Positions 1 through 64,000 of a stretch of DNA of 64,000 nucleotides are shown in pieces. Numbering within the stretch: position 1 is the first letter of the stretch; each line of letters opens with the position of its first letter. A program made the translations under genes and the position numbers. The DNA lies in assembly GCA_000687975.1 (NCBI GenBank), contig JIAB01000001.1:372001-436000 (forward strand). The letters are read 5' to 3'. The notes below the pieces were generated by a model. The model worked only from the letters and a program-made list of their open reading frames with translations, was not told where the DNA came from and ran no database searches. This DNA comes from Lachnospiraceae bacterium AC2031 (GTDB taxonomy: Bacteria; Bacillota; Clostridia; Lachnospirales; Lachnospiraceae).

Positions 1-556
1 CAATACCATTACAAACGTCGACGTCGGCTGTAATCTTTAGATTACCTGCAGTTGTCATACCATTGTCAGCACTTAAAGCATAATAATATGCGGAACCACC
101 TACTATAGTCAGATTAGCCCCAGACTTTATTACTGCTGTATTAGATACGATCATATTTCCATTTACATATATATTGGTTCCGCTCTCCTGAATATAATTA
201 TATCCAAAACATGCTTCACCATTAACAGTAAGCTTTTTGTCACCTTTAATTGTAAGTGTACGATTCTTATCATAATTTGTATTAATTCTTGAATCAGTAT
301 AATTTATACGACTAAGCTCTAAATCTTCATCCATTACAAGGACCACATCATCAGCTAAATCAAGAAACAGAGCATTATCATTCTTGAAATATTTATAATG
401 CTTTGAAGTCTTCTTCTTTATATCACTGGCATATATGGTGTTTTCATTTCCTTCAGCAAAACATCTTAAACCAGAGATTTCCAACGTTGCTACCACTATA
501 AATATAGATAAAATGACAGCGATTGCCTTAGTTAATAGTTTCTTCTTTCTTTTCAT
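1..556 (-). CDS. Secreted protein, beta-helix-like N-terminal half (partial, cut by window edge)
   Basis: The reading frame is open from an ATG at 556 to the left edge, giving the first ~185 residues; the C-terminus is outside the window. An AAGGGG ribosome binding site precedes the ATG. The N-terminus (MKRKKKLLTKAIAV...) is a signal peptide. The rest is built like the protein at 3845-5398: a stretch with LVMDEDLELS, then TLTIKG, then short repeating strands such as ANLTIVGG and GNLKITAD. Such repeats suggest a right-handed beta-helix of the secreted carbohydrate-binding type. It is probably a paralogue of that protein and may also end in cell-wall-binding repeats, but that part cannot be seen. 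Confidence 0.75.
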   Translation of the reverse strand, partial: MKRKKKLLTKAIAVILSIFIVVATLEISGLRCFAEGNENTIYASDIKKKTSKHYKYFKNDNALFLDLADDVVLVMDEDLELSRINYTDSRINTNYDKNRTLTIKGDKKLTVNGEACFGYNYIQESGTNIYVNGNMIVSNTAVIKSGANLTIVGGSAYYYALSADNGMTTAGNLKITADVDVCNGI

Positions 557-595
557 AATTTTCCCCTTCTTTTTAAATACTTTTATCATAGAAAT

Positions 596-627
596 GTGCA
601 GTGGGGACGGACCCCGCTGCACTTTTT
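596..627 (+). repeat. GGGGACGG-type hairpin repeat, copy A, with U-tract
   Basis: GTGCAGTGGGG-ACGGA-CCCCGCTGCAC forms an 11-bp stem (one G-U pair) and is followed by TTTTT on the plus strand. A close copy lies at 20633-20659, and looser copies at 25363-25391 and 51066-51093. It could act as a terminator, but the same sequence away from this site points to a dispersed REP-like repeat. Confidence 0.7.
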
Positions 628-711
628 GATAAACATTATCCCATACATATAGTTCTCTTAAAAACAGTCTTCATAATTTTTCCTTTTTTGTCCCTTTATA
701 ATGTCAATAAT

Positions 712-2085
712 TTATATTAAACGTGCCTCCAGATCATAGACATCAGAATCAGTGATTTTAACACGAACTATCTCTCCTGATATAAGTTCGCGTGGGGAAT
801 CAATAAATACCATACCATCTACATCTGGCGCATCCATATAGGATCTTCCTACATAAACATCATCATCCGGCAGATAGCCATCAATGATAACATCTAGTTC
901 TTTATCTATATAGCTTTCAAGTTTCTCAGCAGATATATCCTGCTGAAGAAGCATTATATCTTCAAGACGCTCGTTCTTTGTATCCTCATCTATCTGAGAA
1001 TCAAAGCTTGCTGCTGGGGTACCATCCTCCTGAGAATATGTAAATACTCCCACATGGTCGAGGGAAAGTTCCTCAAGAGTATCAAGCAAAGCTTCATGCT
1101 CATCTATGGTTTCACCAGGGAAACCAGTTATAATTGTGGATCTTATTACCATATCCGGCATCTTATCACGAAGTTCATTCACCACTCTCTTTATGCCAGC
1201 ATTATCGATACGTCGACCCATACGTCTCAGGATATCATCTTCAGTATGCTGCACTGGCATATCTATATAGTGAAGAACCTTAGGATTTGAAGCCATCTCA
1301 TTTATTAGCTCAGGATAGATTTCTTCCGGATATGCATATAAGAGTCTAATCCACTCTATCCCCTCTATCTTTGAAAGTTCCTTTAAAAGCAAATGGAGTC
1401 TCTTCTCACCATATAAATCGATGCCATAACATGTTGTTTCCTGTGCCACAAGTATCAGTTCCTTTACTCCTGAATCAGCAAGGACCTTAGCCTCTTGGAT
1501 AACAGATTCCATAGGAACAGACTTGTACTTACCCTTAAAGTAAGGTATAGCACAGTATGTACAACGTTTATCACAGCCATCAGCTATCTTAAGATATTCC
1601 AGATATGGACGTTCTGTAACTATACGTTCTATCTGGTTTCTATCTGGGTAAGGACTATCCAGATCATTAAATCTAGTAACCGGAGAACTATCTCTAGATG
1701 AAGTAGTGTCATCAGAATCATTTACAGGTCGAATAGCCCTAAGTTCATCTATAACATCTACTATAGAGTCAAGGCTCATAGTTCCCACAAATGCATCAAC
1801 TTCAGGAAGTTCCTTTGCTATCTGATCTTTAAACCTTTGAGCCATGCATCCAGTACATATAAGATACTTAAGCCTTTCTTCCTTCAGTTCAGAAAGTTCA
1901 AGAAGCTTATCTATACTCTCCTGAGTTGCTGATTCTATAAAGCAGCAAGTGTTAACTATAGCTGCATCAGCCTCCTCAGGATCAGATACTAGATTATATT
2001 CAGAATTATTAATCAGCCCCAGCATGCGTTCGCTGTCAGCTGTATTTTTATCACACCCAAGTGTGACAAGTACTATATTAAACAT
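712..2085 (-). CDS. rimO: Ribosomal protein S12 methylthiotransferase RimO
   Basis: RimO is a radical-SAM enzyme with two Fe-S clusters that adds a methylthio group to an aspartate of ribosomal protein uS12. Length (457 aa) is usual. The N-terminal UPF0004 domain has the cluster cysteines (Cys11 in LGCDKN, Cys47 in NTCCF, Cys80 in CTGCMAQR). The radical-SAM motif CDKRCTYC follows near residue 172, and the C-terminal ~70 residues form a TRAM domain. The start is an ATG with the typical N-terminus; the ribosome binding site is weak (GGGAAT). It is separated by 76 bp from the secreted-protein gene upstream and looks monocistronic. MiaB is the main alternative, but the sequence style (GCDKN, no MiaB-type N-terminal extension) favours RimO. 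Confidence 0.93.
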   Translation of the reverse strand: MFNIVLVTLGCDKNTADSERMLGLINNSEYNLVSDPEEADAAIVNTCCFIESATQESIDKLLELSELKEERLKYLICTGCMAQRFKDQIAKELPEVDAFVGTMSLDSIVDVIDELRAIRPVNDSDDTTSSRDSSPVTRFNDLDSPYPDRNQIERIVTERPYLEYLKIADGCDKRCTYCAIPYFKGKYKSVPMESVIQEAKVLADSGVKELILVAQETTCYGIDLYGEKRLHLLLKELSKIEGIEWIRLLYAYPEEIYPELINEMASNPKVLHYIDMPVQHTEDDILRRMGRRIDNAGIKRVVNELRDKMPDMVIRSTIITGFPGETIDEHEALLDTLEELSLDHVGVFTYSQEDGTPAASFDSQIDEDTKNERLEDIMLLQQDISAEKLESYIDKELDVIIDGYLPDDDVYVGRSYMDAPDVDGMVFIDSPRELISGEIVRVKITDSDVYDLEARLI

Positions 2086-2161
2086 AACTTATTCCCATAC
2101 TCCAGATGCTTTTACACAGCATCCATAAATATATCATCGTATTTGGGGTCTGAAACTAGGG

Positions 2162-3805
2162 CTATTGCATGTAGCCGTCAGAACCAAAGTAGTAGTTGAC
2201 GCCATCAATCCACAGATACTGATTATATGGGTACCAGCCTGATGAGTCTTCATACCACCAGCCTTTACTATCACTACACCAATGACCGCCATAGTATTCT
2301 TCTACCCATGCTCCATCTGAACCTAACCAATATCCATCACGATATTCGCTGTAGTCCATGTAGCCATTAGCTGTGAAGTAGTACCACTTACCATCTATCT
2401 TCTGCCACTGACTTACAGGGTACCAGCCTGATGTATCCTCAAACCACCAACCCTTACTATCAGATTTCCATGATCCCTGAGCTGTGTAAGATGTATCTCC
2501 ATTCGCGCCGTACCACTGACCATTTATCCATTCATTTTCATAAGTTACTGCGGCACTCTGATCACCAGATGCCCCGCCTGCCTCCGAAGCATCATTTGAA
2601 TTATTTGCACCGGAACCATTTCCGTTTGATGAAGAATCCCCCGTATTATTTCCATTTGACGAAGATGCCCCCGTATTATTTCCATTTGACGAAGATGATC
2701 CTGAATCATTTTTCGGAATTTCTAAAATATCAAATTCTTTTGTTAGCCGCCCGTTATAGCCATTTATACCCGTAACTGTAACGGAAGCTTTTCCAACATT
2801 AATATTATTTTGATATGAGACAGTATAATCCATATCTTTAATAAGAGTTTCTCCATTATATGTAACAACTGGAAGAGGTATTATCTCCTGGCCCGTATAC
2901 TCTACACTAGGAATATCGGCGATGGTAGCATCACTGATGTCATAATTTGAAAATATAATTCTAAGGTTCTTATAGTGATATTTTCCAATACGAGAAAGTT
3001 TATAGCTCTCATCATCACTAATTGAAAACGAGACATTTTCAGTAACTGTGCTATTATCAAATTTTATAAACTTTCCATATTTATCACTTTTAGGATTATT
3101 ATGATAATAATCAAAATCAGGCGCCTCATCTCCATCAACATCAAAGCCTGTCGGTGAACCATTAAAATGATTAATGTATGGCATTATATCTGCATCCCTA
3201 CATGCACTAACAATACTAATCATAGCATTTTCGTTAAGGCCTGCATCTATATAATTAAATGGGCCATTAGATAAATCGATGACACATGTACCCAAATTGA
3301 AAGTTGGCGGAGCAGAAACCTTAAAATCACAAGTAAAGCGCAAACTCGTTGGGTCACTATCAAAAGATTCACAACTTACATTCGAATAAAAAGATTTATC
3401 ATCCTTATTAGCATAATTTATTATGTCTGCACTAAATCCACTTAAGTCCTTTGCAGGAGTCGTCACACTCTCATAACTATCCAACCAAATAATAAGTGTA
3501 TACTCTTTATCGCAACTTAACACATCTGTCTTTTTAAGATTTCCTTTTCTTCCTTTTTCTCTTACTGTCGGTGTAACATTTATTGCAATATCATTCAAAT
3601 CATAAGCTGCGTAATTTATAAATTCCTGAACCTGATAACCTTCATAAGGCAAAACATATAACCCAATCCATTTATTCGAAAGATCATATTGAGGAGAGCC
3701 TATTGTTCTTGCATAACTATCAAATCTTGGAACAACTATAAGAGAAGCAATTAAAATAGCAGACAAAAAAATAGATAAGAATCTTTTGATCATACTTTTT
3801 TTCAT
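2162..3805 (-). CDS. Secreted cell-wall-binding repeat protein with Ig-like domain
   Basis: The 547-aa protein has an N-terminal signal peptide (residues 1-33, KRFLSIFLSAILIASLIVV). Residues ~34-290 match no family I recognise. Residues ~300-360 resemble an Ig-like module common in Lachnospiraceae surface proteins (YTGQEIIPLPVVTYNG, DYTVSYQNNINVGKA). Next is a Ser/Asn/Gly linker with tandem SSSNGNNTG units, and residues ~425-547 are aromatic-rich cell-wall-binding repeats (GWWFEDTSGWYP, IDGKWYYFTANGYM). These repeats bind wall polymers non-covalently, so the protein is expected on the cell surface. GGAGG lies 10 bp before the ATG. Its repeats are almost the same as those in the next gene, so the two are tandem paralogues in this part. 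Function unknown. Confidence 0.85.
   Translation of the reverse strand: MKKSMIKRFLSIFLSAILIASLIVVPRFDSYARTIGSPQYDLSNKWIGLYVLPYEGYQVQEFINYAAYDLNDIAINVTPTVREKGRKGNLKKTDVLSCDKEYTLIIWLDSYESVTTPAKDLSGFSADIINYANKDDKSFYSNVSCESFDSDPTSLRFTCDFKVSAPPTFNLGTCVIDLSNGPFNYIDAGLNENAMISIVSACRDADIMPYINHFNGSPTGFDVDGDEAPDFDYYHNNPKSDKYGKFIKFDNSTVTENVSFSISDDESYKLSRIGKYHYKNLRIIFSNYDISDATIADIPSVEYTGQEIIPLPVVTYNGETLIKDMDYTVSYQNNINVGKASVTVTGINGYNGRLTKEFDILEIPKNDSGSSSSNGNNTGASSSNGNNTGDSSSNGNGSGANNSNDASEAGGASGDQSAAVTYENEWINGQWYGANGDTSYTAQGSWKSDSKGWWFEDTSGWYPVSQWQKIDGKWYYFTANGYMDYSEYRDGYWLGSDGAWVEEYYGGHWCSDSKGWWYEDSSGWYPYNQYLWIDGVNYYFGSDGYMQ
2623..2705 (-). repeat. 27-bp tandem repeat encoding Ser/Asn/Gly linker
   Basis: About three near-identical 27-bp units (encoding SSSNGNNTG with small changes) lie within the cell-wall-binding protein gene. 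They form a flexible linker between the Ig-like domain and the wall-binding repeats. Copy number is likely to vary between strains. Confidence 0.8.
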
Positions 3806-3844
3806 ATAAACTTAACCTCCATAATAAATACTTCATTTATATAT

Positions 3845-5398
3845 CTACTTCACCCAAGCTCCGTCTATTCCTACCCAGTTGCCATCTATATATTCATTAG
3901 TTGCCATATATCCATTTGATTTAAAGTAATAGCAATTGCCATTAATCCAAACCCACTGTGATGTAGGATACCAACCTGATGTATCTTCGAACCACCAGCC
4001 TGCAGAGTCACTCTTCCACTGTCCATAGTAGCCATCAACCATAGCTCCATCTGAACCTAGCCAGTATCCATCACGGTATTCGCTATAATCCATATAGCCC
4101 GAAGAAGTGAAGTAGTACCACTTGCCATCAATCTTCTGCCACTGGCTTACAGGATACCAGCCTAAAGTGTCTTCAACCCACCATCCGGTACTATTACATT
4201 TCCATGTAAGGATACCTTCGTAATCACAGACACCTTCTGAATTGTACCATTTTCCATCAACCCATTCGTTACAATATTTATTACTTGAGTTTTCTTCTGA
4301 TGAAGAACTTGCAGCAGAATCATTAGATTTCTTTGCAGACGCTTCTTCTGCCGCCTTCTTTGCAGCCGCTTCCTCTGCTGCTTTCTTTGCAGTCTCTTCC
4401 TCTGCCGCCTTCTTTGCAGCCGCTTCCTCTGCTGCCTTCTTTGCAGCTTCTTCCTCTGCTACCTTCTGCTCAGCAGCTTTATTTCCTATGATAACGTGAG
4501 TTACCTGGTTTCCATTTTCATCAACTATATTTGTATAATATGATGAACCTGAATCTTGTCTTGAACAATGTCCATTTACCGGCTCTTTAATATACATAGG
4601 CTCCACTATACTTATATCTGCATTTGTGGCGTAAAAAGTATAAGGATCACTCTCTTTTGTGGACTTCACATCAACATATCCGCCAGAAACAGTAATATCA
4701 CTATCAGCTGCTAATGCATTCGTCATGGCTTCACAATAAATCTCACCACCAGTAATCGTTAAAGTCCCAACATAAGCAGATAAAGCATAAACATAGTCAG
4801 TGCATGAATTGATAACTCCACCTGTGATCACAGCCTTATCTCTGGCAAAAACTCCAAATGAATTTTTAGCACTAACACTAATATTTCCAGCAGTATATAA
4901 TTCACCTTCTACAAATAATGCTGCAGTTTCACCAAATGACTTATTATGGGTAACCTTAATAACTGAATCCGATGCAAAATTTGCATTTTTCTGTACCCAC
5001 AATCTTCCATTAGTTATTTCAATATTGGTACCCGATTCCTGATAATAATTTGCATATACACTAATAGAACCTTCGCTTATACGAAGCTTTCCGCTACCTT
5101 TTATTGTGAAATTTCCATATCCAAAGTATGTAGCGGTATCTATACAGCTCCTAACATTCATACTATTTAGATCCAAATCAGAATCCATTACTAAGACAAC
5201 ATCTTTTTCAGCATCCACCTTTAATGAATTGGACTGTTCATCATATACGTAATCACTTGATTTTTCAGTTTTAACCTTACTTGCGTAAATCGTTATAGTC
5301 TGCTCTGCCGCATACGAATCAGTTCCAAAAGTTAAACCCGAAACCAAAAGCGCAGCAACCAAAACACATACTAAAATCTTTTTAAATACATTTCCCAT
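3845..5398 (-). CDS. Secreted beta-helix-like protein with Ala/Glu/Lys linker and cell-wall-binding repeats
   Basis: The protein is 517 aa from the ATG at 5398; a GTG one codon upstream is possible, but AGGGG is 8 bp from the ATG. Residues 1-31 form a signal peptide. Residues ~32-285 carry repeating short strands with TIKGSG, TITGGEI and TVSGGYV, as in right-handed beta-helix carbohydrate-binding proteins such as the Cthe_2159 family; this assignment is by pattern only. Residues ~305-355 are a helical AEEAAAKKA-type linker. Residues ~375-517 are cell-wall-binding repeats (GWWVEDTLGWYP, IDGKWYYFTSSGYMDYS, GSDGAMV). The first part resembles the partial gene at 1-556, and the last part resembles the neighbour at 2162-3805. 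A surface-exposed, wall-anchored polysaccharide-binding protein is the likely role. Confidence 0.85.
   Translation of the reverse strand: MGNVFKKILVCVLVAALLVSGLTFGTDSYAAEQTITIYASKVKTEKSSDYVYDEQSNSLKVDAEKDVVLVMDSDLDLNSMNVRSCIDTATYFGYGNFTIKGSGKLRISEGSISVYANYYQESGTNIEITNGRLWVQKNANFASDSVIKVTHNKSFGETAALFVEGELYTAGNISVSAKNSFGVFARDKAVITGGVINSCTDYVYALSAYVGTLTITGGEIYCEAMTNALAADSDITVSGGYVDVKSTKESDPYTFYATNADISIVEPMYIKEPVNGHCSRQDSGSSYYTNIVDENGNQVTHVIIGNKAAEQKVAEEEAAKKAAEEAAAKKAAEEETAKKAAEEAAAKKAAEEASAKKSNDSAASSSSEENSSNKYCNEWVDGKWYNSEGVCDYEGILTWKCNSTGWWVEDTLGWYPVSQWQKIDGKWYYFTSSGYMDYSEYRDGYWLGSDGAMVDGYYGQWKSDSAGWWFEDTSGWYPTSQWVWINGNCYYFKSNGYMATNEYIDGNWVGIDGAWVK
4322..4467 (-). repeat. Tandem repeat encoding Ala/Glu/Lys helical linker
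   Basis: Repeating units encode KKAAEEAAA-like blocks. The plus strand here shows repeated tcttctgccgccttctttgc-type units. The translated segment should be a long charged helix acting as a stalk. The opposite-strand reading frame across it is a by-product of the repeat. Confidence 0.8.
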
Positions 5399-5433
5399 CA
5401 CTAAATCCCCTTAACTGTCATCTAAAGTGTATT

Positions 5434-6288
5434 TTACTGAAGCTTCATAAGAGCTGACTGCAGACAGTTATTCATCAGTTCTGCAATAGTCATAGGTCCA
5501 ACTCCACCAGGAACAGGTGTGATCTTACCTGCAACCTTCTCTGCAGATTCGAAATCAACATCACCACATAATTTCTTTGATCCATCATCTACTCTATGGA
5601 TACCTACATCAATAACTGTAGCTCCTTCTTTAATATATGATGCATCGATAAACTTAGGCTGTCCTATAGCAACAACAAGTACATCTGCATTTTTACATAC
5701 TTCCTTAAGATTCTTAGTATGTGAATGACATACAGTTACTGTTGCATTCTCACGAAGAAGAAGCATACTCATAGGCTTACCTACTATATTACTTCTACCT
5801 ACAACTACAGCATTTGCTCCATCAAGAGGTGTATTGCTTCTCTTCAGAAGTTCGATAACACCAGCAGGTGTACATGATACAAATCCCTTAGCCCCAATAC
5901 TAAGACGACCAACGCTCTCTGGATGGAATCCATCAACGTCCTTATCTGGAGAAATGCTTCTGATTACCTTATCTTCGTCAATATGCTTAGGAAGTGGAAG
6001 CTGAACAAGTATACCATCTATCTTGTCATCATTATTCAGTCTCTCAACAAGATCAAGAAGTTCCTTCTCAGATGTATCCTCTGGAAGCTCATATGATTCA
6101 GATCTAATACCTGTATACTCACAAGCCTTCTTCTTGTTACCAACATATACTGTTGAAGCAGGATCATTTCCAACAAGGATAACAGCAAGAGCAACCTCTA
6201 CACCCTTTTCCTTCAGTTCAGAAACCTGAGCTTTAACCTCGTCCTTTAAATCCTGTGATATCTTCTTTCCATCAATTAATTCAGCCAT
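5434..6288 (-). CDS. folD: Bifunctional methylenetetrahydrofolate dehydrogenase / methenyltetrahydrofolate cyclohydrolase
   Basis: FolD interconverts 5,10-methylene-THF, 5,10-methenyl-THF and 10-formyl-THF in the cytosol. The 284-aa length is normal. Family signatures are visible: YVGNKKKAC with the catalytic Lys, DGILVQLPLPKHID, the cofactor-binding GRSNIVGKP, and PGGVGPMTIAELM near the C-terminus. The start ATG has AGGAG 7 bp upstream. The gene lies downstream of fhs on the same strand, so the two act in succession: Fhs makes 10-formyl-THF and FolD converts it onward. They are separated by a 238-bp gap that holds a foldback element. Confidence 0.97.
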   Translation of the reverse strand: MAELIDGKKISQDLKDEVKAQVSELKEKGVEVALAVILVGNDPASTVYVGNKKKACEYTGIRSESYELPEDTSEKELLDLVERLNNDDKIDGILVQLPLPKHIDEDKVIRSISPDKDVDGFHPESVGRLSIGAKGFVSCTPAGVIELLKRSNTPLDGANAVVVGRSNIVGKPMSMLLLRENATVTVCHSHTKNLKEVCKNADVLVVAIGQPKFIDASYIKEGATVIDVGIHRVDDGSKKLCGDVDFESAEKVAGKITPVPGGVGPMTIAELMNNCLQSALMKLQ

Positions 6289-6329
6289 ATCATTCTCCTA
6301 ATCTAAATAATTTTTCCTATAAATAAAAC

Positions 6330-6518
6330 AAGTTTCTTGTCTGACACATATCACACAAACACGCTCCGGCTCACTAAGCTTCGAGCGTCGTCCTTTCCGG
6401 TCACCTCTTCGCACCGTCGACCTACGGTCGAGCTGCAAACCCGGTGCCCCCGGACTCGCTCTTAGCAAGTGGTGCTCCGCTATCGTTTGTGCTGATATGT
6501 GTCAGCCCAAGAAACGTT
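6330..6518. repeat. GC-rich foldback element (or structured RNA) with ~31-bp terminal inverted repeats
   Basis: The outer arms at 6331-6360 and ~6487-6518 match as inverted repeats (GTTTCTTG, CTGACACATATCA and CACAAAC blocks in order, ~28 of 31). Inside, the sequence is far richer in G+C than its surroundings and keeps pairing: CTAAG/CTTAG and AGCG/CGCT blocks, CACC/GGTG, and a tip hairpin TCGACC-TAC-GGTCGA near 6418-6430. On paper the whole ~189 bp folds into one long imperfect hairpin on either strand. It starts 9 bp beyond the fhs stop codon. No reading frame of note is present. It could be a small non-autonomous mobile element or a processed RNA; the sequence alone does not decide. Confidence 0.7.
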
Positions 6519-6526
6519 TAATTTCA

Positions 6527-8197
6527 TTAGAATAATCCTACGATTTCTCCACTTGGAAGAACATCGATTCTTTCTGCAGCAGGACTCTTTGGAAGTCCTG
6601 GCATTGTCATTATCTGACCAGCGATAGCTACAACGAAGCCTGCGCCTGCAGATACATATACTTCACGAATATTTACATTGAAACCTGTTGGTCTTCCAAG
6701 AAGCTTCTGATTATCAGATAGTGAGTACTGTGTCTTTGCCATACATACTGGTACATTTCCGAAACCAAGATCTTCAAGCTTCTTAAGAGCATTGTTTGCT
6801 TCTGGGCTGTATTCAACACCATCAGCACCGTAGATTTCACGTGATATTGTCTCAATCTTCTCTTTGAGGCTAAGACTGTCGTCATAGAGGAACTTGAAGT
6901 TAGGACTTCCTTCTTCAATTGCTGCAAGTACCTGCTCTGCAAGCTGAAGTCCACCTTCGCCGCCCTTTGCCCATACTTCTGATACAGCAAAACGGCAACC
7001 CTTTGATTCAACGAACTCTTTAATAGTTGCAACCTCAGCATCTGTATCTGCAACGAACTTATTGATAGTTACAACAACAGGTACATTATACTTCTTGAGG
7101 TTTTCAATATGTTTACCTAAGTTTACGATACCTTTCTTCAGAGCTTCAACATTTTCCTGATTCAGCTCATCCTTTGGAATGCCACCGTTATACTTAAGGG
7201 CTCTGGCTGTTGCTACAAGTACAACTGCGTCTGGCTTGATGCCAGCCATACGGCACTTGATATCCAGGAACTTCTCAGCTCCGAGATCTGCACCGAATCC
7301 TGCTTCTGTGATTACATAGTCAGCAGCTTTAAGAGCAAGCTTTGTTGCTCTTACTGAGTTACAGCCATGAGCGATATTTGCAAATGGTCCACCATGTACA
7401 AACACTGGATTATTCTCAAGTGACTGAATCAGGTTAGGTCTTATGGCATCTTTAAGAAGTACTGTCATAGCACCTACGCAATTAAGATCAGCTGCTGTAA
7501 CTGGTTCATTATCATAGTTATATGCAACTATGATTCTACCAAGTCGTGCCTTAAGATCTTCTAGATCTTCAGCAAGACAAAGGATAGCCATAACCTCTGT
7601 AGCAACTGTTATGCAGAAGTGATCCTCACGGACAACTCCATCAAGTCTTTTTCCAAGACCAATTGTTATATTTCTAAGAGCGCGGTCATTCATATCAAGA
7701 CATCTCTTAACGACTACTCTCTTAGGGTCAATACGGAGTGCATTTCCTTGAAGCATATGATTATCCAGCATAGCGCACATCAGATTATTAGCTGAAGTAA
7801 TAGCATGGAAATCACCAGTAAAATGTAAGTTCAGCTTATCCATAGGAACTGCCTGAGCATATCCACCACCAGCAGCACCGCCCTTGATACCGAAACAAGG
7901 TCCAAGGGATGGCTCTCTAATAGCCACAACTGTATTAGTATTCATTTTATTGAGGGCATCTCCAAGACCAAGTGTAACTGTAGTCTTTCCCTCACCAGCA
8001 GGAGTAGGATTGATAGCTGTAACAAGAACAAGCTTACCATTCTCCTTTGACTCAAGCTTTTTGATGAACTCATCACTAAGCTTAGCCATACTCTTTCCAT
8101 ACATTTCGATATCATCTTCAGTAGCGCCAATCTTCTCAGCGATTACTCTGATATCCTTCATTGTTGCTTCTTGTGCGATCTGAATATCTGTCTTCAT
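6527..8197 (-). CDS. fhs: Formate--tetrahydrofolate ligase
   Basis: Fhs makes 10-formyl-THF from formate, THF and ATP. In anaerobes it supplies purine synthesis and one-carbon flow, and in acetogens it is part of the Wood-Ljungdahl methyl branch. At 556 aa it has the normal length. The P-loop [15 protein letters not shown] is near residue 66, and [30 protein letters not shown] and [16 protein letters not shown] follow as in the family. GGGAGG is correctly placed before the ATG. FolD follows it, with a foldback element between. No other Wood-Ljungdahl gene is in the window, so a general folate role is the safe reading. Confidence 0.97.
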
Positions 8198-8254
8198 AAA
8201 TACCTCCCTTGATATATATACTAATGATTCGATTCAGTATTAAGCCCCTAAAAC

Positions 8255-10954
8255 TCAATCGCCACCATTCAGTCGTTCTTCAAACTCAGTCATATTCATT
8301 AGGATACGTCTTGGTTTAGTACCCTCTTCAGGTCCAACAACGCCAAACTCTTCCATTTGATCCATAATTCGAGCAGCTCTGTTAAATCCAATTCTCAGCA
8401 TTCTCTGAAGATAACCTATAGACGCTTTATCCTTTTCAATAACATAGCGTGCAGCATCTTCAAAGAGTTCATCATAGCGGTCACCATCTCCGCCTCCGGA
8501 ACCACCTCCAGATGAATCACCACCTGAAACAGATGTATTATCTATTGACTGCGATACAGACTCATCATAAGTCGTCTCACCGCTACTATCCTTGATAAAG
8601 TTAACAACGCTCATTACTTCGTCATCATCAATAAAGGCACCCTGTACACGAACAGGCTTTGTATATCCTGTTGGGTAGAAAAGCATATCACCCTTACCAA
8701 GCAGTTTCTCAGCCCCCACCATATCAATAATGGTACGTGAATCTGTACCAGATGAAACAGCAAATGCAATTCGCGATGGTACATTCGCTTTAATAAGACC
8801 TGTGATGACATCAACAGAAGGACGCTGAGTTGCAATAACAAGGTGAATACCAGCAGCACGAGCAAGCTGTGACAGACGAACAATGCTGTCCTCAACCTCT
8901 TTATGTGCAACCATCATCAGATCAGCCAGCTCGTCTACAATAACGATGAGTTGATACATATGCTTGAACTGAGGATCCTCATTTGGTCCCTGCTCTTCTA
9001 CTTTCTTATTAAAGCCTTCGATATTACGGACATTGTAATTTGCAAAGAGCTGATATCTTTTTGTCATCTCATCTACTGCCCAGTTAAGAGCACCAGCCGC
9101 CTTCTTAGGATCCGTAACAACAGGGATAAGAAGATGTGGGATACCGTTATACGCAGTAAGCTCTACCATCTTAGGATCCACCATGATCATACGAACATCC
9201 TCAGGTGATGACTTATAAAGAATACTCATAATGAGTGTATTGATACAAACTGATTTACCGGAACCTGTTGCACCAGCAATAAGGAGGTGAGGCATCTTAG
9301 CTATATCAGTAATAATAATCTGACCACTAATATCCTTACCAACAGCAAATGCCACGTTAGACTTAAATCTTTTGAAGAGATCATTATCGATCAGATCTCT
9401 AAAGTATACAGTCTGATTATTCTTATTAGGAATTTCAATACCGATAGCAGCCTTTCCTGGGATAGGTGCTTCGATACGTATATCTGCCGCTGCAAGAGCC
9501 ATCTTGATATCATTTTCCAACGAAAGAATCTTATTAACTCTGACACCCTGATCAGGCTGAAGCTCATAACGGGTAATAGATGGTCCTACACTACAGTTAG
9601 TGATAGTAACATTTACACCAAAACTCTCAAGAGCTGACTTAAGAGTAAGAGCTGTTTCTCGTACAGTATTATCATTAGATCTGTCAAATGAAGCTCTTCC
9701 GCCCTGCTTAAGAAGCTTAACAGGTGGGAATTTATAAACCTTCTTAGGTTCTGTCTGCTTATCAATCTGTTCTGTGATTTCTTCCTTAGCCTCAAGTCTA
9801 TCCTTAGTAGAAACCTTTTCCTGCTCCTCTACAGGAGCTGTGTTTGTCTGAGCAGGTATCACAGGATCAGCTTCAGGTGCAGGTACTATAGTGTTACTCG
9901 TTTCAAATGGATCCGCATATGTTCGTGGATCGACAGTAAGCTCCTCTACATCGTCATAATTGATCGACTTCTTCTTTTTTATAGGAGTACTTGTAATTGT
10001 TTTATCTGTAGGAACACTTCCACGCTCAAGCTTCTTTTCTTCTGTATCAAATACAGTAATATTTGAAAGAATATCCTGTTCGAAGCCCTTGGCGCTGGCA
10101 TTCTCAATATTTATATCACCTAGAATCTCACGTTCTTTCGCTTTACTAGCAGCCTTCTTTGCAGCAGCCTTTTTCTCTATAAGGCGCTGCTCCTCTGCTT
10201 CACGAGAATCACGGATTATTTTCTCGATGTCTTCGTCATCGTCATAATCATATTCGCCATAATCTTCATCATCATCGTCATCGTAGCTTACACGATCAGC
10301 CATCATAAAGAGTGCCTTTCCAAGCTGAACAAGTCTGACATTGGTAATCTCTATTATTGAAATAATAGAAAGCAGTGTTGTGATAATAACTGCACCAACT
10401 CGGCTTAGGAACTTGGCAATAACAACTATTATACCACCAAAGAATATACCTCCGCCTCGATGATCAGAGTATCCATTAAAGTACAGTTCCTTTATACCTA
10501 TTCCTTTTGTTCCAACAACCAGCTGGCATATAAAACCAACACACATAAAAAGAATCGTAAACCAGATCAGCTTCTTTATAAGCTTCGGTTTAGGCCCATT
10601 TGCCATGATGAAAACAAATGCAATAAAGAAAAAGAGAGGTAACACAAAAAACGTTGAGCCGAAAAGTCCAAAGAAGAATCCGCTCATCGCTTTACCTATC
10701 TTTCCGCATACTCCATATGTTCCAAGAACAAGTATAAGGTTTATTGCAAAAAATATGATTGTATATATCTCACGCAGATTCTCAGGAGGTGTTGCAGCTT
10801 CTGCTCTTTCCTGAGCTTTCATCTTAGCGTAAGCTTTTGTGTTCTTATTAGGTGTTCTGGTATTAGATGCACTTCTGCCAGAACTTTTTTTAGAACTATT
10901 CCTAGTCGAATTAGAACTTCTCTTTGTAGTTTTTCCAGTTGACTTTGTAGCCAT
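8255..10954 (-). CDS. ftsK: DNA translocase FtsK/SpoIIIE
   Basis: FtsK/SpoIIIE pumps DNA through the closing septum. The 899-aa protein has a basic N-terminus, about four membrane segments in residues ~60-210, then an acidic stretch (DDDDDEDYGEYDYDDDED) and a long linker to ~residue 400. The motor domain carries Walker A GATGSGKSVC and Walker B LIVIVDELADLMM. A Gly/Ser-rich spacer leads to the C-terminal winged-helix gamma domain (ASIGYLQRMLRIGFNRAARIMD), which reads DNA orientation sequences. AAGGTGG precedes the ATG. A strong hairpin lies between it and the upstream phosphorylase gene. In many Firmicutes ftsK lies near pnp, as it does here, with one phosphorylase gene between. Confidence 0.95.
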   Translation of the reverse strand: MATKSTGKTTKRSSNSTRNSSKKSSGRSASNTRTPNKNTKAYAKMKAQERAEAATPPENLREIYTIIFFAINLILVLGTYGVCGKIGKAMSGFFFGLFGSTFFVLPLFFFIAFVFIMANGPKPKLIKKLIWFTILFMCVGFICQLVVGTKGIGIKELYFNGYSDHRGGGIFFGGIIVVIAKFLSRVGAVIITTLLSIISIIEITNVRLVQLGKALFMMADRVSYDDDDDEDYGEYDYDDDEDIEKIIRDSREAEEQRLIEKKAAAKKAASKAKEREILGDINIENASAKGFEQDILSNITVFDTEEKKLERGSVPTDKTITSTPIKKKKSINYDDVEELTVDPRTYADPFETSNTIVPAPEADPVIPAQTNTAPVEEQEKVSTKDRLEAKEEITEQIDKQTEPKKVYKFPPVKLLKQGGRASFDRSNDNTVRETALTLKSALESFGVNVTITNCSVGPSITRYELQPDQGVRVNKILSLENDIKMALAAADIRIEAPIPGKAAIGIEIPNKNNQTVYFRDLIDNDLFKRFKSNVAFAVGKDISGQIIITDIAKMPHLLIAGATGSGKSVCINTLIMSILYKSSPEDVRMIMVDPKMVELTAYNGIPHLLIPVVTDPKKAAGALNWAVDEMTKRYQLFANYNVRNIEGFNKKVEEQGPNEDPQFKHMYQLIVIVDELADLMMVAHKEVEDSIVRLSQLARAAGIHLVIATQRPSVDVITGLIKANVPSRIAFAVSSGTDSRTIIDMVGAEKLLGKGDMLFYPTGYTKPVRVQGAFIDDDEVMSVVNFIKDSSGETTYDESVSQSIDNTSVSGGDSSGGGSGGGDGDRYDELFEDAARYVIEKDKASIGYLQRMLRIGFNRAARIMDQMEEFGVVGPEEGTKPRRILMNMTEFEERLNGGD

Positions 10955-10972
10955 TTACTAACCACCTTGAAA

Positions 10973-10997
10973 CCCCTCCATATATTCTATGGAGGGG
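10973..10997 (-). terminator. Perfect 10-bp hairpin between GH94 gene and ftsK
   Basis: CCCCTCCATA-TATTC-TATGGAGGGG is a perfect stem. On the minus strand it is followed only by TTTC, so it is a weak intrinsic terminator, or an mRNA end-protecting hairpin just above the ftsK ribosome binding site. Confidence 0.5.
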
Positions 10998-11012
10998 ATT
11001 AGTTTTTGATTA

Positions 11013-13424
11013 TTAAGAAATGTAAATGATAACTTCGTTTTCTTCCTTAAGAGCATCTGCAGGAATATATGGCTTATCAAAAGCTACGCCATTAACTGTC
11101 ATACTCTTAAAGCCTGACTCAGCTCCATTTGGATTCATAACAGTAATTGAGAGATGTTTTCCTCTAAAGTCCTTAGAAATCTCTACCTTATCCCACTTTG
11201 AAGAGATAGAAGGAGCTATCTTAAGTCCATAGAAGTCAGGTCTCATACCGAGGATACCCTCAACACATCCAACCATTACAGTTGAAGCTGTACCTGTAAG
11301 CCAATGAACATGACTACGTCCATGGAATGGGCTATCCTTTCCTTCAGTAAACTGACCATAGCAATATGGCTCCAGTTTTCTGATTTCAGCCTTATCATTC
11401 ATTGCACTAGGCGCATTCTCCATAAAGTACTGGAATGCTCTGTCTCCGTGTCCACGAAGAGCTTCAGCAAGAATTATCCAGCCCTGTGGCTGTGAGAAAA
11501 TACCACCATTTTCCTTAGTAGAAGCATTAAAGAGAAGCATAAGTGCTCCATCAAATGCATGCTCCTTATAAGCAGGCGCCATAAGCATTACACCGTAATC
11601 AGTATTGAGAATCTTGTTAACTGAATCAAGGGCCTTATCAGCCTGATCGTCAGTTGCAAGTCCTGAGATAACTGACCAGCTCTGTGGGTTAAGCCACATA
11701 TTTGCTTCTGGATCATTTCTCTCACCGATAACCTGACCACTTTCCATATATCCACGAATGAAACGATCCTCATTCCAGCAGTCGTTAAGAATCTTACCAA
11801 GCTTCTCCTGCTCTGCTTCGATATATGCGATGTAATCAGTATCATTTTTGTGTTCAGCGAACTTCTTAATAATTGTAAATGCATAATAAAGCTGGAATGC
11901 AACGAAGGTAGATTCACCCTTCTTACCAAGTCTCAGACAGTCATTCCAGTCTGCATGAAGACCAGCTGGCATACCATGAGGGCCAAGTCTGTTGAGCGAG
12001 AAATCAATCGCTCTCTTAAGGTGGTCATATACGGTACCCTCATCCTTATTTGCATAAACAATTACTTCATCTATAAAGTCAAGATTTCCTGACTCTGAAA
12101 TATACTTATATACTGTTGGGAATAACCACAGTGCATCATCAGCTCTATATGCTGGATGGCCTGTTTCCTTAGCATATACAGAATTCTCATCATTCTCATC
12201 TGGGCAGGTCTCATGACCGGCGTTATGTGTGAACTTAACAAGTGGAAGTCCACCACCGTTATCAACCTGAGCAGAAAGCATGAAACGAATCTTATCTGCA
12301 GCAGCTTCTGGATCAAGGTGAATAACACCCTGAATATCCTGAACTGTATCTCTATAACCGTATCCATTACGAAGACCGCAATATACGAATGATGCAGCTC
12401 TGGACCAGATAAATGTCATAAAGCAGTTAAATGCATTCCAAGTGTTGATCATTGAGTCGAACTCTGGAGATGGTGTCTTTACCTGGAAGTGCTCCAGCTT
12501 ACCATGCCAGTAAGTCTTAAGCTCATCAAGTTCTTTTGCTGTAGCTGTCTTAGCATCAGCATAGCCTGCAAGTATCTCTTCACACTCAGCATCACTCTTC
12601 TGTCCTACAACAAAGCAAAGAGTCTTTGACTCACCAGGAGCAAGTGTAACCTTAGATGAAAGTGCACCAACACTGTTTGAGTTGTAGTTAAGCGCGTTAC
12701 CAAGATCACCAGACTCTACTCCAACTGGATTTGAATAATTGCGATATGAACCAAGGAATGCTTCCTTATCTCCACAATATGATGATACATCACCACCTGC
12801 AAGTCCAAGGAATCTGCAAGCTGACTTGCTTCCATTAACACTTGAATTTACAACATTTTCATTTATTATCTGCTTAATACGGTTACCCATAAAGTAGGTA
12901 CGTGTAATAAACAGTGTGTACTGAAGATTAACCTGATCCTGCTCATAGTTTCCTTCATTAGTAAACTCAGCAAAACCAGTAAGTGTGAGGTCACGTGCCT
13001 TATCTGAAGTATTAGTAACTTCAACACTCCAAACCTCATATGTTTTATTAAGAGGAACATAGTATGAAGCCTCTGTATGAATTCCTGAATAATCAGACTT
13101 GATAACAGTATAAGCTGTACCATGTCTAACCTCGCTCTTGAAAGTATCAAGAGACTTACCTACAGGCATCCATGAGTTTGACCAGAAATCGCCTGTTTCA
13201 TTATCTCTAAGATAGATATAACGTCCAGGCTGATCAAAACTATTAAATACATATCTAAGTACACGACCATTGGCACCAGACTTAACAAAGCTGTAGCCAC
13301 CGGCATTATTAGATATTATAGCGCCATATTCAGGCGAACCAAGATAGTTCGCCCATGGTGCTGGAGTATCTGGTCTAGTAATTACGTATTCCTTATTAAT
13401 ATCATCAAAAAAGCCATACTGCAT
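11013..13424 (-). CDS. Cellobiose phosphorylase (glycoside hydrolase family 94)
   Basis: GH94 enzymes split cellobiose with phosphate into glucose-1-phosphate and glucose in the cytosol, which saves ATP. The protein is 803 aa from the ATG at 13424. A TTG at 13442 would add six residues, but GGAGG lies inside that stretch, and the family starts like this one (MQYGFFDDINKEYVI). The N-terminal beta-sandwich (YLGSPEYGAIISNNAGGY) is followed by the helical-barrel domain with GLHADWNDCLRLG, which holds the general-acid Asp, and MWLNPQSWSVISG. No signal peptide. It pairs well with the membrane-anchored cellulase at 27346-28902. Other GH94 phosphorylases (cellodextrin, chitobiose) are possible, but the N-terminus matches cellobiose phosphorylase best. 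Confidence 0.9.
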   Translation of the reverse strand: MQYGFFDDINKEYVITRPDTPAPWANYLGSPEYGAIISNNAGGYSFVKSGANGRVLRYVFNSFDQPGRYIYLRDNETGDFWSNSWMPVGKSLDTFKSEVRHGTAYTVIKSDYSGIHTEASYYVPLNKTYEVWSVEVTNTSDKARDLTLTGFAEFTNEGNYEQDQVNLQYTLFITRTYFMGNRIKQIINENVVNSSVNGSKSACRFLGLAGGDVSSYCGDKEAFLGSYRNYSNPVGVESGDLGNALNYNSNSVGALSSKVTLAPGESKTLCFVVGQKSDAECEEILAGYADAKTATAKELDELKTYWHGKLEHFQVKTPSPEFDSMINTWNAFNCFMTFIWSRAASFVYCGLRNGYGYRDTVQDIQGVIHLDPEAAADKIRFMLSAQVDNGGGLPLVKFTHNAGHETCPDENDENSVYAKETGHPAYRADDALWLFPTVYKYISESGNLDFIDEVIVYANKDEGTVYDHLKRAIDFSLNRLGPHGMPAGLHADWNDCLRLGKKGESTFVAFQLYYAFTIIKKFAEHKNDTDYIAYIEAEQEKLGKILNDCWNEDRFIRGYMESGQVIGERNDPEANMWLNPQSWSVISGLATDDQADKALDSVNKILNTDYGVMLMAPAYKEHAFDGALMLLFNASTKENGGIFSQPQGWIILAEALRGHGDRAFQYFMENAPSAMNDKAEIRKLEPYCYGQFTEGKDSPFHGRSHVHWLTGTASTVMVGCVEGILGMRPDFYGLKIAPSISSKWDKVEISKDFRGKHLSITVMNPNGAESGFKSMTVNGVAFDKPYIPADALKEENEVIIYIS

Positions 13425-13488
13425 ATTAATAATATCCTCCAAAGTCTTTATATAGTTCCCCTAAAATACTCTTTAAAACTTTGTTCTT

Positions 13489-15573
13489 TTACTGATCAGC
13501 ATCCTTGAGAGAAAGGCTAACCTTACCCATCTCGATACCAAGAACCTTAACTCTTACCTTATCACCGATATTTACAACATCCTCAACCTTCTCAACTCTT
13601 TCCTTAGCAAGCTTTGAGATGTGGATCATTCCGTCCTTGATAGGTGTGATCTGAACGAATGCGCCAAATGGCATGATTCTAACAACTTCACCTTCGTATG
13701 TCTTACCAATCTCGATTGGCTCAACGATAAGCTTGATTGTCTTTATAGCATTGTCGATACCTGCCTGGTTGATACCACAAACTGATACCATACCTTCGTC
13801 ATCGATATCGATCTTAACGTCATTTTCTTCAATGATCTGGTTGATCATCTTACCCTTCTGTCCGATAACATCACCGATCTTATCTGGATCTATCTGAAGT
13901 GAAACGATCTTTGGAGCATACTCATTTACAGTCTCACGTGGAGCTGGGATAGCCTTAAGCATGCACTCATCAAGAATGAAGAAACGAGCTTCTCTTGTAC
14001 GAGCAATAGCACCCTTAATAATCTCATCTGTAAGACCATGGATCTTAATATCCATCTGAATTGCTGTGATACCTTCCTTAGTACCAGCTACCTTGAAGTC
14101 CATATCTCCGAAGAAGTCCTCAAGACCCTGGATATCTGTAAGAAGTACGAAATCATCATCTGTCTCGCCTGTTACAAGACCACAGCTGATACCAGCTACA
14201 GGAGCCTTAAGAGGAACACCTGCTGCCATAAGTGACATACATGATGCACAAGTTGAACCCATTGAAGTAGATCCGTTAGACTCAAATGTCTCGGATACGG
14301 CACGGATTGCATAAGGGAAATCTTCCTTTGAAGGAATTACTGGAAGAAGTGCTCTCTCAGCAAGTGCTCCATGTCCGATCTCACGACGTCCAGGACCACG
14401 ACTTACCTTTGTCTCACCTACAGAATATGAAGGGAAGTTATAGTGATGCATATATCTCTTCTCTGTGATGAAGTCATCAAGTCCATCAACCTTCTGAGCC
14501 TCTGAAAGAGGTGCAAGTGTTACGATATCACAGATCTGTGTCTGTCCTCTAGTAAACATGGCTGAACCATGAACTCTAGGAATTATGTCAACCTCAGCTG
14601 CAAGTGGTCTGATCTGATCAAGTGCACGACCATCTGGACGCTTGTGATCCTTCAGAATCATCTTACGAACTGTCTTCTTCTGATACTGATAGAGAGCATC
14701 ACCGAGGAAGCTGAGCCACTCTTCATTATCAGCATATCTTTCCTTAAGCTGATCCTTGAATGCATCTATATTCTTCTCTCTTGTCTGCTTATCATCTGTA
14801 AATACAGCCTCTTCCATAACTTCTGGAGGAATAACTGTCTTAATATCCTCGAAGAGCTCTTCAGGAACTGCATAGCTCTTATACTCAAACTTAGGCTTTC
14901 CGCACTCTTCTACAATCTTGTCGATGAACTCGATAACCTTCTGGTTAACCTTGTGAGCCTCGAAGATTGCCTCAAGCATCTTATCCTCAGGAACCTGGTT
15001 AGCACCAGCCTCGATCATGATAACCTTATACTTTGTTGAAGCAACTGTAAGGTTAAGATCTGAAACAGCAAGCTGTGCAGCACTTGGGTTGAAGATAAGG
15101 TGATTATTGATCATACCAACCTGTGTAGTAGCACATGGGCCGTCAAATGGAATATCTGAGATTGAAGTTGCAATAGCTGAACCAAGCATAGCTGTAAGTT
15201 CAGGTCTGCACTCTGGATCTACTGAAAGAACTAAGCTTTCAAGTGTAACATCATTTCTAAAATCCTTTGGGAAAAGAGGACGCATAGGACGGTCGATTAC
15301 ACGACATGTAAGAACGGCATTTTCTGATGCCTTGCCCTCTCTCTTGTTGAAACCACCAGGAATCTTACCTACTGCATACATCTTCTCGTTATACTCTACT
15401 GAGAGTGGGAAGAAGTCGATTCCGTCTCTTGGCTCCTTAGAAGCTGTAGCTGTTGAAAGTACTACTGTATCACCATAGTGAATGAGTACTGCGCCATTTG
15501 CCTGCTTGCCGACTCTGTCTACATCAACTCTAAGAGTCTTGCCAGCAAGTTCCATTTCATACTTTTTGAACAT
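13489..15573 (-). CDS. pnp: Polyribonucleotide nucleotidyltransferase (PNPase)
   Basis: PNPase degrades RNA 3' to 5' using phosphate. At 694 aa it has the normal order: two RNase PH domains (residues ~10-230 and ~310-540) joined by a helical linker, a KH domain (IGDVIGQKGKMINQIIEE, ~550-610) and a C-terminal S1 domain (GEVVRIMPFGAFVQI, ~620-690). AAGGAG lies before the ATG. The gene has its own likely promoter at 15750-15778 and a strong 5' leader hairpin at 15619-15704, like the leader cleaved by RNase III in the autoregulated E. coli gene. The aroE-aroK fusion separates it from rpsO, its usual upstream partner. Confidence 0.97.
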   Translation of the reverse strand: MFKKYEMELAGKTLRVDVDRVGKQANGAVLIHYGDTVVLSTATASKEPRDGIDFFPLSVEYNEKMYAVGKIPGGFNKREGKASENAVLTCRVIDRPMRPLFPKDFRNDVTLESLVLSVDPECRPELTAMLGSAIATSISDIPFDGPCATTQVGMINNHLIFNPSAAQLAVSDLNLTVASTKYKVIMIEAGANQVPEDKMLEAIFEAHKVNQKVIEFIDKIVEECGKPKFEYKSYAVPEELFEDIKTVIPPEVMEEAVFTDDKQTREKNIDAFKDQLKERYADNEEWLSFLGDALYQYQKKTVRKMILKDHKRPDGRALDQIRPLAAEVDIIPRVHGSAMFTRGQTQICDIVTLAPLSEAQKVDGLDDFITEKRYMHHYNFPSYSVGETKVSRGPGRREIGHGALAERALLPVIPSKEDFPYAIRAVSETFESNGSTSMGSTCASCMSLMAAGVPLKAPVAGISCGLVTGETDDDFVLLTDIQGLEDFFGDMDFKVAGTKEGITAIQMDIKIHGLTDEIIKGAIARTREARFFILDECMLKAIPAPRETVNEYAPKIVSLQIDPDKIGDVIGQKGKMINQIIEENDVKIDIDDEGMVSVCGINQAGIDNAIKTIKLIVEPIEIGKTYEGEVVRIMPFGAFVQITPIKDGMIHISKLAKERVEKVEDVVNIGDKVRVKVLGIEMGKVSLSLKDADQ

Positions 15574-15618
15574 ATTTTGTTTCTCCTTCGTATAATTTAT
15601 TCTTGATCACACGAGGGT

Positions 15619-15704
15619 CCGAAACAACTGAAGTACCATGAAGAATATCCTATTAAAGTGCCATGGTTATTATGATTTACTTCATCCCACTTCAGTGGTC
15701 TCGG
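15619..15704 (-). promoter_or_regulatory. pnp 5'-leader hairpin
   Basis: Two 25-nt arms (15619-15643 and 15680-15704) pair at about 21 positions, including ACTGAAGT/ACTTCAGT and ATGAAG/CTTCAT blocks around a 3x3 internal loop. The structure lies in the untranslated leader ~45 nt before the pnp start. By analogy with other pnp leaders it may be an RNase III/PNPase autoregulation site; that link is inferred. Confidence 0.6.
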
Positions 15705-15749
15705 CTTGGGAACAGGAATAGTCTCCCTTCACCTCGCATAATCCTTAAA

Positions 15750-15778
15750 AGTTTACCATAATAACACTAACACTTCAA
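15750..15778 (-). promoter_or_regulatory. Predicted promoter of pnp
   Basis: -35 TTGAAG (15778-15773) and -10 TAAACT (15755-15750) with 17-bp spacing on the minus strand, starting inside the space just after the aroE-aroK stop codon. Confidence 0.55.
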
Positions 15779-15779
15779 C

Positions 15780-17165
15780 TTATAATTCATCACAGATTTC
15801 AAAATCATGAAGTATTTCTTCTATAGTTTTGTTAGAAGTACTGATAGTTATATCAGCTGCTGATTCATAATACTGGGAACGAGCCTTAAGCATATCTGCG
15901 ATCTTCGACTTCTTTTCGGTCTCAGAAAGGCCATTTAGTAACGGACGCTGATCGTCATCCTTAACTCGGTCATATATTGTATCCACATCAGCTGAAAGGT
16001 AATATACAGTACCACACTCCTTCAGCATGCGACGATTAGACTGACGAATCACCGCACCACCACCTGTTGAAATCACTGTATTTGAGAGATATTTTAGACT
16101 GTCTATAGAAAAACTCTCCGAATCTCTAAAGCCCTGTTCTCCAACCTCAGCGAATATCTGATTAATAGACTTTCCTTCTCTCTCAACTATATACTCATCA
16201 AGATCCAGGAAATTCATTCCACGAGCCTCAGCAAGCGCTTTTCCAACAGTAGATTTTCCCGAACCCATATAACCTACCAGGACTATATTCTCTCCATAAA
16301 GCTTCTGGCAAAGCTTTGCATATGTAAGCTTCGCATAGTCACCTGGCACTTTAAGATCAAACCAATATTCAAAAGCAATGACTCCCTGATAAAGAAGCAT
16401 GGATAGACCATTATCATTCTTTATACCAAGTTCACTGAGTTTAGCGAGAAATGGGGTCACAGCCGGATTATAAATAAGGTCGTAGCCATACTCTGCCATC
16501 CTGTAGAAATCGTCATCATCTATAACAAGACCATCACCAGGTTTAAGTCCAAAGGATGTACACTGGAAAAAGATATACTTATCATCAGGAATATCTTTAT
16601 ATTCATCTAATGATAGAGGAACAACTATATTTATTTCTTCAGCAATTTTTTCTGCTTTTTCTTTAGTTCTATTTAGAAGATATATCTTTTCCGCCCCTGC
16701 ACTCTCAAGCATTACGCATACAGCCCTTGCAGCACCGCCTGCACCGATTATTACTACCTTCTTGCCACTAAGTTCAACACCTTTAGTTTCAAGGGCACGT
16801 CGTAAGCCTGGCATATCAGTGTTATATCCTTTATAGCCTTTTCCATTCTTTGAAAGAACTAAAGTATTTACAGCACCTATCTTTTTAGCAAGATCATCTA
16901 TCTCCACAAGCGATTCCATAACATCCTGCTTATATGGCACTGTAACATTAAGACCCTTTACACCCGAAGCATAAAGACCTTTTACCGCAACTGATATATT
17001 AGACTCGCCTGCATCTGAGGTACCAGATACAACATGAACCGGCAGATATGCAGCATTGATACCTATCAGCTCGCAGAGAGTATTATGAATTACCGGCGAC
17101 AGAGTATGCTCTATAGGATCTCCTATAACACCTAGAATATTAGTTTTTCCATTTATTTCTATCAT
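15780..17165 (-). CDS. Bifunctional shikimate dehydrogenase / shikimate kinase (AroE-AroK fusion)
   Basis: Residues ~1-290 are shikimate dehydrogenase: LSPVIHNTL, the catalytic Lys region NVTVPYKQ, YNTDMPGL, and the nucleotide-binding loop IGAGGAARAV. Residues ~294-461 are shikimate kinase: P-loop GYMGSGKST (298-306), DLDEYIVEREGKSI, and STGGGAVIR. The fused enzyme would reduce 3-dehydroshikimate and then phosphorylate the shikimate, two successive steps in chorismate synthesis. The reading frame is unbroken across the joint, so this is a fusion and not an overlap. aroC lies two genes upstream with rpsO between. Each domain is near its normal size and keeps its catalytic motifs. Confidence 0.93.
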   Translation of the reverse strand: MIEINGKTNILGVIGDPIEHTLSPVIHNTLCELIGINAAYLPVHVVSGTSDAGESNISVAVKGLYASGVKGLNVTVPYKQDVMESLVEIDDLAKKIGAVNTLVLSKNGKGYKGYNTDMPGLRRALETKGVELSGKKVVIIGAGGAARAVCVMLESAGAEKIYLLNRTKEKAEKIAEEINIVVPLSLDEYKDIPDDKYIFFQCTSFGLKPGDGLVIDDDDFYRMAEYGYDLIYNPAVTPFLAKLSELGIKNDNGLSMLLYQGVIAFEYWFDLKVPGDYAKLTYAKLCQKLYGENIVLVGYMGSGKSTVGKALAEARGMNFLDLDEYIVEREGKSINQIFAEVGEQGFRDSESFSIDSLKYLSNTVISTGGGAVIRQSNRRMLKECGTVYYLSADVDTIYDRVKDDDQRPLLNGLSETEKKSKIADMLKARSQYYESAADITISTSNKTIEEILHDFEICDEL

Positions 17166-17213
17166 TTGTTTATCCTTTAGTTATCCTTCACTTAAATGGT
17201 TTTCTTTAAATAT

Positions 17214-17245
17214 AGAAAAAAGCACGAGGGATGAATCCTCGTGCT
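17214..17245 (-). terminator. Terminator after rpsO
   Basis: AGCACGAGG-GATTCAT-CCTCGTGCT type stem (9 bp) followed on the minus strand by TTTTTTC. It lies between rpsO and the aroE-aroK fusion. Confidence 0.85.
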
Positions 17246-17258
17246 TTCATCAACGTAA

Positions 17259-17525
17259 TTACTTTCTAAGACCAAGCTTCTCAATGAGCGCTCTGTATCT
17301 TTCGATATCCTTACCCTTAAGATAAGCAAGAAGATTTCTTCTCTGACCTACCATCTTAAGCAGACCTCTTCTTGAGTGGAAATCATTTGGATGATTCTTG
17401 AAATGCTCATTAAGGTCATTGATTCTTGCTGTAAGGATTGCAATCTGTACCTCTGGTGAACCTGTATCGTTTGCACCATTTCCGTACTTAGCTGTAATCT
17501 CAGCCTTCTGCTCTTTAGTAATCAT
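17259..17525 (-). CDS. rpsO: 30S ribosomal protein S15
   Basis: The 88-aa protein is uS15, which binds the central domain of 16S rRNA. The family stretch [34 protein letters not shown] and [10 protein letters not shown] are all present. Start ATG has AGGAGG upstream. It has a strong promoter (17616-17644), a structured leader (17561-17597) and its own terminator, so it is an autonomous unit. S15 commonly represses its own mRNA by binding the leader. Confidence 0.98.
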
Positions 17526-17560
17526 TGTTACTACCTCCTATTAATATAATATACGCCTCA

Positions 17561-17597
17561 TACCGAGTTTAGGTCGGAGTTCTCCAAAAACTCAGTA
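17561..17597 (-). promoter_or_regulatory. rpsO leader structure, candidate S15 autoregulatory element
   Basis: A 10-bp stem TACTGAGTTT/AAACTCGGTA (one G-U) encloses a second hairpin GGAG-AA-CTCC in the 5' leader of rpsO. S15 is known to bind leader RNA of its own gene in several bacterial groups with differing structures. Assignment here rests on position and structure only. Confidence 0.55.
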
Positions 17598-17615
17598 CGG
17601 GTTAAAAACATAGGT

Positions 17616-17644
17616 ATGATACAGTATTACCCTGTTTATGTCAA
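17616..17644 (-). promoter_or_regulatory. Promoter of rpsO
   Basis: Consensus -35 TTGACA (17644-17639), 17-bp spacer, -10 TATCAT (17621-17616) on the minus strand; predicted start near 17609 gives an ~85-nt leader. Confidence 0.8.
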
Positions 17645-17647
17645 GTA

Positions 17648-18721
17648 TCACATTTTAGATGTACGATTGATCAAAATAAGGTCGAACAAAGAAAGCGCAA
17701 CCATGGACTCTACAACTACAACAGCACGTGGAGCAACTATCGGATCATGACGTCCTACTATCTCAATATCAAGATTCTCCATATCACAGTTAACTGTTGA
17801 CTGTTTCTGATAAATCGATGGAGTTGGTTTAAACGCAGCTCTTAAGATTATATCCGAACCATCTGACATACCACCAAGAATTCCACCAGCATGGTTAGTC
17901 TTCTTATATAGCTTACCGTCCTCAGAATAGAACTGATCATTATTCTCAGAACCCTTCTTGCTCACCACATCAAAGCCATCGCCAATCTCAACACCTTTAA
18001 CAGCTCCTATAGACATTATAGCACCTGCAAGTCTGGCATCAAGCTTATCAAAAACAGGTTCTCCAATACCAGCTGGGACACCAGTTATAACACACTCTAC
18101 AAGAGCCCCACTGGAATCCTTATTTACAATCAGTTCTTCAAGATATTTAGCTGCCTGATCAGCTGCATCCTTATCCGGCATACAAAAACTATTTCTTTTA
18201 ATCTCTTCTCTATCAAATCTTGAAGGATCAGCTTTTATCTCTCCAATCTGAGAAACGTAAGCACAGATATCTATTCCCATCTGAGACAGAGCCTTAATTG
18301 CAATAGCTCCTGCAGCAACTCTTCCTGCCGTCTCACGTCCCGACGAACGTCCTCCGCCACGATAATCTCTAAAACCATACTTTGCATCAAAGCCATAATC
18401 AGCATGACCCGGACGATATACATCCTTGATATTTGAATAGTCCTTAGAAATCTGAGAAGTATTTTCTATCACAAGCGATATAGGTGTACCAAGAGTCTTT
18501 CCTTCAAAGACACCCGACATTATCCTTACGCTGTCAGCCTCACTACGCTGAGTAGTAAACTTCGACTGACCAGGCTTACGCCTATCAAGGAAGCTCTGTA
18601 TAAACTCTTCACTTATTTCTATACCTGAAGGACAGCCATCAACCACCGCACCTATTCCAGCACCATGGGATTCGCCCCAGGTTGTTACTTTTAATATTTC
18701 TCCAAATGTTGAACCTGACAT
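17648..18721 (-). CDS. aroC: Chorismate synthase
   Basis: AroC converts 5-enolpyruvylshikimate-3-phosphate to chorismate using reduced FMN. The 357-aa length is normal. Family signatures are [16 protein letters not shown] at the N-terminus, [29 protein letters not shown] in the middle (positions ~110-140), and [14 protein letters not shown] near the C-terminus. AGGAG is 10 bp before the ATG. With the aroE-aroK fusion it gives three shikimate-pathway activities near rpsO. The other pathway genes are not in the window. Confidence 0.97.
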
Positions 18722-18740
18722 ATTAATAATTCTCCTGTCA

Positions 18741-18798
18741 AAAAAAAGCGAAAAGGAGTTAAAACCAGTCTCACCCTCTTTAACTCCTTCTCTTTCCC
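18741..18798 (-). terminator. Terminator after xerD
   Basis: Stem AAGGAGTTAAA (18753-18763) / TTTAACTCCTT (18779-18789), extended by further AG-rich pairing, and followed by CGCTTTTTTT on the minus strand. It isolates xerD from aroC. Confidence 0.8.
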
Positions 18799-18840
18799 CA
18801 CATATCGAAACGGTCCTAAAGGACCAAACTGTATTCAGTT

Positions 18841-19719
18841 CTAAGCTCTTGGATGAGCCTTGTCATAAACCTCTTTCAACTTGCTTGGCTTTACCTTCAG
18901 ATAAATCTGAGTAGTTGAAATATCCGAATGTCCCAGCATCTCCTGTAAGCTTGCAAGATCAGCTCCATTTATTACCATATGAGTAGCAAAGGAATGTCTG
19001 ATCATATGAGGTGTGATATCTTTGTCGATACCAGCCTTCTTTGCATAAGACTTAAGTACTTTCCAGAAGCCCTGGCGTGACATCATTTCGCCCTTAACAT
19101 TTGTAAACAGATACTCGCTATCCGCACACATATTAGGTCTGATATCAGTAATATATTTATTAAGTGCATGCTTAGCAGCATTCTCAATAGGAATGATCCT
19201 GCTCTTTGTTCTATCATGACACTCAATATAATTCAGTGAAAGATTTACATCTGATACTTTAAGCGAGATCAGCTCAGAAACTCGAAGTCCTGTAGCATAA
19301 AGCAGTTCAAGCATAGCTTTATCTCTAATCTCTTTAGGTGTATCACCAGAAGGCTGATCAAGAAGAAGATTTACCTCTTCTATAGTAAGTGTTTCCGGAG
19401 CCTTCTTCTCTACCTTAGGTGGTTTAAGTCCCTCTGTAGGATTTCCAGTAACGAGACCTCTCTCAAGTAGATAAATAAAAAATGACCTGATACTTGCAAT
19501 ACTTCTGGACACAGTTGCGGAGCTCTTCTTCTGATCCTCCATATAAAGAACATAGGAACGAAGTAAAGTAGTGTTAACATCCTTAACTTCATTCACGCCA
19601 TTCTCATTCATGTAATCCATCATCTTAACAAGATCACGTCTATAAGACTGAACAGTATTCTGACTGCTCTTCTTGACATCTACAAGATAATTTATGTAAT
19701 TATCAATCTCGCGTTCCAA
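18841..19719 (-). CDS. xerD: Tyrosine recombinase XerD
   Basis: XerD resolves chromosome dimers at dif together with XerC, under control of FtsK (encoded at 8255-10954). The 292-aa protein has the N-terminal SAM-like core-binding domain (residues ~1-90, INYLVDVKKSSQNTVQSYRRDL) and the catalytic domain. The tetrad is visible: Arg in ATGLRVSELISLKV, His-x-x-Arg in HMIRHSFATHM, His in LGHSDISTTQIY, and the Tyr of TQIYLKV. The start is TTG (19719) with a weak GGTGGGAT site. A promoter lies at 19834-19862. XerC is the alternative; the sequence and chromosomal context fit XerD, and no phage genes are nearby. Confidence 0.9.
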   Translation of the reverse strand: MEREIDNYINYLVDVKKSSQNTVQSYRRDLVKMMDYMNENGVNEVKDVNTTLLRSYVLYMEDQKKSSATVSRSIASIRSFFIYLLERGLVTGNPTEGLKPPKVEKKAPETLTIEEVNLLLDQPSGDTPKEIRDKAMLELLYATGLRVSELISLKVSDVNLSLNYIECHDRTKSRIIPIENAAKHALNKYITDIRPNMCADSEYLFTNVKGEMMSRQGFWKVLKSYAKKAGIDKDITPHMIRHSFATHMVINGADLASLQEMLGHSDISTTQIYLKVKPSKLKEVYDKAHPRA

Positions 19720-19790
19720 TACTTTATCCCACCATACACTTTCTATGCACTAAGTAATTCAACTATGCAATATTGTCTGTTAAACAAAGA

Positions 19791-19817
19791 TGTAACAAAT
19801 AATACATAATTGTTACA
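19791..19817. promoter_or_regulatory. Inverted repeat in xerD leader (possible operator)
   Basis: TGTAACAA and TTGTTACA form 8-bp arms separated by 11 bp. It lies 10-35 bp downstream of the predicted xerD transcription start. The sequence is AT-rich, so chance is possible. Confidence 0.35.
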
Positions 19818-19833
19818 AAAGGCTAGTGGTATT

Positions 19834-19862
19834 AGTATAGTTGTAAATTGACATAAAATCAA
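19834..19862 (-). promoter_or_regulatory. Predicted promoter of xerD
   Basis: -35 TTGATT (19862-19857), 17-bp spacer, -10 TATACT (19839-19834) on the minus strand. The leader to the TTG start would be ~108 nt. Confidence 0.6.
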
Positions 19863-20024
19863 TAATAAATTTTTATGTAAATGTCTCACGAGTGGCTATA
19901 AATGGCGATTTTTCGCAATATAAAGACGAGTCCAAACGGTTTACATACTATATCTTGTGGAAATTATTTTTTTGTATTTTTTTCAAAAAAATGGCTTTTT
20001 TTACATAAAACTTGTTAAATATGC

Positions 20025-20615
20025 TTAAAAACCAGTTAACATTTTCATGGCGTAATACTGAATGGCAATAATAGTTTTACTGTCAGTGATAAGTCCGTCA
20101 TGAATGTAATCCAAAGCTTCTTCTACTGTAAGCTTAACTATCTCTATATATTCATCCGGATCCCGAGACATCTTTCCTTCCTCAAGCTCAGTTCCAATGT
20201 AAACCGCTGTCCTTTCACTGAAAAGTCCAGCCGCAGCAATAATGTAACTAACAAAGGTAAGCTTTCCAGGAATAAAACCAGTCTCCTCCTCAGCCTCTCT
20301 AAGAGCACATCTGTAAAATGGATTCTCACGCGATTCAAAATCGGCGCGACTATACTCCTGCCCAGAAGCAGTATCCCCATTATCTACATCCTCTGCACAC
20401 CCAGCCGGAATCTCAATATCCATATCATTTATACTGTTACGGTACTGCTTTACAAAGAGTAGTTTACCGGTATTATCTACTAGAAGAACACCCGATCCAT
20501 TTCGATTTTCCACAAAGTCATAGTAGACCTTTTCCCCCGTAGGCTTCTCAATAGTATCCTCATAAACCTTTACTCTATGAGCCCTGTATTTTAATTCTCT
20601 GTTTAATAATTTCAT
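20025..20615 (-). CDS. Nudix hydrolase, ADP-ribose pyrophosphatase type
   Basis: The 196-aa protein has the Nudix box spread over residues ~68-125, with REAEEETGF as the catalytic helix and GCAED as the preceding glycine region. The N-terminal pattern YEDTIEKPTGEKVYYDFVENR and VRQYR-like FVKQYRNSI match the NudF group, which splits ADP-ribose to AMP and ribose-5-phosphate. An insertion of ~20 residues (VDNGDTASGQEYSRADFESR) precedes the Nudix helix. It lies alone between rny and xerD; the GGAAAG before the ATG is a usable ribosome binding site. Exact substrate cannot be fixed from sequence. Confidence 0.85.
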   Translation of the reverse strand: MKLLNRELKYRAHRVKVYEDTIEKPTGEKVYYDFVENRNGSGVLLVDNTGKLLFVKQYRNSINDMDIEIPAGCAEDVDNGDTASGQEYSRADFESRENPFYRCALREAEEETGFIPGKLTFVSYIIAAAGLFSERTAVYIGTELEEGKMSRDPDEYIEIVKLTVEEALDYIHDGLITDSKTIIAIQYYAMKMLTGF

Positions 20616-20632
20616 TCTCTTTCCTTTCCAAA

Positions 20633-20659
20633 GTGCAGTGGGGACAGACCCCCTTGCAC
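20633..20659 (+). repeat. GGGGACGG-type hairpin repeat, copy B
   Basis: GTGCAGTGGGGACAGA followed by CCCCCTTGCAC: nearly the same as copy A at 596-622, with one T-C mismatch and a changed loop. It lies between the Nudix gene and the rny terminator, with no U-tract, so here it is not a terminator. Confidence 0.7.
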
Positions 20660-20663
20660 CAAG

Positions 20664-20700
20664 TAAAAACCACCCGCCCCTCGTATGAGAAGCAGGTGGT
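20664..20700 (-). terminator. Terminator after rny
   Basis: ACCACC-T-GC and GC-G-GGTGGT arms with a 13-nt loop, followed by TTTTTAC on the minus strand, directly beyond the rny stop codon. Confidence 0.75.
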
Positions 20701-20705
20701 AATGT

Positions 20706-22259
20706 TTACTTTGCGTAATCCGTTACTCTTGATTCACGAATAAGGCTAACCTTGATCTGTCCAGGATATTCAAGCTCATCTTCGATCTGCTTTGAAATAT
20801 TTCTAGCCAGAAGTACCATATCCGCATCACTAATCTTTTCTGGAACAACAGCTACTCTGATCTCTCTACCTGCCTGAATAGCAAAGGATCTCTCTACTCC
20901 GTCGAAGCCATTTGCAATATCCTCAAGCTTTGTAAGTCTTGTGGTATATGTCTCAATGGTTTCTCTTCTTGCACCAGGTCTTGCAGCTGATATAGCATCA
21001 GCAGCCTGAACGATACAAGCGATGATTGATTCTGCCTCACAATCGCCATGGTGTGAAGCAACCGCATTTATAACAACATGATTTTCTTTATACTTCTTAC
21101 ATAAGTCAACACCTATGCTGACATGTGAACCTTCCATCTCACGATCGATAGATTTACCGATATCATGAAGAAGTCCGGCTCTCTTAGCAAGTTTAACGTC
21201 TTCCCCAAGTTCTCCAGCAAGGAGACCACTTAGATAAGCAACCTCGACAGAATGCTTTAATACATTCTGGCCATAACTTGTTCTATACTTAAGACGTCCA
21301 AGAAGCTTAATGAGTTCAGGATGCAGACCGTGTACACCAACATCCAGTGCAGCCGCCTCTCCTTCTTCTCTCATCTTGGTCTCTACTTCCTTCTGTGCCT
21401 TCTCGACCATTTCTTCGATTCTGGCTGGATGTATACGACCATCTACAATAAGCTTCTCCAGTGCAACACGTGCAACTTCACGTCTAACTGCGTCAAAGCT
21501 TGATAAAACTACTGCTTCAGGTGTATCGTCGATAATAAGATCAACTCCTGTAAGAGTCTCGAGAGTACGAATATTACGTCCCTCACGACCGATGATACGT
21601 CCCTTCATTTCATCATTTGGTAGCTGTACCAGTGAAACTGTTGACTCTGAAACAACATCTGCAGCACATTTCTGAATTGCGCCTACAACGTATTCCTTAG
21701 CTCTCTTATCAGCTTCTTCCTTGGCTCTGGTTTCCAGCTCCTTAATCATCATTGCGGTTTCATGCTTTACATCATCTTCTACGGTTTTAAGCAAATAATC
21801 CTTAGCTTGTTCAGAGGTAAGTCCTGAGATTCTCTCAAGTTCCTGCTGTCTCTTCGCTGAAAGTTCATCAACCTCGGCAACCTTCTTAGCAAGATTTGCT
21901 TCCTTAGCAGAAAGAGACTGTTCTCTTCTCTCCAAGGTATCACTCTTCTTGTCCAGGTTTTCCTCTCTCTGAAGAACTCTCTTCTCCATATGCTGAATCT
22001 CTGATCTGCGGTCCTTAACTTCCTTTTCAATATCATTCTTGGTCTTAAGGGCCTCTTCCTTTGCAGTCAGAAGAATATCTCTCTTCTTTGACTCAGCAGT
22101 CTTAAGCGCATCATCTATAATGTCCTTAGCTTTATCTTCAGCTTTTCCAATCTTTGCCTCTGCAATATTCTTACGATAAGCAATACCAGCAAAGTATCCA
22201 ATAACCAAAGCTATGATAAAGGCTACTACTACGATGATTACCCATATAAGAGTAGACAT
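20706..22259 (-). CDS. rny: Ribonuclease Y
   Basis: RNase Y is the membrane-bound endoribonuclease that starts mRNA decay in many Firmicutes. From the ATG at 22259 (AAAGGAGG upstream) the protein is 517 aa. A further-upstream start at 22340 would add 27 atypical residues in front of the membrane helix and lacks a ribosome binding site. Domains: transmembrane helix (residues ~3-25), long coiled coil (~30-190), KH domain ([15 protein letters not shown], ~210-270) and HD domain ([26 protein letters not shown]). It follows recA and recX with its own predicted promoter (22347-22375). Confidence 0.96.
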
Positions 22260-22300
22260 AGGAGTACCTCCTTTATTAAAATGTAATGTGCAAAATGTAA

Positions 22301-22340
22301 CGTAGTTTTTAAAACTACATGACAATGTGTAAAAACACAC
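22301..22340 (-). other. Paired hairpins in rny leader
   Basis: GTAGTTTT-A-AAAACTAC (17 bp, near 22302-22318) is a perfect palindrome, and TGTG-TTTTT-ACACA lies just upstream near 22325-22340. Both fall in the untranslated leader of rny. No U-tract follows, so attenuation is not evident. Confidence 0.4.
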
Positions 22341-22346
22341 TTTAAT

Positions 22347-22375
22347 AGTTTATACTTTATCGAATATTATGTCAA
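22347..22375 (-). promoter_or_regulatory. Predicted promoter of rny
   Basis: -35 TTGACA (22375-22370) overlaps the end of recX. The -10 is TAAACT at 17-bp spacing (22352-22347), or TATAAA at 15 bp. This would make rny partly independent of recA-recX. Confidence 0.55.
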
Positions 22376-22984
22376 GTAATTGTTAATCTTATCATAAGTG
22401 AATCCGTGCCTCGATAAAAAGGATATCGCACGCCTTTTTATCTTGATATCATCAAGGTCCATATTCCTATATTTTTTCTCTAAAAGTCCCCTGATAACGT
22501 CTTCTTCAGTCACATTTTCATCAGCATAAACATCATCGATCATATCCCTATACTGAGATGCGTCAACACCTCTCGCCTGTATCTCCCGTTCGATCAATTC
22601 CCGACTTTTAGACCTAATATAAGTCCGAGTATAGCTTTCAACAAATCGACCATCATCCAGATACTTTGATTCGTATAGGACACTTATCACTTCATCAACG
22701 ATAGACTCAGAAAAGCCCTTCATATAAAGCTTATTTTTAATTACTCCTGCTGGATATTCCGCAGTAGCAAGATAACCAATAGATTTCTGATAAGCTCTAT
22801 CATATATGATATCTCTGATAGCGATCACCTCGTTATCAGAATCAAATGTAAAAATCTCCTCTTCACTCTTCGGAGCATCTAAACCTATGCGTTCAAAATC
22901 CGCTTTGAACAAAAAACCAAGGTAGATATCATTTACATATATCTTATATTGCTTACCCTTTTGTTTACATCTAACGGTATTCAT
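22367..22984 (-). CDS. recX: Regulatory protein RecX
   Basis: RecX binds RecA and limits filament extension. The 205-aa protein shows the family pattern of three-helix repeats: KSIGYLATAEYPAGVIKNKL, VISVLYESKYLDDGRFVESY and RKSREL-like RSKSRELIEREIQARG. It starts 9 bp after recA, so the two are an operon, as usual in Firmicutes. The N-terminal ~60 residues are less conserved. Confidence 0.9.
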   Translation of the reverse strand: MNTVRCKQKGKQYKIYVNDIYLGFLFKADFERIGLDAPKSEEEIFTFDSDNEVIAIRDIIYDRAYQKSIGYLATAEYPAGVIKNKLYMKGFSESIVDEVISVLYESKYLDDGRFVESYTRTYIRSKSRELIEREIQARGVDASQYRDMIDDVYADENVTEEDVIRGLLEKKYRNMDLDDIKIKRRAISFLSRHGFTYDKINNYLT

Positions 22985-22993
22985 ATAAGAATC

Positions 22994-24019
22994 CTATTCG
23001 TCTTCTGATTCTACAGACTCTTCATCATTGTTAAAGTATATTTCTCTGACCTTATCTTCGATTTCCTGCATAACATCAGGATTCTCCTTAAGATAAAGCT
23101 TGGCATTCTCACGACCCTGACCGATCTTCTCTCCAAGGTATGCATACCATGCACCTGACTTGCTGACAATATCACAGGCAGCAGCAAGATCAAGGACATC
23201 ACCTTCCTTAGATATACCTTCGCCAAACATGATATCAAATTCAGCCTTTTTAAATGGAGGCGCAACCTTATTCTTTACTATAGTAACTCTTGTTCTGTTA
23301 CCTACTCCGTCACCACCAGTCTTGATAGTCTCAACACGTCTTACATCCATTCTTACAGAAGCATAGAACTTCAGTGCACGACCACCAGTTGTAGTCTCAG
23401 GATTACCAAACATAACACCAACCTTCTCACGAAGCTGGTTGATGAAAATAACTACACAGTTAGTCTTACTGATAACTGCAGTAAGCTTTCTAAGAGCCTG
23501 TGACATAAGTCTTGCGTGAAGACCTACATGGCTGTCACCCATCTCACCATCAATTTCAGCCTTTGGAACAAGAGCTGCAACTGAGTCGATAACAAGAACA
23601 TCCATAGCACCTGAACGAACCATAGTTTCTGTAATCTCAAGAGCCTGCTCACCACTATCTGGCTGTGAGATATAAAGGTTATCTATATCAACACCGATAT
23701 TTCTTGCATAAACAGGATCAAGAGCATGCTCAGCATCGATAAATCCAGCGATACCACCACGCTTCTGAACTTCAGCTACAACATGAAGTGCAACTGTGGT
23801 CTTACCACTTGATTCAGGTCCATATATTTCAATGATACGACCTCTAGGCATACCACCGATTCCAAGAGCAATATCAAGGCTGAGAGAACCTGTTGGAACC
23901 GCCTCAACACTCATGTTGCTAGCACTGTCGCCAAGCTTCATAACTGAACCCTTACCAAACTGTTTTTCTATCTGTGCCAAGGCTGCATCCAGAGCCTTGA
24001 GTTTATCATCATTCTGCAT
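22994..24019 (-). CDS. recA: Recombinase RecA
   Basis: RecA forms filaments on single-stranded DNA for strand exchange and SOS induction. The 341-aa protein carries Walker [10 protein letters not shown] (~residue 66), Walker [14 protein letters not shown], the loop L1 [19 protein letters not shown], loop L2 region [20 protein letters not shown], and an acidic C-terminus ([12 protein letters not shown]). AAAGGAG is before the ATG. recX follows directly. I see no clear LexA box in front (see rejected items). Confidence 0.98.
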
Positions 24020-24129
24020 AAAAATCTCCTTTCAAAAATTAACGAACAAACAAAGTTAGTATAGCATAATGGATATAAAAATGCTATTCTTACTTTATAG
24101 GTACAATATGATTTATGGGGGTGTTTTAT

Positions 24130-25359
24130 ATGTCAAATATAGGAATAATTGCTGAATATAATCCGTTTCATAATGGCCATAAATATTTGGTAAAGAATGC
24201 CGTCAAAGAGACTGGAGCAGACGGTGTTATAGCACTGATGAGCGGCAACTTTATACAACAGGGCGCACCTGCCATGGCCGATAAATACACCCGAGCTGAA
24301 GCAGCCGTTCGTGGCGGCGTCGACATAGTCTTCGAACTCCCTGTTATATATGCAACTGCCAGTGCCAGAGACTTTGCTAACGGAGCAGTTGCTATGCTCT
24401 CTTCGATGAAGAATGTGGAATATATAGCATTTGGCGTGGAAGATATGGAACAGAATATGTTCTTTGAAATAGCTGATATTTTAGCAAAGGAGCCAAAGGA
24501 GTATAAGTCATTATTAAACGAGTACCTGTCGAAAGGTAACTCCTATCCAGCAGCAAGTGAGAAAGCCATTAAGAAGATTCTAGGAAATAGTGTTGGTAGC
24601 GTAATTTCAAGACCTAACAATATCTTAGGAATCTCTTATCTTAGCGCACTTATAAAGCAAAAAAGCCATTTACAGCCTATCATGATTGAAAGATGCGACA
24701 GTGGCTATAACTCAGCCGAACTCACAGGCAACTACGCAAGTGCAACTGCAATAAGAAATGCAATCATGAATAACACCTCTATAAGACCGTATATTCCAAA
24801 GGTGTGCGTCAAGCCTTACGAGGAATACTTTTCAAAACCACTGGCCGATATTACCTGGCTTACACCTTTTATAGCATCGAGACTTATATATGACAGAAAC
24901 CTCCCTCACGAGATTTCTGATCTGGAATCCGTTATGGATATGACTGAGGAAATCCTTAACAGACTAAGGAAGGCTCCTCTTCCTATAAAATATATAGAAC
25001 TGGCGGACTTCCTAAAAACCAAGAACATCACCATGAGCCGAGTAAGCCGTATGCTTCTTCATATGGTTCTGGGAATAAAAACTGTAGATAGAGAACTCGC
25101 TTATAACAATGGATACTCCAAGTATATTAATCTACTTGCATTCAATGGAAGTAAATCTTCTATGCTGAAGAGCATTGCTGAAAACACAAGACTTTCAATG
25201 ATAAACAAGAAGTCCAGTTATAAGCCTGAATCCGAACTGGGACAGCGAATGTGGGAAATGGATAAACTGGCAACAGACCTATATAACCAGCTTATCTACG
25301 ACAACCTGAACATGCGACTTCACGGAGAACTCACCTGCTCAGTTCGTAAAGTAAACTAA
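24130..25359 (+). CDS. tmcAL: tRNA(Met) cytidine acetate ligase TmcAL
   Basis: TmcAL makes N4-acetylcytidine at the wobble position of elongator tRNA(Met) using acetate and ATP. From the ATG at 24130 (GGGGGTG upstream) the protein is 409 aa; an upstream ATG at 24115 overlaps the ribosome binding site and is less likely. The nucleotidyltransferase motif GIIAEYNPFHNGHKYLV lies at the N-terminus, followed by MSGNFIQQGAPAMADK and ASATAIRNAI. It is divergent from recA and ends at a bidirectional terminator. The family was formerly annotated as a hypothetical nucleotidyltransferase (YlbM). Confidence 0.92.
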   Translation: MSNIGIIAEYNPFHNGHKYLVKNAVKETGADGVIALMSGNFIQQGAPAMADKYTRAEAAVRGGVDIVFELPVIYATASARDFANGAVAMLSSMKNVEYIAFGVEDMEQNMFFEIADILAKEPKEYKSLLNEYLSKGNSYPAASEKAIKKILGNSVGSVISRPNNILGISYLSALIKQKSHLQPIMIERCDSGYNSAELTGNYASATAIRNAIMNNTSIRPYIPKVCVKPYEEYFSKPLADITWLTPFIASRLIYDRNLPHEISDLESVMDMTEEILNRLRKAPLPIKYIELADFLKTKNITMSRVSRMLLHMVLGIKTVDRELAYNNGYSKYINLLAFNGSKSSMLKSIAENTRLSMINKKSSYKPESELGQRMWEMDKLATDLYNQLIYDNLNMRLHGELTCSVRKVN

Positions 25360-25362
25360 AGC

Positions 25363-25391
25363 CTGCCAGCGGGGACGGTTCTCAGTGGCAG
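25363..25391 (+). repeat. GGGGACGG-type repeat, copy C
   Basis: CTGCCA and TGGCAG arms enclose GCGGGGACGGTTCTCAG. It lies directly after the tmcAL stop codon. The core GCGGGGACGGTTCTC and the adjoining TGGCAGATAA recur at 51066-51093 on the other strand. Confidence 0.7.
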
Positions 25392-25393
25392 AT

Positions 25394-25426
25394 AAAAAAA
25401 AGACCAACCATCGGTTGGTCTTTTCT
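25394..25426. terminator. Bidirectional terminator between tmcAL and the coiled-coil gene
   Basis: AGACCAACC-ATC-GGTTGGTCT perfect 9-bp stem, with A-run on the left and TTTTCTT on the right. It serves two convergent genes. Confidence 0.9.
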
Positions 25427-25430
25427 TATA

Positions 25431-26186
25431 TTAGTCATCTAAGAAATCATCATCATCATCGTAGTCATCATCATCGTAGTCGTCGTCATCGTAGTCATCA
25501 TCGTCATCTACGCCTGCAGCTGGTGTCATAGGAGCCATAGCTGGTGTACCCATACCGATTCCCATACCATCATCGAAATCCATACCGTCATCACCATAGT
25601 TATCTCCATAGAGCGCAGCCTCTGGAGTACCATTTATAAGATTGATACTTGTCTCAACCTCTGAAAGGTTATTCTCCAGTGTGAATACACCCTGTTCAAG
25701 ACTCTCAATAAGATTCTTGTAGTTCTCATTTTCAGCTTCAAGCTGAGCTTCCATAAACTGCTTGATGTTTGAAACCTTCTCTTTGGTGTACATCATAGCA
25801 CCCATCCTTACCTCAGTAGCCTCTGTCTTAGCTTCAGTAAGGATTCTATCAGCTTCTTCTCTAGCAGTTTCCATAATCTCGTTAGCTCTTGCATTTGCAA
25901 GCTCAGTGATGTGGCTCTGCTCAACAAGACGATTTGCTTCATTAACAGACTCGGATATTATAGCATCTGAACGTGTTCTTGCAGAAGCGAGAATCGCTTC
26001 CTTGTTACGCATAATCTTCTTGCATCTTTCTATCTCACTAGGGAGTTTTAACTTCAGCTCGCTGAGCATACGCTCAAGCTCGTCTTTCGGTACAACAATC
26101 TTATTTGATGAAAGAGGCTGGAACTTACATCCCTCTACAAATGCCTCGATCTCATCGATCATTTCTTCAACACCCTTTTTACCCAT
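25431..26186 (-). CDS. Coiled-coil protein with poly-aspartate tail (DivIVA-like)
   Basis: The 251-aa soluble protein starts with MIDEIEAFVEGCKFQ and LSSNKIVVPKDELERMLSEL, then has a long coiled coil (residues ~45-190: RTRSDAIISESVNEANRL, ANARANEIMETAREEADRIL). The last ~45 residues contain four blocks of Asp joined by Tyr (YDDDD units). Proteins like this sit next to coaD/rsmD in many Lachnospiraceae and are often labelled ATPase or V-type ATPase subunit H from the coiled coil alone; no ATPase motif is present. AGGAGG lies before the ATG. A scaffold near the membrane or division site is plausible, but the function is unknown. Confidence 0.8.
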   Translation of the reverse strand: MGKKGVEEMIDEIEAFVEGCKFQPLSSNKIVVPKDELERMLSELKLKLPSEIERCKKIMRNKEAILASARTRSDAIISESVNEANRLVEQSHITELANARANEIMETAREEADRILTEAKTEATEVRMGAMMYTKEKVSNIKQFMEAQLEAENENYKNLIESLEQGVFTLENNLSEVETSINLINGTPEAALYGDNYGDDGMDFDDGMGIGMGTPAMAPMTPAAGVDDDDDYDDDDYDDDDYDDDDDFLDD

Positions 26187-26221
26187 TTTAAATATCCTCC
26201 TGTTAATAACTTATACTTTCG

Positions 26222-26716
26222 TTATATTTCACTCTTCTTCCAAAGCTTATCATAAAGCTTCTTCTCAACTGACTTTGGTACAAAGTCATGAAGCGACATA
26301 CCATAACTTGCAAATTCCTTTGCCATACTTGAACTGACAAATGAATATTTAGGATCAGTTGGCATAAAGAGCGTTTCCATCTCTACTGCTACTGACCTGT
26401 TGCCCTGAGCCATCTTAAACTCAGATGCGAAGTCCGATTCTTCTCTAAGACCCCTTATAAGAATGTTAACATTATGCATTCTAGCGAAGTCAACCAGAAG
26501 CCCATCATAGGTCTCTACCACTACATTTGGGTAGTCGGAAATTACCTCATTTAACATATTAGCACGTTCATCTTGAGAAAACAACGGAGATTTTTTCGTT
26601 GAATTATTCAAGATACAAACGATAACTTTATCAAAAATCTGCGCTGATCTCGTTATAACATCTATATGTCCCAAAGTAACCGGATCAAAGCTACCTGGGT
26701 AAATAACTGTACTCAT
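26222..26716 (-). CDS. coaD: Phosphopantetheine adenylyltransferase
   Basis: CoaD performs the fourth step of coenzyme A synthesis, joining AMP from ATP to 4'-phosphopantetheine. The 164-aa length is normal. Motifs: YPGSFDPVTLGHIDVI at the N-terminus (the T/HxGH nucleotidyltransferase motif), RGLREESDFASEF, and SFVSSSMAKEFASYG. It starts 3 bp after the rsmD stop codon, so the two genes are co-transcribed. Confidence 0.97.
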   Translation of the reverse strand: MSTVIYPGSFDPVTLGHIDVITRSAQIFDKVIVCILNNSTKKSPLFSQDERANMLNEVISDYPNVVVETYDGLLVDFARMHNVNILIRGLREESDFASEFKMAQGNRSVAVEMETLFMPTDPKYSFVSSSMAKEFASYGMSLHDFVPKSVEKKLYDKLWKKSEI

Positions 26717-26719
26717 TAT

Positions 26720-27271
26720 CTAGCCTTTCTCACATATGAAGATATGCTTATTTGTCTTGTAATTCTTAGTTTTGTAAATCTTGAATCGGGTATTCTCAAG
26801 AAAACTGAAATCTTCCTCAAGCTTCGACTCAACTATGATAGTATAATCCGGATTACGGAACTCCTTAGTATTAAGGATTTCCAAAACCTCCTTTTCAAAT
26901 CCATGTCCATATGGTGGATCAAAGAAAAGGATATCAAAATCTATACGACTTAGTTTCCTGAGATAACTTATAACATCCGATCTTACCAGTTCTGCTTCAT
27001 TCTCGAACTTAGTAAAATGGATATTCTGCTTGATCACTTCATAAGCATCCTTATTGTTCTCAACAAGAACTGTTCTCTCCGCGCCACGAGACAAAGCCTC
27101 AATTCCAACAGCGCCGCTTCCAGCAAATCCATCCAGAAATAAAGATCCCGGAACTTCCATCTGTATACAATTAAACAGAGTTTCCTTATACTTATCCGCT
27201 GTAGGTCTGGTATTATCACCCTCCAGAGTTTTAAGTGGAAGACTCCTTCTAGTACCCGCAATAACTCTCAT
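26720..27271 (-). CDS. rsmD: 16S rRNA (guanine(966)-N2)-methyltransferase RsmD
   Basis: RsmD methylates G966 of 16S rRNA. From the ATG at 27271 the protein is 183 aa and begins MRVIAGTRRSLPLKTLEG, the typical start; a start at 27289 would add six odd residues. The SAM-binding loop LDGFAGSGAVGIEALSRGA and the catalytic motif FFDPPYG are clear. No strong ribosome binding site is visible before the start. It precedes coaD, as in most Firmicutes. The GH5 gene lies directly upstream. Confidence 0.93.
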   Translation of the reverse strand: MRVIAGTRRSLPLKTLEGDNTRPTADKYKETLFNCIQMEVPGSLFLDGFAGSGAVGIEALSRGAERTVLVENNKDAYEVIKQNIHFTKFENEAELVRSDVISYLRKLSRIDFDILFFDPPYGHGFEKEVLEILNTKEFRNPDYTIIVESKLEEDFSFLENTRFKIYKTKNYKTNKHIFICEKG

Positions 27272-27345
27272 AATAATCCAATATACCATATAATGTGTAA
27301 TAGAACAACATTTTTATTCAAAAAGTACAAAACCTAGCGGTATAA

Positions 27346-28902
27346 TTAGTCATCTGTACTAATCTGATTCTTTAGCCACTTGCCTGCATCGCTTAGATCA
27401 TCATCTGACCAGCCAGATGTCTTTGAACATCCAGAGTCAATAAGTGCTGATGTTTCATTCTTATTACAAAGGCTCCAACCAGCATATGAAAGATTATATT
27501 CATCGATCATATCAAACCAGTCTTCAGCAGAATCATAATCTATTGCTCCATTTCCTGATGCATCACATATACTGAACTCTGAAATAAAAACGCAAAGTCC
27601 TTTATCATGAGCTGTCTTAACCTTGCTTCTGATATTATCTTTATGTGTTGCCGCATAGAAATGAGTTGTATAAGCTATATTATCCTGTCCTGTAATAGGA
27701 TCATCCGCAGCCTGATCAACATCCTGAGACCATGTAGGTGTACCTACTATTATGATAGCATCCTTATCATTAGCTCTGATTACAGGAATGACTGTTTCAG
27801 CGTACTCCTTAATATCAGACCAGGTTGTGCTTCCATTTGGTTCGTTACATATCTCATATAATACATTATCGTAATCTGCATACTTTGCTGACATCTCATC
27901 AAAGAACACTACAGCCTCATCCTGATTGTCCTTTGGATTGGTATCATGAAGAATATGCCAGTCAATGATCACATACATTCCAAGTTCTGTAGCATACTCA
28001 ACACCATCCTCAACAAGTCCCTTAAGCTTGGACTTATCACCGTCCTGGCAATAACCACCAGACTCTGATGTATACATAGCAAGTCTTATAACATTTGCAC
28101 CCCACTCATCGCGAAGAGTCTGGAATGCTTCTTTATTAACATATTCAGGGAACCAGGCAAGACCATGAGTGCTTACACCCTTAAGCTGATACTGCTTACC
28201 ATCCTTATCTACCACATCAGTTCCATCGATAGAAAGCTTACCATGATTCTCAAGAGGTGTACCTGATTCAGGCTCAATCTTCTCCTTCTTGGATTCAGCC
28301 TTCTCCTCAGCTGACTGAGTTGTAGGCTCTTCTTTAAGCTCTGTATATTCCTCGCCGCCAACATAAAGTGTCGCAGCCTTCTCTGCATCATTACTGCTCT
28401 TATACTTCACCTGAAGACCCATCTCTATATTACCACCCTTAGGGATAGTTCCATTATAATCAACCGCAGTAATTGTAAGATTATCGCCTGATATCTTATA
28501 ATCACCATTCCAGTTGTCGCCTATCTCGCCACCCTTAAATCCTGCGATAACAACCTTCCAGTCTGAAACATCTTCCTTAGACTTATTATCAATCCTGATA
28601 TTATACTGATAAACATACTTATCGCCGTCCTGCCAGTTACCAGCATCTTCTACCTTAACAGAACAAGCCAGCTTTTTTTCATCACTGTTTGTAGACGAAG
28701 CCTTCTCAGTGGTTTCTTCAGTATCATCCTCAGCTACCTCTTCTTCAGTTGCAGCCTCAGTTGTAGCCTGAGTAGTTGTCTCAACTGCCTTACTTCCAGC
28801 ATCATCTTTGTTACCTAGCGTATACACGATAAATATCGCCATAGCGACAATGGGAACAGCCATAACACCAATAATGATTAGTAACGATTTTCTCTCTTTC
28901 AA
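27346..28902 (-). CDS. Membrane-anchored GH5 endoglucanase with CBM2-like domain
   Basis: The protein is 518 aa from a TTG at 28902, which has AGGAG 9 bp upstream. The frame stays open to 29013, but that part lies in a foldback element. Residues ~6-29 form an N-terminal membrane helix (signal anchor). A Thr/Glu-rich linker follows (~35-75). Residues ~75-170 resemble a CBM2-type cellulose-binding domain (WQDGDKYVYQYNIRI, DNWNGDYKI). The GH5 domain (~215-510) has the acid/base Glu354 in YEICNEPNG and the nucleophile Glu442 in VFISEFS. It is expected to cleave beta-1,4-glucans outside the cell. The gene splits recG from rsmD, which are usually neighbours, so it looks like an insertion. Confidence 0.9.
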   Translation of the reverse strand: MKERKSLLIIIGVMAVPIVAMAIFIVYTLGNKDDAGSKAVETTTQATTEAATEEEVAEDDTEETTEKASSTNSDEKKLACSVKVEDAGNWQDGDKYVYQYNIRIDNKSKEDVSDWKVVIAGFKGGEIGDNWNGDYKISGDNLTITAVDYNGTIPKGGNIEMGLQVKYKSSNDAEKAATLYVGGEEYTELKEEPTTQSAEEKAESKKEKIEPESGTPLENHGKLSIDGTDVVDKDGKQYQLKGVSTHGLAWFPEYVNKEAFQTLRDEWGANVIRLAMYTSESGGYCQDGDKSKLKGLVEDGVEYATELGMYVIIDWHILHDTNPKDNQDEAVVFFDEMSAKYADYDNVLYEICNEPNGSTTWSDIKEYAETVIPVIRANDKDAIIIVGTPTWSQDVDQAADDPITGQDNIAYTTHFYAATHKDNIRSKVKTAHDKGLCVFISEFSICDASGNGAIDYDSAEDWFDMIDEYNLSYAGWSLCNKNETSALIDSGCSKTSGWSDDDLSDAGKWLKNQISTDD

Positions 28903-28934
28903 CTTAGTTCTCTCCTGTAGTATATTATTTAACC

Positions 28935-29190
28935 TCGAATTATATGATTTGCATACAGCTGAATCACGCAAGCAATTTTCTAAATATTTCGAGCAACCTT
29001 CTATAAACTGCATTATCGCTCGGCTAAAACTCGTAAAAATGCCTTTTATAAGAGATTCAGACCGAAGGTCAGTAGAAGGATGGCATTTTTACTCAGACAA
29101 AACCGCTCGCGATGCAGTTTATGAAGCTTGCTCTTTATATTTTACGAAAATTGTGCTATCGATTCATCTATATGCAAATCAATAATTCGA
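28935..29190. repeat. 256-bp foldback element between recG and the GH5 gene
   Basis: The two halves match as inverted repeats from the ends inward: TCGAATTA.. at 28935 and ..TAATTCGA ending 29190, then TGATTTGCATA, TGAATC, CAATTTTC, GAGCAA, CTTC, ATAAACTGCAT and AAAAATGCC blocks in the same order in both arms. The tip contains GACC-TTC-GGTC near 29069-29081. Only short internal loops interrupt the pairing. The element ends one base before the recG stop codon. It has no coding potential. It could be a foldback MITE-like element or a very long RNA hairpin acting after recG. Confidence 0.85.
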
Positions 29191-29191
29191 A

Positions 29192-31162
29192 TCAAATATC
29201 ATCTATGATGAGCGATAGATCCTGTGCTAGGCGAAGCATATCCGCATGCTTATAGATATCAGCGATACGGAAGTTCAGATCACCGCTCTGACGAATACCA
29301 AAGAAGTCTCCAGGGCCACGAAGGCGAAGGTCCTCTGATGCGATAAAGAATCCATCATTGGATTCCTCCAATACTTTAAGCCGCTCCATAGACTCTTCGG
29401 TTTTCTTTACATTTATAAAGATACAATAACTTTGTAGTGAGCCTCTGCCCACACGTCCCCTCAGCTGATGAAGCTGAGCCAGACCAAAGCGTTCTGCATT
29501 CTCTATCATCATTACGGTTGCATTTGGATTGTTGATACCAACCTCAATGACCGTAGTAGATACTAACACATCTATATCTCTTTTGACAAAGTTTTCTAAT
29601 ATTTCATGTTTTTCGGATTCCTTCATCTTTCCATGAAGGTAGGATACTCGCACTCCGGAGCCAAGTTTTTCTTGAAGATCCTCGCTGTAGTTAATAACAT
29701 TTTCTGCGTCAACCGTTTCACTTTCCTCAACCATAGGACAGATAACATAGACCTGTTCACCCGCTCCCACACGTTCTCTTAAAAACTTATAGGCGGCAGG
29801 TCTGTAGTCCGTTCCTACAACACAGTTGTATATGCTCTTACGGTCTGCAGGCATATCCTTAATTACAGAAATATCCATATCCGCATATAGAATGATAGCC
29901 AAGGTTCTAGGAATAGGAGTTGCACTCATAATAAGAATGTTTGGCATGTCGCCCTTCTCTGCAAGCTTTTCTCTTTGCTTAACTCCAAAGCGATGCTGCT
30001 CATCTGTTATAACAAGCCCTAACTCTTTAAACTCCGTAGCATCCTGTATGATGGCATGGGTACCTATAACTATATCGCAGATGCCATCTTTAAGCTCCTG
30101 GTAAACTGTACGTTTATCTTTTGCTGTCATGGATCCAGTCAAAAGACGAACAGTAATCTTATATGGCTTCAGCATCTTGGAGATATCCTCATAATGCTGC
30201 ATGGCAAGCACTTCAGTAGGCACCATAAGCGCACCCTGATAACCGGAAATGGCATTCATAAGCAGAGCTATTACTGCAACCACTGTCTTACCCGATCCAA
30301 CATCTCCCTGAATAAGACGACTCATCATGTAGTCAGATTCAAGATCACGTGTTATATCCTCTACAGCCGCTTTCTGTCCTTCAGTTAAAGAGAACGGAAG
30401 TCCCGCGATAAATCCATCACGTTTCACTTTTGCCTCATCATTTATTTTATGATGATTGCTTTCTACTACCGTCTTTTCCTTAAGCTTTCTTACATTGATA
30501 AGAAACTCCAGGAATTCATCAAGGGCAATTCTTTTTATCGCATCTTTAAGCCCCTCTTCATCATCAGGGAAATGGATACGCATTATAGCCTCGCCGCGGC
30601 GCATAAGCCCATACTGTTCTATTATATCTTCCGGAAGATAATCATGCAGAGTCAGAACAGTATCACGCAGTTGTTCTATAGCTCTGGTAATAGAATTATT
30701 TGTTATACCACTCTTTAATGGATATATAGGACGAAGGGTACTGAGCATCTTCTGATAATTAAACTGAGTGAAGAACTCAGGCATCTCCATAACCCTCATA
30801 GGCCCTTTGATTTTTATAGTGCCATAGAAAATATATGATTCGCCCTTATGAAACTGGGATTTAAGATATGGTTTGTTGAACCAGACCATTCGGAGACTAC
30901 CGGTGGAGTCTGACGCAGAAAGGGAGGTAATATTATATCTCCTGCCTCTTCTTTCTTCAACGTAGGATACCACCTTGCAAAAAACAGCAACCCTGTCTCC
31001 TTCACTAACTTCAGCGACAGAGACAGGCTCACTGTATTTCTTATAAGACCTTGGGTAATAGGTGATTAGGTCACCCACAGTGGAGATTCCGAGTCGTCCA
31101 AACTGCTGTGCTGTCTTCTCACCTATTCCTTTTATATTTTGTATATTATCTTCTAATCTCAT
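29192..31162 (-). CDS. recG: ATP-dependent DNA helicase RecG
   Basis: RecG remodels stalled replication forks and branched DNA. The 656-aa length is near normal. The N-terminal wedge/OB domain (residues ~1-220; PRSYKKYSEPVSVAEV) precedes the helicase core: Walker A GDVGSGKTVVA, DEQHRFG (motif II), SATPIPRTLA, and VMMIENAERFGLAQLHQLRGR with GRGS (motif VI). It starts 5 bp after the YloV-like gene and is thus in the same operon. Its stop codon abuts the foldback element. Confidence 0.96.
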   Translation of the reverse strand: MRLEDNIQNIKGIGEKTAQQFGRLGISTVGDLITYYPRSYKKYSEPVSVAEVSEGDRVAVFCKVVSYVEERRGRRYNITSLSASDSTGSLRMVWFNKPYLKSQFHKGESYIFYGTIKIKGPMRVMEMPEFFTQFNYQKMLSTLRPIYPLKSGITNNSITRAIEQLRDTVLTLHDYLPEDIIEQYGLMRRGEAIMRIHFPDDEEGLKDAIKRIALDEFLEFLINVRKLKEKTVVESNHHKINDEAKVKRDGFIAGLPFSLTEGQKAAVEDITRDLESDYMMSRLIQGDVGSGKTVVAVIALLMNAISGYQGALMVPTEVLAMQHYEDISKMLKPYKITVRLLTGSMTAKDKRTVYQELKDGICDIVIGTHAIIQDATEFKELGLVITDEQHRFGVKQREKLAEKGDMPNILIMSATPIPRTLAIILYADMDISVIKDMPADRKSIYNCVVGTDYRPAAYKFLRERVGAGEQVYVICPMVEESETVDAENVINYSEDLQEKLGSGVRVSYLHGKMKESEKHEILENFVKRDIDVLVSTTVIEVGINNPNATVMMIENAERFGLAQLHQLRGRVGRGSLQSYCIFINVKKTEESMERLKVLEESNDGFFIASEDLRLRGPGDFFGIRQSGDLNFRIADIYKHADMLRLAQDLSLIIDDI

Positions 31163-31167
31163 GAAAT

Positions 31168-32892
31168 CTACTCAACAGATAAGATATAGTAATAGATTGG
31201 CTGACCACCATAGCGAAGATCCACATCAAGATCCTCGTACTTTTCTGAAAGGAAACCAGCCAGTTCTTCAGCCTCTTCCTTAGTCACATCCTCGCCGTAA
31301 TAGAGACTGATAAGTCCACTGTCCTCATCTACAAGAGTATCGATAAGATCCTTTGTAACATCAACAACTTCAGTACCAACAGCATCGATACCGTTATCCG
31401 AGATTCCCATAATGTTGTTCTTGCGAATCTCTTTACCTTCTATAGAAGTATCACGAACGGCAAATGTTATCTCACCGGTTTTTATTCCAAGAAGCGCTTC
31501 TTTCATACCCTCAAAGTTATCTTCTGGCTCCACTGCCTCATTGAAACTGAGCATAGCCGCAATACCCTGTGGGATAGAACTGCTTGTTACAACAAATATC
31601 TTCTTATCTTCAACTATATCTGCAGCCTGATTAGCCGCAAGTACAATATTTTTATTATTTGGAAGGATAAATACATTCTCAGCATTTACCTTTTCGATAG
31701 CCGATACAATATCATCTGTACTTGGATTCATAGTCTGACCACCGCGGATAACATAGTCTACACCTATCTCTTCAAAGATAGTTGATAGACCGTCACCAGC
31801 AGAAACCGCTACGAAGCCATATTTCTTTGGAGGCTCATTATTTACAACCTCTTCAAGTTCTGACTTAGCATCTTCATCTTTATCAGACTTTTCATATGGA
31901 ATAGCAAATGATATTCTCTCGTTATGCTCTTCACGCATATTGTCAACCTTACAACGAGTAAGCTGACCATATTCAAGACCCTTCTCGAATGCCTGTCCAG
32001 GATGATTAGTATGAACATGAATCTTGAGCACCTCTTCGTCCGCAACGCATACAAGAGAATCACCAATAGATAAAAGAAACTCTTTAATCTTATCTATCTC
32101 TTTATCATCTAGCTCCTTCTCAAGAAGGACAATAAATTCTGTACAATAACCAAACTTTATATCAGCTGTAGAGATATCATCTCTGCTGCTTCCTTTTGCG
32201 CTAGGAATCTCTTCAAGAAGACCAGCACCTCTGGCAGGAGTAACTGTAGCTGCACCATCTTCTAAAATGGCTGGTTCGCCCTTAAGCGCCATAAGGAAAC
32301 CACGCATGATCTCCATAAGTCCCTGTCCACCAGAATCAACAACACCAGCTTCCTTAAGAACAGGAAGGAGTTCAGGTGTACCAGCAAGTGCTTCATCACC
32401 TGCAATAACAATCTTTTCAAGATACTCTATGATATCATCCTCAGTTGAAAGAAGTTCTGAAGCTTTCTCAGCCATAGCTCTGGCAACTGTAAGGATTGTA
32501 CCTTCTTTAGGTTTCATTACTGCCTTATATGCAGTTTCGGTTGCGTGAGCAAAAGCTGAAGCTATAACCTCAAGAGAAATCTCTTCCTTATCTTTTATAT
32601 CACGACAGAAACCACGAAGCAGCTGCGAAAGGATTACACCAGAGTTACCTCTGGCACCTCTAAGTGAGCCTCCTGATATAGCCTTTGTAAGGCTGGCGAT
32701 AGTTGGCTTATCAAGACTCTTAACCTCAGCAACTGCTGACATGATAGTAAGAGTCATGTTAGTTCCTGTATCTCCATCAGGTACAGGGAACACATTTAGC
32801 TCATTGATATATTCTTTCTTATTACTGATATTATTAGCACCGGAAATAAATACCTCTTTGACAAAATCCGCTTTAATATCCTTAACTAACAT
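31168..32892 (-). CDS. DAK2-domain protein of the YloV/FakA family
   Basis: The 575-aa protein has the DAK2 kinase domain at residues ~10-205 (NELNVFPVPDGDTGTNMTLT, SLRGARGNSGVILSQLL) and a C-terminal DegV-like region. FakA phosphorylates fatty acids held by a FakB protein so they can enter phospholipid synthesis. Here it lies downstream of a Gls24 gene and upstream of recG, as yloU-yloV do in Bacillus. The ATG at 32892 with GGAGG 9 bp upstream is the better start. No fakB/degV is in the window, so the fatty acid kinase role is by family only. Confidence 0.88.
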   Translation of the reverse strand: MLVKDIKADFVKEVFISGANNISNKKEYINELNVFPVPDGDTGTNMTLTIMSAVAEVKSLDKPTIASLTKAISGGSLRGARGNSGVILSQLLRGFCRDIKDKEEISLEVIASAFAHATETAYKAVMKPKEGTILTVARAMAEKASELLSTEDDIIEYLEKIVIAGDEALAGTPELLPVLKEAGVVDSGGQGLMEIMRGFLMALKGEPAILEDGAATVTPARGAGLLEEIPSAKGSSRDDISTADIKFGYCTEFIVLLEKELDDKEIDKIKEFLLSIGDSLVCVADEEVLKIHVHTNHPGQAFEKGLEYGQLTRCKVDNMREEHNERISFAIPYEKSDKDEDAKSELEEVVNNEPPKKYGFVAVSAGDGLSTIFEEIGVDYVIRGGQTMNPSTDDIVSAIEKVNAENVFILPNNKNIVLAANQAADIVEDKKIFVVTSSSIPQGIAAMLSFNEAVEPEDNFEGMKEALLGIKTGEITFAVRDTSIEGKEIRKNNIMGISDNGIDAVGTEVVDVTKDLIDTLVDEDSGLISLYYGEDVTKEEAEELAGFLSEKYEDLDVDLRYGGQPIYYYILSVE

Positions 32893-32925
32893 CAATTTTT
32901 TCCTCCAGACATACGAAGAATGAGT

Positions 32926-33282
32926 CTAGTCAATGACTCTGACACCTTCAACGTACACATTAATTTTATTCACCTTCATGTTGGTGTAATCTTCTACCTG
33001 ATACTTTACTGTGCTTATCAGATTATCAACTACAGTTCTGATATTTACTCCATAAGCAACAATAATGTGGAAATTGATATCAAGTCCATCATCATCAAGC
33101 TTAACACTTACGCCACGACTCACATTATCTCCCTTAAGAAGCTTAGCAAGACCATCCTTTACGCTAAGGCTGGCCATTCCAACGATACCAAAGCAGTCAA
33201 GCGCAGCATGTCCTGCAAACTGAGCTATAACTTCGTTATCTATATATATATCACCATTTTCATTTTCCATAAGCTTAGACAT
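32926..33282 (-). CDS. Asp23/Gls24 family envelope stress protein (YloU-like)
   Basis: The 118-aa protein shows the Gls24 pattern (IYIDNEVIAQFAGHAALDCFGIVGMAS, VKLDDDGLDINFHIIVAYGVNI, VEDYTNMKVNKINVYVEGV). Members of the family are linked to the cell envelope and alkaline stress; the molecular role is not settled. AGGAGG is before the ATG. It is the first gene of the yloU-yloV-recG operon, with a strong promoter and a palindrome at the start site. Confidence 0.9.
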   Translation of the reverse strand: MSKLMENENGDIYIDNEVIAQFAGHAALDCFGIVGMASLSVKDGLAKLLKGDNVSRGVSVKLDDDGLDINFHIIVAYGVNIRTVVDNLISTVKYQVEDYTNMKVNKINVYVEGVRVID

Positions 33283-33328
33283 ATGAAACCTCCTCTCATA
33301 TTATAAGGCCTTTCATCCAAATTCTAGG

Positions 33329-33344
33329 ATGACACTTCTGTCAT
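33329..33344. promoter_or_regulatory. Palindrome at transcription start of the yloU-yloV-recG operon
   Basis: ATGACA-CTTC-TGTCAT is a perfect 6+4+6 inverted repeat. It overlaps the last 2 bp of the -10 box and covers the predicted start site, a usual place for a repressor operator. The same sequence would make a hairpin at the extreme 5' end of the mRNA. Confidence 0.5.
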
Positions 33345-33371
33345 TATACAAAATATACCGATAATAATCAA
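33343..33371 (-). promoter_or_regulatory. Promoter of the yloU-yloV-recG operon
   Basis: -35 TTGATT (33371-33366), 17-bp spacer, -10 TATAAT (33348-33343) on the minus strand. Confidence 0.8.
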
Positions 33372-33416
33372 ATATAGATAATACACTATAGTATAGTAAG
33401 AAATCCCTGCAAGACG

Positions 33417-33450
33417 TAAAAAAGCCAGCCATACTTAAGTATGACTGGCT
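33417..33450 (-). terminator. Terminator after rpmB
   Basis: AGCCAG and CATACT blocks pair across TTAA with GTATG and CTGGCT, then TTTTTA on the minus strand. Confidence 0.85.
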
Positions 33451-33473
33451 GCTTAGTTCATCTTAATCTTAAA

Positions 33474-33659
33474 CTATGCACGCTCTACCTTACCTGATCT
33501 AAGGCACTTTGTACAAACATAGATAGTCTTAGGAGAACCATCGACCTTTGCCTTGACTCTCTTGATATTAGACTTCATAATTCTATTAGATCTTCTATGT
33601 GAGTGGCTCACATTGTTTCCAAAATGAACTGACTTATCGCAGTAAAAGCACTTAGCCAT
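33474..33659 (-). CDS. rpmB: 50S ribosomal protein L28
   Basis: The 61-aa protein bL28 has the zinc-binding-type N-terminus (AKCFYCDKSVHFGNNVSHSHRRSNR) and C-terminal VCTKCLRSGKVERA, giving two CxxC pairs. So it is the zinc-containing form of L28. AGGAGGTGCC lies before the ATG. It has its own promoter and terminator. It stands next to the yloU-yloV operon, as in Bacillus, where rpmB and yloU are also neighbours. Confidence 0.97.
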   Translation of the reverse strand: MAKCFYCDKSVHFGNNVSHSHRRSNRIMKSNIKRVKAKVDGSPKTIYVCTKCLRSGKVERA

Positions 33660-33728
33660 CCCTTGGCACCTCCTTTAACTAAGAAACTGAGGTCTAGATT
33701 TATTCTCTCCAGACTCGCAACATTTGGT

Positions 33729-33757
33729 AGTCTAACATATTTAATAACCTAATGCAA
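33729..33757 (-). promoter_or_regulatory. Predicted promoter of rpmB
   Basis: -35 TTGCAT (33757-33752), 17-bp spacer, -10 TAGACT (33734-33729) on the minus strand, just after the sortase stop codon. Confidence 0.6.
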
Positions 33758-33758
33758 G

Positions 33759-35246
33759 TTATTTTTCTAATTTTTTTGCAACCACTACATATCTACCTTC
33801 ATTAGTGTGATATGCACAGGTAGAAAGTGTAAGCAGCTTCTCTCCATATTCAGCAGATTCTTCAATCTTATATGGAGTTAAAGACTTAACCTTATCAACA
33901 TAAGCATTAAATTCTGTCTCATCATCAGCATCAAAAAATTCATAATACTTAAATGAAGCGGAATCATTTTCATCTATCTGTGTTCTAAACGCTGCTATAA
34001 CTTCATAAGTTCCATCTTCCATAAGAGTATTAAAATAGATGGTCTTATGTTCATTATAAAAGCTTTCACTCTCATACTGAAGCAACGCATGGAACATAGT
34101 TCCCGCCTTCATATTATGTCCATAGATAAGAGTATTATCTCTTCCCTTTAACGGATTAGATCCAGCCGCCGCAAAAAGTGTACCAGAAGAACTATAATCA
34201 CCATAGAAATCCATATGCAGATACTTTTGTTCATCACTTGGAGTGTACATTACAGGATAATCAACATTTGTTCCTGGAATAGTAAGCCAGCCAACAAAGT
34301 CTTCATTCTTTGTATATACATCAGAAAACTTAGTCTGAACAAGATTTCCTTCAATCGTCTCGTAAGAGATATAATCATTATCCCTCTCCTTGCCAGTTTC
34401 AGGATCCTTAGAACCTTCTTCCTTAACAAGTTTCTTTATATCGTCAAATGAATTCTCCGCTTTTTTTATCTTATAGAAGTAAAAACCAAGATATGAACCT
34501 GAACCAAGGAATATAAGAATAAAGATAACAAGAAGCGTATTAAGAACAGCTGTTTTTTTCTTCCTCTTCTTCTGCTTCTGCTCAGCCTCTCTTTTTGCTT
34601 CAAGAGAACTTTTTTTCTTCATTATCTCCGCTCTGGAGATTCTCTTATCTAATTCATCAGCTTCATCATATCTATTTCTAGGCTTTTCTTCGTTAGGTTT
34701 TTCATAGCTTACACTTTGAGCACCGCTAGAAACAGAACTAGCCACTGGCTCAGCAGTCTTCGGAATATCGCCACGTCTAAGAACCGACTCAGGCTTTAGT
34801 ACATCCGATATAGTTTCACGCTTTGGTGCCTCAGGAATATCATCCTCAAATTCAGGCTTAGCTGGCTTCTTAGTAGATGCACCTTTAAGTTTTATAGGAG
34901 ACTTCTTAGAAGGTTCTTCATCCAGAGACTCCCATTTATCTTTCATCTTAGGAGCAGTTTCCTGTTTTACAGGTTCCGGCTTTACAGGCTCCGATTTAAC
35001 AGGCTTTTCCTCCTCTGGATCATCAGGTACTATATCACGCTTAACCGGTTCAGATATCGGAATAGGTTCCGGATCAGGAGCAGACTTTGCCGCATTTGCA
35101 GATGCAGCAGGTGAATCAGACACTAAACTCGAAGCAGAAGTAACACTAGAATCCGAGGTGGTAGCGCTTGAATCCGAAGCAGGCGTAGATGAATCCGATG
35201 TATATCTACGTAGTATTTCTTCAATTTCTTCTGGATTATATGCCAC
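33759..35246 (-). CDS. Class B-type sortase with long cytoplasmic N-terminal region
   Basis: The 495-aa protein has an unusual first ~230 residues rich in Ser, Pro, Lys and Glu, then one membrane helix (~233-255), then a sortase domain (~300-495). The catalytic residues are visible: His377 in IYGHNM, Cys477 in LSTCAYH and Arg485 in EGRYVVV. Class B sortases attach proteins to the wall or shape pili; typical members are ~250 aa. It starts 3 bp after the Nudix gene and is probably co-transcribed with it. No LPXTG-type substrate is in the window. The type II membrane topology puts the long extension inside the cell. Confidence 0.92.
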   Translation of the reverse strand: MAYNPEEIEEILRRYTSDSSTPASDSSATTSDSSVTSASSLVSDSPAASANAAKSAPDPEPIPISEPVKRDIVPDDPEEEKPVKSEPVKPEPVKQETAPKMKDKWESLDEEPSKKSPIKLKGASTKKPAKPEFEDDIPEAPKRETISDVLKPESVLRRGDIPKTAEPVASSVSSGAQSVSYEKPNEEKPRNRYDEADELDKRISRAEIMKKKSSLEAKREAEQKQKKRKKKTAVLNTLLVIFILIFLGSGSYLGFYFYKIKKAENSFDDIKKLVKEEGSKDPETGKERDNDYISYETIEGNLVQTKFSDVYTKNEDFVGWLTIPGTNVDYPVMYTPSDEQKYLHMDFYGDYSSSGTLFAAAGSNPLKGRDNTLIYGHNMKAGTMFHALLQYESESFYNEHKTIYFNTLMEDGTYEVIAAFRTQIDENDSASFKYYEFFDADDETEFNAYVDKVKSLTPYKIEESAEYGEKLLTLSTCAYHTNEGRYVVVAKKLEK

Positions 35247-35249
35247 TTT

Positions 35250-35699
35250 TTAATACCTCTTTGTTCCCCAAAGTTTAGCTTTCTTTAATGATAAATATTC
35301 ACTGTAGGCATTTTCCAAAATCTGTTTCTCATTAGGAAACTTAAGCAAATGGTATGCCTCGTGATACTTATAATAACCAGAATCACAAAAATATTCTTCC
35401 TTCTGTGGCTTACTGTAAAAGCTTTCGCCCATCATAAGGAACCAATGAACATCCTTGCTTACAACATCGTTATAGGTAGAAAAAGTATAACTACTCTTAC
35501 CTATATATTTTATAATCGTCGCATCCGCACCAGTCTCTTCCTTTACTTCACGAATTGCTGTCTCGCGATGTTCTTCACCTTCTTCAACAGTGCCCTTAGG
35601 AAGAACCCAGCCTTCGTAACGATTCTTATAATTCTTGTATAAAAGAAGTATCTTTCCTCGAAAGATAACCACACCTCCACAACTAATTGCTTCAACCAA
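35250..35699 (-). CDS. Nudix hydrolase, diadenosine-polyphosphate type
   Basis: The protein has about 149 residues and carries a full Nudix box: LPKGTVEEGEEHRETAIREVKEETGA split over residues ~35-62, with the catalytic REVKEETG. Its N-terminus (ISCGGVVIFRGKILLLYK) and WVLPKG are typical of Ap4A/bis-nucleoside hydrolases. The start is a TTG; the one at 35699 has AGGAGG 8 bp upstream, while the TTG at 35705 is too close to it. A promoter at 35768-35796 drives it, followed by the sortase gene. Substrate unknown. Confidence 0.82.
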   Translation of the reverse strand: MVEAISCGGVVIFRGKILLLYKNYKNRYEGWVLPKGTVEEGEEHRETAIREVKEETGADATIIKYIGKSSYTFSTYNDVVSKDVHWFLMMGESFYSKPQKEEYFCDSGYYKYHEAYHLLKFPNEKQILENAYSEYLSLKKAKLWGTKRY

Positions 35700-35767
35700 G
35701 TGCAATCCCTCCTATCTTCTGGTGCGAAAATATGCAGTCAATTAACGGATGACCGCATTCACAATCG

Positions 35768-35796
35768 ATTATACATCATAAAACTCTTATAAACAA
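35768..35796 (-). promoter_or_regulatory. Predicted promoter of the Nudix-sortase unit
   Basis: -35 TTGTTT (35796-35791), 17-bp spacer, -10 TATAAT (35773-35768) on the minus strand. Confidence 0.6.
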
Positions 35797-35838
35797 CCCG
35801 ACGAACTTTGAAACTTTTGTGACAAAATATGGAAGGAT

Positions 35839-37320
35839 CTATTCAGTCACGTTGCCGTAGTAAGCATCAAATACTTTTGATGCCACATAGGTTCCCGAAG
35901 TCTGATTAGTTGTGTAATCTTCTACTACTACACTTATAACAATATCCGGATTTTCTACATTTGAAAATCCAACAAACCAGGAATTACAGTTACCACTATT
36001 ATCATACTCAGCAGTACCCGTCTTCCCCGCAACTGTATATGGCTTAGCACCAAGATACTGAGTAGCTGTACCATCTGTTACAACCTGCTGAAGCATAGGT
36101 ATTATGTCCTGAGTAAGTTCTGGATCAATTACTGAACCATAAGACTTTGACTTATAGCGAGTCATCTGAACCCCATCCGCATTTTCTATAGCATCCACAA
36201 AGCTTGGTTTCATCATTACTCCGCCATTAGCTATTGCCTGCATGATGAGCGCGTTGTGCAGTGGTGTAATGAGTGTATCTCCCTGTCCGATCACAGTCTG
36301 TGGAATCTCAGAATAATTACTATCCGCTGTAAGTTTAAACTGAGATCTGGAATATTCACCATCATATGGAAGTTCTCCATTATATAGAAGCTGCTCAGCA
36401 AACTTATTTAGTTCGCCAATATTTATCTCATTACATCCTATATTTGCCACACTAGTGTTACAGCTATGAGCCAGCGTGCCTGCCAGATCAAGTTCACCAT
36501 GAGCTGCACTGTTACTACATCTGATAGAAACGCTGTTAAAGATATCAGATCCGTAGCATACGTGGTAATAGTTCTCATAATCAGGATGTTCTTTGATATA
36601 CTCCATTAGAGTTATAACCTTAAATGTTGAACCTGGCGCATAAAGACCCTGGGTAGCTCTATTAAGAAGAACAGTACTTGAGCTGCCTGCTTCACTATGC
36701 ACATCCGCCCAAACGTTGTCGATATCATTTGGATCAAAAGTCGGATTTGAATACATGGCAAGTATTCTGCCTGTAGACGCCTCAAGCACAACAACTGCAC
36801 CCTGTGCATCTCCAAGAGCATCAGCCGCAGCCTGCTGAAGATTTACGTCAAGAGACGTTACTATGGTATCTCCCGGATTCTTTTCCGAACCAATATCATG
36901 TCCCACTTTATCTACGATATTTACATGAGACCTCATCAGATTGAAACCTTCAGAAAGTTCAATTCCTGAACTACCATATCTGTCATATCCAACCGAATGA
37001 GCAAATAGACTACCATAAGGATAGTATCTGGTCTCCTTGCCATCCTCATCAATATTGGTTGTTGCAAGAACAGTTCCATCACTGGCGACGATATCACCAC
37101 GGATTACATATTCATCAAAACTGTCCTGTCTCTTATTAGAAGTATTAGCCACAACCTGTTCAGTATCATCCTTCACCATAAAATAGATAAGATAACTGAA
37201 CATTCCGATGAAGATCAGAACGAACATGTAGGTCATAAAAACCAGCGGTTTATTTTTTATTTGATTTTTCTTTACTCTTTCGCGTTCTTTCTCGAGAAAT
37301 GCCTTCATTTCCGGAGACAT
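35839..37320 (-). CDS. Class B penicillin-binding protein (transpeptidase)
   Basis: From the ATG at 37320 (AGGAGGG upstream) the protein is 493 aa. A longer TTG start at 37377 has no ribosome binding site. It has a basic cytoplasmic N-terminus, one membrane helix, a short dimerisation region and the transpeptidase domain with SxxK (APGSTFKVIT), SCN (HSCNTSVANIG) and KTG (VAGKTGTAEYD). It cross-links peptidoglycan as partner of the FtsW/RodA-type glycosyltransferase encoded just upstream, whose 3' end it overlaps by 71 bp. FtsI-like or PbpA/SpoVD-like roles cannot be told apart; no PASTA domain is present. Confidence 0.93.
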   Translation of the reverse strand: MSPEMKAFLEKERERVKKNQIKNKPLVFMTYMFVLIFIGMFSYLIYFMVKDDTEQVVANTSNKRQDSFDEYVIRGDIVASDGTVLATTNIDEDGKETRYYPYGSLFAHSVGYDRYGSSGIELSEGFNLMRSHVNIVDKVGHDIGSEKNPGDTIVTSLDVNLQQAAADALGDAQGAVVVLEASTGRILAMYSNPTFDPNDIDNVWADVHSEAGSSSTVLLNRATQGLYAPGSTFKVITLMEYIKEHPDYENYYHVCYGSDIFNSVSIRCSNSAAHGELDLAGTLAHSCNTSVANIGCNEINIGELNKFAEQLLYNGELPYDGEYSRSQFKLTADSNYSEIPQTVIGQGDTLITPLHNALIMQAIANGGVMMKPSFVDAIENADGVQMTRYKSKSYGSVIDPELTQDIIPMLQQVVTDGTATQYLGAKPYTVAGKTGTAEYDNSGNCNSWFVGFSNVENPDIVISVVVEDYTTNQTSGTYVASKVFDAYYGNVTE

Positions 37321-38707
37321 TCGAGTTGCCCCCTCCTGAGACCTCTCTGTACGCGATTCTTTCTCTTTCTTTCTCAAAATCGTCAGCCTCTTTACTAACT
37401 AATATATATACATATTGCACTATGGCAAAACATATAAGTGTACTGAAAACGCTACTCATACCGTAGCTTATAAGTGGCAGTGTTACACCGGTAGACGGAA
37501 TAAACTTTATGGCACCGCCAATATTTAGAAATACCTGGAGTATGTAGCATATAGCTATTCCAAAGGTAACGTACTTATAAAATGGCTGCTTACATTTCAT
37601 TGCTATATTCTGCATCGCAATGAAACTGCTAAGATAAATAAGAATAAGCGCCAGACCAAATATAACTCCCAGCTCCTCGCATATAGCAGAGAATATAAAG
37701 TCACTCTCAGCAACCGGAATCAGATAAGGCATACCTTTACCAAGACCGGTTCCAGCAAAGCCTCCTGTACCTATAGCAAATAGAGATTCGCAAACCTGAT
37801 ATCCTTCTGTCTGCTGATAAGCAAATGGATCCTGCCAAGCATGAACTCTGACAACTATATGAGAGAATAATGTATCCTTAAACAACATATAACCAAGGGC
37901 ACACGCTGCTACCATAAGGACTATTCCCAGTATAGGGAAGATTGGTCTTGAGGTTGCAAGATAGACCATGGAGAAATATACAACATAGAAAAGCATTACC
38001 GCTCCAAAGTCTTTTTCAATAACAAGCACCAGCATAAATGCCGCAGATATAGCAGCGTTTATAACCAGTTCTTTTAGAGTGGAAAGCTTTACAAGTGAGC
38101 TCGCCACAAAGAATATGAATATGATCTTTACAAACTCCATAGGCTGGAGTGATATAAAGCCAAGATTTATCCAGTTACGAGATCCGTTCACTTCTTTACC
38201 TATAACTGGAAGGAATACAGATAGTAGCAAAAAGATACCAAGTATTCCGAATAGAATATAATGATTCTTCAGATTCCTGAACTTTCCAAGGATAAATGGA
38301 ATGAATATGGTTACCGCAAGTCCGATACTCGCCAGGATAAACTGTCTTACGGCAAGTTTAGGACTAAGTCTCAGTAGTACCGTGTATCCTATAAGCATTA
38401 GGAATGCAACGTTATTGGTCATAAGCTTTGAAGAGTTCTTATAAAACACTCTAAAAAGAACTATATAGAGTATAGCTATAAGAATTTCTACCAGATAATA
38501 AACAACGACTCTGGTATCATTCATATTTACGAAAAGCATAATATGACAGAGGAAATGGATCATAAAGATATAGAATATCTGCTTATTCAGATTATTATTC
38601 CTCTTCTCTCTGTCCTTAGCTGTAAAGTAGGTATAGCATTTGATGGTATATAATGCCATAAAGACCAGCACCAGATATTTAGATATGTTACATATAAGAT
38701 TAGCCAT
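37250..38707 (-). CDS. FtsW/RodA/SpoVE family peptidoglycan polymerase
   Basis: The SEDS-family protein has ~10 membrane helices and 485 aa from the ATG at 38707 (a TTG at 38731 is also possible). Family features: GKEVNGSRNWINLGFISLQPMEFVKI, GLGKGMPYLIPVAESDFIF and TLPLISYGMSSVFSTLI. SEDS proteins polymerise glycan strands and work with a class B PBP, here the next gene. The basic C-terminal tail (SRERTRKSKEKSNKK) overlaps the start of the PBP gene by 71 bp. Position in an operon with zapA suggests division, so FtsW is more likely than RodA. Confidence 0.92.
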   Translation of the reverse strand: MANLICNISKYLVLVFMALYTIKCYTYFTAKDREKRNNNLNKQIFYIFMIHFLCHIMLFVNMNDTRVVVYYLVEILIAILYIVLFRVFYKNSSKLMTNNVAFLMLIGYTVLLRLSPKLAVRQFILASIGLAVTIFIPFILGKFRNLKNHYILFGILGIFLLLSVFLPVIGKEVNGSRNWINLGFISLQPMEFVKIIFIFFVASSLVKLSTLKELVINAAISAAFMLVLVIEKDFGAVMLFYVVYFSMVYLATSRPIFPILGIVLMVAACALGYMLFKDTLFSHIVVRVHAWQDPFAYQQTEGYQVCESLFAIGTGGFAGTGLGKGMPYLIPVAESDFIFSAICEELGVIFGLALILIYLSSFIAMQNIAMKCKQPFYKYVTFGIAICYILQVFLNIGGAIKFIPSTGVTLPLISYGMSSVFSTLICFAIVQYVYILVSKEADDFEKERERIAYREVSGGGNSNVSGNEGISRERTRKSKEKSNKK

Positions 38708-38714
38708 GCCGTAC

Positions 38715-41126
38715 TTATATACCTTTCTCAATGTGTCCCAGCGTATATCGCTTTTTATCTATATATTTTGGATGATCTTTTATTACATCGAAGACCTCAT
38801 CCGGAGTCTCATCTGTAAAGCTTATAAATCTTCTAATATTATTCTTTACCATAAAATCCATATGATCATGCAGACTGAGAGGATAATCATTCAGAACAGC
38901 ATTATACCCTAACCCCTGTCCATGAATCACATGAACCTTGTGTCCCTTTACATCTGTAAGGATTCCTTCAGTATCTCGAAGTCCTGCAGTAACCATAAGC
39001 GGAATCTTGCCATAACTGAGAGCAAAGCATTCAGCATCATACTCCACTTCACTCACTTCTTTAAGAGTAAGCTCCAAAGAAGACTCAAACCATATCTTTC
39101 CAGAGAATCCATAGGAATCTTCAAGAAGACTTCTTATCTCGCGAACCGCCAAATCATTATAAGCATATAAAGAATTTGCCAAGATAAAATCTTTATTCTT
39201 AAATAGCTTTACTGAAAAGGCCAGGTCATCGATGGATCTAATATATAGTCCATTTATTTCATCAAGATAATTCTTTACACCATCTGAATCTGACGACAGA
39301 CCATCAAAAGTATCACGGATCCAGGCACCACCCCGATCAATATGCGGCAACCCCAGATATATTCGAACGTTAAAATGTTCCTTCTTAAATCCTCTTAGTT
39401 TATCAATAGAATTTTTAAGACTTTGAGTATCATAACCACCAAGTCCTGCATCCAAAATAATGATAGCATCACCTGAAATACAGGTAAGCTCCTGCGGATA
39501 TTCTCTAAGGAAAACATCCAGCTGTTCCGGATAAGAAAAACCATACATCTGATGATTTTCGTGATAGTTTTTCTTTGAATCTCCCTCAAGAGAAATGGAA
39601 TCTAAACTCTTCACTTTAGCCGAATCACGTTTAGCAGTTTCACACACTGCATTCTTCAGTGAATCTATGGCTCTTCTTCTCAGTTCGCTTATATCGCCAA
39701 TCCTGACAAAGATATTATCACCTATCTCAACATCTAAATTCGTAAGATCAAAGACCGTATTTCCAAGACCTGCAACCTTAGATCTTATTGTCGCTTCATC
39801 AACAGGTCTGTTGGTTGCTTCTCCAACCATAGGTCCTTCTTCTGTAACAGAGGTATCTTTACATTTAAAGGTTATACTCAGGTTCTCGCCACTTACAGCT
39901 TTAACCTTACCGCTAATATCTATCTTTCTGTCATCAGCCAGAAGTTTTTCATAATAATCCACCAAAACCTTAGATCTAGTACGATATATATTGGTTCCCT
40001 TAGATATCCTCTTGGTTTCTGGTGCATTAAGGGTTACAAACTCACCTTCCTTTACCGAAACATTAGAGGTTATGGATATAGGTTCCGTAACATCTATAAG
40101 AAGTTCATCCTGTTTATCCAGATTCTTCTCAGCCTTAAAACTGATTGCTCCACCTGAAACCTTACTTACAGATCCAAGCTTAACTCCTCGTCTTCCTGGC
40201 ATACTGCTGTCGATAAGCTGACTATCCCACTGTTCCTCAGTTCTTTCAGGCGTTCTATTCATATAACCAGAAGAAAAGCCACCTCGATTAAATATATCAA
40301 GAAGTCTGGAATTAAAGTAATCTACTCTCTCAGGACTAAATCTTCCATCTATATATTCATCAACAAGAGTACGATATGCTTCAACGGTCGCCGCAGTATA
40401 GTACTCATTCTTCATTCGTCCTTCTATCTTGAGACTGTCTATTCCAGCATCAACCATATCAGGAATATACTCCAAAGAGCATAAGTCTCTCATGGACATG
40501 AGATACTCGCCATTATACTTCTGTCTGCATGGCTGAGCACAGCGACCACGATTTCCACTTCTTCCACCCATCATAGAGCTCATAAGGCATCGCCCACTGT
40601 AGCAAAGGCACATAGCACCATGTACGAAAGCTTCAACCTCTACTCCCGCCTCTTTAATACAGGCAATCTCACGAATATTCATTTCTCGTGCAGCAACAAC
40701 ACGGGACGCTCCCATATTCTTTGCTAAGCAAGCCCCCTCAGGAGTCAGTATATTCATCTGGGTGCTTGTATGTATCTCCAGACCTGGAAGTGTTTCACGC
40801 ACGAGCCTCATTATGCCAAAATCTTGAATCAATACAGCATCTAAACCAGCCTCATAAAGAGGAACTAGCATATCATAAACACGTGACACTTCATCATTCT
40901 TTATAAGTGTATTACATGTAAGATAAATCTTCACACCATAAAGATGAGCAAGATCTATTGCTTCTATTAGTTCCTCAGAACTAAAATTATCAGCATAGGC
41001 TCTTGCCCCAAAAGAATTCCCCGCTAGATAACAGGCATCCGCACCAGCTGCTATAGCAGCCTTAAGGGATGACATATTACCACACGGGGCTAAGATTTCA
41101 GGTCTACTCATCATATTATTAATCAC
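38715..41126 (-). CDS. U32 family peptidase-like protein with DUF3656-type region (RlhA-like)
   Basis: The 803-aa protein has the U32 domain at residues ~6-330 (EILAPCGNMSSLKAAIAAGADACYL, FVHGAMCLCYSGRCLMSSMMGGRSGNRGRCAQPC), with the conserved cysteine cluster, followed by ~450 residues of the longer type. Long U32 proteins of this build include RlhA, needed for hydroxylation of C2501 in 23S rRNA; TrhP and other U32 proteins modify tRNA. The start is uncertain: a GTG at 41126 overlaps the zapA stop (GTGA), while ATG at 41114 or 41111 gives the usual MSRPEIL. Position in a ruvAB-zapA operon is common in Clostridia. Confidence 0.85.
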   Translation of the reverse strand: MINNMMSRPEILAPCGNMSSLKAAIAAGADACYLAGNSFGARAYADNFSSEELIEAIDLAHLYGVKIYLTCNTLIKNDEVSRVYDMLVPLYEAGLDAVLIQDFGIMRLVRETLPGLEIHTSTQMNILTPEGACLAKNMGASRVVAAREMNIREIACIKEAGVEVEAFVHGAMCLCYSGRCLMSSMMGGRSGNRGRCAQPCRQKYNGEYLMSMRDLCSLEYIPDMVDAGIDSLKIEGRMKNEYYTAATVEAYRTLVDEYIDGRFSPERVDYFNSRLLDIFNRGGFSSGYMNRTPERTEEQWDSQLIDSSMPGRRGVKLGSVSKVSGGAISFKAEKNLDKQDELLIDVTEPISITSNVSVKEGEFVTLNAPETKRISKGTNIYRTRSKVLVDYYEKLLADDRKIDISGKVKAVSGENLSITFKCKDTSVTEEGPMVGEATNRPVDEATIRSKVAGLGNTVFDLTNLDVEIGDNIFVRIGDISELRRRAIDSLKNAVCETAKRDSAKVKSLDSISLEGDSKKNYHENHQMYGFSYPEQLDVFLREYPQELTCISGDAIIILDAGLGGYDTQSLKNSIDKLRGFKKEHFNVRIYLGLPHIDRGGAWIRDTFDGLSSDSDGVKNYLDEINGLYIRSIDDLAFSVKLFKNKDFILANSLYAYNDLAVREIRSLLEDSYGFSGKIWFESSLELTLKEVSEVEYDAECFALSYGKIPLMVTAGLRDTEGILTDVKGHKVHVIHGQGLGYNAVLNDYPLSLHDHMDFMVKNNIRRFISFTDETPDEVFDVIKDHPKYIDKKRYTLGHIEKGI

Positions 41127-41527
41127 TTCTTATCTCTCTCTGCTTCAAGCTGTACCAACTTCTTTTGCAGAGCATTTACCTGCTCCTTATATTCTTCAAC
41201 CAGTTTCAACGCAGCCTCATGTTTTATCTGAGACTCAATAACTTCATGTCTAAGCTCGTAAAGCTGCTGTTCTTTATCTGAATTATCTCCCGCAGTTTCA
41301 TCAGCCTTAGCCTTAGCCTTAAAATAGTCATCAGCAATATTTAGCGCAAGAAGAACACCCTGATACTCTATATTCATTCTACGGTATTCCTCAGATGTCT
41401 TACACTCTGCTATCTTACCATTAATATATGTTGCGATATTCTGAAGATACTCTTCACCTTCAAAACCGCTAAGTGTATAAACCTTATTATTTATTACTAC
41501 AGGAATATCTATCTTCTTCTGTCCCAT
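41123..41527 (-). CDS. zapA: Cell division protein ZapA-like
   Basis: The 134-aa protein has the ZapA pattern: IDIPVVINNKVYTLSGFEGEEYLQNIATYINGKI, then a long coiled coil (residues ~60-130). ZapA bundles FtsZ filaments at the septum. The gene sits between ruvB (11 bp) and the U32 gene (overlap), with ftsW and a PBP further down. Confidence 0.9.
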   Translation of the reverse strand: MGQKKIDIPVVINNKVYTLSGFEGEEYLQNIATYINGKIAECKTSEEYRRMNIEYQGVLLALNIADDYFKAKAKADETAGDNSDKEQQLYELRHEVIESQIKHEAALKLVEEYKEQVNALQKKLVQLEAERDKK

Positions 41528-41538
41528 AATGCACCTCT

Positions 41539-42540
41539 TTAACTTAGTAAGTAATCAAGTTTCAAATGTTTATATGCCTTTTCAGTAACCACGCGTCCTC
41601 TTGGTGTGCGGTTGATCAGTCCATTCTTTATCAGATATGGTTCATATACATCTTCAATCGTTCCTGAATCCTCACCAATAGCTGCCGCAAGAACATCAAG
41701 ACCAACTGGGCCACCGCCAAAGTTATTGATGATCGTAAGAAGAATATTTCTATCTGTATCATCAAGACCAAAGCTATCTACATCCAGCTTATCAAGAGCA
41801 CTTTTAGCGACATTATAATCAATTTTACCTTGATGTTCAACCTCAGCAAAATCCCTGACTCTCTTCAAGAGTCTGTTAGCCAAACGTGGTGTTCCCCTGG
41901 ATCTCTTTGCAATCTCAAGAGCCCCCTCATCATCAACCTCAATCCCAAGAACCTTAGCTGATCTGATAACAATACTCATAAGATCAACTACAGAATAAAG
42001 ATCAAGGCGGTTCACTACACCAAATCTATCGCGAAGTGGTGCCGAAAGCATACCAGCTCTTGTAGTCGCTCCAATAAGTGTAAATTTAGGAAGTTCAAGT
42101 CTTATTGACTTTGACTGTTCTCCCTTTCCGATAATTATATCTATAACAAAGTCCTCCATAGCTGGATACAGGACTTCTTCAACCTGTTTACTAAGTCTAT
42201 GAATCTCATCAATGAAAAGAACATCATTAGGAGAAAGCTGACTTAGTATTGCAGCAAGTTCACCTGGTTTTTCTATCGCAGGACCAGATGTTATCTTGAT
42301 ATTCACTCCCATCTCCTCTGCAACTATAGTTGCAAGTGTTGTCTTTCCAAGACCTGGAGGACCATATAAAAGAACATGATCCAGTGGTTCTTTACGTTTT
42401 TTAGCCGCTTCTATAAAAACCTGAAGATTCTTCTTAACCTTGTCCTGACCAATATACTCATTCAGAGAACGAGGACGCAGGCTTCTTTCCAGAGTTTCCT
42501 CTTCAAGCTTTGATTCAGTTGTAATAATACTATCTCTCAT
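41539..42540 (-). CDS. ruvB: Holliday junction branch migration helicase RuvB
   Basis: RuvB is the hexameric AAA+ motor for branch migration of Holliday junctions. The 333-aa protein has [18 protein letters not shown], Walker [12 protein letters not shown], Walker [22 protein letters not shown], and the C-terminal winged helix ([17 protein letters not shown]). It lies 10 bp after ruvA. ruvC is not in the window. Confidence 0.98.
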
Positions 42541-42550
42541 ACATAAGAAC

Positions 42551-43147
42551 CTATATAAACTTAAGTGCCGCTACAATAAGCTGTTCTGTTGTCATTCCAT
42601 CAGCACCTTCAACTTTTCTGATAGCCTTTAGAGCTGCTGTATTGGAATAACCAAGTGAGCAAAGAGCCTCTGCTGCATCAGATACATTTGATGCCGTCGC
42701 ATCACCGTCTGCATCAGCAGATACTGTCTCAAATATTGTTCCTTCAAGACTAAGCTTATCGCGCAACTCAAGTATAACCTTCTGAGCTGTTTTGGGGCCA
42801 ATTCCATTTGCCTTGCTTATTGTCTTATAATCATTAGACATTATGGCAGCTGCAAGATTATCCGGACCAAGTTCATCAAGTATGGAAAGCGCTCCTTTAG
42901 GGCCTACACCATTAACGGATATAAGTTGTTTAAAAAGCACTTTCTCGTGAGGACTAAGGAAACCAAATAGTCTGATATCGTCCTCTTTAACTTCCATATA
43001 TGTAATGATCTTCACGTCACTGTTTATAGCAGGAAGTCTGCGGATCATATCCGAATATGTTAATATCTCGTATCCTATCCCGCCAGATTCCACAACTACG
43101 CTTCCAGTAGTAACCTCTCTCAGGATGCCATTAATATAAGCAATCAT
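42551..43147 (-). CDS. ruvA: Holliday junction DNA-binding protein RuvA
   Basis: RuvA forms the tetramer that holds the Holliday junction and loads RuvB. The 198-aa protein has domain I ([20 protein letters not shown]), the helix-hairpin-helix regions ([16 protein letters not shown] and [18 protein letters not shown]) and domain III at residues ~150-198 that contacts RuvB. First of the ruvA-ruvB-zapA-U32-ftsW-pbp gene run. Confidence 0.97.
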
Positions 43148-43167
43148 AATATACCCCTAAAATGAAA

Positions 43168-43195
43168 GAGTGCTACAATGTACCTTGCAGCACTC
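43168..43195 (-). terminator. Hairpin between divIVA-like gene and ruvA
   Basis: GAGTGCT and AGCACTC arms with inner CAA/TTG pairing, followed by TTTCATTTT on the minus strand. The U-tract is imperfect, so it may be a partial terminator that lowers readthrough into the ruvA operon. Confidence 0.55.
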
Positions 43196-43224
43196 ATCAT
43201 ATTATCATATGAATCTTTATCGAT

Positions 43225-43764
43225 TTACAGGAACTCGAAGTCGTCTGACTCTTCTTCACCATCACCAATCATAACCTTGTTAGGTTTTCTAGCTTCCTCA
43301 ATCTCACCTACGAATACGTCATCACCGTCTCCGCCGAAGATATCATCGGAACTATCCTGCTGGAAGAACTTTGAAGTAGCTGATTCATCTTCCTTCTTCT
43401 CAGCTTCGTCATCCTTCTTTGAAGATGTCATCTTAATCTTGCCGTTTGAAGAACTTGAAGTATCTTCGAATACATCCTCAAAAGGATCTTCAACCTTAGT
43501 CTCAGTCTTTACTTCTTCTTTCTTCTCTTCCTTAGCTGGCTCAGCCTTAGCAGAATCGTCAGAACCTGACTTTTCCATCTCGTACTTAAGCATGTTAAGT
43601 TCTTTTACTAAAGCTTCTTTCTCATCTCTTAATTTCTTATTTTCTGTAAAGAGCTCATCATACGCTCTATATACAGTATCAACATACTGATCTACGTCAG
43701 TCTTCTTATAACCAAAAAGTCCTTTGCCAAAATTATGTGACCTAATGTCTGTAGGTTGCATCAT
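43225..43764 (-). CDS. DivIVA-domain protein
   Basis: From the ATG at 43764 (GGAGGGTGAT upstream) the protein is 179 aa; an upstream frame start at 43815 lacks a ribosome binding site. The N-terminal DivIVA domain is clear: TDIRSHNFGKGLFGYKKTDV with VDQYVDTVYRAYDEL, then a coiled coil to about residue 75. The rest is a low-complexity acidic region (Glu/Ser/Lys) and ends GEEESDDFEFL. DivIVA proteins mark curved membrane at poles and septa. The gene has its own promoter and lies before ruvA. Confidence 0.88.
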   Translation of the reverse strand: MMQPTDIRSHNFGKGLFGYKKTDVDQYVDTVYRAYDELFTENKKLRDEKEALVKELNMLKYEMEKSGSDDSAKAEPAKEEKKEEVKTETKVEDPFEDVFEDTSSSSNGKIKMTSSKKDDEAEKKEDESATSKFFQQDSSDDIFGGDGDDVFVGEIEEARKPNKVMIGDGEEESDDFEFL

Positions 43765-43821
43765 AGCCGTATCACCCTCCAATAAATAATGTACCATGTC
43801 CGTCATAGAACGCACATATTG

Positions 43822-43849
43822 ATTATAACATATTTTATGTTACTTTCAA
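43822..43849 (-). promoter_or_regulatory. Promoter of the divIVA-like gene
   Basis: -35 TTGAAA (43849-43844), 16-bp spacer, -10 TATAAT (43827-43822) on the minus strand. Confidence 0.7.
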
Positions 43850-43904
43850 CACTTAATTTCACTTACGTTCCCACATTTTTTTGTTGAAAAATACAAGGTT
43901 TTTT

Positions 43905-44939
43905 TCACTTCTTTGTGCTTCTCATTATAGCACAAATCATATAAGAAATGTAGTCATAAATTAAAGGTTTATATCCAAGAAAACTATCATCCAGCATGAT
44001 GAACCCTGATTTATCTCGAGCATTTTCCTTATAGAGAGGACATTTGCCTTCGTAGCCCTTAAATACAGGAACAAAATATCCTTCTTTAACCTCAAAACCA
44101 TCGGATTCTTTAGTACCATAGTAATACCTGAGGGAACCAACAAATATAGGCAACCTAACACTGATAGTATCCTCTTCCGCGTTAACACTGCAGCCATCTA
44201 TACTTGTGAATATAGGTTTTATAAGAGGATTCTCAAGTCTAGCCTCCACTTCAAAGATTAGACTTTCATTCTGATTTATCACATGATACTTTATATCAGT
44301 AAAATGGCCTTTCGAGATTCCATCTATACCTAGAACCGCACCAAGAAACAGCATTCCTTCCATATCATCACGATTATGACGTAGAACTAACTCTCTGTTT
44401 TTTTCATTCTTTAATGACAGGTATTCTAAATATACATCGATCAGCTGACCACCATTATACATATCAACACGGTCTATACCCAGATATTTTTCGATGGTCT
44501 TCTGCTTTATATTAGGTAATCCCAACGCATACTTATATGGTTTAATACACTTCATTAGATCAAACGAAACTATATCAGTAAAGCAATTCTTTATATCAAT
44601 ACCTAGCTTTCGTTTTATCATCTGTATTCTTTTTGTTATATAAGGGATATCAAAACGGTCACCATTAAATTCGATCAACACATCATAATCCCTTATCATT
44701 TCACCGAAAGTTTCTATCATCTCCGGCTCTGATTTACCATCATCATTGAAGAGCTGGATTATCTGCCACTCTCCATCAACATATACATTCAGTCCAATGA
44801 TATAAGTAAAGGAATAATTCGGCGAAAGACCTGTAGTCTCTATATCAAACATACAGACACGCTTTCCCTCAAAAAACTTAGGTACCAGGTCAAAGTCCTT
44901 TACTCTGTCATGTGGAATTTTCTCAACAATTTTTTCCAT
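43905..44939 (-). CDS. RNase H-like exonuclease of the YprB family
   Basis: From the ATG at 44939 the protein is 344 aa. It has a DEDD exonuclease core: motif I CMFDIETTGLSPNYS, motif II LIEFNGDRFDIPYI, and motif III LRHNRDDMEGMLFL. The YprB group is a bacterial family with an RNase H-like exonuclease domain and no settled biological role. A TATAAT box (44945-44950) lies only 5 bp before the ATG, so the transcript may have almost no leader. The frame is open further upstream to 45008, but that part runs through the tRNA-like element and is probably not coding. Confidence 0.85.
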   Translation of the reverse strand: MEKIVEKIPHDRVKDFDLVPKFFEGKRVCMFDIETTGLSPNYSFTYIIGLNVYVDGEWQIIQLFNDDGKSEPEMIETFGEMIRDYDVLIEFNGDRFDIPYITKRIQMIKRKLGIDIKNCFTDIVSFDLMKCIKPYKYALGLPNIKQKTIEKYLGIDRVDMYNGGQLIDVYLEYLSLKNEKNRELVLRHNRDDMEGMLFLGAVLGIDGISKGHFTDIKYHVINQNESLIFEVEARLENPLIKPIFTSIDGCSVNAEEDTISVRLPIFVGSLRYYYGTKESDGFEVKEGYFVPVFKGYEGKCPLYKENARDKSGFIMLDDSFLGYKPLIYDYISYMICAIMRSTKK

Positions 44940-44944
44940 ACCGC

Positions 44945-44973
44945 CATTATAACACAAAATCAATTCACTTTCA
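44945..44973 (-). promoter_or_regulatory. Predicted promoter of the YprB-like gene (near-leaderless)
   Basis: -10 TATAAT (44950-44945) with a weak -35 CTGAAA at 17-bp spacing on the minus strand. The predicted start coincides with the ATG at 44939. Confidence 0.45.
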
Positions 44974-44983
44974 GGCCTTGTTC

Positions 44984-45060
44984 GGACTCGAATGACCCAC
45001 CGGGTCATTCTCTCACTTCATTTGAAGTGAGGTCCTCACGTTCGATTCCTCGCCAGTCCA
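44984..45060 (+). other. tRNA-like 77-nt sequence facing ssrA (tRNA relic or integration scar)
   Basis: The ends GGACTCG and CCAGTCC pair at 6 of 7 positions, and GTTCGATTCC with a final A gives a tRNA-like 3' part. Total length is 77. But the T-stem does not pair, there is no D-loop GG, and the middle consists of two perfect hairpins (GAATGACCC-ACC-GGGTCATTC and CTCACTTC-ATTT-GAAGTGAG). So this is not a working tRNA. Its 3' end plus terminator mirrors the ssrA 3' end. Confidence 0.45.
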
Positions 45061-45062
45061 AC

Positions 45063-45089
45063 AAAAAAAGTCGCACAAGCGACTTTTTT
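45063..45089. terminator. Bidirectional terminator after ssrA
   Basis: AAAAAAGTCGC-ACAA-GCGACTTTTTT: a 6-bp G+C stem flanked by A/T runs, working on both strands. Confidence 0.9.
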
Positions 45090-45091
45090 GT

Positions 45092-45430
45092 TGGAGCAGG
45101 CGGGAATCGAACCCGCGTCCGAAAGCTCTTCCATTACAGTATCTCCCATCACAGTAAGTGTTTTGACATTCCCTCCACCATACGTCCACTCACAGACTTA
45201 CGACTTCAGTAGCTTGTAATTCTTCCCGAGCCTACAAGCTTCGGCAAGGAAGTGCTCCGTCAGTTCGATACCAGACTCTCACGCAACGGACGACGCGAGG
45301 CTGATAGCTGCCATTAGGCAGCGAGTGCTAATTTATTATCAGCGTTTATATTTATAGATGTTTTTACGAGGTCACCCACCTCGGATGGCTGCCATAATTT
45401 CTAAACCCCCGTCGAAACCAGTACTACCCC
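45092..45430 (-). ncRNA. ssrA: Transfer-messenger RNA (tmRNA)
   Basis: The 3' end has the tRNA-like part (GACGCGGGTTCGATTCCCGC then CTGCTCCA), and the 5' end GGGGTAG pairs with CTGCTCC to make the acceptor stem. GGTTTCGACGGGGG near the 5' end is a tmRNA hallmark. The tag frame reads VKTSININADNKLALAA then TAA; a leading Ala comes from the charged tmRNA. The tag ends in ALAA, the usual proteolysis signal. CCA is not encoded. smpB lies two genes upstream. Ends are estimated to within a few bases. Confidence 0.93.
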
Positions 45431-45471
45431 TGGTTTATAAAGATGATCTAGATGATAGCATCTAACGTTAT

Positions 45472-45810
45472 TTACTCTGCATCAGTATCAGAAGCAGCGT
45501 CTGTTACTGTAGCACTGTTGAGCTGATCCATAAGGTCCTGCAGCTTCTGACTAGCTTCGATCTCGCTGTAGTCCTTACTCCATTTCTCATCAAACCATGC
45601 AGAATACTCTGATGAAGCGATGGTTCTATGAAGCTCTGCTTGTTTCTTCTGATAGTTATATATTCCTTTTCCAAGAGGAATACCAATAACAGCTCCGATT
45701 CCAAGGGATACAACAAGAACACCTGCAAGTTTCTTAATCTTATTGATCTTTATGGTTTTTTTACGGTTCTTTTTTTCCTCTTTGTACTTATCTACTTTTT
45801 CCTGACTCAT
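45472..45810 (-). CDS. Small single-pass membrane protein of unknown function
   Basis: The 112-aa protein has a very basic N-terminus (KYKEEKKNRKKTIKINKIKK, residues ~8-27), one membrane helix with glycines (AGVLVVSLGIGAVIGIPLG, ~29-47) and a ~60-residue acidic exterior or interior part with YSAWFDEKWSKDYSEIE. I recognise no family. It sits between smpB and ssrA on the same strand, 132 bp after smpB and ~40 bp before ssrA. Orientation by the positive-inside rule puts the N-terminus in the cytoplasm. Confidence 0.75.
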   Translation of the reverse strand: MSQEKVDKYKEEKKNRKKTIKINKIKKLAGVLVVSLGIGAVIGIPLGKGIYNYQKKQAELHRTIASSEYSAWFDEKWSKDYSEIEASQKLQDLMDQLNSATVTDAASDTDAE

Positions 45811-45941
45811 AACTATTTCCTCTAATATGATTTTGGTAAAATCACTAGGTTTATATTAATGAAATCCACCTAGAGACCACGAATTATAATAACCCATATG
45901 GAGCAAGAAAACAAGAGTATTTTTAAGCATAGACCCCTGTC

Positions 45942-46412
45942 TTAGTTCTTAAGATTTACCTTAAAATCTCTTCTTGCCTCTCTCTCCTGATCCTTCTTAG
46001 CAAGATCATGTCTCTTGTCATAGAGTTTCTTTCCTCTGGCAAGTCCTATCTCAACTTTAACAAGACTCCCATTAAAGTAAACCTTTAAAGGAACGATGGT
46101 AACACCTTTATCCTTTGTACGACCAAGAAGCTTATTAATCTCATACTTGTGCAGAAGCAGTTTTCTCTTACGAAGAGGATCCTTGTTGAAGATATTTCCT
46201 TTCTCATAAGGATTGATATGCATCTTATTTATGTAAACCTGTGCATTATCTATAGTAACATATGCTTCTTTGATACTGCAGTTTCCCTGTCTAAGGGACT
46301 TAACTTCTGTACCAGCAAGTTCAATGCCTGCTTCAAAGGTTTCATCTATAAAATAATCATGATACGCTTTCTTATTATTCGCAATGAGTCTGGTGCCTTT
46401 TTCCTTAGCCAT
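45942..46412 (-). CDS. smpB: SsrA-binding protein SmpB
   Basis: SmpB binds tmRNA and places it in stalled ribosomes. The 156-aa protein shows [54 protein letters not shown] and the basic C-terminal tail [15 protein letters not shown] needed for decoding-site insertion. It starts 8 bp after rnr, so they are one operon. ssrA is ~500 bp downstream. Confidence 0.97.
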
Positions 46413-46420
46413 ATCTCCTC

Positions 46421-48589
46421 CTAAACGAATTCAAAATCTATTACCCGGTCAATCTTATCACACCGAATAAGCTTTACGTGACAAGGATCACCGAGTTTCA
46501 ACACCTTGCCAGTAGTCTTTCCAACCATTTCAAAACGTTCTTCATAGTAGGTGTAATAATCATCTGTTAAATCAGCCACTCTTACAGCCCCCTCAACCGT
46601 GTTAGGAAGCTCAACAAAGATATTCTGATTAGTAAATCCTGAAATAACTCCTTCGAATATTTCGCCAATATGCTCTGACATATATTCAATCTGCTTAAGC
46701 TTCACTACATCACGCTCAGCATCCACAGCACGACGCTCCTTCATGGAATTATCCTCAGAAACCTTTGGAAGCAGCTTTGCATAATGCTTAATCCTGCCAC
46801 CAGTCAGTTCGCCACGGAGATTCTCCTTAATGATCCTGTGAATCTGAAGATCTGGATATCTTCTTATCGGAGAAGTAAAATGGCAATAATACTTGCACGC
46901 AAGTCCGAAGTGACCTACGCACTCCGTTGAATATCTTGCCTGCTGCATAGAGCGCAGGGTCATCTTTGTAAGTAGTGCCTCATATGGTTCACCCTTTATT
47001 GAATCAAGCAGCTTCTGATACTCCTTTGGATGAATGTTATCACGACTCACCTTGAAGTACTTTTTAAAACTCTTCATAGCCTCTCTCAGAACATCCACTT
47101 TTTCTGGGAGCGGAGTTTCGTGAATTCTATATTCAAATGGAATGTCTGCCCAGAAATATTCTTCGGCAACAGTCTCATTTGCCATGAGCATGAAGTCTTC
47201 TATTATCTTGGTTGCACAGTTTCTGTCATAAGGATGTATATCAACTGGTACACCTTCCTCATTTACTATAATTTTAGTCTCAGCCACATCAAAGTCGATA
47301 GAACCACGCTTTTCTCTAGATGTTCTTATAATCTCTGAAAGCTGGAGCATGAGACGGAACATAGGAACAAGATAGTCATAACGTTTCATTAACGCATCAT
47401 ATCCACGAGATGGATCATCTTCTACAAGTTCTGGATGAATCTCCTCACCTGTAAGAATAGTTGCCACATCAGTATAGTTCATACGTTCATTGACATTTAT
47501 CAAGCCTTCTACTATCTCATGATTAACAACCTTACCACTCTCGTCTATATCCATGATACAGGACAAAGTTAAACGATCCACATCATGATTCAGCGAACAA
47601 ATTCCGTTCGACAGTTTATGTGGAAGCATTGGGATAACGCTATCCACAAGATAATTACTGGTACCACGCTTAAGCGCTTCTTTATCCAGAGGTGATCCCT
47701 CACGGACATAATTTGATACATCTGCTATATGAACACCTAAGTGGTAGATTCCATCTTTATAAGATAAAGATATAGCATCATCCAGATCCTTAGCATCCTC
47801 TCCGTCTATGGTAACGGTATCTAGGTCACGAAAATCACGTCTACCCACCTTTTCTTCTTCAGATACTTCATCTGGAATAACATTTAGCTGATTCTCTACA
47901 TCATCCGGAAATTCAACTGGAATTCCGTAAGCTCTTACAACCTGAAGGATATCAGTCTTTGGATCATCCACGTGTCCCAGCACTTCAGTAATATGACCTG
48001 TAGGTGATTTCTTCTCATCACCAAAGTCCTCAAGCTCAACTATAACAACACTGCCTGTAACAGCATTTGACGCACTATGCTTAGGTATATAAATGTCATC
48101 AGCAATCTTCTTATTGTTAGGAATAACAAAGCCATACCCATCACACTGCTGATAAACACCAAGCAGCTCAGACGTATTTCTGGAAAGAATCCTAACTACA
48201 CGAGCTTCTTTTCTAGGGCCTCTGGCACCTTTATTAATACTGATCAGTACTTTGTCACCATGAAAAGCATTTATAGAATCCTTTGCAGACACAAAGAAAT
48301 CCTCGTCATATCCTTCGACTGTTACAAAGCCAAAGCCACGGCGGGTACTGCTGTAGATTCCCGTAAGCATATCCTTTGGTGGAAGCATATAACGATTATT
48401 CTTGGTCTTTATAAGCTTTACATCATCACAAAGCTTATTAAGAAAAGTAAGGAAGGCTTCCTTCTTTTCTTCATCGTCCACCTCAAACATATAACAGAGC
48501 TCCTTAAACTTAAGAGGTCTGTAATCGTTCTTCGACATCAGTTCCTTAAAGGACTCATATATTTCATTTTCTTTTTCTGTATATTCCAT
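46421..48589 (-). CDS. rnr: Ribonuclease R
   Basis: RNase R is a 3'-5' exoribonuclease that degrades structured RNA and helps tmRNA clear faulty mRNA. From the ATG at 48589 it is 722 aa; an ATG at 48604 is also in frame but has no ribosome binding site. Domains: N-terminal helix-turn-helix-like and cold-shock OB folds ([17 protein letters not shown]), the RNB catalytic domain ([45 protein letters not shown]) and a C-terminal S1 domain ([15 protein letters not shown]). It comes after secG, with a hairpin between, and before smpB. Confidence 0.96.
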
Positions 48590-48606
48590 ATCTATTCTTC
48601 TCATCT

Positions 48607-48641
48607 AAAAAAATAAGGTGCTTACCTTGATAGTAAGCACC
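48607..48641 (-). terminator. Terminator or attenuator between secG and rnr
   Basis: GGTGCTTAC (48617-48625) and GTAAGCACC (48633-48641) form a 9-bp perfect stem followed on the minus strand by TTATTTTTTT. It ends ~18 bp before the rnr start, so rnr-smpB must rely on readthrough or on an unseen promoter. Confidence 0.8.
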
Positions 48642-48668
48642 CTCTTTACGTCATAAACCAGTTGCAGC

Positions 48669-48902
48669 TTATACCCACTTAGAACTAAGTAATGCTGCGA
48701 TAATGATAAATAAAGCTCCAAGAATTGCTGTTGCTCTCTGAATACGAGCCTCTCTTGAATGCTTCTTATTCTTTCCCCAGTAAGTATCAACAGCTCCTGT
48801 AAAAGAACCTGTAAAGCCGTTTTCCTTACCTTCCTGGCTAAGAACTATAATTGCAAGTGCTACTGCAATAACTATTAATGCTATAGTAAGCGCGATTTTC
48901 AT
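48669..48902 (-). CDS. secG: Preprotein translocase subunit SecG
   Basis: SecG is the small subunit of the SecYEG channel. From the ATG at 48902 (GGAGG 9 bp upstream) it is 77 aa; an upstream start at 48962 adds 20 non-membrane residues without a ribosome binding site. Two membrane helices (residues ~2-20 and ~53-72) flank a loop with LSQEGKENGFTGSFTG, typical of the family. secG-rnr-smpB-ssrA is a well known gene order in Firmicutes. Confidence 0.93.
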   Translation of the reverse strand: MKIALTIALIVIAVALAIIVLSQEGKENGFTGSFTGAVDTYWGKNKKHSREARIQRATAILGALFIIIAALLSSKWV

Positions 48903-49007
48903 TAGTTTATCCTCCAAAAAATCATACCTAGTGATAATAACATAGTAGCTTTCATTATGCAAGTAGCTTTTTTATGAATTTTTAATCAACAAAATGTGAT
49001 CAAAAAC

Positions 49008-49403
49008 TTATTTATTTTTAAGGATATCTCTGATTTCTGTAAGAAGTACTTCTTCCTTTGTTGGCTCTGGATCCTTCTCCTCTTCTTCCTCTTCCTTCTT
49101 GCGAAGATTCACAAGCTTATTCATACCCTTGAGCATAAGGAAAAGAATAAGTGCAACGATAAGGAAATTAACAACTGCAGAAACAAAATCGCCCCAAAGA
49201 ATAGCATTTCCCTCTGGTCCAGGAAGAGGAATCTTTCCACCAAACTCTGTTCCGCCAAAGATGCTGATAACAGGTGTAATGAAGTCATCTGTAAATGCAG
49301 TTACGATAGCTGTAAATGCACCACCGATGATAACACCGATTGCCATGTCCATTACATTTCCCTTAAGGGCAAACTCTTTGAACTCTTCTAGAAATTTCTT
49401 CAT
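49008..49403 (-). CDS. mscL: Large-conductance mechanosensitive channel MscL
   Basis: MscL opens under membrane tension to release solutes during osmotic downshock. From the ATG at 49403 (AAGG upstream) it is 131 aa, normal for the family. The N-terminal amphipathic helix (MKKFLEEFKEFALKGNVMDMAIGVIIG) overlaps the first membrane helix and is followed by AFTAIVTAFTDDFITP. The second helix (VNFLIVALILFLML) leads to a charged C-terminal bundle with a run of six Glu. It is divergent from the beta-lactamase-like gene. Confidence 0.95.
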   Translation of the reverse strand: MKKFLEEFKEFALKGNVMDMAIGVIIGGAFTAIVTAFTDDFITPVISIFGGTEFGGKIPLPGPEGNAILWGDFVSAVVNFLIVALILFLMLKGMNKLVNLRKKEEEEEEKDPEPTKEEVLLTEIRDILKNK

Positions 49404-49500
49404 ACTAAAACCTTCCCTTCTATATTGGATTTTGTGAATTTTTGTGCTTTCACACAACACAGTAAGTATAGCAACTCACTTGGTAAAATGCAATAATTGA

Positions 49501-49530
49501 TTGTTACTCTATCCATGTGTGCGGTATAAT
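49501..49530 (+). promoter_or_regulatory. Predicted promoter of the beta-lactamase-like gene
   Basis: -35 TTGTTA (49501-49506), 18-bp spacer, -10 TATAAT (49525-49530); leader ~52 nt to an AGAGGTGA ribosome binding site. Confidence 0.6.
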
Positions 49531-49589
49531 TATTTATAGAATATCTACATGATAAGACATATCAAAACAGCTAGATCAGAGGTGACTAA

Positions 49590-50993
49590 ATGATAAAAAC
49601 ATATTTCAAAAAAGCATGTATTATAGCCATGTGCATCAGTCTTCTTTTATCATCTACTTCTATAGTTCACGCCAAGGAAACAGGATGGGAAGAAAAGGAT
49701 GGACGTTGGTATTACTACTACGCTGACGGGACTACTCCAGTTGGTGAGGTCACAATAGACGGAACCGGATATATATTTACAGCAGAAGGCTACGTTCTCG
49801 ATAAGAATGAAACACTGGATCTAATTGACAGTGCCCAGAGTGGTTACGGAGTTAAGCCAATCGGCGACTATGAACCATCTCCTGAAATTTTCCAAAAGAT
49901 AGAATCTGAACTTAGCTCCATATACGGTACCGGAGCCGACGTTGGTTTTATGCTGATAGATCCTATACTGAAGAAGGGACTAACCAGTAATGCTGATACT
50001 GAGTTCTTCTCCGCCAGTTCAATAAAAGGAATATATGTTGCAGGTCTGGTTTACTCTAACCCTTCAGTCCTTACAACAGACTATAATACAATTAACAGTA
50101 TTATTACTTACTCTGACAATGATGCGTATTCCAGTCTCTTTAACAAATATGGCAATGCATCTCACATTTCCTGGTTCGAAATGAGTCACGTTGATACTTC
50201 CCATGGATCCTGGAGCTATACGAACTACAGTTCCCGAATGCTTGCCAAACTATGGACATCAAACATGTTCTACTTCTACACCGACAGCACCGGTTACCAG
50301 CTCGGTCAGATGTATCAGAACCCAAATGCTTCAGCCATTCATGCTACTCTGGGAGGAACCTATAAAACCCAGACAAAAGCCGGCTGGGTAAACGAGCCGC
50401 CAAGATATATATCAACTACAGATGGAGGCATCGTTTATAAGGGAAATGGAAATCACCCGATTATCATGACAATAAACTCCAACTACCCATGTAATCAAGA
50501 CATTCTTAACGGACTGGTCAGCGCCCTGAACGAAGCCAGCGATGAAATAATGAATCAGGGGCTTTCTCTTAGAGAATCAGAAAAATCAGAAGATACAGAA
50601 AACTCTTTGGACACAGACGAAACTGTTCCAGATCAAAAAGATGAAACAACACCAGCCGCACCAGTATACACATGGAAATGCAATTCCACCGGATGGTGGC
50701 TGGAAGCAGCTGATGGTTCCTACCCACACTCTACGTGGATGAAAATGGATGGCTACTGGTACTACTTTGGTGAGGACGGATACATGGCTTCGAACGAGTG
50801 GATTGATGGATACTATTTGTCAATAAATGGAGCTTGGGACTATGAACCAACAGGTTCATGGGGACTAAATTCAAAAGGCTGGTACTACATGGACACCAGC
50901 GGATGGTATCCAAAGGATGAATGGTCAAAAATCAATGGTACATGGTACTACTTCAACTCATCAGGTTACCTTACCATTACCTGGCCATACTAA
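49590..50993 (+). CDS. Secreted serine beta-lactamase-fold protein with cell-wall-binding repeats
   Basis: The 467-aa protein has a signal peptide (residues 1-28), one short wall-binding repeat (~33-70), a class A beta-lactamase/PBP-like domain (~95-325) and C-terminal wall-binding repeats (~355-467; GWWLEAADGSYPHSTW, GWYPKDEWSKINGTWYYF). Active-site motifs: S143-x-x-K146 in ASSIKG, S175-D176-N177 in TYSDNDAY, and K263-A264-G265, a variant of KTG. The wall-binding repeats match those of the secreted proteins at 2162-5398. It may be a peptidase or esterase acting on the wall rather than a resistance enzyme; anchoring to the wall and the KAG variant favour that, but it is inference. Confidence 0.88.
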   Translation: MIKTYFKKACIIAMCISLLLSSTSIVHAKETGWEEKDGRWYYYYADGTTPVGEVTIDGTGYIFTAEGYVLDKNETLDLIDSAQSGYGVKPIGDYEPSPEIFQKIESELSSIYGTGADVGFMLIDPILKKGLTSNADTEFFSASSIKGIYVAGLVYSNPSVLTTDYNTINSIITYSDNDAYSSLFNKYGNASHISWFEMSHVDTSHGSWSYTNYSSRMLAKLWTSNMFYFYTDSTGYQLGQMYQNPNASAIHATLGGTYKTQTKAGWVNEPPRYISTTDGGIVYKGNGNHPIIMTINSNYPCNQDILNGLVSALNEASDEIMNQGLSLRESEKSEDTENSLDTDETVPDQKDETTPAAPVYTWKCNSTGWWLEAADGSYPHSTWMKMDGYWYYFGEDGYMASNEWIDGYYLSINGAWDYEPTGSWGLNSKGWYYMDTSGWYPKDEWSKINGTWYYFNSSGYLTITWPY

Positions 50994-51029
50994 AACTTTA
51001 TAAAAATTCATATATTATTCCCAACATAA

Positions 51030-51060
51030 AAGGCGTGTCACTTAGTTAGTGACACGCCTT
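51030..51060. terminator. Bidirectional terminator between the beta-lactamase-like gene and tpiA
   Basis: AAGGCGTGTCACT and AGTGACACGCCTT form a perfect 13-bp stem around TAGTT, with AT-rich flanks on both sides. Confidence 0.85.
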
Positions 51061-51065
51061 ATTAT

Positions 51066-51093
51066 CTGCCAGGGAGAACCGTCCCCGCCGGCC
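51066..51093 (-). repeat. GGGGACGG-type repeat, copy D
   Basis: Read on the minus strand it is GGCCGGCGGGGACGGTTCTC then CCTGGCAG. It shares GCGGGGACGGTTCTC and TGGCAGATAA with copy C at 25363-25391. It lies directly after the tpiA stop codon. Confidence 0.7.
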
Positions 51094-51097
51094 TTTT

Positions 51098-51844
51098 TTA
51101 GTAGTTAACGATCTTACCGAAGTCAGCCTTGAGTGAAGCTCCACCAACAAGACCACCATCGATATCAGGCTGTGCAAAGAGCTCAGCTGCGTTACCAGCG
51201 TTAACTGATCCACCGTACTGAATACGTACAGCATCAGCTGTAGCTGCATCATAGATCTCAGCGATGCAATCTCTGATTCCCTTACATACTTCCTGAGCCT
51301 GCTCAGTTGTAGCAGTCTTACCAGTACCGATAGCCCAGATTGGCTCGTAAGCGATAACCATGTTCTTTACATCATCAGCTGCAACGCCCTGAAGGTCTGA
51401 CTTAATCTGAAGTCTGATCCAATCCATTGTTACGCCCATCTCTCTCTGCTCTAAGCTCTCGCCACAGCAAAGGATTGGTGTAAGACCAGCTTCGATAGCC
51501 TTCTTAACCTTCTTATTAAGTGTGCAGTCACACTCCTTGAAGTAATCTCTTCTCTCTGAGTGACCGATGATGACATACTTAACGCCTGCATCTACAAGCA
51601 TCTCTGCTGAAATCTCACCTGTGTAAGCACCCTTATCTTCGAAGTACATATTCTCAGCACCAACTTCTACGTTAGTACCCTTTACAGCCTCAACAACAGG
51701 AACGATGTCGATAGCTGGAACACAGTAAACTACATCTACTGCATCATTTACTACAAGGTCCTTCAGCTCTGCAACAAGTGCTACAGCCTGTGAAGGAGTC
51801 ATATTCATCTTCCAGTTTCCTGCAATAATCTTCTTTCTTGCCAT
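51098..51844 (-). CDS. tpiA: Triosephosphate isomerase
   Basis: TpiA interconverts dihydroxyacetone phosphate and glyceraldehyde-3-phosphate. The 248-aa protein has the substrate Lys in GNWKMNMT, the catalytic His in [12 protein letters not shown] and the catalytic Glu in [15 protein letters not shown], plus the C-terminal phosphate loop [10 protein letters not shown]. It starts 13 bp after pgk, so the two are co-transcribed. Confidence 0.98.
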
Positions 51845-51857
51845 TTTAATTTTCTCC

Positions 51858-53069
51858 TTATTTATCGTTAGCTGCTGCTACACCAGGAAGCTCCTTACCC
51901 TCAAGGAACTCAAGTGAAGCACCACCACCAGTTGAGATGTGGCTCATCTTGTCGCCAAATCCAAGCTGGTTACAAGCTGCTGCTGAATCACCACCACCGA
52001 TGATTGTTGTAGCATCTGTCTCAGCAAGCGCCTGAGCAACTGCGATAGTACCTGCTGCAAGTGTTGGGTTCTCGAATACACCCATAGGTCCGTTCCAAAC
52101 AACTGTCTTAGCTGTCTTAGCAGCATCAGCGAAGAGAGCTCTTGTCTTCTCACCGATATCAAGACCTTCCTTATCAGCTGGGATAGAATCTGAAGCAACT
52201 GTCTGTACATCGATTGGTCCATCGATTGGATCAGGGAAACCATCTGCAACTACTGTATCTACAGGAAGAAGAAGCTTCTTGCCAAGGGAGTCAGCCTTTG
52301 CAAGCATCTCCTTACAATAATCAATCTTGCTATCATCAACAAGTGACTTTCCAACTTCCTTACCCTGTGCCTTGAGGAATGTATAAGCCATACCACCACC
52401 GATGATGAGAGTATCGCACTTCTCAAGAAGGTTTGAGATAACATTTAACTTATCAGCAACCTTAGCACCACCAAGGATTGCAACGAAAGGACGAACTGGG
52501 TTCTCTACTGCATTACCAAGGAAGTCAATCTCCTTCTGCATAAGATAACCAACAACTGCTGTATCAACATACTCTGTAACACCAACATTTGAGCAGTGAG
52601 CTCTGTGAGCTGTACCAAATGCATCGTTAACGAATACGTCTGCAAGTGAAGCAAGATCCTTTGAGAATGCCTCACCATTCTTTGTCTCTTCTGCACGGAA
52701 TCTTGTGTTCTCAAGAAGGATTACATCGCCATCGTTCATAGCATTTACAGCCTCAACAACGTTTGGTCCAACTACTTCTGGATTTGGTACGAACTTAACT
52801 TCCTGTCCAAGAAGCTCTGAAAGACGTACTGCTACAGGAGCAAGTGTCTTTGTCTGCTTATCCTCTTCTGTCTTAACCTTTCCAAGGTGTGAGCAAAGAA
52901 TGATCTTACCACCATCAGCGATAAGCTTCTTGATTGTTGGAAGAGCAGCTACAAGTCTGTTCTCATCTGTGATCTTTCCATCCTTAAGTGGAACGTTGAA
53001 GTCACATCTTACAAGGACACGCTGTCCCTTTACATTAATATCGTCAACTGATTTCTTATTGAGTGACAT
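51858..53069 (-). CDS. pgk: Phosphoglycerate kinase
   Basis: Pgk makes ATP and 3-phosphoglycerate from 1,3-bisphosphoglycerate. The 403-aa protein has [19 protein letters not shown], the substrate-binding region [20 protein letters not shown], and the C-terminal nucleotide loop [15 protein letters not shown] with [20 protein letters not shown] precedes the ATG. A terminator and a perfect palindrome separate it from gap. Confidence 0.98.
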
Positions 53070-53097
53070 TTTATTACCTCCATATATTTTTTTGTAA

Positions 53098-53116
53098 ATG
53101 AGTCAATTTGACTCAT
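53098..53116. promoter_or_regulatory. Perfect 19-bp palindrome upstream of pgk
   Basis: ATGAGTCAA-T-TTGACTCAT, 9+1+9 with no mismatch, lies between the gap terminator and the pgk ribosome binding site. It could be a protein operator or a hairpin in the pgk leader. Confidence 0.6.
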
Positions 53117-53117
53117 A

Positions 53118-53147
53118 AAAAATAGGTTCGGCAGAAATGCCGAACCT
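53118..53147 (-). terminator. Terminator after gap
   Basis: AGGTTCGGCA-TTTC-TGCCGAACCT-type stem of 10 bp (53124-53147), followed by ATTTTTTA on the minus strand. Confidence 0.9.
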
Positions 53148-53191
53148 ATAAATCTTCATGTTCTTTCACAGTGGTAACCTGTAATGCATTC

Positions 53192-53239
53192 GGAAAATTC
53201 GCACTTCGTGCTCTACCGTCTGCTTCGCAGACATTTTCC
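53192..53239. other. Compact three-stem structure in the gap-pgk gap
   Basis: GGAAAAT/ATTTTCC closes two small hairpins, GCAC-TTC-GTGC and GTCTGC-TTC-GCAGAC. On paper it is a three-way junction. It lies just after the gap stop codon and is richer in G+C than its surroundings. Confidence 0.55.
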
Positions 53240-53285
53240 TCATGTCATTTCAGATTATAAGGCACCCTTGTGAATGTAACCTTTA

Positions 53286-54323
53286 TTAAGCAAGCTCAGC
53301 GAAGTACTTAATTGTTCTAACCATCTGTGATGTGTAAGAATTCTCATTGTCATACCATGATACTACCTGTACCTCATAGAGGTCATCAGCAATCTTAGAT
53401 ACCATAGTCTGTGTAGCATCGAAGAGTGAACCGAACTTCATACCGATAACGTCTGAAGAAACGATAGGATCCTCGTTGTAACCGAAGCTCTCGCTTGCAG
53501 CAGCCTTCATTGCAGCATTGATGCCATCAACTGTTACGTCAGCGCCCTTAACTACAGCTGTAAGGATTGTTGTAGAACCTGTTGGAACAGGAACTCTCTG
53601 AGCTGATCCGATAAGCTTTCCGTTAAGCTCTGGGATAACAAGTCCGATAGCCTTTGCAGCACCTGTTGAGTTAGGTACGATGTTAGCTGCACCAGCTCTT
53701 GCTCTTCTAAGGTCACCCTTTCTGTGTGGTCCATCAAGGATCATCTGGTCACCTGTGTAAGCATGAATTGTGCTCATGATACCGCTCTGGATTGGTGCAT
53801 AATCGTTAAGTGCCTTAGCCATAGGTGCAAGACAGTTTGTTGTACATGATGCAGCAGAGATGATCTGATCATCAGCTGTAAGTGTGTCATTGTTAACTGA
53901 GAAAACGATAGTCTTAAGATCGTTTCCAGCAGGAGCTGAAATAACAACCTTCTTAGCACCAGCGTTGATGTGTGCCATTGACTTATCCTTTGAGCAGTAG
54001 AAACCTGTACACTCAAGTACTACGTCTACACCGATTTCTCCCCATGGAAGCTCGTTTGCGTCAGCCTTAGCATAGATCTGAAGTGTCTTGCCATCTACAG
54101 TGATTGTGTTAGCCTCATCATCAGCTGTAACTGTATGAAGATTCTCACCAACCTTACCACAGTATCCACCCTGTGCTGTATCATACTTCAGAAGATGAGC
54201 AAGCATTGAAGGCTTTGTAAGATCGTTGATAGCAACTACCTCATATCCCTCAGCACCAAACATCTGTCTGAATGCAAGACGACCGATACGTCCAAATCCA
54301 TTAATCGCTACTTTTACTGCCAT
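53286..54323 (-). CDS. gap: Glyceraldehyde-3-phosphate dehydrogenase
   Basis: Gap makes 1,3-bisphosphoglycerate with NAD. From the ATG at 54323 (AGGAGG 9 bp upstream) it is 345 aa; the frame is open to 54425, but that stretch covers the leader and promoter. NAD-binding [12 protein letters not shown] is at the N-terminus, the catalytic Cys in [12 protein letters not shown], and [12 protein letters not shown] and [13 protein letters not shown] follow. It heads the gap-pgk-tpiA group. A strong promoter (54393-54421) and a palindrome in the leader are present. Confidence 0.98.
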
Positions 54324-54358
54324 TTTGTAAATCCTCCTAAGAAAATATATTGATGAAT

Positions 54359-54374
54359 GCCGTTGACAACCGGC
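54359..54374. promoter_or_regulatory. Inverted repeat in gap leader (possible operator)
   Basis: GCC-GTTG-A-CAAC-C-GGC: 7 pairs with one bulged base, at about +12 to +27 of the predicted transcript. Confidence 0.4.
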
Positions 54375-54392
54375 TAAACATTCTGCCCATAT

Positions 54393-54421
54393 ATAATAAC
54401 TTTTTTGTTTTCTTTTTTCAA
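54393..54421 (-). promoter_or_regulatory. Promoter of gap
   Basis: -35 TTGAAA (54421-54416), 17-bp spacer, -10 TATTAT (54398-54393) on the minus strand. Confidence 0.7.
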
Positions 54422-54637
54422 GCACGGATTTGCCATTTTACCTTAAAATATAGTTACTATTTTCTTATTTTTATTGTTTATTATGCCTTTGGTTTTCCGT
54501 AAATAATTTATGTCAACGAAAAACTCAACTTAATAAATACCACTATAGTAGAAAATTGAAACTTATGATAAAATAGACTTTTGTTAGAAGCAACTAACAT
54601 AATGACACATTAGGAAGGTTTGATCAGGTTACAATAT

Positions 54638-55528
54638 ATGAACAACTTTAATAATATCCCAGATTACCATCTGCACTCTGAATTTTCAGCAGATTGTGAA
54701 ACCAATATTAATGAAATAATAGATAAAGCAAAGTCCTTAGGAATGAATTCCGTATGCTTCACAGACCATAACGATCTTGATTTTCCAGATACGCCGGACA
54801 AACTCATTTTCGACCTGAAGTTCAATGAATATCTAAACACACTCTCCAGACTGCAGGATAAACTAGCGAAAGAAAATGGATTCGACCTTAGGATAGGTGT
54901 CGAGCAGGGCGTAATGCCATCCACATGCAATCCCCTTAACTCTTATACGGCGGAGCATCCTGGACTTGATTTTGTTATCTGCTCTTCTCACGTTGTTGAT
55001 GGAATAGATCCTTATTATCCTGAGCTATGGGTATATCCTGACGGAACAATAAAGGATCCAGAGAAGATGTATCAGATATATTTCGAGGAAATGCTTTATA
55101 ATGTTCAGAACTTCCATGATTATAATGTTTATGGTCATATAGACTATGTATTCAGATATGGACCAGATCCATCTGCACCTGGAGCTGAAGGCTTCCAAAA
55201 GATCAACAGCGAAATATTCGAAAAGACCTACTGGATAAAGTACAAAGAATTATTTCATGAGATTCTCAAAACCATAATTGATGACGGCAAAGGAATCGAA
55301 ATCAATACAGGAAGCCTTTATCGAGGAATGGATTACATGCATCCACACTCTCTTATTCTTAAAATGTATAAAGAGCTGGGAGGCGAGATTCTGACCTTCG
55401 GCAGCGATGCCCATGATCTGGATCATATAGGTTACGGTTTTAAGGAAGCAGCTGATTTTGCTAAGAGCTTCGGATTTAAATACTTCTGTGCCTTCAAAAA
55501 TATGAAGCCTGAATTTATTCCATTATAG
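54638..55528 (+). CDS. PHP-domain phosphatase, histidinol-phosphatase-like
   Basis: From the ATG at 54638 the protein is 296 aa (a TTG at 54620 is possible). It has the PHP metal-binding motifs: DYHLHSEFSADC at the N-terminus, CFTDHNDLDF, the Glu of GVEQGV, CSSHVVDG, YGHIDYVFR, and FGSDAHDLDHIG near the C-terminus. The HisK/HisJ histidinol-phosphatase group matches in length and motif order. No other histidine gene is nearby, so the substrate is uncertain. It ends at a bidirectional terminator. The long AT-rich region before it is shared with the gap promoter. Confidence 0.85.
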   Translation: MNNFNNIPDYHLHSEFSADCETNINEIIDKAKSLGMNSVCFTDHNDLDFPDTPDKLIFDLKFNEYLNTLSRLQDKLAKENGFDLRIGVEQGVMPSTCNPLNSYTAEHPGLDFVICSSHVVDGIDPYYPELWVYPDGTIKDPEKMYQIYFEEMLYNVQNFHDYNVYGHIDYVFRYGPDPSAPGAEGFQKINSEIFEKTYWIKYKELFHEILKTIIDDGKGIEINTGSLYRGMDYMHPHSLILKMYKELGGEILTFGSDAHDLDHIGYGFKEAADFAKSFGFKYFCAFKNMKPEFIPL

Positions 55529-55540
55529 ATGCAAATTAAA

Positions 55541-55566
55541 AATGACTCAGCAATGCCGAGTCATTT
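55541..55566. terminator. Bidirectional terminator after PHP gene
   Basis: AATGACTC and GAGTCATT arms with inner GC-AAT-GC pairing, followed by T-run on the plus strand and preceded by an A-run. Confidence 0.85.
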
Positions 55567-55577
55567 TTTATATTAGT

Positions 55578-55940
55578 TTATCTAAAATACATAAGGATAA
55601 ATACTACTCCACCAGCAATAGCTCCTAAAGCATAAAGGAACTCAACCTTAGAACCCTCTACTCCAACATACTTTGTATTTCCAGGAACATAGATTATATT
55701 TACTGTATCTCCAACATGATACTTATATTTGTCAGGATTGCTTACTGCTGTACCACCAGTAATATTAAACTCCTGGCCCTGATAATTAAATCTGAAAACT
55801 GGAAAATAAGAATTATTCTCATTCTTATATCCTGTAAGCTGAGCTGGAATATGCTCTCCCTTCTTGCTCTCGTAGATCACTTTAAAAATAAGATAAAAGC
55901 CAGTAAATACAAGCAATCCTCCAAAAATCAAAGACCACAT
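55578..55940 (-). CDS. DUF3592-like membrane protein
   Basis: The 120-aa protein has a membrane helix at each end (residues ~2-21 and ~100-118). The middle (~35-92) is a small beta-rich domain with YFPVFRFNYQGQEFNITGG and HVGDTVNIIYVPGN, as in DUF3592 proteins. Function unknown. It follows the TetR gene by 31 bp on the same strand and is probably part of that transcript. Confidence 0.8.
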   Translation of the reverse strand: MWSLIFGGLLVFTGFYLIFKVIYESKKGEHIPAQLTGYKNENNSYFPVFRFNYQGQEFNITGGTAVSNPDKYKYHVGDTVNIIYVPGNTKYVGVEGSKVEFLYALGAIAGGVVFILMYFR

Positions 55941-55971
55941 ATTAAAAATCTCCCTTCATTATGAAAATATA

Positions 55972-56589
55972 TTAAAGTCCACTCTTAAGTACCTTAAGAT
56001 GACTTTTTAACTGTTTGATATAATCTTTCTTGACCTTTTCTATATCAATATAGTCATTTGAAAGACTTGATAAATAATCAGCATTAAAGCCTTTAAGCAC
56101 CCACCTGAGTATATCCGTAACTTCTTTTCTGCTACCATGTAAGCCCGACATATCTATATCTTTAAGAAGCGACTCATATATATCAGTACTTTTTTCACCG
56201 TATCTGGAAATAATCTTCTTACCTATTGCTGTTCCAGTTTCAGATGCAACGCTTATAATAAATTTTCCCTTTACAGGATTTGCCACATACCAGGATATCT
56301 CTGTAGCAGAATACTCTACTACTCTGTCAAAAAGATCCTTTGGCAGTTTTTCTAGATCAGTTAAAGTTTCAGATGCCATTTGAACTGATATCGTATCTAT
56401 TAGATAAAAATATAGTTCCTCTTTATTTTCAAAATATTTGAAAAGACTGCCTTTACTGATACCGCATGTCTTTACTATTCTGTTAGTCGAACTATTCTCA
56501 TATCCATATTCTGCAAATTCATTTATTGCAGCATCTATAATCCTGTCCTGTTTTTCTTTATCAAGATCGATAAAAACTTTTGTTGGCAT
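55972..56589 (-). CDS. TetR family transcriptional regulator
   Basis: The 205-aa protein has the TetR-type helix-turn-helix at residues ~15-60 (RIIDAAINEFAEYGYENSST, VKTCGISKGSLFKYFENKEEL). The C-terminal ligand domain is unrelated to well known members. It follows the alpha/beta hydrolase gene, with its own predicted promoter inside the end of that gene. The likely target is the pair of matching operators at 57455-57504 in front of the hydrolase gene. No operator is seen at its own promoter. Confidence 0.92.
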   Translation of the reverse strand: MPTKVFIDLDKEKQDRIIDAAINEFAEYGYENSSTNRIVKTCGISKGSLFKYFENKEELYFYLIDTISVQMASETLTDLEKLPKDLFDRVVEYSATEISWYVANPVKGKFIISVASETGTAIGKKIISRYGEKSTDIYESLLKDIDMSGLHGSRKEVTDILRWVLKGFNADYLSSLSNDYIDIEKVKKDYIKQLKSHLKVLKSGL

Positions 56590-56616
56590 ATAAGTCTAAC
56601 CTTTCACTAATTTGTG

Positions 56617-56644
56617 ATTATACCATTTACTTAAAAGAATTCAA
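56617..56644 (-). promoter_or_regulatory. Predicted promoter of the tetR-type gene
   Basis: -35 TTGAAT (56644-56639, inside the last codons of the hydrolase gene), 16-bp spacer, -10 TATAAT (56622-56617) on the minus strand. Confidence 0.65.
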
Positions 56645-57431
56645 ATATTTTATCATAGAAATCCTTTGCCTCTTCAAATGCGCCATGTCCCAGACCATAA
56701 AAATAGTATATCTCACTGCCAGAAATACGAGAATGCATTTCTGGAGCTGCATCATTTCCAACAGTTTTATCATCACTTCCTGCCAGAATATATGTTGGAA
56801 CACTTAATTCAGAAAGTCTATCTCTTACATCAAACTCAAGGATTGCTTTTGCATTTCTGTAGAATCTTTCATAGCTTTTAGGTTTGGTGAATTTAGCCAT
56901 CAGAGGAAAATATTTTCTGTTTCTTGAAAGGTACTTATCAGAATACATTCTTTCAGCTGTGTCAATCATAAGACAAGTATGATCCCCTCTTTCAGCCATC
57001 TCTATCCAGCCTGATACAGAATCACGTGCGACTTCATTTGCATTGGGTGCGGTAACAGCAAGCACAAGTTTTTCAACAACATCCGGATGATTTAAAGCAA
57101 TACATTGAGAGATCATCCCACCCTGAGATACACCACAAAGATAGGCTTTATTAATCCCAAGCTTCTTCATTACCAGAACCTGATCATCCGCCATATCGTT
57201 AATAGAATAACCTTCCGGCATCTTATTCTTACGACTGAACATATAAACCGTATAATCCTTCAGATACTTCTTATAAGGAGTAGATAAAAACCAAGCCTTC
57301 CCTTTTACAGTAGAAAGTCCATCACTAAGACCCGGAAGCATCACTACCTTTTTTTCACCAGAACCAAAGGATACATAATACATATCCGTATCACCAATTT
57401 CTACACAACCATTTCTTAAATTCTTTCCCAT
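56631..57431 (-). CDS. Alpha/beta hydrolase
   Basis: From the ATG at 57431 (AAAGGGA upstream) the protein is 266 aa. Longer frames reach 57539 but would run through the promoter and operators, so they are not the start. The nucleophile elbow is GVSQGGM (Ser), with the oxyanion region KVVMLPGLSDG, the acid in AGSDDKTVG and the final His in GLGHGAFEE. It is a cytosolic hydrolase with no signal peptide; the substrate is unknown. It is controlled, most likely, by the TetR protein encoded next to it. Confidence 0.88.
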   Translation of the reverse strand: MGKNLRNGCVEIGDTDMYYVSFGSGEKKVVMLPGLSDGLSTVKGKAWFLSTPYKKYLKDYTVYMFSRKNKMPEGYSINDMADDQVLVMKKLGINKAYLCGVSQGGMISQCIALNHPDVVEKLVLAVTAPNANEVARDSVSGWIEMAERGDHTCLMIDTAERMYSDKYLSRNRKYFPLMAKFTKPKSYERFYRNAKAILEFDVRDRLSELSVPTYILAGSDDKTVGNDAAPEMHSRISGSEIYYFYGLGHGAFEEAKDFYDKIFEFF

Positions 57432-57454
57432 AATAGTTTCCCTTTCGCTTGTGG

Positions 57455-57468
57455 TGACCGGATGGTCA
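57455..57468. promoter_or_regulatory. TetR operator, copy 2
   Basis: TGACC-GGAT-GGTCA, a second copy of the same half-sites as copy 1, centred 34 bp away, close to three helical turns. Confidence 0.7.
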
Positions 57469-57481
57469 TTTAAAGGATCAA

Positions 57482-57509
57482 AATATAGTGACCGTATGGT
57501 CACTATATT
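57482..57509. promoter_or_regulatory. TetR operator, copy 1
   Basis: AGTGACC-GTAT-GGTCACT with arms continuing AATAT/ATATT outward: a perfect 12+4+12 inverted repeat. It covers the predicted transcription start of the hydrolase gene, directly downstream of the -10 box. Confidence 0.8.
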
Positions 57510-57510
57510 C

Positions 57511-57539
57511 ATATTACAGATAATTAATTTATTTGTCAA
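57511..57539 (-). promoter_or_regulatory. Promoter of the alpha/beta hydrolase gene
   Basis: Consensus -35 TTGACA (57539-57534), 17-bp spacer, -10 TAATAT (57516-57511) on the minus strand. Confidence 0.8.
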
Positions 57540-57576
57540 GCGTTTTGATACACATCAAAATCTTTCAGATCAAATG

Positions 57577-59208
57577 TTATTTACTAAATAAAGTTGAAAG
57601 AAGACCTCGACCAAGGCTTGCACCTACATTGCCACCAAGAGTCTTTCCAAATTTACCAAACTTACCACCAACAGTCTTTCCAACCTCTCGTCCAACTGTT
57701 CCAGTGATAGAGTTTGCAACAGTTTTGGCAGCACGTTTCTTTGCAGCCTCTTCTTTTTCCTTCTCGCGCTGAGCAGCCTTTGCTTCTGCCTCTGCCTTAC
57801 GAGCAGCCTCTTTTTCTGCTTTCTCAGCCTGCTTAGCAGCTTCCTTCTCTTCCTTCTCACGCTGTTTAGCTGCTTCTGCCTCAGCTTTTTCCTTCTCAAG
57901 AGCCTCAGCTTCCTCTACTCCTCTTCTCTGAAGGAATTCATATGCAGAGTCTGGATCTACTGCCTCAGCATATTTGCTATAGCAGATGCTGGACTTGATC
58001 AGCGTATCTCTCTGGCTGTCTGATATGGAACCAAAGTTCGACTGTGGTGGAAGGATATAAACCTTCTCAGCCATAGTAGGTATTCCATCACCACCAAGAA
58101 ATGATATAACTGTTTCACCAGTACCAAGATTAAGTATTGTATCATATGTATTAAATGCTGGATTCTCTCGATAAGACTCCGCTGCAGCCTTTACAGACTT
58201 CTGATCAGAAGGTGTGTATGCACGAAGTCCGTGCTGGATCTTATTACCCAGCTGAGCAAGAACTCCATCAGGAATGTCTCTCGGATTTTGTGTACAGAAA
58301 TAAACACCAACACCTTTAGAGCGGATAAGCTTTACAACCTGCTCTATCTTTTCAAGAAGAGCCTTTGGTGCATCCTTGAAAAGAAGGTGTGCTTCATCAA
58401 AGAAGAATACCATTTTAGGTTTATCCATATCTCCCACCTCTGGCAGTCTTTCAAAAAGCTCTGACAGAAGGTAAAGAAGAAATGTTGAATATAGCTTGGT
58501 GTTATTAATAAGGCTCGAGCTGTCGAGGATATTTATCATTCCTTTTCCTGCATCGCCAAATGTAAAGAAGTCCATAATATTTACTGCAGGTTCACCAAAG
58601 AACTTGTCACCACCAGCAACCTCAAGGGATACAAGAGCTCGTACTATAGCAGCAATGGATTGAGGACTCATTTTGCCGTACTGAGCCTCAAACTCTGAAT
58701 TATGCTCCGATACATAGTTGAGCATAGCTTTAAGATCCTTTGTATCTATCAGAAGCAGATTGTTGTCGTCTGCAATCTTGAATACGATTGATAAAATGTC
58801 AGACTGGAGTTCATTGAGCTCCATAAGACGAGCAAGAAGAACAGGTCCAATCTCTGAGATTGTTGTGCGAAGAGTAACGCCCTTCTCACCATAGATATCC
58901 CACAGAGTTACTGGATAACCCTTATATGAAAAGCCTGCATCTGCCAGACCAAAACGGGCAATACGCTCCTGCATATTTTCGCTGTCATCACCAGGAATAC
59001 TGATACCCGCAATATCCCCCTTTACATCAGCCATAAATACAGGAACACCCATATCAGAAAAGCTTTCAGCCAGAACCTTAAGAGTAACTGTCTTACCAGT
59101 ACCTGTAGCTCCAGCCACCAGACCATGGCGATTGGCCATCTTTGGAAGAAGTGTTATCTTCTCTCTGGCATCATTAACTCCTACCCATACATTTCCCTCG
59201 TAATACAT
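57577..59208 (-). CDS. HerA-like ATPase of the DUF853 (YjgR) family
   Basis: The 543-aa protein has Walker A GATGTGKT (residues 33-40), Walker B PKMVFFFDEAHLLF (~264), and FCTQNPRDIPDGVLAQLGNKIQHGL, typical of the HerA/DUF853 ATPases. Residues ~415-495 are a Lys/Glu/Ala coiled coil with KEKEEKEAAKQAEKAEKE-like units, and the last ~45 residues are Gly-rich (GREVGKTVGGKFGKFGKTLG). The family's role is not settled; a DNA- or protein-translocase is suggested by the fold. It is preceded by a small zinc-ribbon gene with a 26-bp gap. Confidence 0.85.
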   Translation of the reverse strand: MYYEGNVWVGVNDAREKITLLPKMANRHGLVAGATGTGKTVTLKVLAESFSDMGVPVFMADVKGDIAGISIPGDDSENMQERIARFGLADAGFSYKGYPVTLWDIYGEKGVTLRTTISEIGPVLLARLMELNELQSDILSIVFKIADDNNLLLIDTKDLKAMLNYVSEHNSEFEAQYGKMSPQSIAAIVRALVSLEVAGGDKFFGEPAVNIMDFFTFGDAGKGMINILDSSSLINNTKLYSTFLLYLLSELFERLPEVGDMDKPKMVFFFDEAHLLFKDAPKALLEKIEQVVKLIRSKGVGVYFCTQNPRDIPDGVLAQLGNKIQHGLRAYTPSDQKSVKAAAESYRENPAFNTYDTILNLGTGETVISFLGGDGIPTMAEKVYILPPQSNFGSISDSQRDTLIKSSICYSKYAEAVDPDSAYEFLQRRGVEEAEALEKEKAEAEAAKQREKEEKEAAKQAEKAEKEAARKAEAEAKAAQREKEKEEAAKKRAAKTVANSITGTVGREVGKTVGGKFGKFGKTLGGNVGASLGRGLLSTLFSK

Positions 59209-59234
59209 ACTCTACCTCCTAGTAAGTTATAAAA

Positions 59235-59465
59235 CTAATTATTTTTAGAGCCGAACTTCTGACGACGACGCTGTTTTTCATACTGAGTCAGTATAACATC
59301 TGTCTCTTCGCCTTCCCCTGGTTCAACTTCCATAGTTTCTTTATTCACCCTAAGCAGTCTGCCACAAAACTGACAGTGACCTGCTGGTTTTGTTATATCA
59401 ATTCGAAGAGTGTTCTTACAATCAGGGCACTCAACATCGATTATATTTTCAGGTAATTTCTTCAT
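59235..59465 (-). CDS. Small zinc-ribbon protein
   Basis: From the ATG at 59465 (GGAG upstream) it is 76 aa. Two CxxC pairs, VECPDCKN and CQFCGR, form a zinc ribbon in residues ~10-35. The rest is acidic and then basic (QYEKQRRRQKFGSKNN). It is the first gene of a pair with the HerA-like ATPase. Function unknown; a partner or adaptor of that ATPase is possible. Confidence 0.78.
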   Translation of the reverse strand: MKKLPENIIDVECPDCKNTLRIDITKPAGHCQFCGRLLRVNKETMEVEPGEGEETDVILTQYEKQRRRQKFGSKNN

Positions 59466-59622
59466 ATTATTCTCCATATTCGGCCTTCGAACAAAAAGAT
59501 CGAAGGGATACCATTTAACACCTGTTTATTTTATCAAAAATGAATGGATAACGAAACTTTTTTCTAGTCAATTTAGTTATTTTCCTATATAATTAACCCA
59601 TTAAAACTTCAGGGGTTGTTAT

Positions 59623-61302
59623 ATGAAGTTCAAGGGGCTAGCAAAATATTTTCCAACTATAATAAAGTATCTTTTATGCTTTGTTTTCTTTTCATACATT
59701 TTCATTTATTTTCCAAGTAAAAAATATATGCTTACGTGGCTATGCGAGATGACCCTTATTGCGTGTACCACTAATATTATAATGGTTCCAAAGTCTGAAG
59801 CAAAACATGCTACACTCAGGAGAATTCTTGGGCGTATTTTCAACACACTCACTACTCTGCTTATGCTGATTCAGCTCACGGTATTCCATTTTTCTAATTC
59901 ATATATCAGCTTGGTAATGATGACAAATCTGGATAATCTTAAGGATCAAACAGGCAGGATATCCTACTTTGTAACTGTTGGTATCATCATTCTTATTTCA
60001 ATTATTCCAGTAGAATATTTTGCAATAATAAAACCTGGCGAAACTGGAGAGGAAGCAGCTTACTTAAAGAACCGCCTTATATCTATTCTGATCATTAATT
60101 TCTGCCTTGTGGTCATTGGTGGAATGACCTACTACTTTGAAAGGGAAATGTCTACTGCATTTGCCTATATCAACCTGATCACTCAGAATAACGAACGTAT
60201 TGCAAGAGAGATGTCTCAGGACACTTCTGTTAATATCACCAGTGAGTTTTATCATTATTCAATTGATGATATGATCAGTCGACCTGACACTCTTGATGAA
60301 AATCCTAATATTATTATTGTTATGACTGAAGGTATGTCCAGCAATATAATAGAAGACGAACGATGCATTATGCCGCGTATGAAGGAGCTTGAGGAGACCT
60401 CAATAAGCTTTGACAACTATTACAATCACACCTTCGCTACATATCGAGGTATCAGCGGCCAGTTATATTCAGGTTTTCAGAACAACAACTACGATATCAA
60501 CACTTTAACAAGTATCATGTCTATTACAGGCGATCTGGGGTATCATACCATATTTATCAATACCGAACCGGACAACGTGACATTTGACGAGTACCTTGAT
60601 ATCCTGGGGTTTGACGATATCCTGACCGCAGATTCTACTGTCACCGGAGCCATCGCATGTGTTCCTGACAGCGAAGCATACCAGTTACTCTATGAAACCA
60701 TAGAAAAAGAAAATGAAACTGGCACACCTTATCTTATTGTAATGTACACCTTCTGTACTCATAACTCTTTTGATTCACCTGACCAGATCTATGGAGACGG
60801 AAGCGTTAATACCTATAACCGTTTTTACAACGCAGACTACCATTTCGGTACTTTCTTTGATAAATGGTCTGAATGTGAGCTAAGCGATAATTCTCTCTTT
60901 ATTATGACTACTGATCATGCAACATATTCTGACCTGGAATACGCTACAGCATTTCCTGAGCACTACAATGAAAGACCAGCCGCTAACATTGATGAAATTC
61001 CTTTCATCATGTGGCATAAAGGAGTTGAGCCAGCTGTATATGACGCAAATGGCCGCAACTCTCTAGACCTTGTTCCAACAATTTTAGATTACGCCGATAT
61101 CGACGCCGAAAACTATTTTCTTGGAAATTCACTATTCTCAAAAATCGGTACAGATTACGATATCATATTCCATACAGATGGATTCATATATTCTACAAAC
61201 AAGGGACATGTAAATGTACTCACGGGTGTTCAGGAAGATGATTACTGGGATCAGTTATACCGCTACTTCACTGCTAAAGAACAAAGCCCTGAACAACCTT
61301 AA
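59623..61302 (+). CDS. LTA-synthase-like membrane sulfatase/phosphotransferase
   Basis: The 559-aa protein has about five N-terminal membrane helices (residues ~10-175) and an extracellular sulfatase-fold domain (~225-545). NIIIVMTEGMSS gives the metal-binding Glu, FATYRGISGQL the catalytic Thr, and MTTDHATYSD the metal-binding Asp-His. Such enzymes move phosphoglycerol or phosphoethanolamine to wall polymers, as LtaS does. It is shorter in the catalytic part than typical LtaS. AGGGG precedes the ATG. A lipoprotein gene follows on the same strand after 85 bp. Confidence 0.88.
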   Translation: MKFKGLAKYFPTIIKYLLCFVFFSYIFIYFPSKKYMLTWLCEMTLIACTTNIIMVPKSEAKHATLRRILGRIFNTLTTLLMLIQLTVFHFSNSYISLVMMTNLDNLKDQTGRISYFVTVGIIILISIIPVEYFAIIKPGETGEEAAYLKNRLISILIINFCLVVIGGMTYYFEREMSTAFAYINLITQNNERIAREMSQDTSVNITSEFYHYSIDDMISRPDTLDENPNIIIVMTEGMSSNIIEDERCIMPRMKELEETSISFDNYYNHTFATYRGISGQLYSGFQNNNYDINTLTSIMSITGDLGYHTIFINTEPDNVTFDEYLDILGFDDILTADSTVTGAIACVPDSEAYQLLYETIEKENETGTPYLIVMYTFCTHNSFDSPDQIYGDGSVNTYNRFYNADYHFGTFFDKWSECELSDNSLFIMTTDHATYSDLEYATAFPEHYNERPAANIDEIPFIMWHKGVEPAVYDANGRNSLDLVPTILDYADIDAENYFLGNSLFSKIGTDYDIIFHTDGFIYSTNKGHVNVLTGVQEDDYWDQLYRYFTAKEQSPEQP

Positions 61303-61387
61303 AATGTATACAATCTGGATACAATTACGTAATAAAGTGATAGGCGGTGAAAATTAACCGAATACACATTACAGGGGAGAAAAATAT

Positions 61388-62809
61388 ATGTTAAAAAAAG
61401 GAAAAAAAGCACTAGCATTAATGCTTGCTCTCACACTTATGAGTTCAGGCTGCGGTAAAACTGAAACAGAAGTTACCGACTACGGACAGATAAGTGATTC
61501 TGAAGTAGAAAGCTCTGATTCATCATCAGGCGCTGTTGAGGAAAGTTCCGGTAAGGGAATCAGCGATATGCTGGGAGGAACTGAGCTTGAAGCTTCAAAG
61601 TCTTTTGAAATTGCGGGTGTAAATGCAAGTGTTGATGTAGCATACAACGCAAAAGACCTAAAGAATCTATCGGTATATAAGGTTGACTCTATCTCAGAAG
61701 ATAAAGTTGATGAAGACGCTATCGTAAAGAGCCTGCTGGGGGATTCAGCAACACTCATAAGTGCAACAGATGGTAAAAAATATCTAAAAACTGACGACGA
61801 CGATTCTTCATATGTTATCAATACCGGTCTTTGGATTCTTTATCATAACGATGTAAAAGCAAACTATTTCTCAGGATCTCTGCCTTTAGACACCGATGAT
61901 TCGACAGTATTCCTTCATGTATACGAAGGTGAAAGAAATCAGATTCCATATGAGCTTCTGATTTCATACAGTAAGAACTTTAACGAGCTGATAGTATCTT
62001 GCTATCCTAAAAAACTCGGAGCTGTTGTAGGAAACGAGGATTTGGAAGATTTGTATTACTCTTGTCCAGATGGTCTTTTCTACTATTATACTAATTCCCT
62101 AGTAACCTTTGATCTGGAAAAAGACATGTCAGACAGACCAAATGCCTGCACCATGTCAGCAGATGAAGTTAATGAAACTGTTACAAACACATTGAAGGAT
62201 ATGGGCCTGGATGTTCCTACTTCCGCAATCGATCCATACATCAATGTACATGATGTTAATATTCCTGAAGGTCAGGAGCCAAAAAGACTGGAAGCTCTCT
62301 TCTTCAATAATGACTGCTTAGATTCAGTAAATCTGGATGGCGCTATACGTGATGGATACATGGTGGGAGTTATGGGAAGTCTAAATGGAATCAACATCAT
62401 GCAAGATACAGAAAAGATTGATTCCGAAGCCGATCAGTTATCAACTGGAGCATTTTACGTTAATGATTCCGGAGCAATCGGATTAGATGTCACATCAAAA
62501 TATATATTCCAGGAAACAGTTACAGAAAACGCAACACTCCTCAGTTTTGATGAGGCTATGGAATCCTTTACCAAGGAAGCAGCTGAGAACTTAACCTCAG
62601 AAGATATAGAACGTGCAAACCAAAAAATAGTTAATTTCAATAAGATAAATCTTGTGTACTTCCCTGTTCCTACAGAGAATGCAAATGAATATCTTCTAAC
62701 GCCTGCCTGGTCACTTGAAGCACAGAATTCAAATTATCAGACAATAGCTCGTGTTCTTATAAGTGCTACAGATGGTAAATTTATAAAAGTTCTTCATGAT
62801 GAAGATTAA
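61388..62809 (+). CDS. Lipoprotein of unknown function
   Basis: The 473-aa protein has a lipoprotein signal (LALTLMSSGC, lipid Cys22) followed by a Ser/Asp/Glu-rich linker (~25-60). The remaining ~410 residues match no family I recognise. The stretches ISYSKNFNELIVSCYPKKL and YSCPDGLFYYY and the ending LISATDGKFIKVLHDED are typical of surface-exposed lipoproteins with a PepSY- or YycI-like repeat flavour, but I cannot assign a domain. GGGGAG lies before the ATG. It is next to the LTA-synthase-like gene and convergent with the transglutaminase-like gene. Confidence 0.8.
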   Translation: MLKKGKKALALMLALTLMSSGCGKTETEVTDYGQISDSEVESSDSSSGAVEESSGKGISDMLGGTELEASKSFEIAGVNASVDVAYNAKDLKNLSVYKVDSISEDKVDEDAIVKSLLGDSATLISATDGKKYLKTDDDDSSYVINTGLWILYHNDVKANYFSGSLPLDTDDSTVFLHVYEGERNQIPYELLISYSKNFNELIVSCYPKKLGAVVGNEDLEDLYYSCPDGLFYYYTNSLVTFDLEKDMSDRPNACTMSADEVNETVTNTLKDMGLDVPTSAIDPYINVHDVNIPEGQEPKRLEALFFNNDCLDSVNLDGAIRDGYMVGVMGSLNGINIMQDTEKIDSEADQLSTGAFYVNDSGAIGLDVTSKYIFQETVTENATLLSFDEAMESFTKEAAENLTSEDIERANQKIVNFNKINLVYFPVPTENANEYLLTPAWSLEAQNSNYQTIARVLISATDGKFIKVLHDED

Positions 62810-62814
62810 TTTTA

Positions 62815-64000
62815 TTATTCTGGATTGAAGTAGAGGGTTATGATCTCATAACCATCTACTCCACTAGTTCCGACCTGATAACATGTTATTCCATCATATG
62901 TAAAGATAAAGGACAATGCATCCTCACTGGTATTTGGATATGCAACAGCACACTCTAGTTCATCTCTATTTCCAGCCGCTAGATAATCCTTAACATAGTT
63001 TAGATAATCATCATTTGATTTGAAGTAAATCCCATTCTTTTCATAATAATTCTGGAATGTTGAAGAACACTTTTCCGCATCCTTACTATCCCACTCATGA
63101 TTTTTCTTTAATATTGTATCATCTACATTAAAGTAGGTATGTCCTAGTGCTTGCACATCAGTTCCATATGGATCATCCCATGTTGTATCAAGATTATACC
63201 ATATTCCATCTATCTTCACCTGATTCCACATATGTCCTTCAACAACGGTACCATCAGGAGTAATTATAGCTTCTGTACTTCCAGTTCCATCAGGATTAGT
63301 TGAATCAGCAGCATTATCATTATTTACATCACCAGATATAAGCTTTACATCGATGTCGCATAGATTAAGAAGAAGTGCTGTAGCTCTTGAATAACCTGAG
63401 CAAACTGCTTTTCCATTTACAAGTGCTCCATATGCATAATATTCAGTCATATCATTTGCATCGCTGAAAGAATATTCACAGTTATTTACAATATAGTCAT
63501 GAGCCGCAAGTTCCTTATCATAATCTGTCATTCCTGTAGTAATATATTCATTTAGGAACTTCTCACATACAGTACAAAGCTTCTTCGCTTTATCCTTCCC
63601 TTCAGGTATTTCTTTTCCATTCAGAATCTTCTCAGTTACGTAATATTCATCACATATCTCATAATGATAATTGACTCCTATATAGTAATCTGCCACCTCA
63701 TCAGAACCATTACCCACATGAGTAGTGGATACTGAATATGACATCTGATCTACTCTGCCCATCATAGGATCAACCTTAAGAGCTATGTCCTTCAGATCAT
63801 CCTTACTAAAAGTGCTAGGAACTCTCATATAAACATTATCAGTTTCTCCTGACTCCATGGACTCAATGAGCCTGCCATATATTTCATCCTCAGTTCTGAA
63901 AGTATCTTTTTCAAGTTCTTCCATTACTTTTTTTTCTTGTTCAGCTAGTTCTAATTCTCTTTCTCGGGCCTGTTTTCTTCCTCCAATAAACATTGCAATA
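62815..64000 (-). CDS. Transglutaminase-like domain protein (partial, cut by window edge)
   Basis: The frame is open to the right edge. An ATG at 63993 is in frame, but IAMFIGGRKQAR around it looks like the end of a membrane helix, so the real start is probably outside. The visible part (~395 aa) has a coiled-coil segment, then a transglutaminase-like core with GKAVCSGYSRA (Cys), EGHMWNQVKIDGIWY (His) and NLDTTWDDP (Asp). An Asn/Asp-rich insertion separates the Cys and His. Such proteins in Clostridia are surface proteins, often proteases or peptidoglycan-related; the substrate is unknown. Convergent with the lipoprotein gene. Confidence 0.85.
   Translation of the reverse strand, partial: IAMFIGGRKQARERELELAEQEKKVMEELEKDTFRTEDEIYGRLIESMESGETDNVYMRVPSTFSKDDLKDIALKVDPMMGRVDQMSYSVSTTHVGNGSDEVADYYIGVNYHYEICDEYYVTEKILNGKEIPEGKDKAKKLCTVCEKFLNEYITTGMTDYDKELAAHDYIVNNCEYSFSDANDMTEYYAYGALVNGKAVCSGYSRATALLLNLCDIDVKLISGDVNNDNAADSTNPDGTGSTEAIITPDGTVVEGHMWNQVKIDGIWYNLDTTWDDPYGTDVQALGHTYFNVDDTILKKNHEWDSKDAEKCSSTFQNYYEKNGIYFKSNDDYLNYVKDYLAAGNRDELECAVAYPNTSEDALSFIFTYDGITCYQVGTSGVDGYEIITLYFNPE

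Follow-up and report, generated by a model that had tools for sequence, protein, structure and literature searches.

A family of dispersed intergenic hairpins with conserved cores and copy-specific arms, one of them behind recG in a Lachnospiraceae genome

What is the 256-bp imperfect palindrome that lies directly behind recG in Lachnospiraceae bacterium AC2031? The window analyzed here is a stretch of 64,000 nucleotides from this genome (G000, the own genome), with position 1 at C1:372001, and the palindrome occupies positions 28935-29190 (Table 1). A sequence-only reading of the window had described an inverted repeat at this place, starting one base past the recG stop codon, and both points held: position 29191 is the sole base in between. 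RNA folding of both strands, which it had proposed, showed that each folds far better than shuffled sequences. On the minus strand, which is the sense of recG, 28925-29200 folded at -109.2 kcal/mol, whereas shuffled sequences averaged -57.7 (z -11.3), and none of 200 shuffles was equally good. The plus strand reached -94 (z -9.95). As single-stranded DNA, 28935-29190 gave -62.4 (z -10.2) on the minus strand and -54.1 (z -8.2) on the plus strand. Thus the recG-sense strand folds better under RNA and DNA parameters alike, and the comparison of these folds with shuffles rules out a chance origin of the palindrome.

Table 1. Positions of the hairpin element, its parts and its neighbors in the window, and of family B elements (coordinates with C1 refer to the own genome).
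Feature	Position	Strand	Basis or remark
Family A hairpin element, whole palindrome	28935..29190	- (sense = minus)	Folds, second own-genome copy, covariance-model match
Conserved core	28959..29168 (G000 C1:400959-401168)	-	Covariance model R1, 194.9 bits (window copy is among the 15 used to build R1)
Copy-specific outer arm, 5' on sense strand, adjoins recG stop	29169..29190	-	Pairs with 28935-28958
Copy-specific outer arm, 3' on sense strand	28935..28958	-	Pairs with 29169-29190
Variable tip hairpin	29033..29092	-	GTAAAAATGCC stem; GACC-TTC-GGTC within loop
recG	29192..31162	-	Neighbor directly upstream on sense strand; RecG_wedge, DEAD, Helicase_C, RecG_dom3_C
GH5 cellulase with CBM2	27346..28902	-	Neighbor, next gene downstream; start codon position provisional
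Family B, own genome	C1:147928-148007, 363058-363124, 1308218-1308312, 2176488-2176542		
Family B loci	L083, L084, L087, L246, L268-L275		

The palindrome belongs to a repeat family, which we call family A. A second copy, with 77% identity over 224 nt, lies at C1:2305784-2306004 of the own genome (one 3.19-Mb contig). When the own genome and 60 relatives were searched at the nucleotide level, seven genomes gave matches, all of the same genus. Fifteen copies were aligned in the minus-strand orientation (alignment A1), and a covariance model (R1) was built from them. With stricter filters, R1 was applied to 61 genomes of a single Lachnospiraceae genus, many of them incomplete, and matched 56 places in 15 of them; one of the 15 (G064) is counted on a 31-bit, 73-nt match only. 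Conservation solely behind recG, which the sequence-only reading had linked to an RNA, was not found: 52 of the 56 places lie elsewhere, and the own genome carries its second copy. Across 397 genomes drawn from the Lachnospiraceae, R1 found the own genome and one weak match of 32 bits in another genus (G164), in an insensitive survey that scored six candidates per genome. This match (L100, 2001-2142) has the short 6-nt tip and partly complementary arms and is perhaps a distant relative. The 56 elements in the genus and this one make up the 57 analyzed below.

More widely, 84,980 species, each represented by one genome, were scanned for a motif, which gave 48 stretches. R1 confirmed 14 of them, from eight assemblies that are all titled Lachnospiraceae or Eubacterium, including LC2019 and another titled roe deer rumen. 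Among the 34 unconfirmed stretches one is titled Lachnospiraceae and the rest come from many phyla. Viral contigs gave four motif stretches, none of which was confirmed by R1. At the gathering threshold, no Rfam family matched the element in the window and 20 loci, and thus a catalogued Rfam family was rejected as its identity; the matches elsewhere in these sequences were a tmRNA, tRNAs and two riboswitches, and a lax threshold added one CRISPR-repeat match (E 4.7). No published description of family A appeared in the parts of the mostly open-access literature that we searched.

Two other identities were also rejected. A 125-aa plus-strand ORF runs across the window element and is taken as spurious, and a stop codon occurs in every one of the six frames in 46 of the 57 cores, so family A is not a coding sequence. 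The window copy has no G+C-rich stem followed by a T run, and therefore it is not an intrinsic terminator; the sole terminator match in 28700-29400 is at 28834-28849, outside the element.

Folding of the window strands and of the copies gave one long stem-loop for the whole element. The core is mostly 153-214 nt long (seven are shorter, truncated or cut off), and with arms most copies measure about 200-310 bp. The GACC-TTC-GGTC tip noticed earlier is present in the window copy. Tip length differs among copies: where both flanking motifs were found, in 51 copies out of 57, it is 6, 12, 38-44 or 56-66 nt. Motifs conserved at unpaired core positions include TGT..GA and CGAGTT. Conservation of 90% or more holds for 27 of the 85 unpaired columns and for 25 of the 101 paired ones in a set of 49 rows (five short, cut or weak rows were left out and three identical rows not repeated). 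As we read the alignment, tandem G.A pairs could arise between the unpaired stretches CGAG/CGAG and YGAG/CGAG.

The suspicion that pairing is preserved by compensatory changes was borne out by a clearly positive covariation test. Both partners have changed in 39 of the 51 pairs of A1. The alignment scored 0.523 for covariation, compared with 0.186 for shuffles and at most 0.120 for slid structures, and none of 500 shuffles reached it; four of five covariation measures beat every shuffle and the fifth (further pair types) was reached by 81 of 500, with shuffles that take no account of relatedness and a structure derived from the same rows.

The ends of the element behave differently from the core. 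Complementarity of the 22-nt arms averaged 0.82 within a copy (54 copies, minimum 0.50; L131, L100 and L092 left out) versus 0.43 when arms were swapped between sites (1,890 swaps), and it was at least 0.8 in 32 of the 54 copies versus 8 of the 1,890 swaps. The left arms of these 54 copies fell into 34 groups, and no conserved terminal inverted repeat is common to the copies. Arms are common only within a site, or among the G071 and G067 copies and among the G029 copies; the arms of the window copy differ in sequence from those of the second own-genome copy. Runs of A/T are present in the arms of L101. The ends are the most variable part and hence do not define the boundary of the element. At sites S2, S6 and S7 the arms are 0.56-0.66 identical between related species and the cores 0.92-0.97. 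The DNA adjoining the arms has diverged to about the same extent at S2 (0.49) and S6 (0.68-0.70), and at S7 the near flanks are 0.78-0.85 and the far flanks 0.87-0.96 identical. Therefore, only S7 shows arms clearly changing faster than their surroundings.

Elements are also inverted in place. Ten sites are occupied in at least two species, and six of them (S1, S2, S3, S5, S6, S7) hold both orientations. At S1, S2, S5, S6 and S7, closely related species have conserved flanks around an element that is 0.92-0.98 identical and turned around. At S1, the site behind recG, the flanks of G033 and G066 are 0.96/0.95 identical, and the element is 0.98 identical when inverted and 0.88 when compared directly. 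S3 is a weaker case (0.81 inverted versus 0.76 direct).

The recG site itself holds the element in G000, G033 and G083, and G066 has it there inverted. By the C-terminal part of recG the nearest genomes are G032 (97%) and G070 (94%), and neither has an element at this site; about 45 nt separate recG from the next gene in G032, where an unrelated 7-bp palindrome spans the stop codon, and about 14 nt in G070. R1 found no element at the recG end in 18 further genomes. The copies at other places and the relatives without an element behind recG rule out a unique recG-linked feature. The earlier suggestion that the recG transcript contains a very large RNA hairpin was weakened by the same comparison, as only 4 of the 56 genus places lie behind recG, the two genomes closest by recG have none there, and a closely related species has it inverted at this site. 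Scored by a longest-ORF rule, codirectional neighbors run with the sense strand at 23 of the 57 elements and against it at 18, and the neighbors are convergent at nine, divergent at three and undecided at four. Since orientation is not tied to neighboring genes, a cis-acting 3'-UTR RNA is unlikely, and a cis-acting RNA in the recG 3'-UTR is disfavored. The window element, located between recG and the cellulase gene, probably has no dedicated role for recG.

How old are these copies? G071 (LC2019) carries eight copies at eight places with near-identical cores and common arms, which reflect either recent dispersal or gene conversion. G083 carries ten copies and G015 four. In a tree of 52 cores, in which fifteen inner branches are poorly supported, the elements of G033, G066, G083 and G011 mostly cluster by site, so they are inherited and most copies are old. 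Outside this clade, 9 of 26 copies (L100 and L092 left out) sit at sites that the clade uses. Some of these are related to the clade's copy at the shared site (S3 in G015, S5 in G075), and others belong to another subfamily (S1 in G000; S4 and S9 in G071; S5 in G067; S2 in G015). This may reflect reuse of sites or homogenization of copies within a genome. One intergenic region of G066 (L112) contains two opposite family A elements, at 2001-2155 and 2220-2372, 64 bp apart, and the matching site in G033 (L123) contains one full and one truncated copy.

Copies of family A are dispersed in intergenic DNA, their fold covaries, their arms are site-specific yet complementary, and elements are inverted at the same site. 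With moderate confidence, we read these as non-coding, MITE-like mobile hairpins spread by a trans-acting enzyme on a folded single strand, with arms and flips produced by template switching. A putative enzyme would act in trans on the folded strand in the minus-strand sense of the window, and the fold and the loop motifs may be conserved because they are what this enzyme recognizes. After insertion, template switching of DNA polymerase between the arms would keep drifting arms complementary and would occasionally invert the sequence between them. Dispersal and the G071 copies argue for mobility, and the arm changes and flips for template switching. According to the available parts of two studies, template switching causes both arm homogenization and spacer inversion (PMC8604942) and maintains hairpins by multi-base compensatory changes (PMC8794818). 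Judging from our comparisons of arms and orientations, the arms of family A were probably homogenized, and the core flipped, by template switching during replication.

The sequence-only reading had also offered a foldback mobile element. The dispersed copies, eight of them near-identical in one genome, support it. The comparison of filled and empty sites revealed neither target-site duplications nor a clean boundary of insertion. In this comparison, G067 has a remnant of a neighboring repeat at the L088 site, and G014 has 12 nt at the L087 site. Together with recG in G032 and G070, these sites include no clean filled/empty pair; no target-site duplication was found at them, and they gave no clean answer as to whether arms derive from the target. 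Moreover, no copy with a large insert or cargo was present among 34 motif matches, which cover 34 of the 56 places. The old age of most copies, inferred from their clustering by site, also speaks against the mobile reading, as does gene conversion as an alternative source of the G071 copies. The chief gap in this reading is that no mobilizing enzyme was found, nor, at the sites compared, a clean insertion boundary.

A second hairpin family, family B, was found beside A. Its conserved core (CCCCTAGCGG ... GAATCGCTAAGCGCCGAGACC) differs in sequence from that of A and is more widespread, with matches in 34 of the 61 genus genomes, eight of these matches being in the own genome. Like A, family B combines a conserved core with a variable tip and copy-specific complementary arms, which most of the eight folded B loci show. 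Beside the same gene in G000 (L269) and G033 (L268), the B elements have different arms, each self-complementary. Several G071 copies of A adjoin a B hairpin module. S2 holds A in G000, G015, G033 and G083 and holds B in G070, with flanks 94%/79% identical to G000; S3 holds A in G011, G033 and G015 and B in G000, with flanks 94%/86% identical to G033. It is conceivable, though we would not bet on it, that A and B belong to a class of interchangeable hairpin cassettes competing for shared intergenic slots. These would grow locus-specific complementary arms rewritten by template switching and would flip freely, the conserved unit being a fold with its loop motifs and not terminal repeats. Shape, and not its ends, would then define such a mobile element. 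This is made less likely by S2 and S6, where arms and adjoining DNA have diverged to a similar degree.

In LC2019, left of a family A element (L086), five small near-perfect hairpins stand in a row inside the family B loop, and the run looks modular. In G070 (L246, ~2490-2580), a ~30-nt unit (CGATGTCGAGTGAGTGCATACTCGCACAAG) is repeated three times in tandem at the edge of a B element. In G067 (L264, about 905-1230), a ~22-nt tandem array (ATACTTCGTTCGATGGTTTAAC-like) occupies the place where LC2019 has a B-A composite.

Could the fold be conserved because the transcript is functional? Family A would then be a structured non-coding RNA family, multicopy, acting in trans or located in 3'-UTRs. 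The strong covariation together with the conserved unpaired motifs fits such an RNA, and so does the position of the window copy, in recG sense and one base past the stop codon. The sense strand is the more stable one in 52 of 56 copies, by a mean of 9.3 kcal/mol over all 56, although the copies share ancestry and thus are not 56 independent cases. By parsimony on the tree of 52 cores, Watson-Crick pairs changed to GU 42 times, to AC 17 times and to other mismatches 60 times; without one pair, GU versus AC is 30 versus 17, and in the outer arms it is 47 versus 36. Furthermore, a G-U pair is kept in 45 of 54 rows. These biases, which count for the mobile hairpin as well, suggest that one strand is the folded form, whether as RNA or as single-stranded DNA. 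In single-stranded DNA, too, GU and G.A are the more stable mismatches, and therefore the strand bias is no proof of RNA. Against a functional transcript are the varying orientation relative to neighboring genes, the patchy presence (15 of 61 genomes, many incomplete), the lack of an element behind recG in G032 and G070, and the lack of an Rfam match. No promoter-like site lies inside the window copy, and the one found outside is no more than expected by chance. We consider a functional RNA rather unlikely.

Selection on the fold is not required for covariation, since template switching alone can yield it. The copies might thus be passive old palindromes that were dispersed long ago, are kept foldable by template switching alone and are no longer mobile. 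In the available parts of PMC8604942 and PMC8794818, template switching gives complementary multi-base changes and spacer inversions without selection, and the divergent arms beside conserved cores at S2, S6 and S7 are in line with this. However, the eight near-identical G071 copies with common arms are hard to explain without recent spread or gene conversion, and asymmetric unpaired motifs persist (the 27 of 85 columns above), which homogenization alone should erase. We consider purely passive palindromes improbable.

REPINs carry REP ends with GTAG/GTGG tags, and since the ends of family A are not conserved, no common tag of this type is expected. It is highly improbable that a RAYT (Y1) transposase moves family A, as a REPIN-like element, in the form of folded single-stranded DNA: REPINs are inverted doublets that fold and show compensatory hairpin changes (PMC3116915, in the part available) and Y1 matches occur in 11 of the 15 A-positive genus genomes, but such matches also occur in 25 of 46 genomes without A, are absent from the A-carrying G083, G015, G025 and G067 (assemblies 78-91% complete), and among the matches listed come no nearer to an A element than about 43 kb (G066). 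An association with RAYT is thus unsupported, with four A-carrying genomes lacking a Y1 match and none adjoining A among the matches listed.

Mobile hairpins of the kind we favor would differ from the systems described so far in the sources available to us. As excerpts of PMC3116915 describe them, REPINs resemble family A in being inverted, folding and extragenic, with compensatory changes and a proposed single-strand intermediate; unlike A they have conserved ends and a less conserved spacer and form clusters beside RAYT genes, whereas in A the ends vary, the inside is conserved, and none of the Y1 matches listed lies nearby. ERIC/IRU, Correia/NEMIS, RUP and RPE are likewise small non-coding repeats dispersed in intergenic DNA whose transcripts would fold into long stem-loops, and Correia has length variants (107/155) as A does (PMC2229807, in part). 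In the same portion of that review, their terminal inverted repeats measure 4-24 bp, and several of the families show TA ends together with target duplications. In contrast, conservation in A is confined to the inside, and the outermost 20-30 bp vary between sites. A is also larger, at the length with arms given above (about 200-310 bp), and shows repeated in-place inversion between related species, a difference that is set against the review's description only. In hairpins maintained by template switching, arms also change in concert and the spacer inverts (PMC8604942, PMC8794818, available parts). Those hairpins lie in yeast coding genes and RNA genes, whereas in family A the process would have acted repeatedly on the members of one dispersed repeat family.

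Covarying pairs in a hairpin are commonly taken as a sign of functional RNA. Family A combines strong covariation with in-place inversions and concerted arm change, and this combination can be produced by replication template switching without RNA function. Family A is thus a natural test case for telling the two kinds of covariation apart, and as a repeat family without an Rfam match it could confuse screens for non-coding RNAs in such genomes. If recognition of a single-strand hairpin drives its spread, it would be a mobile element with freely varying ends, unlike MITEs with terminal repeats as the consulted part of PMC2229807 describes them.

The window also contains an inverted pair of 44-nt stretches, 25355-25398 and 51059-51102, which are 82% complementary and contain GGGGACGGTTCTC/GAGAACCGTCCCC. 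This pair is perhaps a third short dispersed repeat, which we presume could be linked to Y1 transposases.
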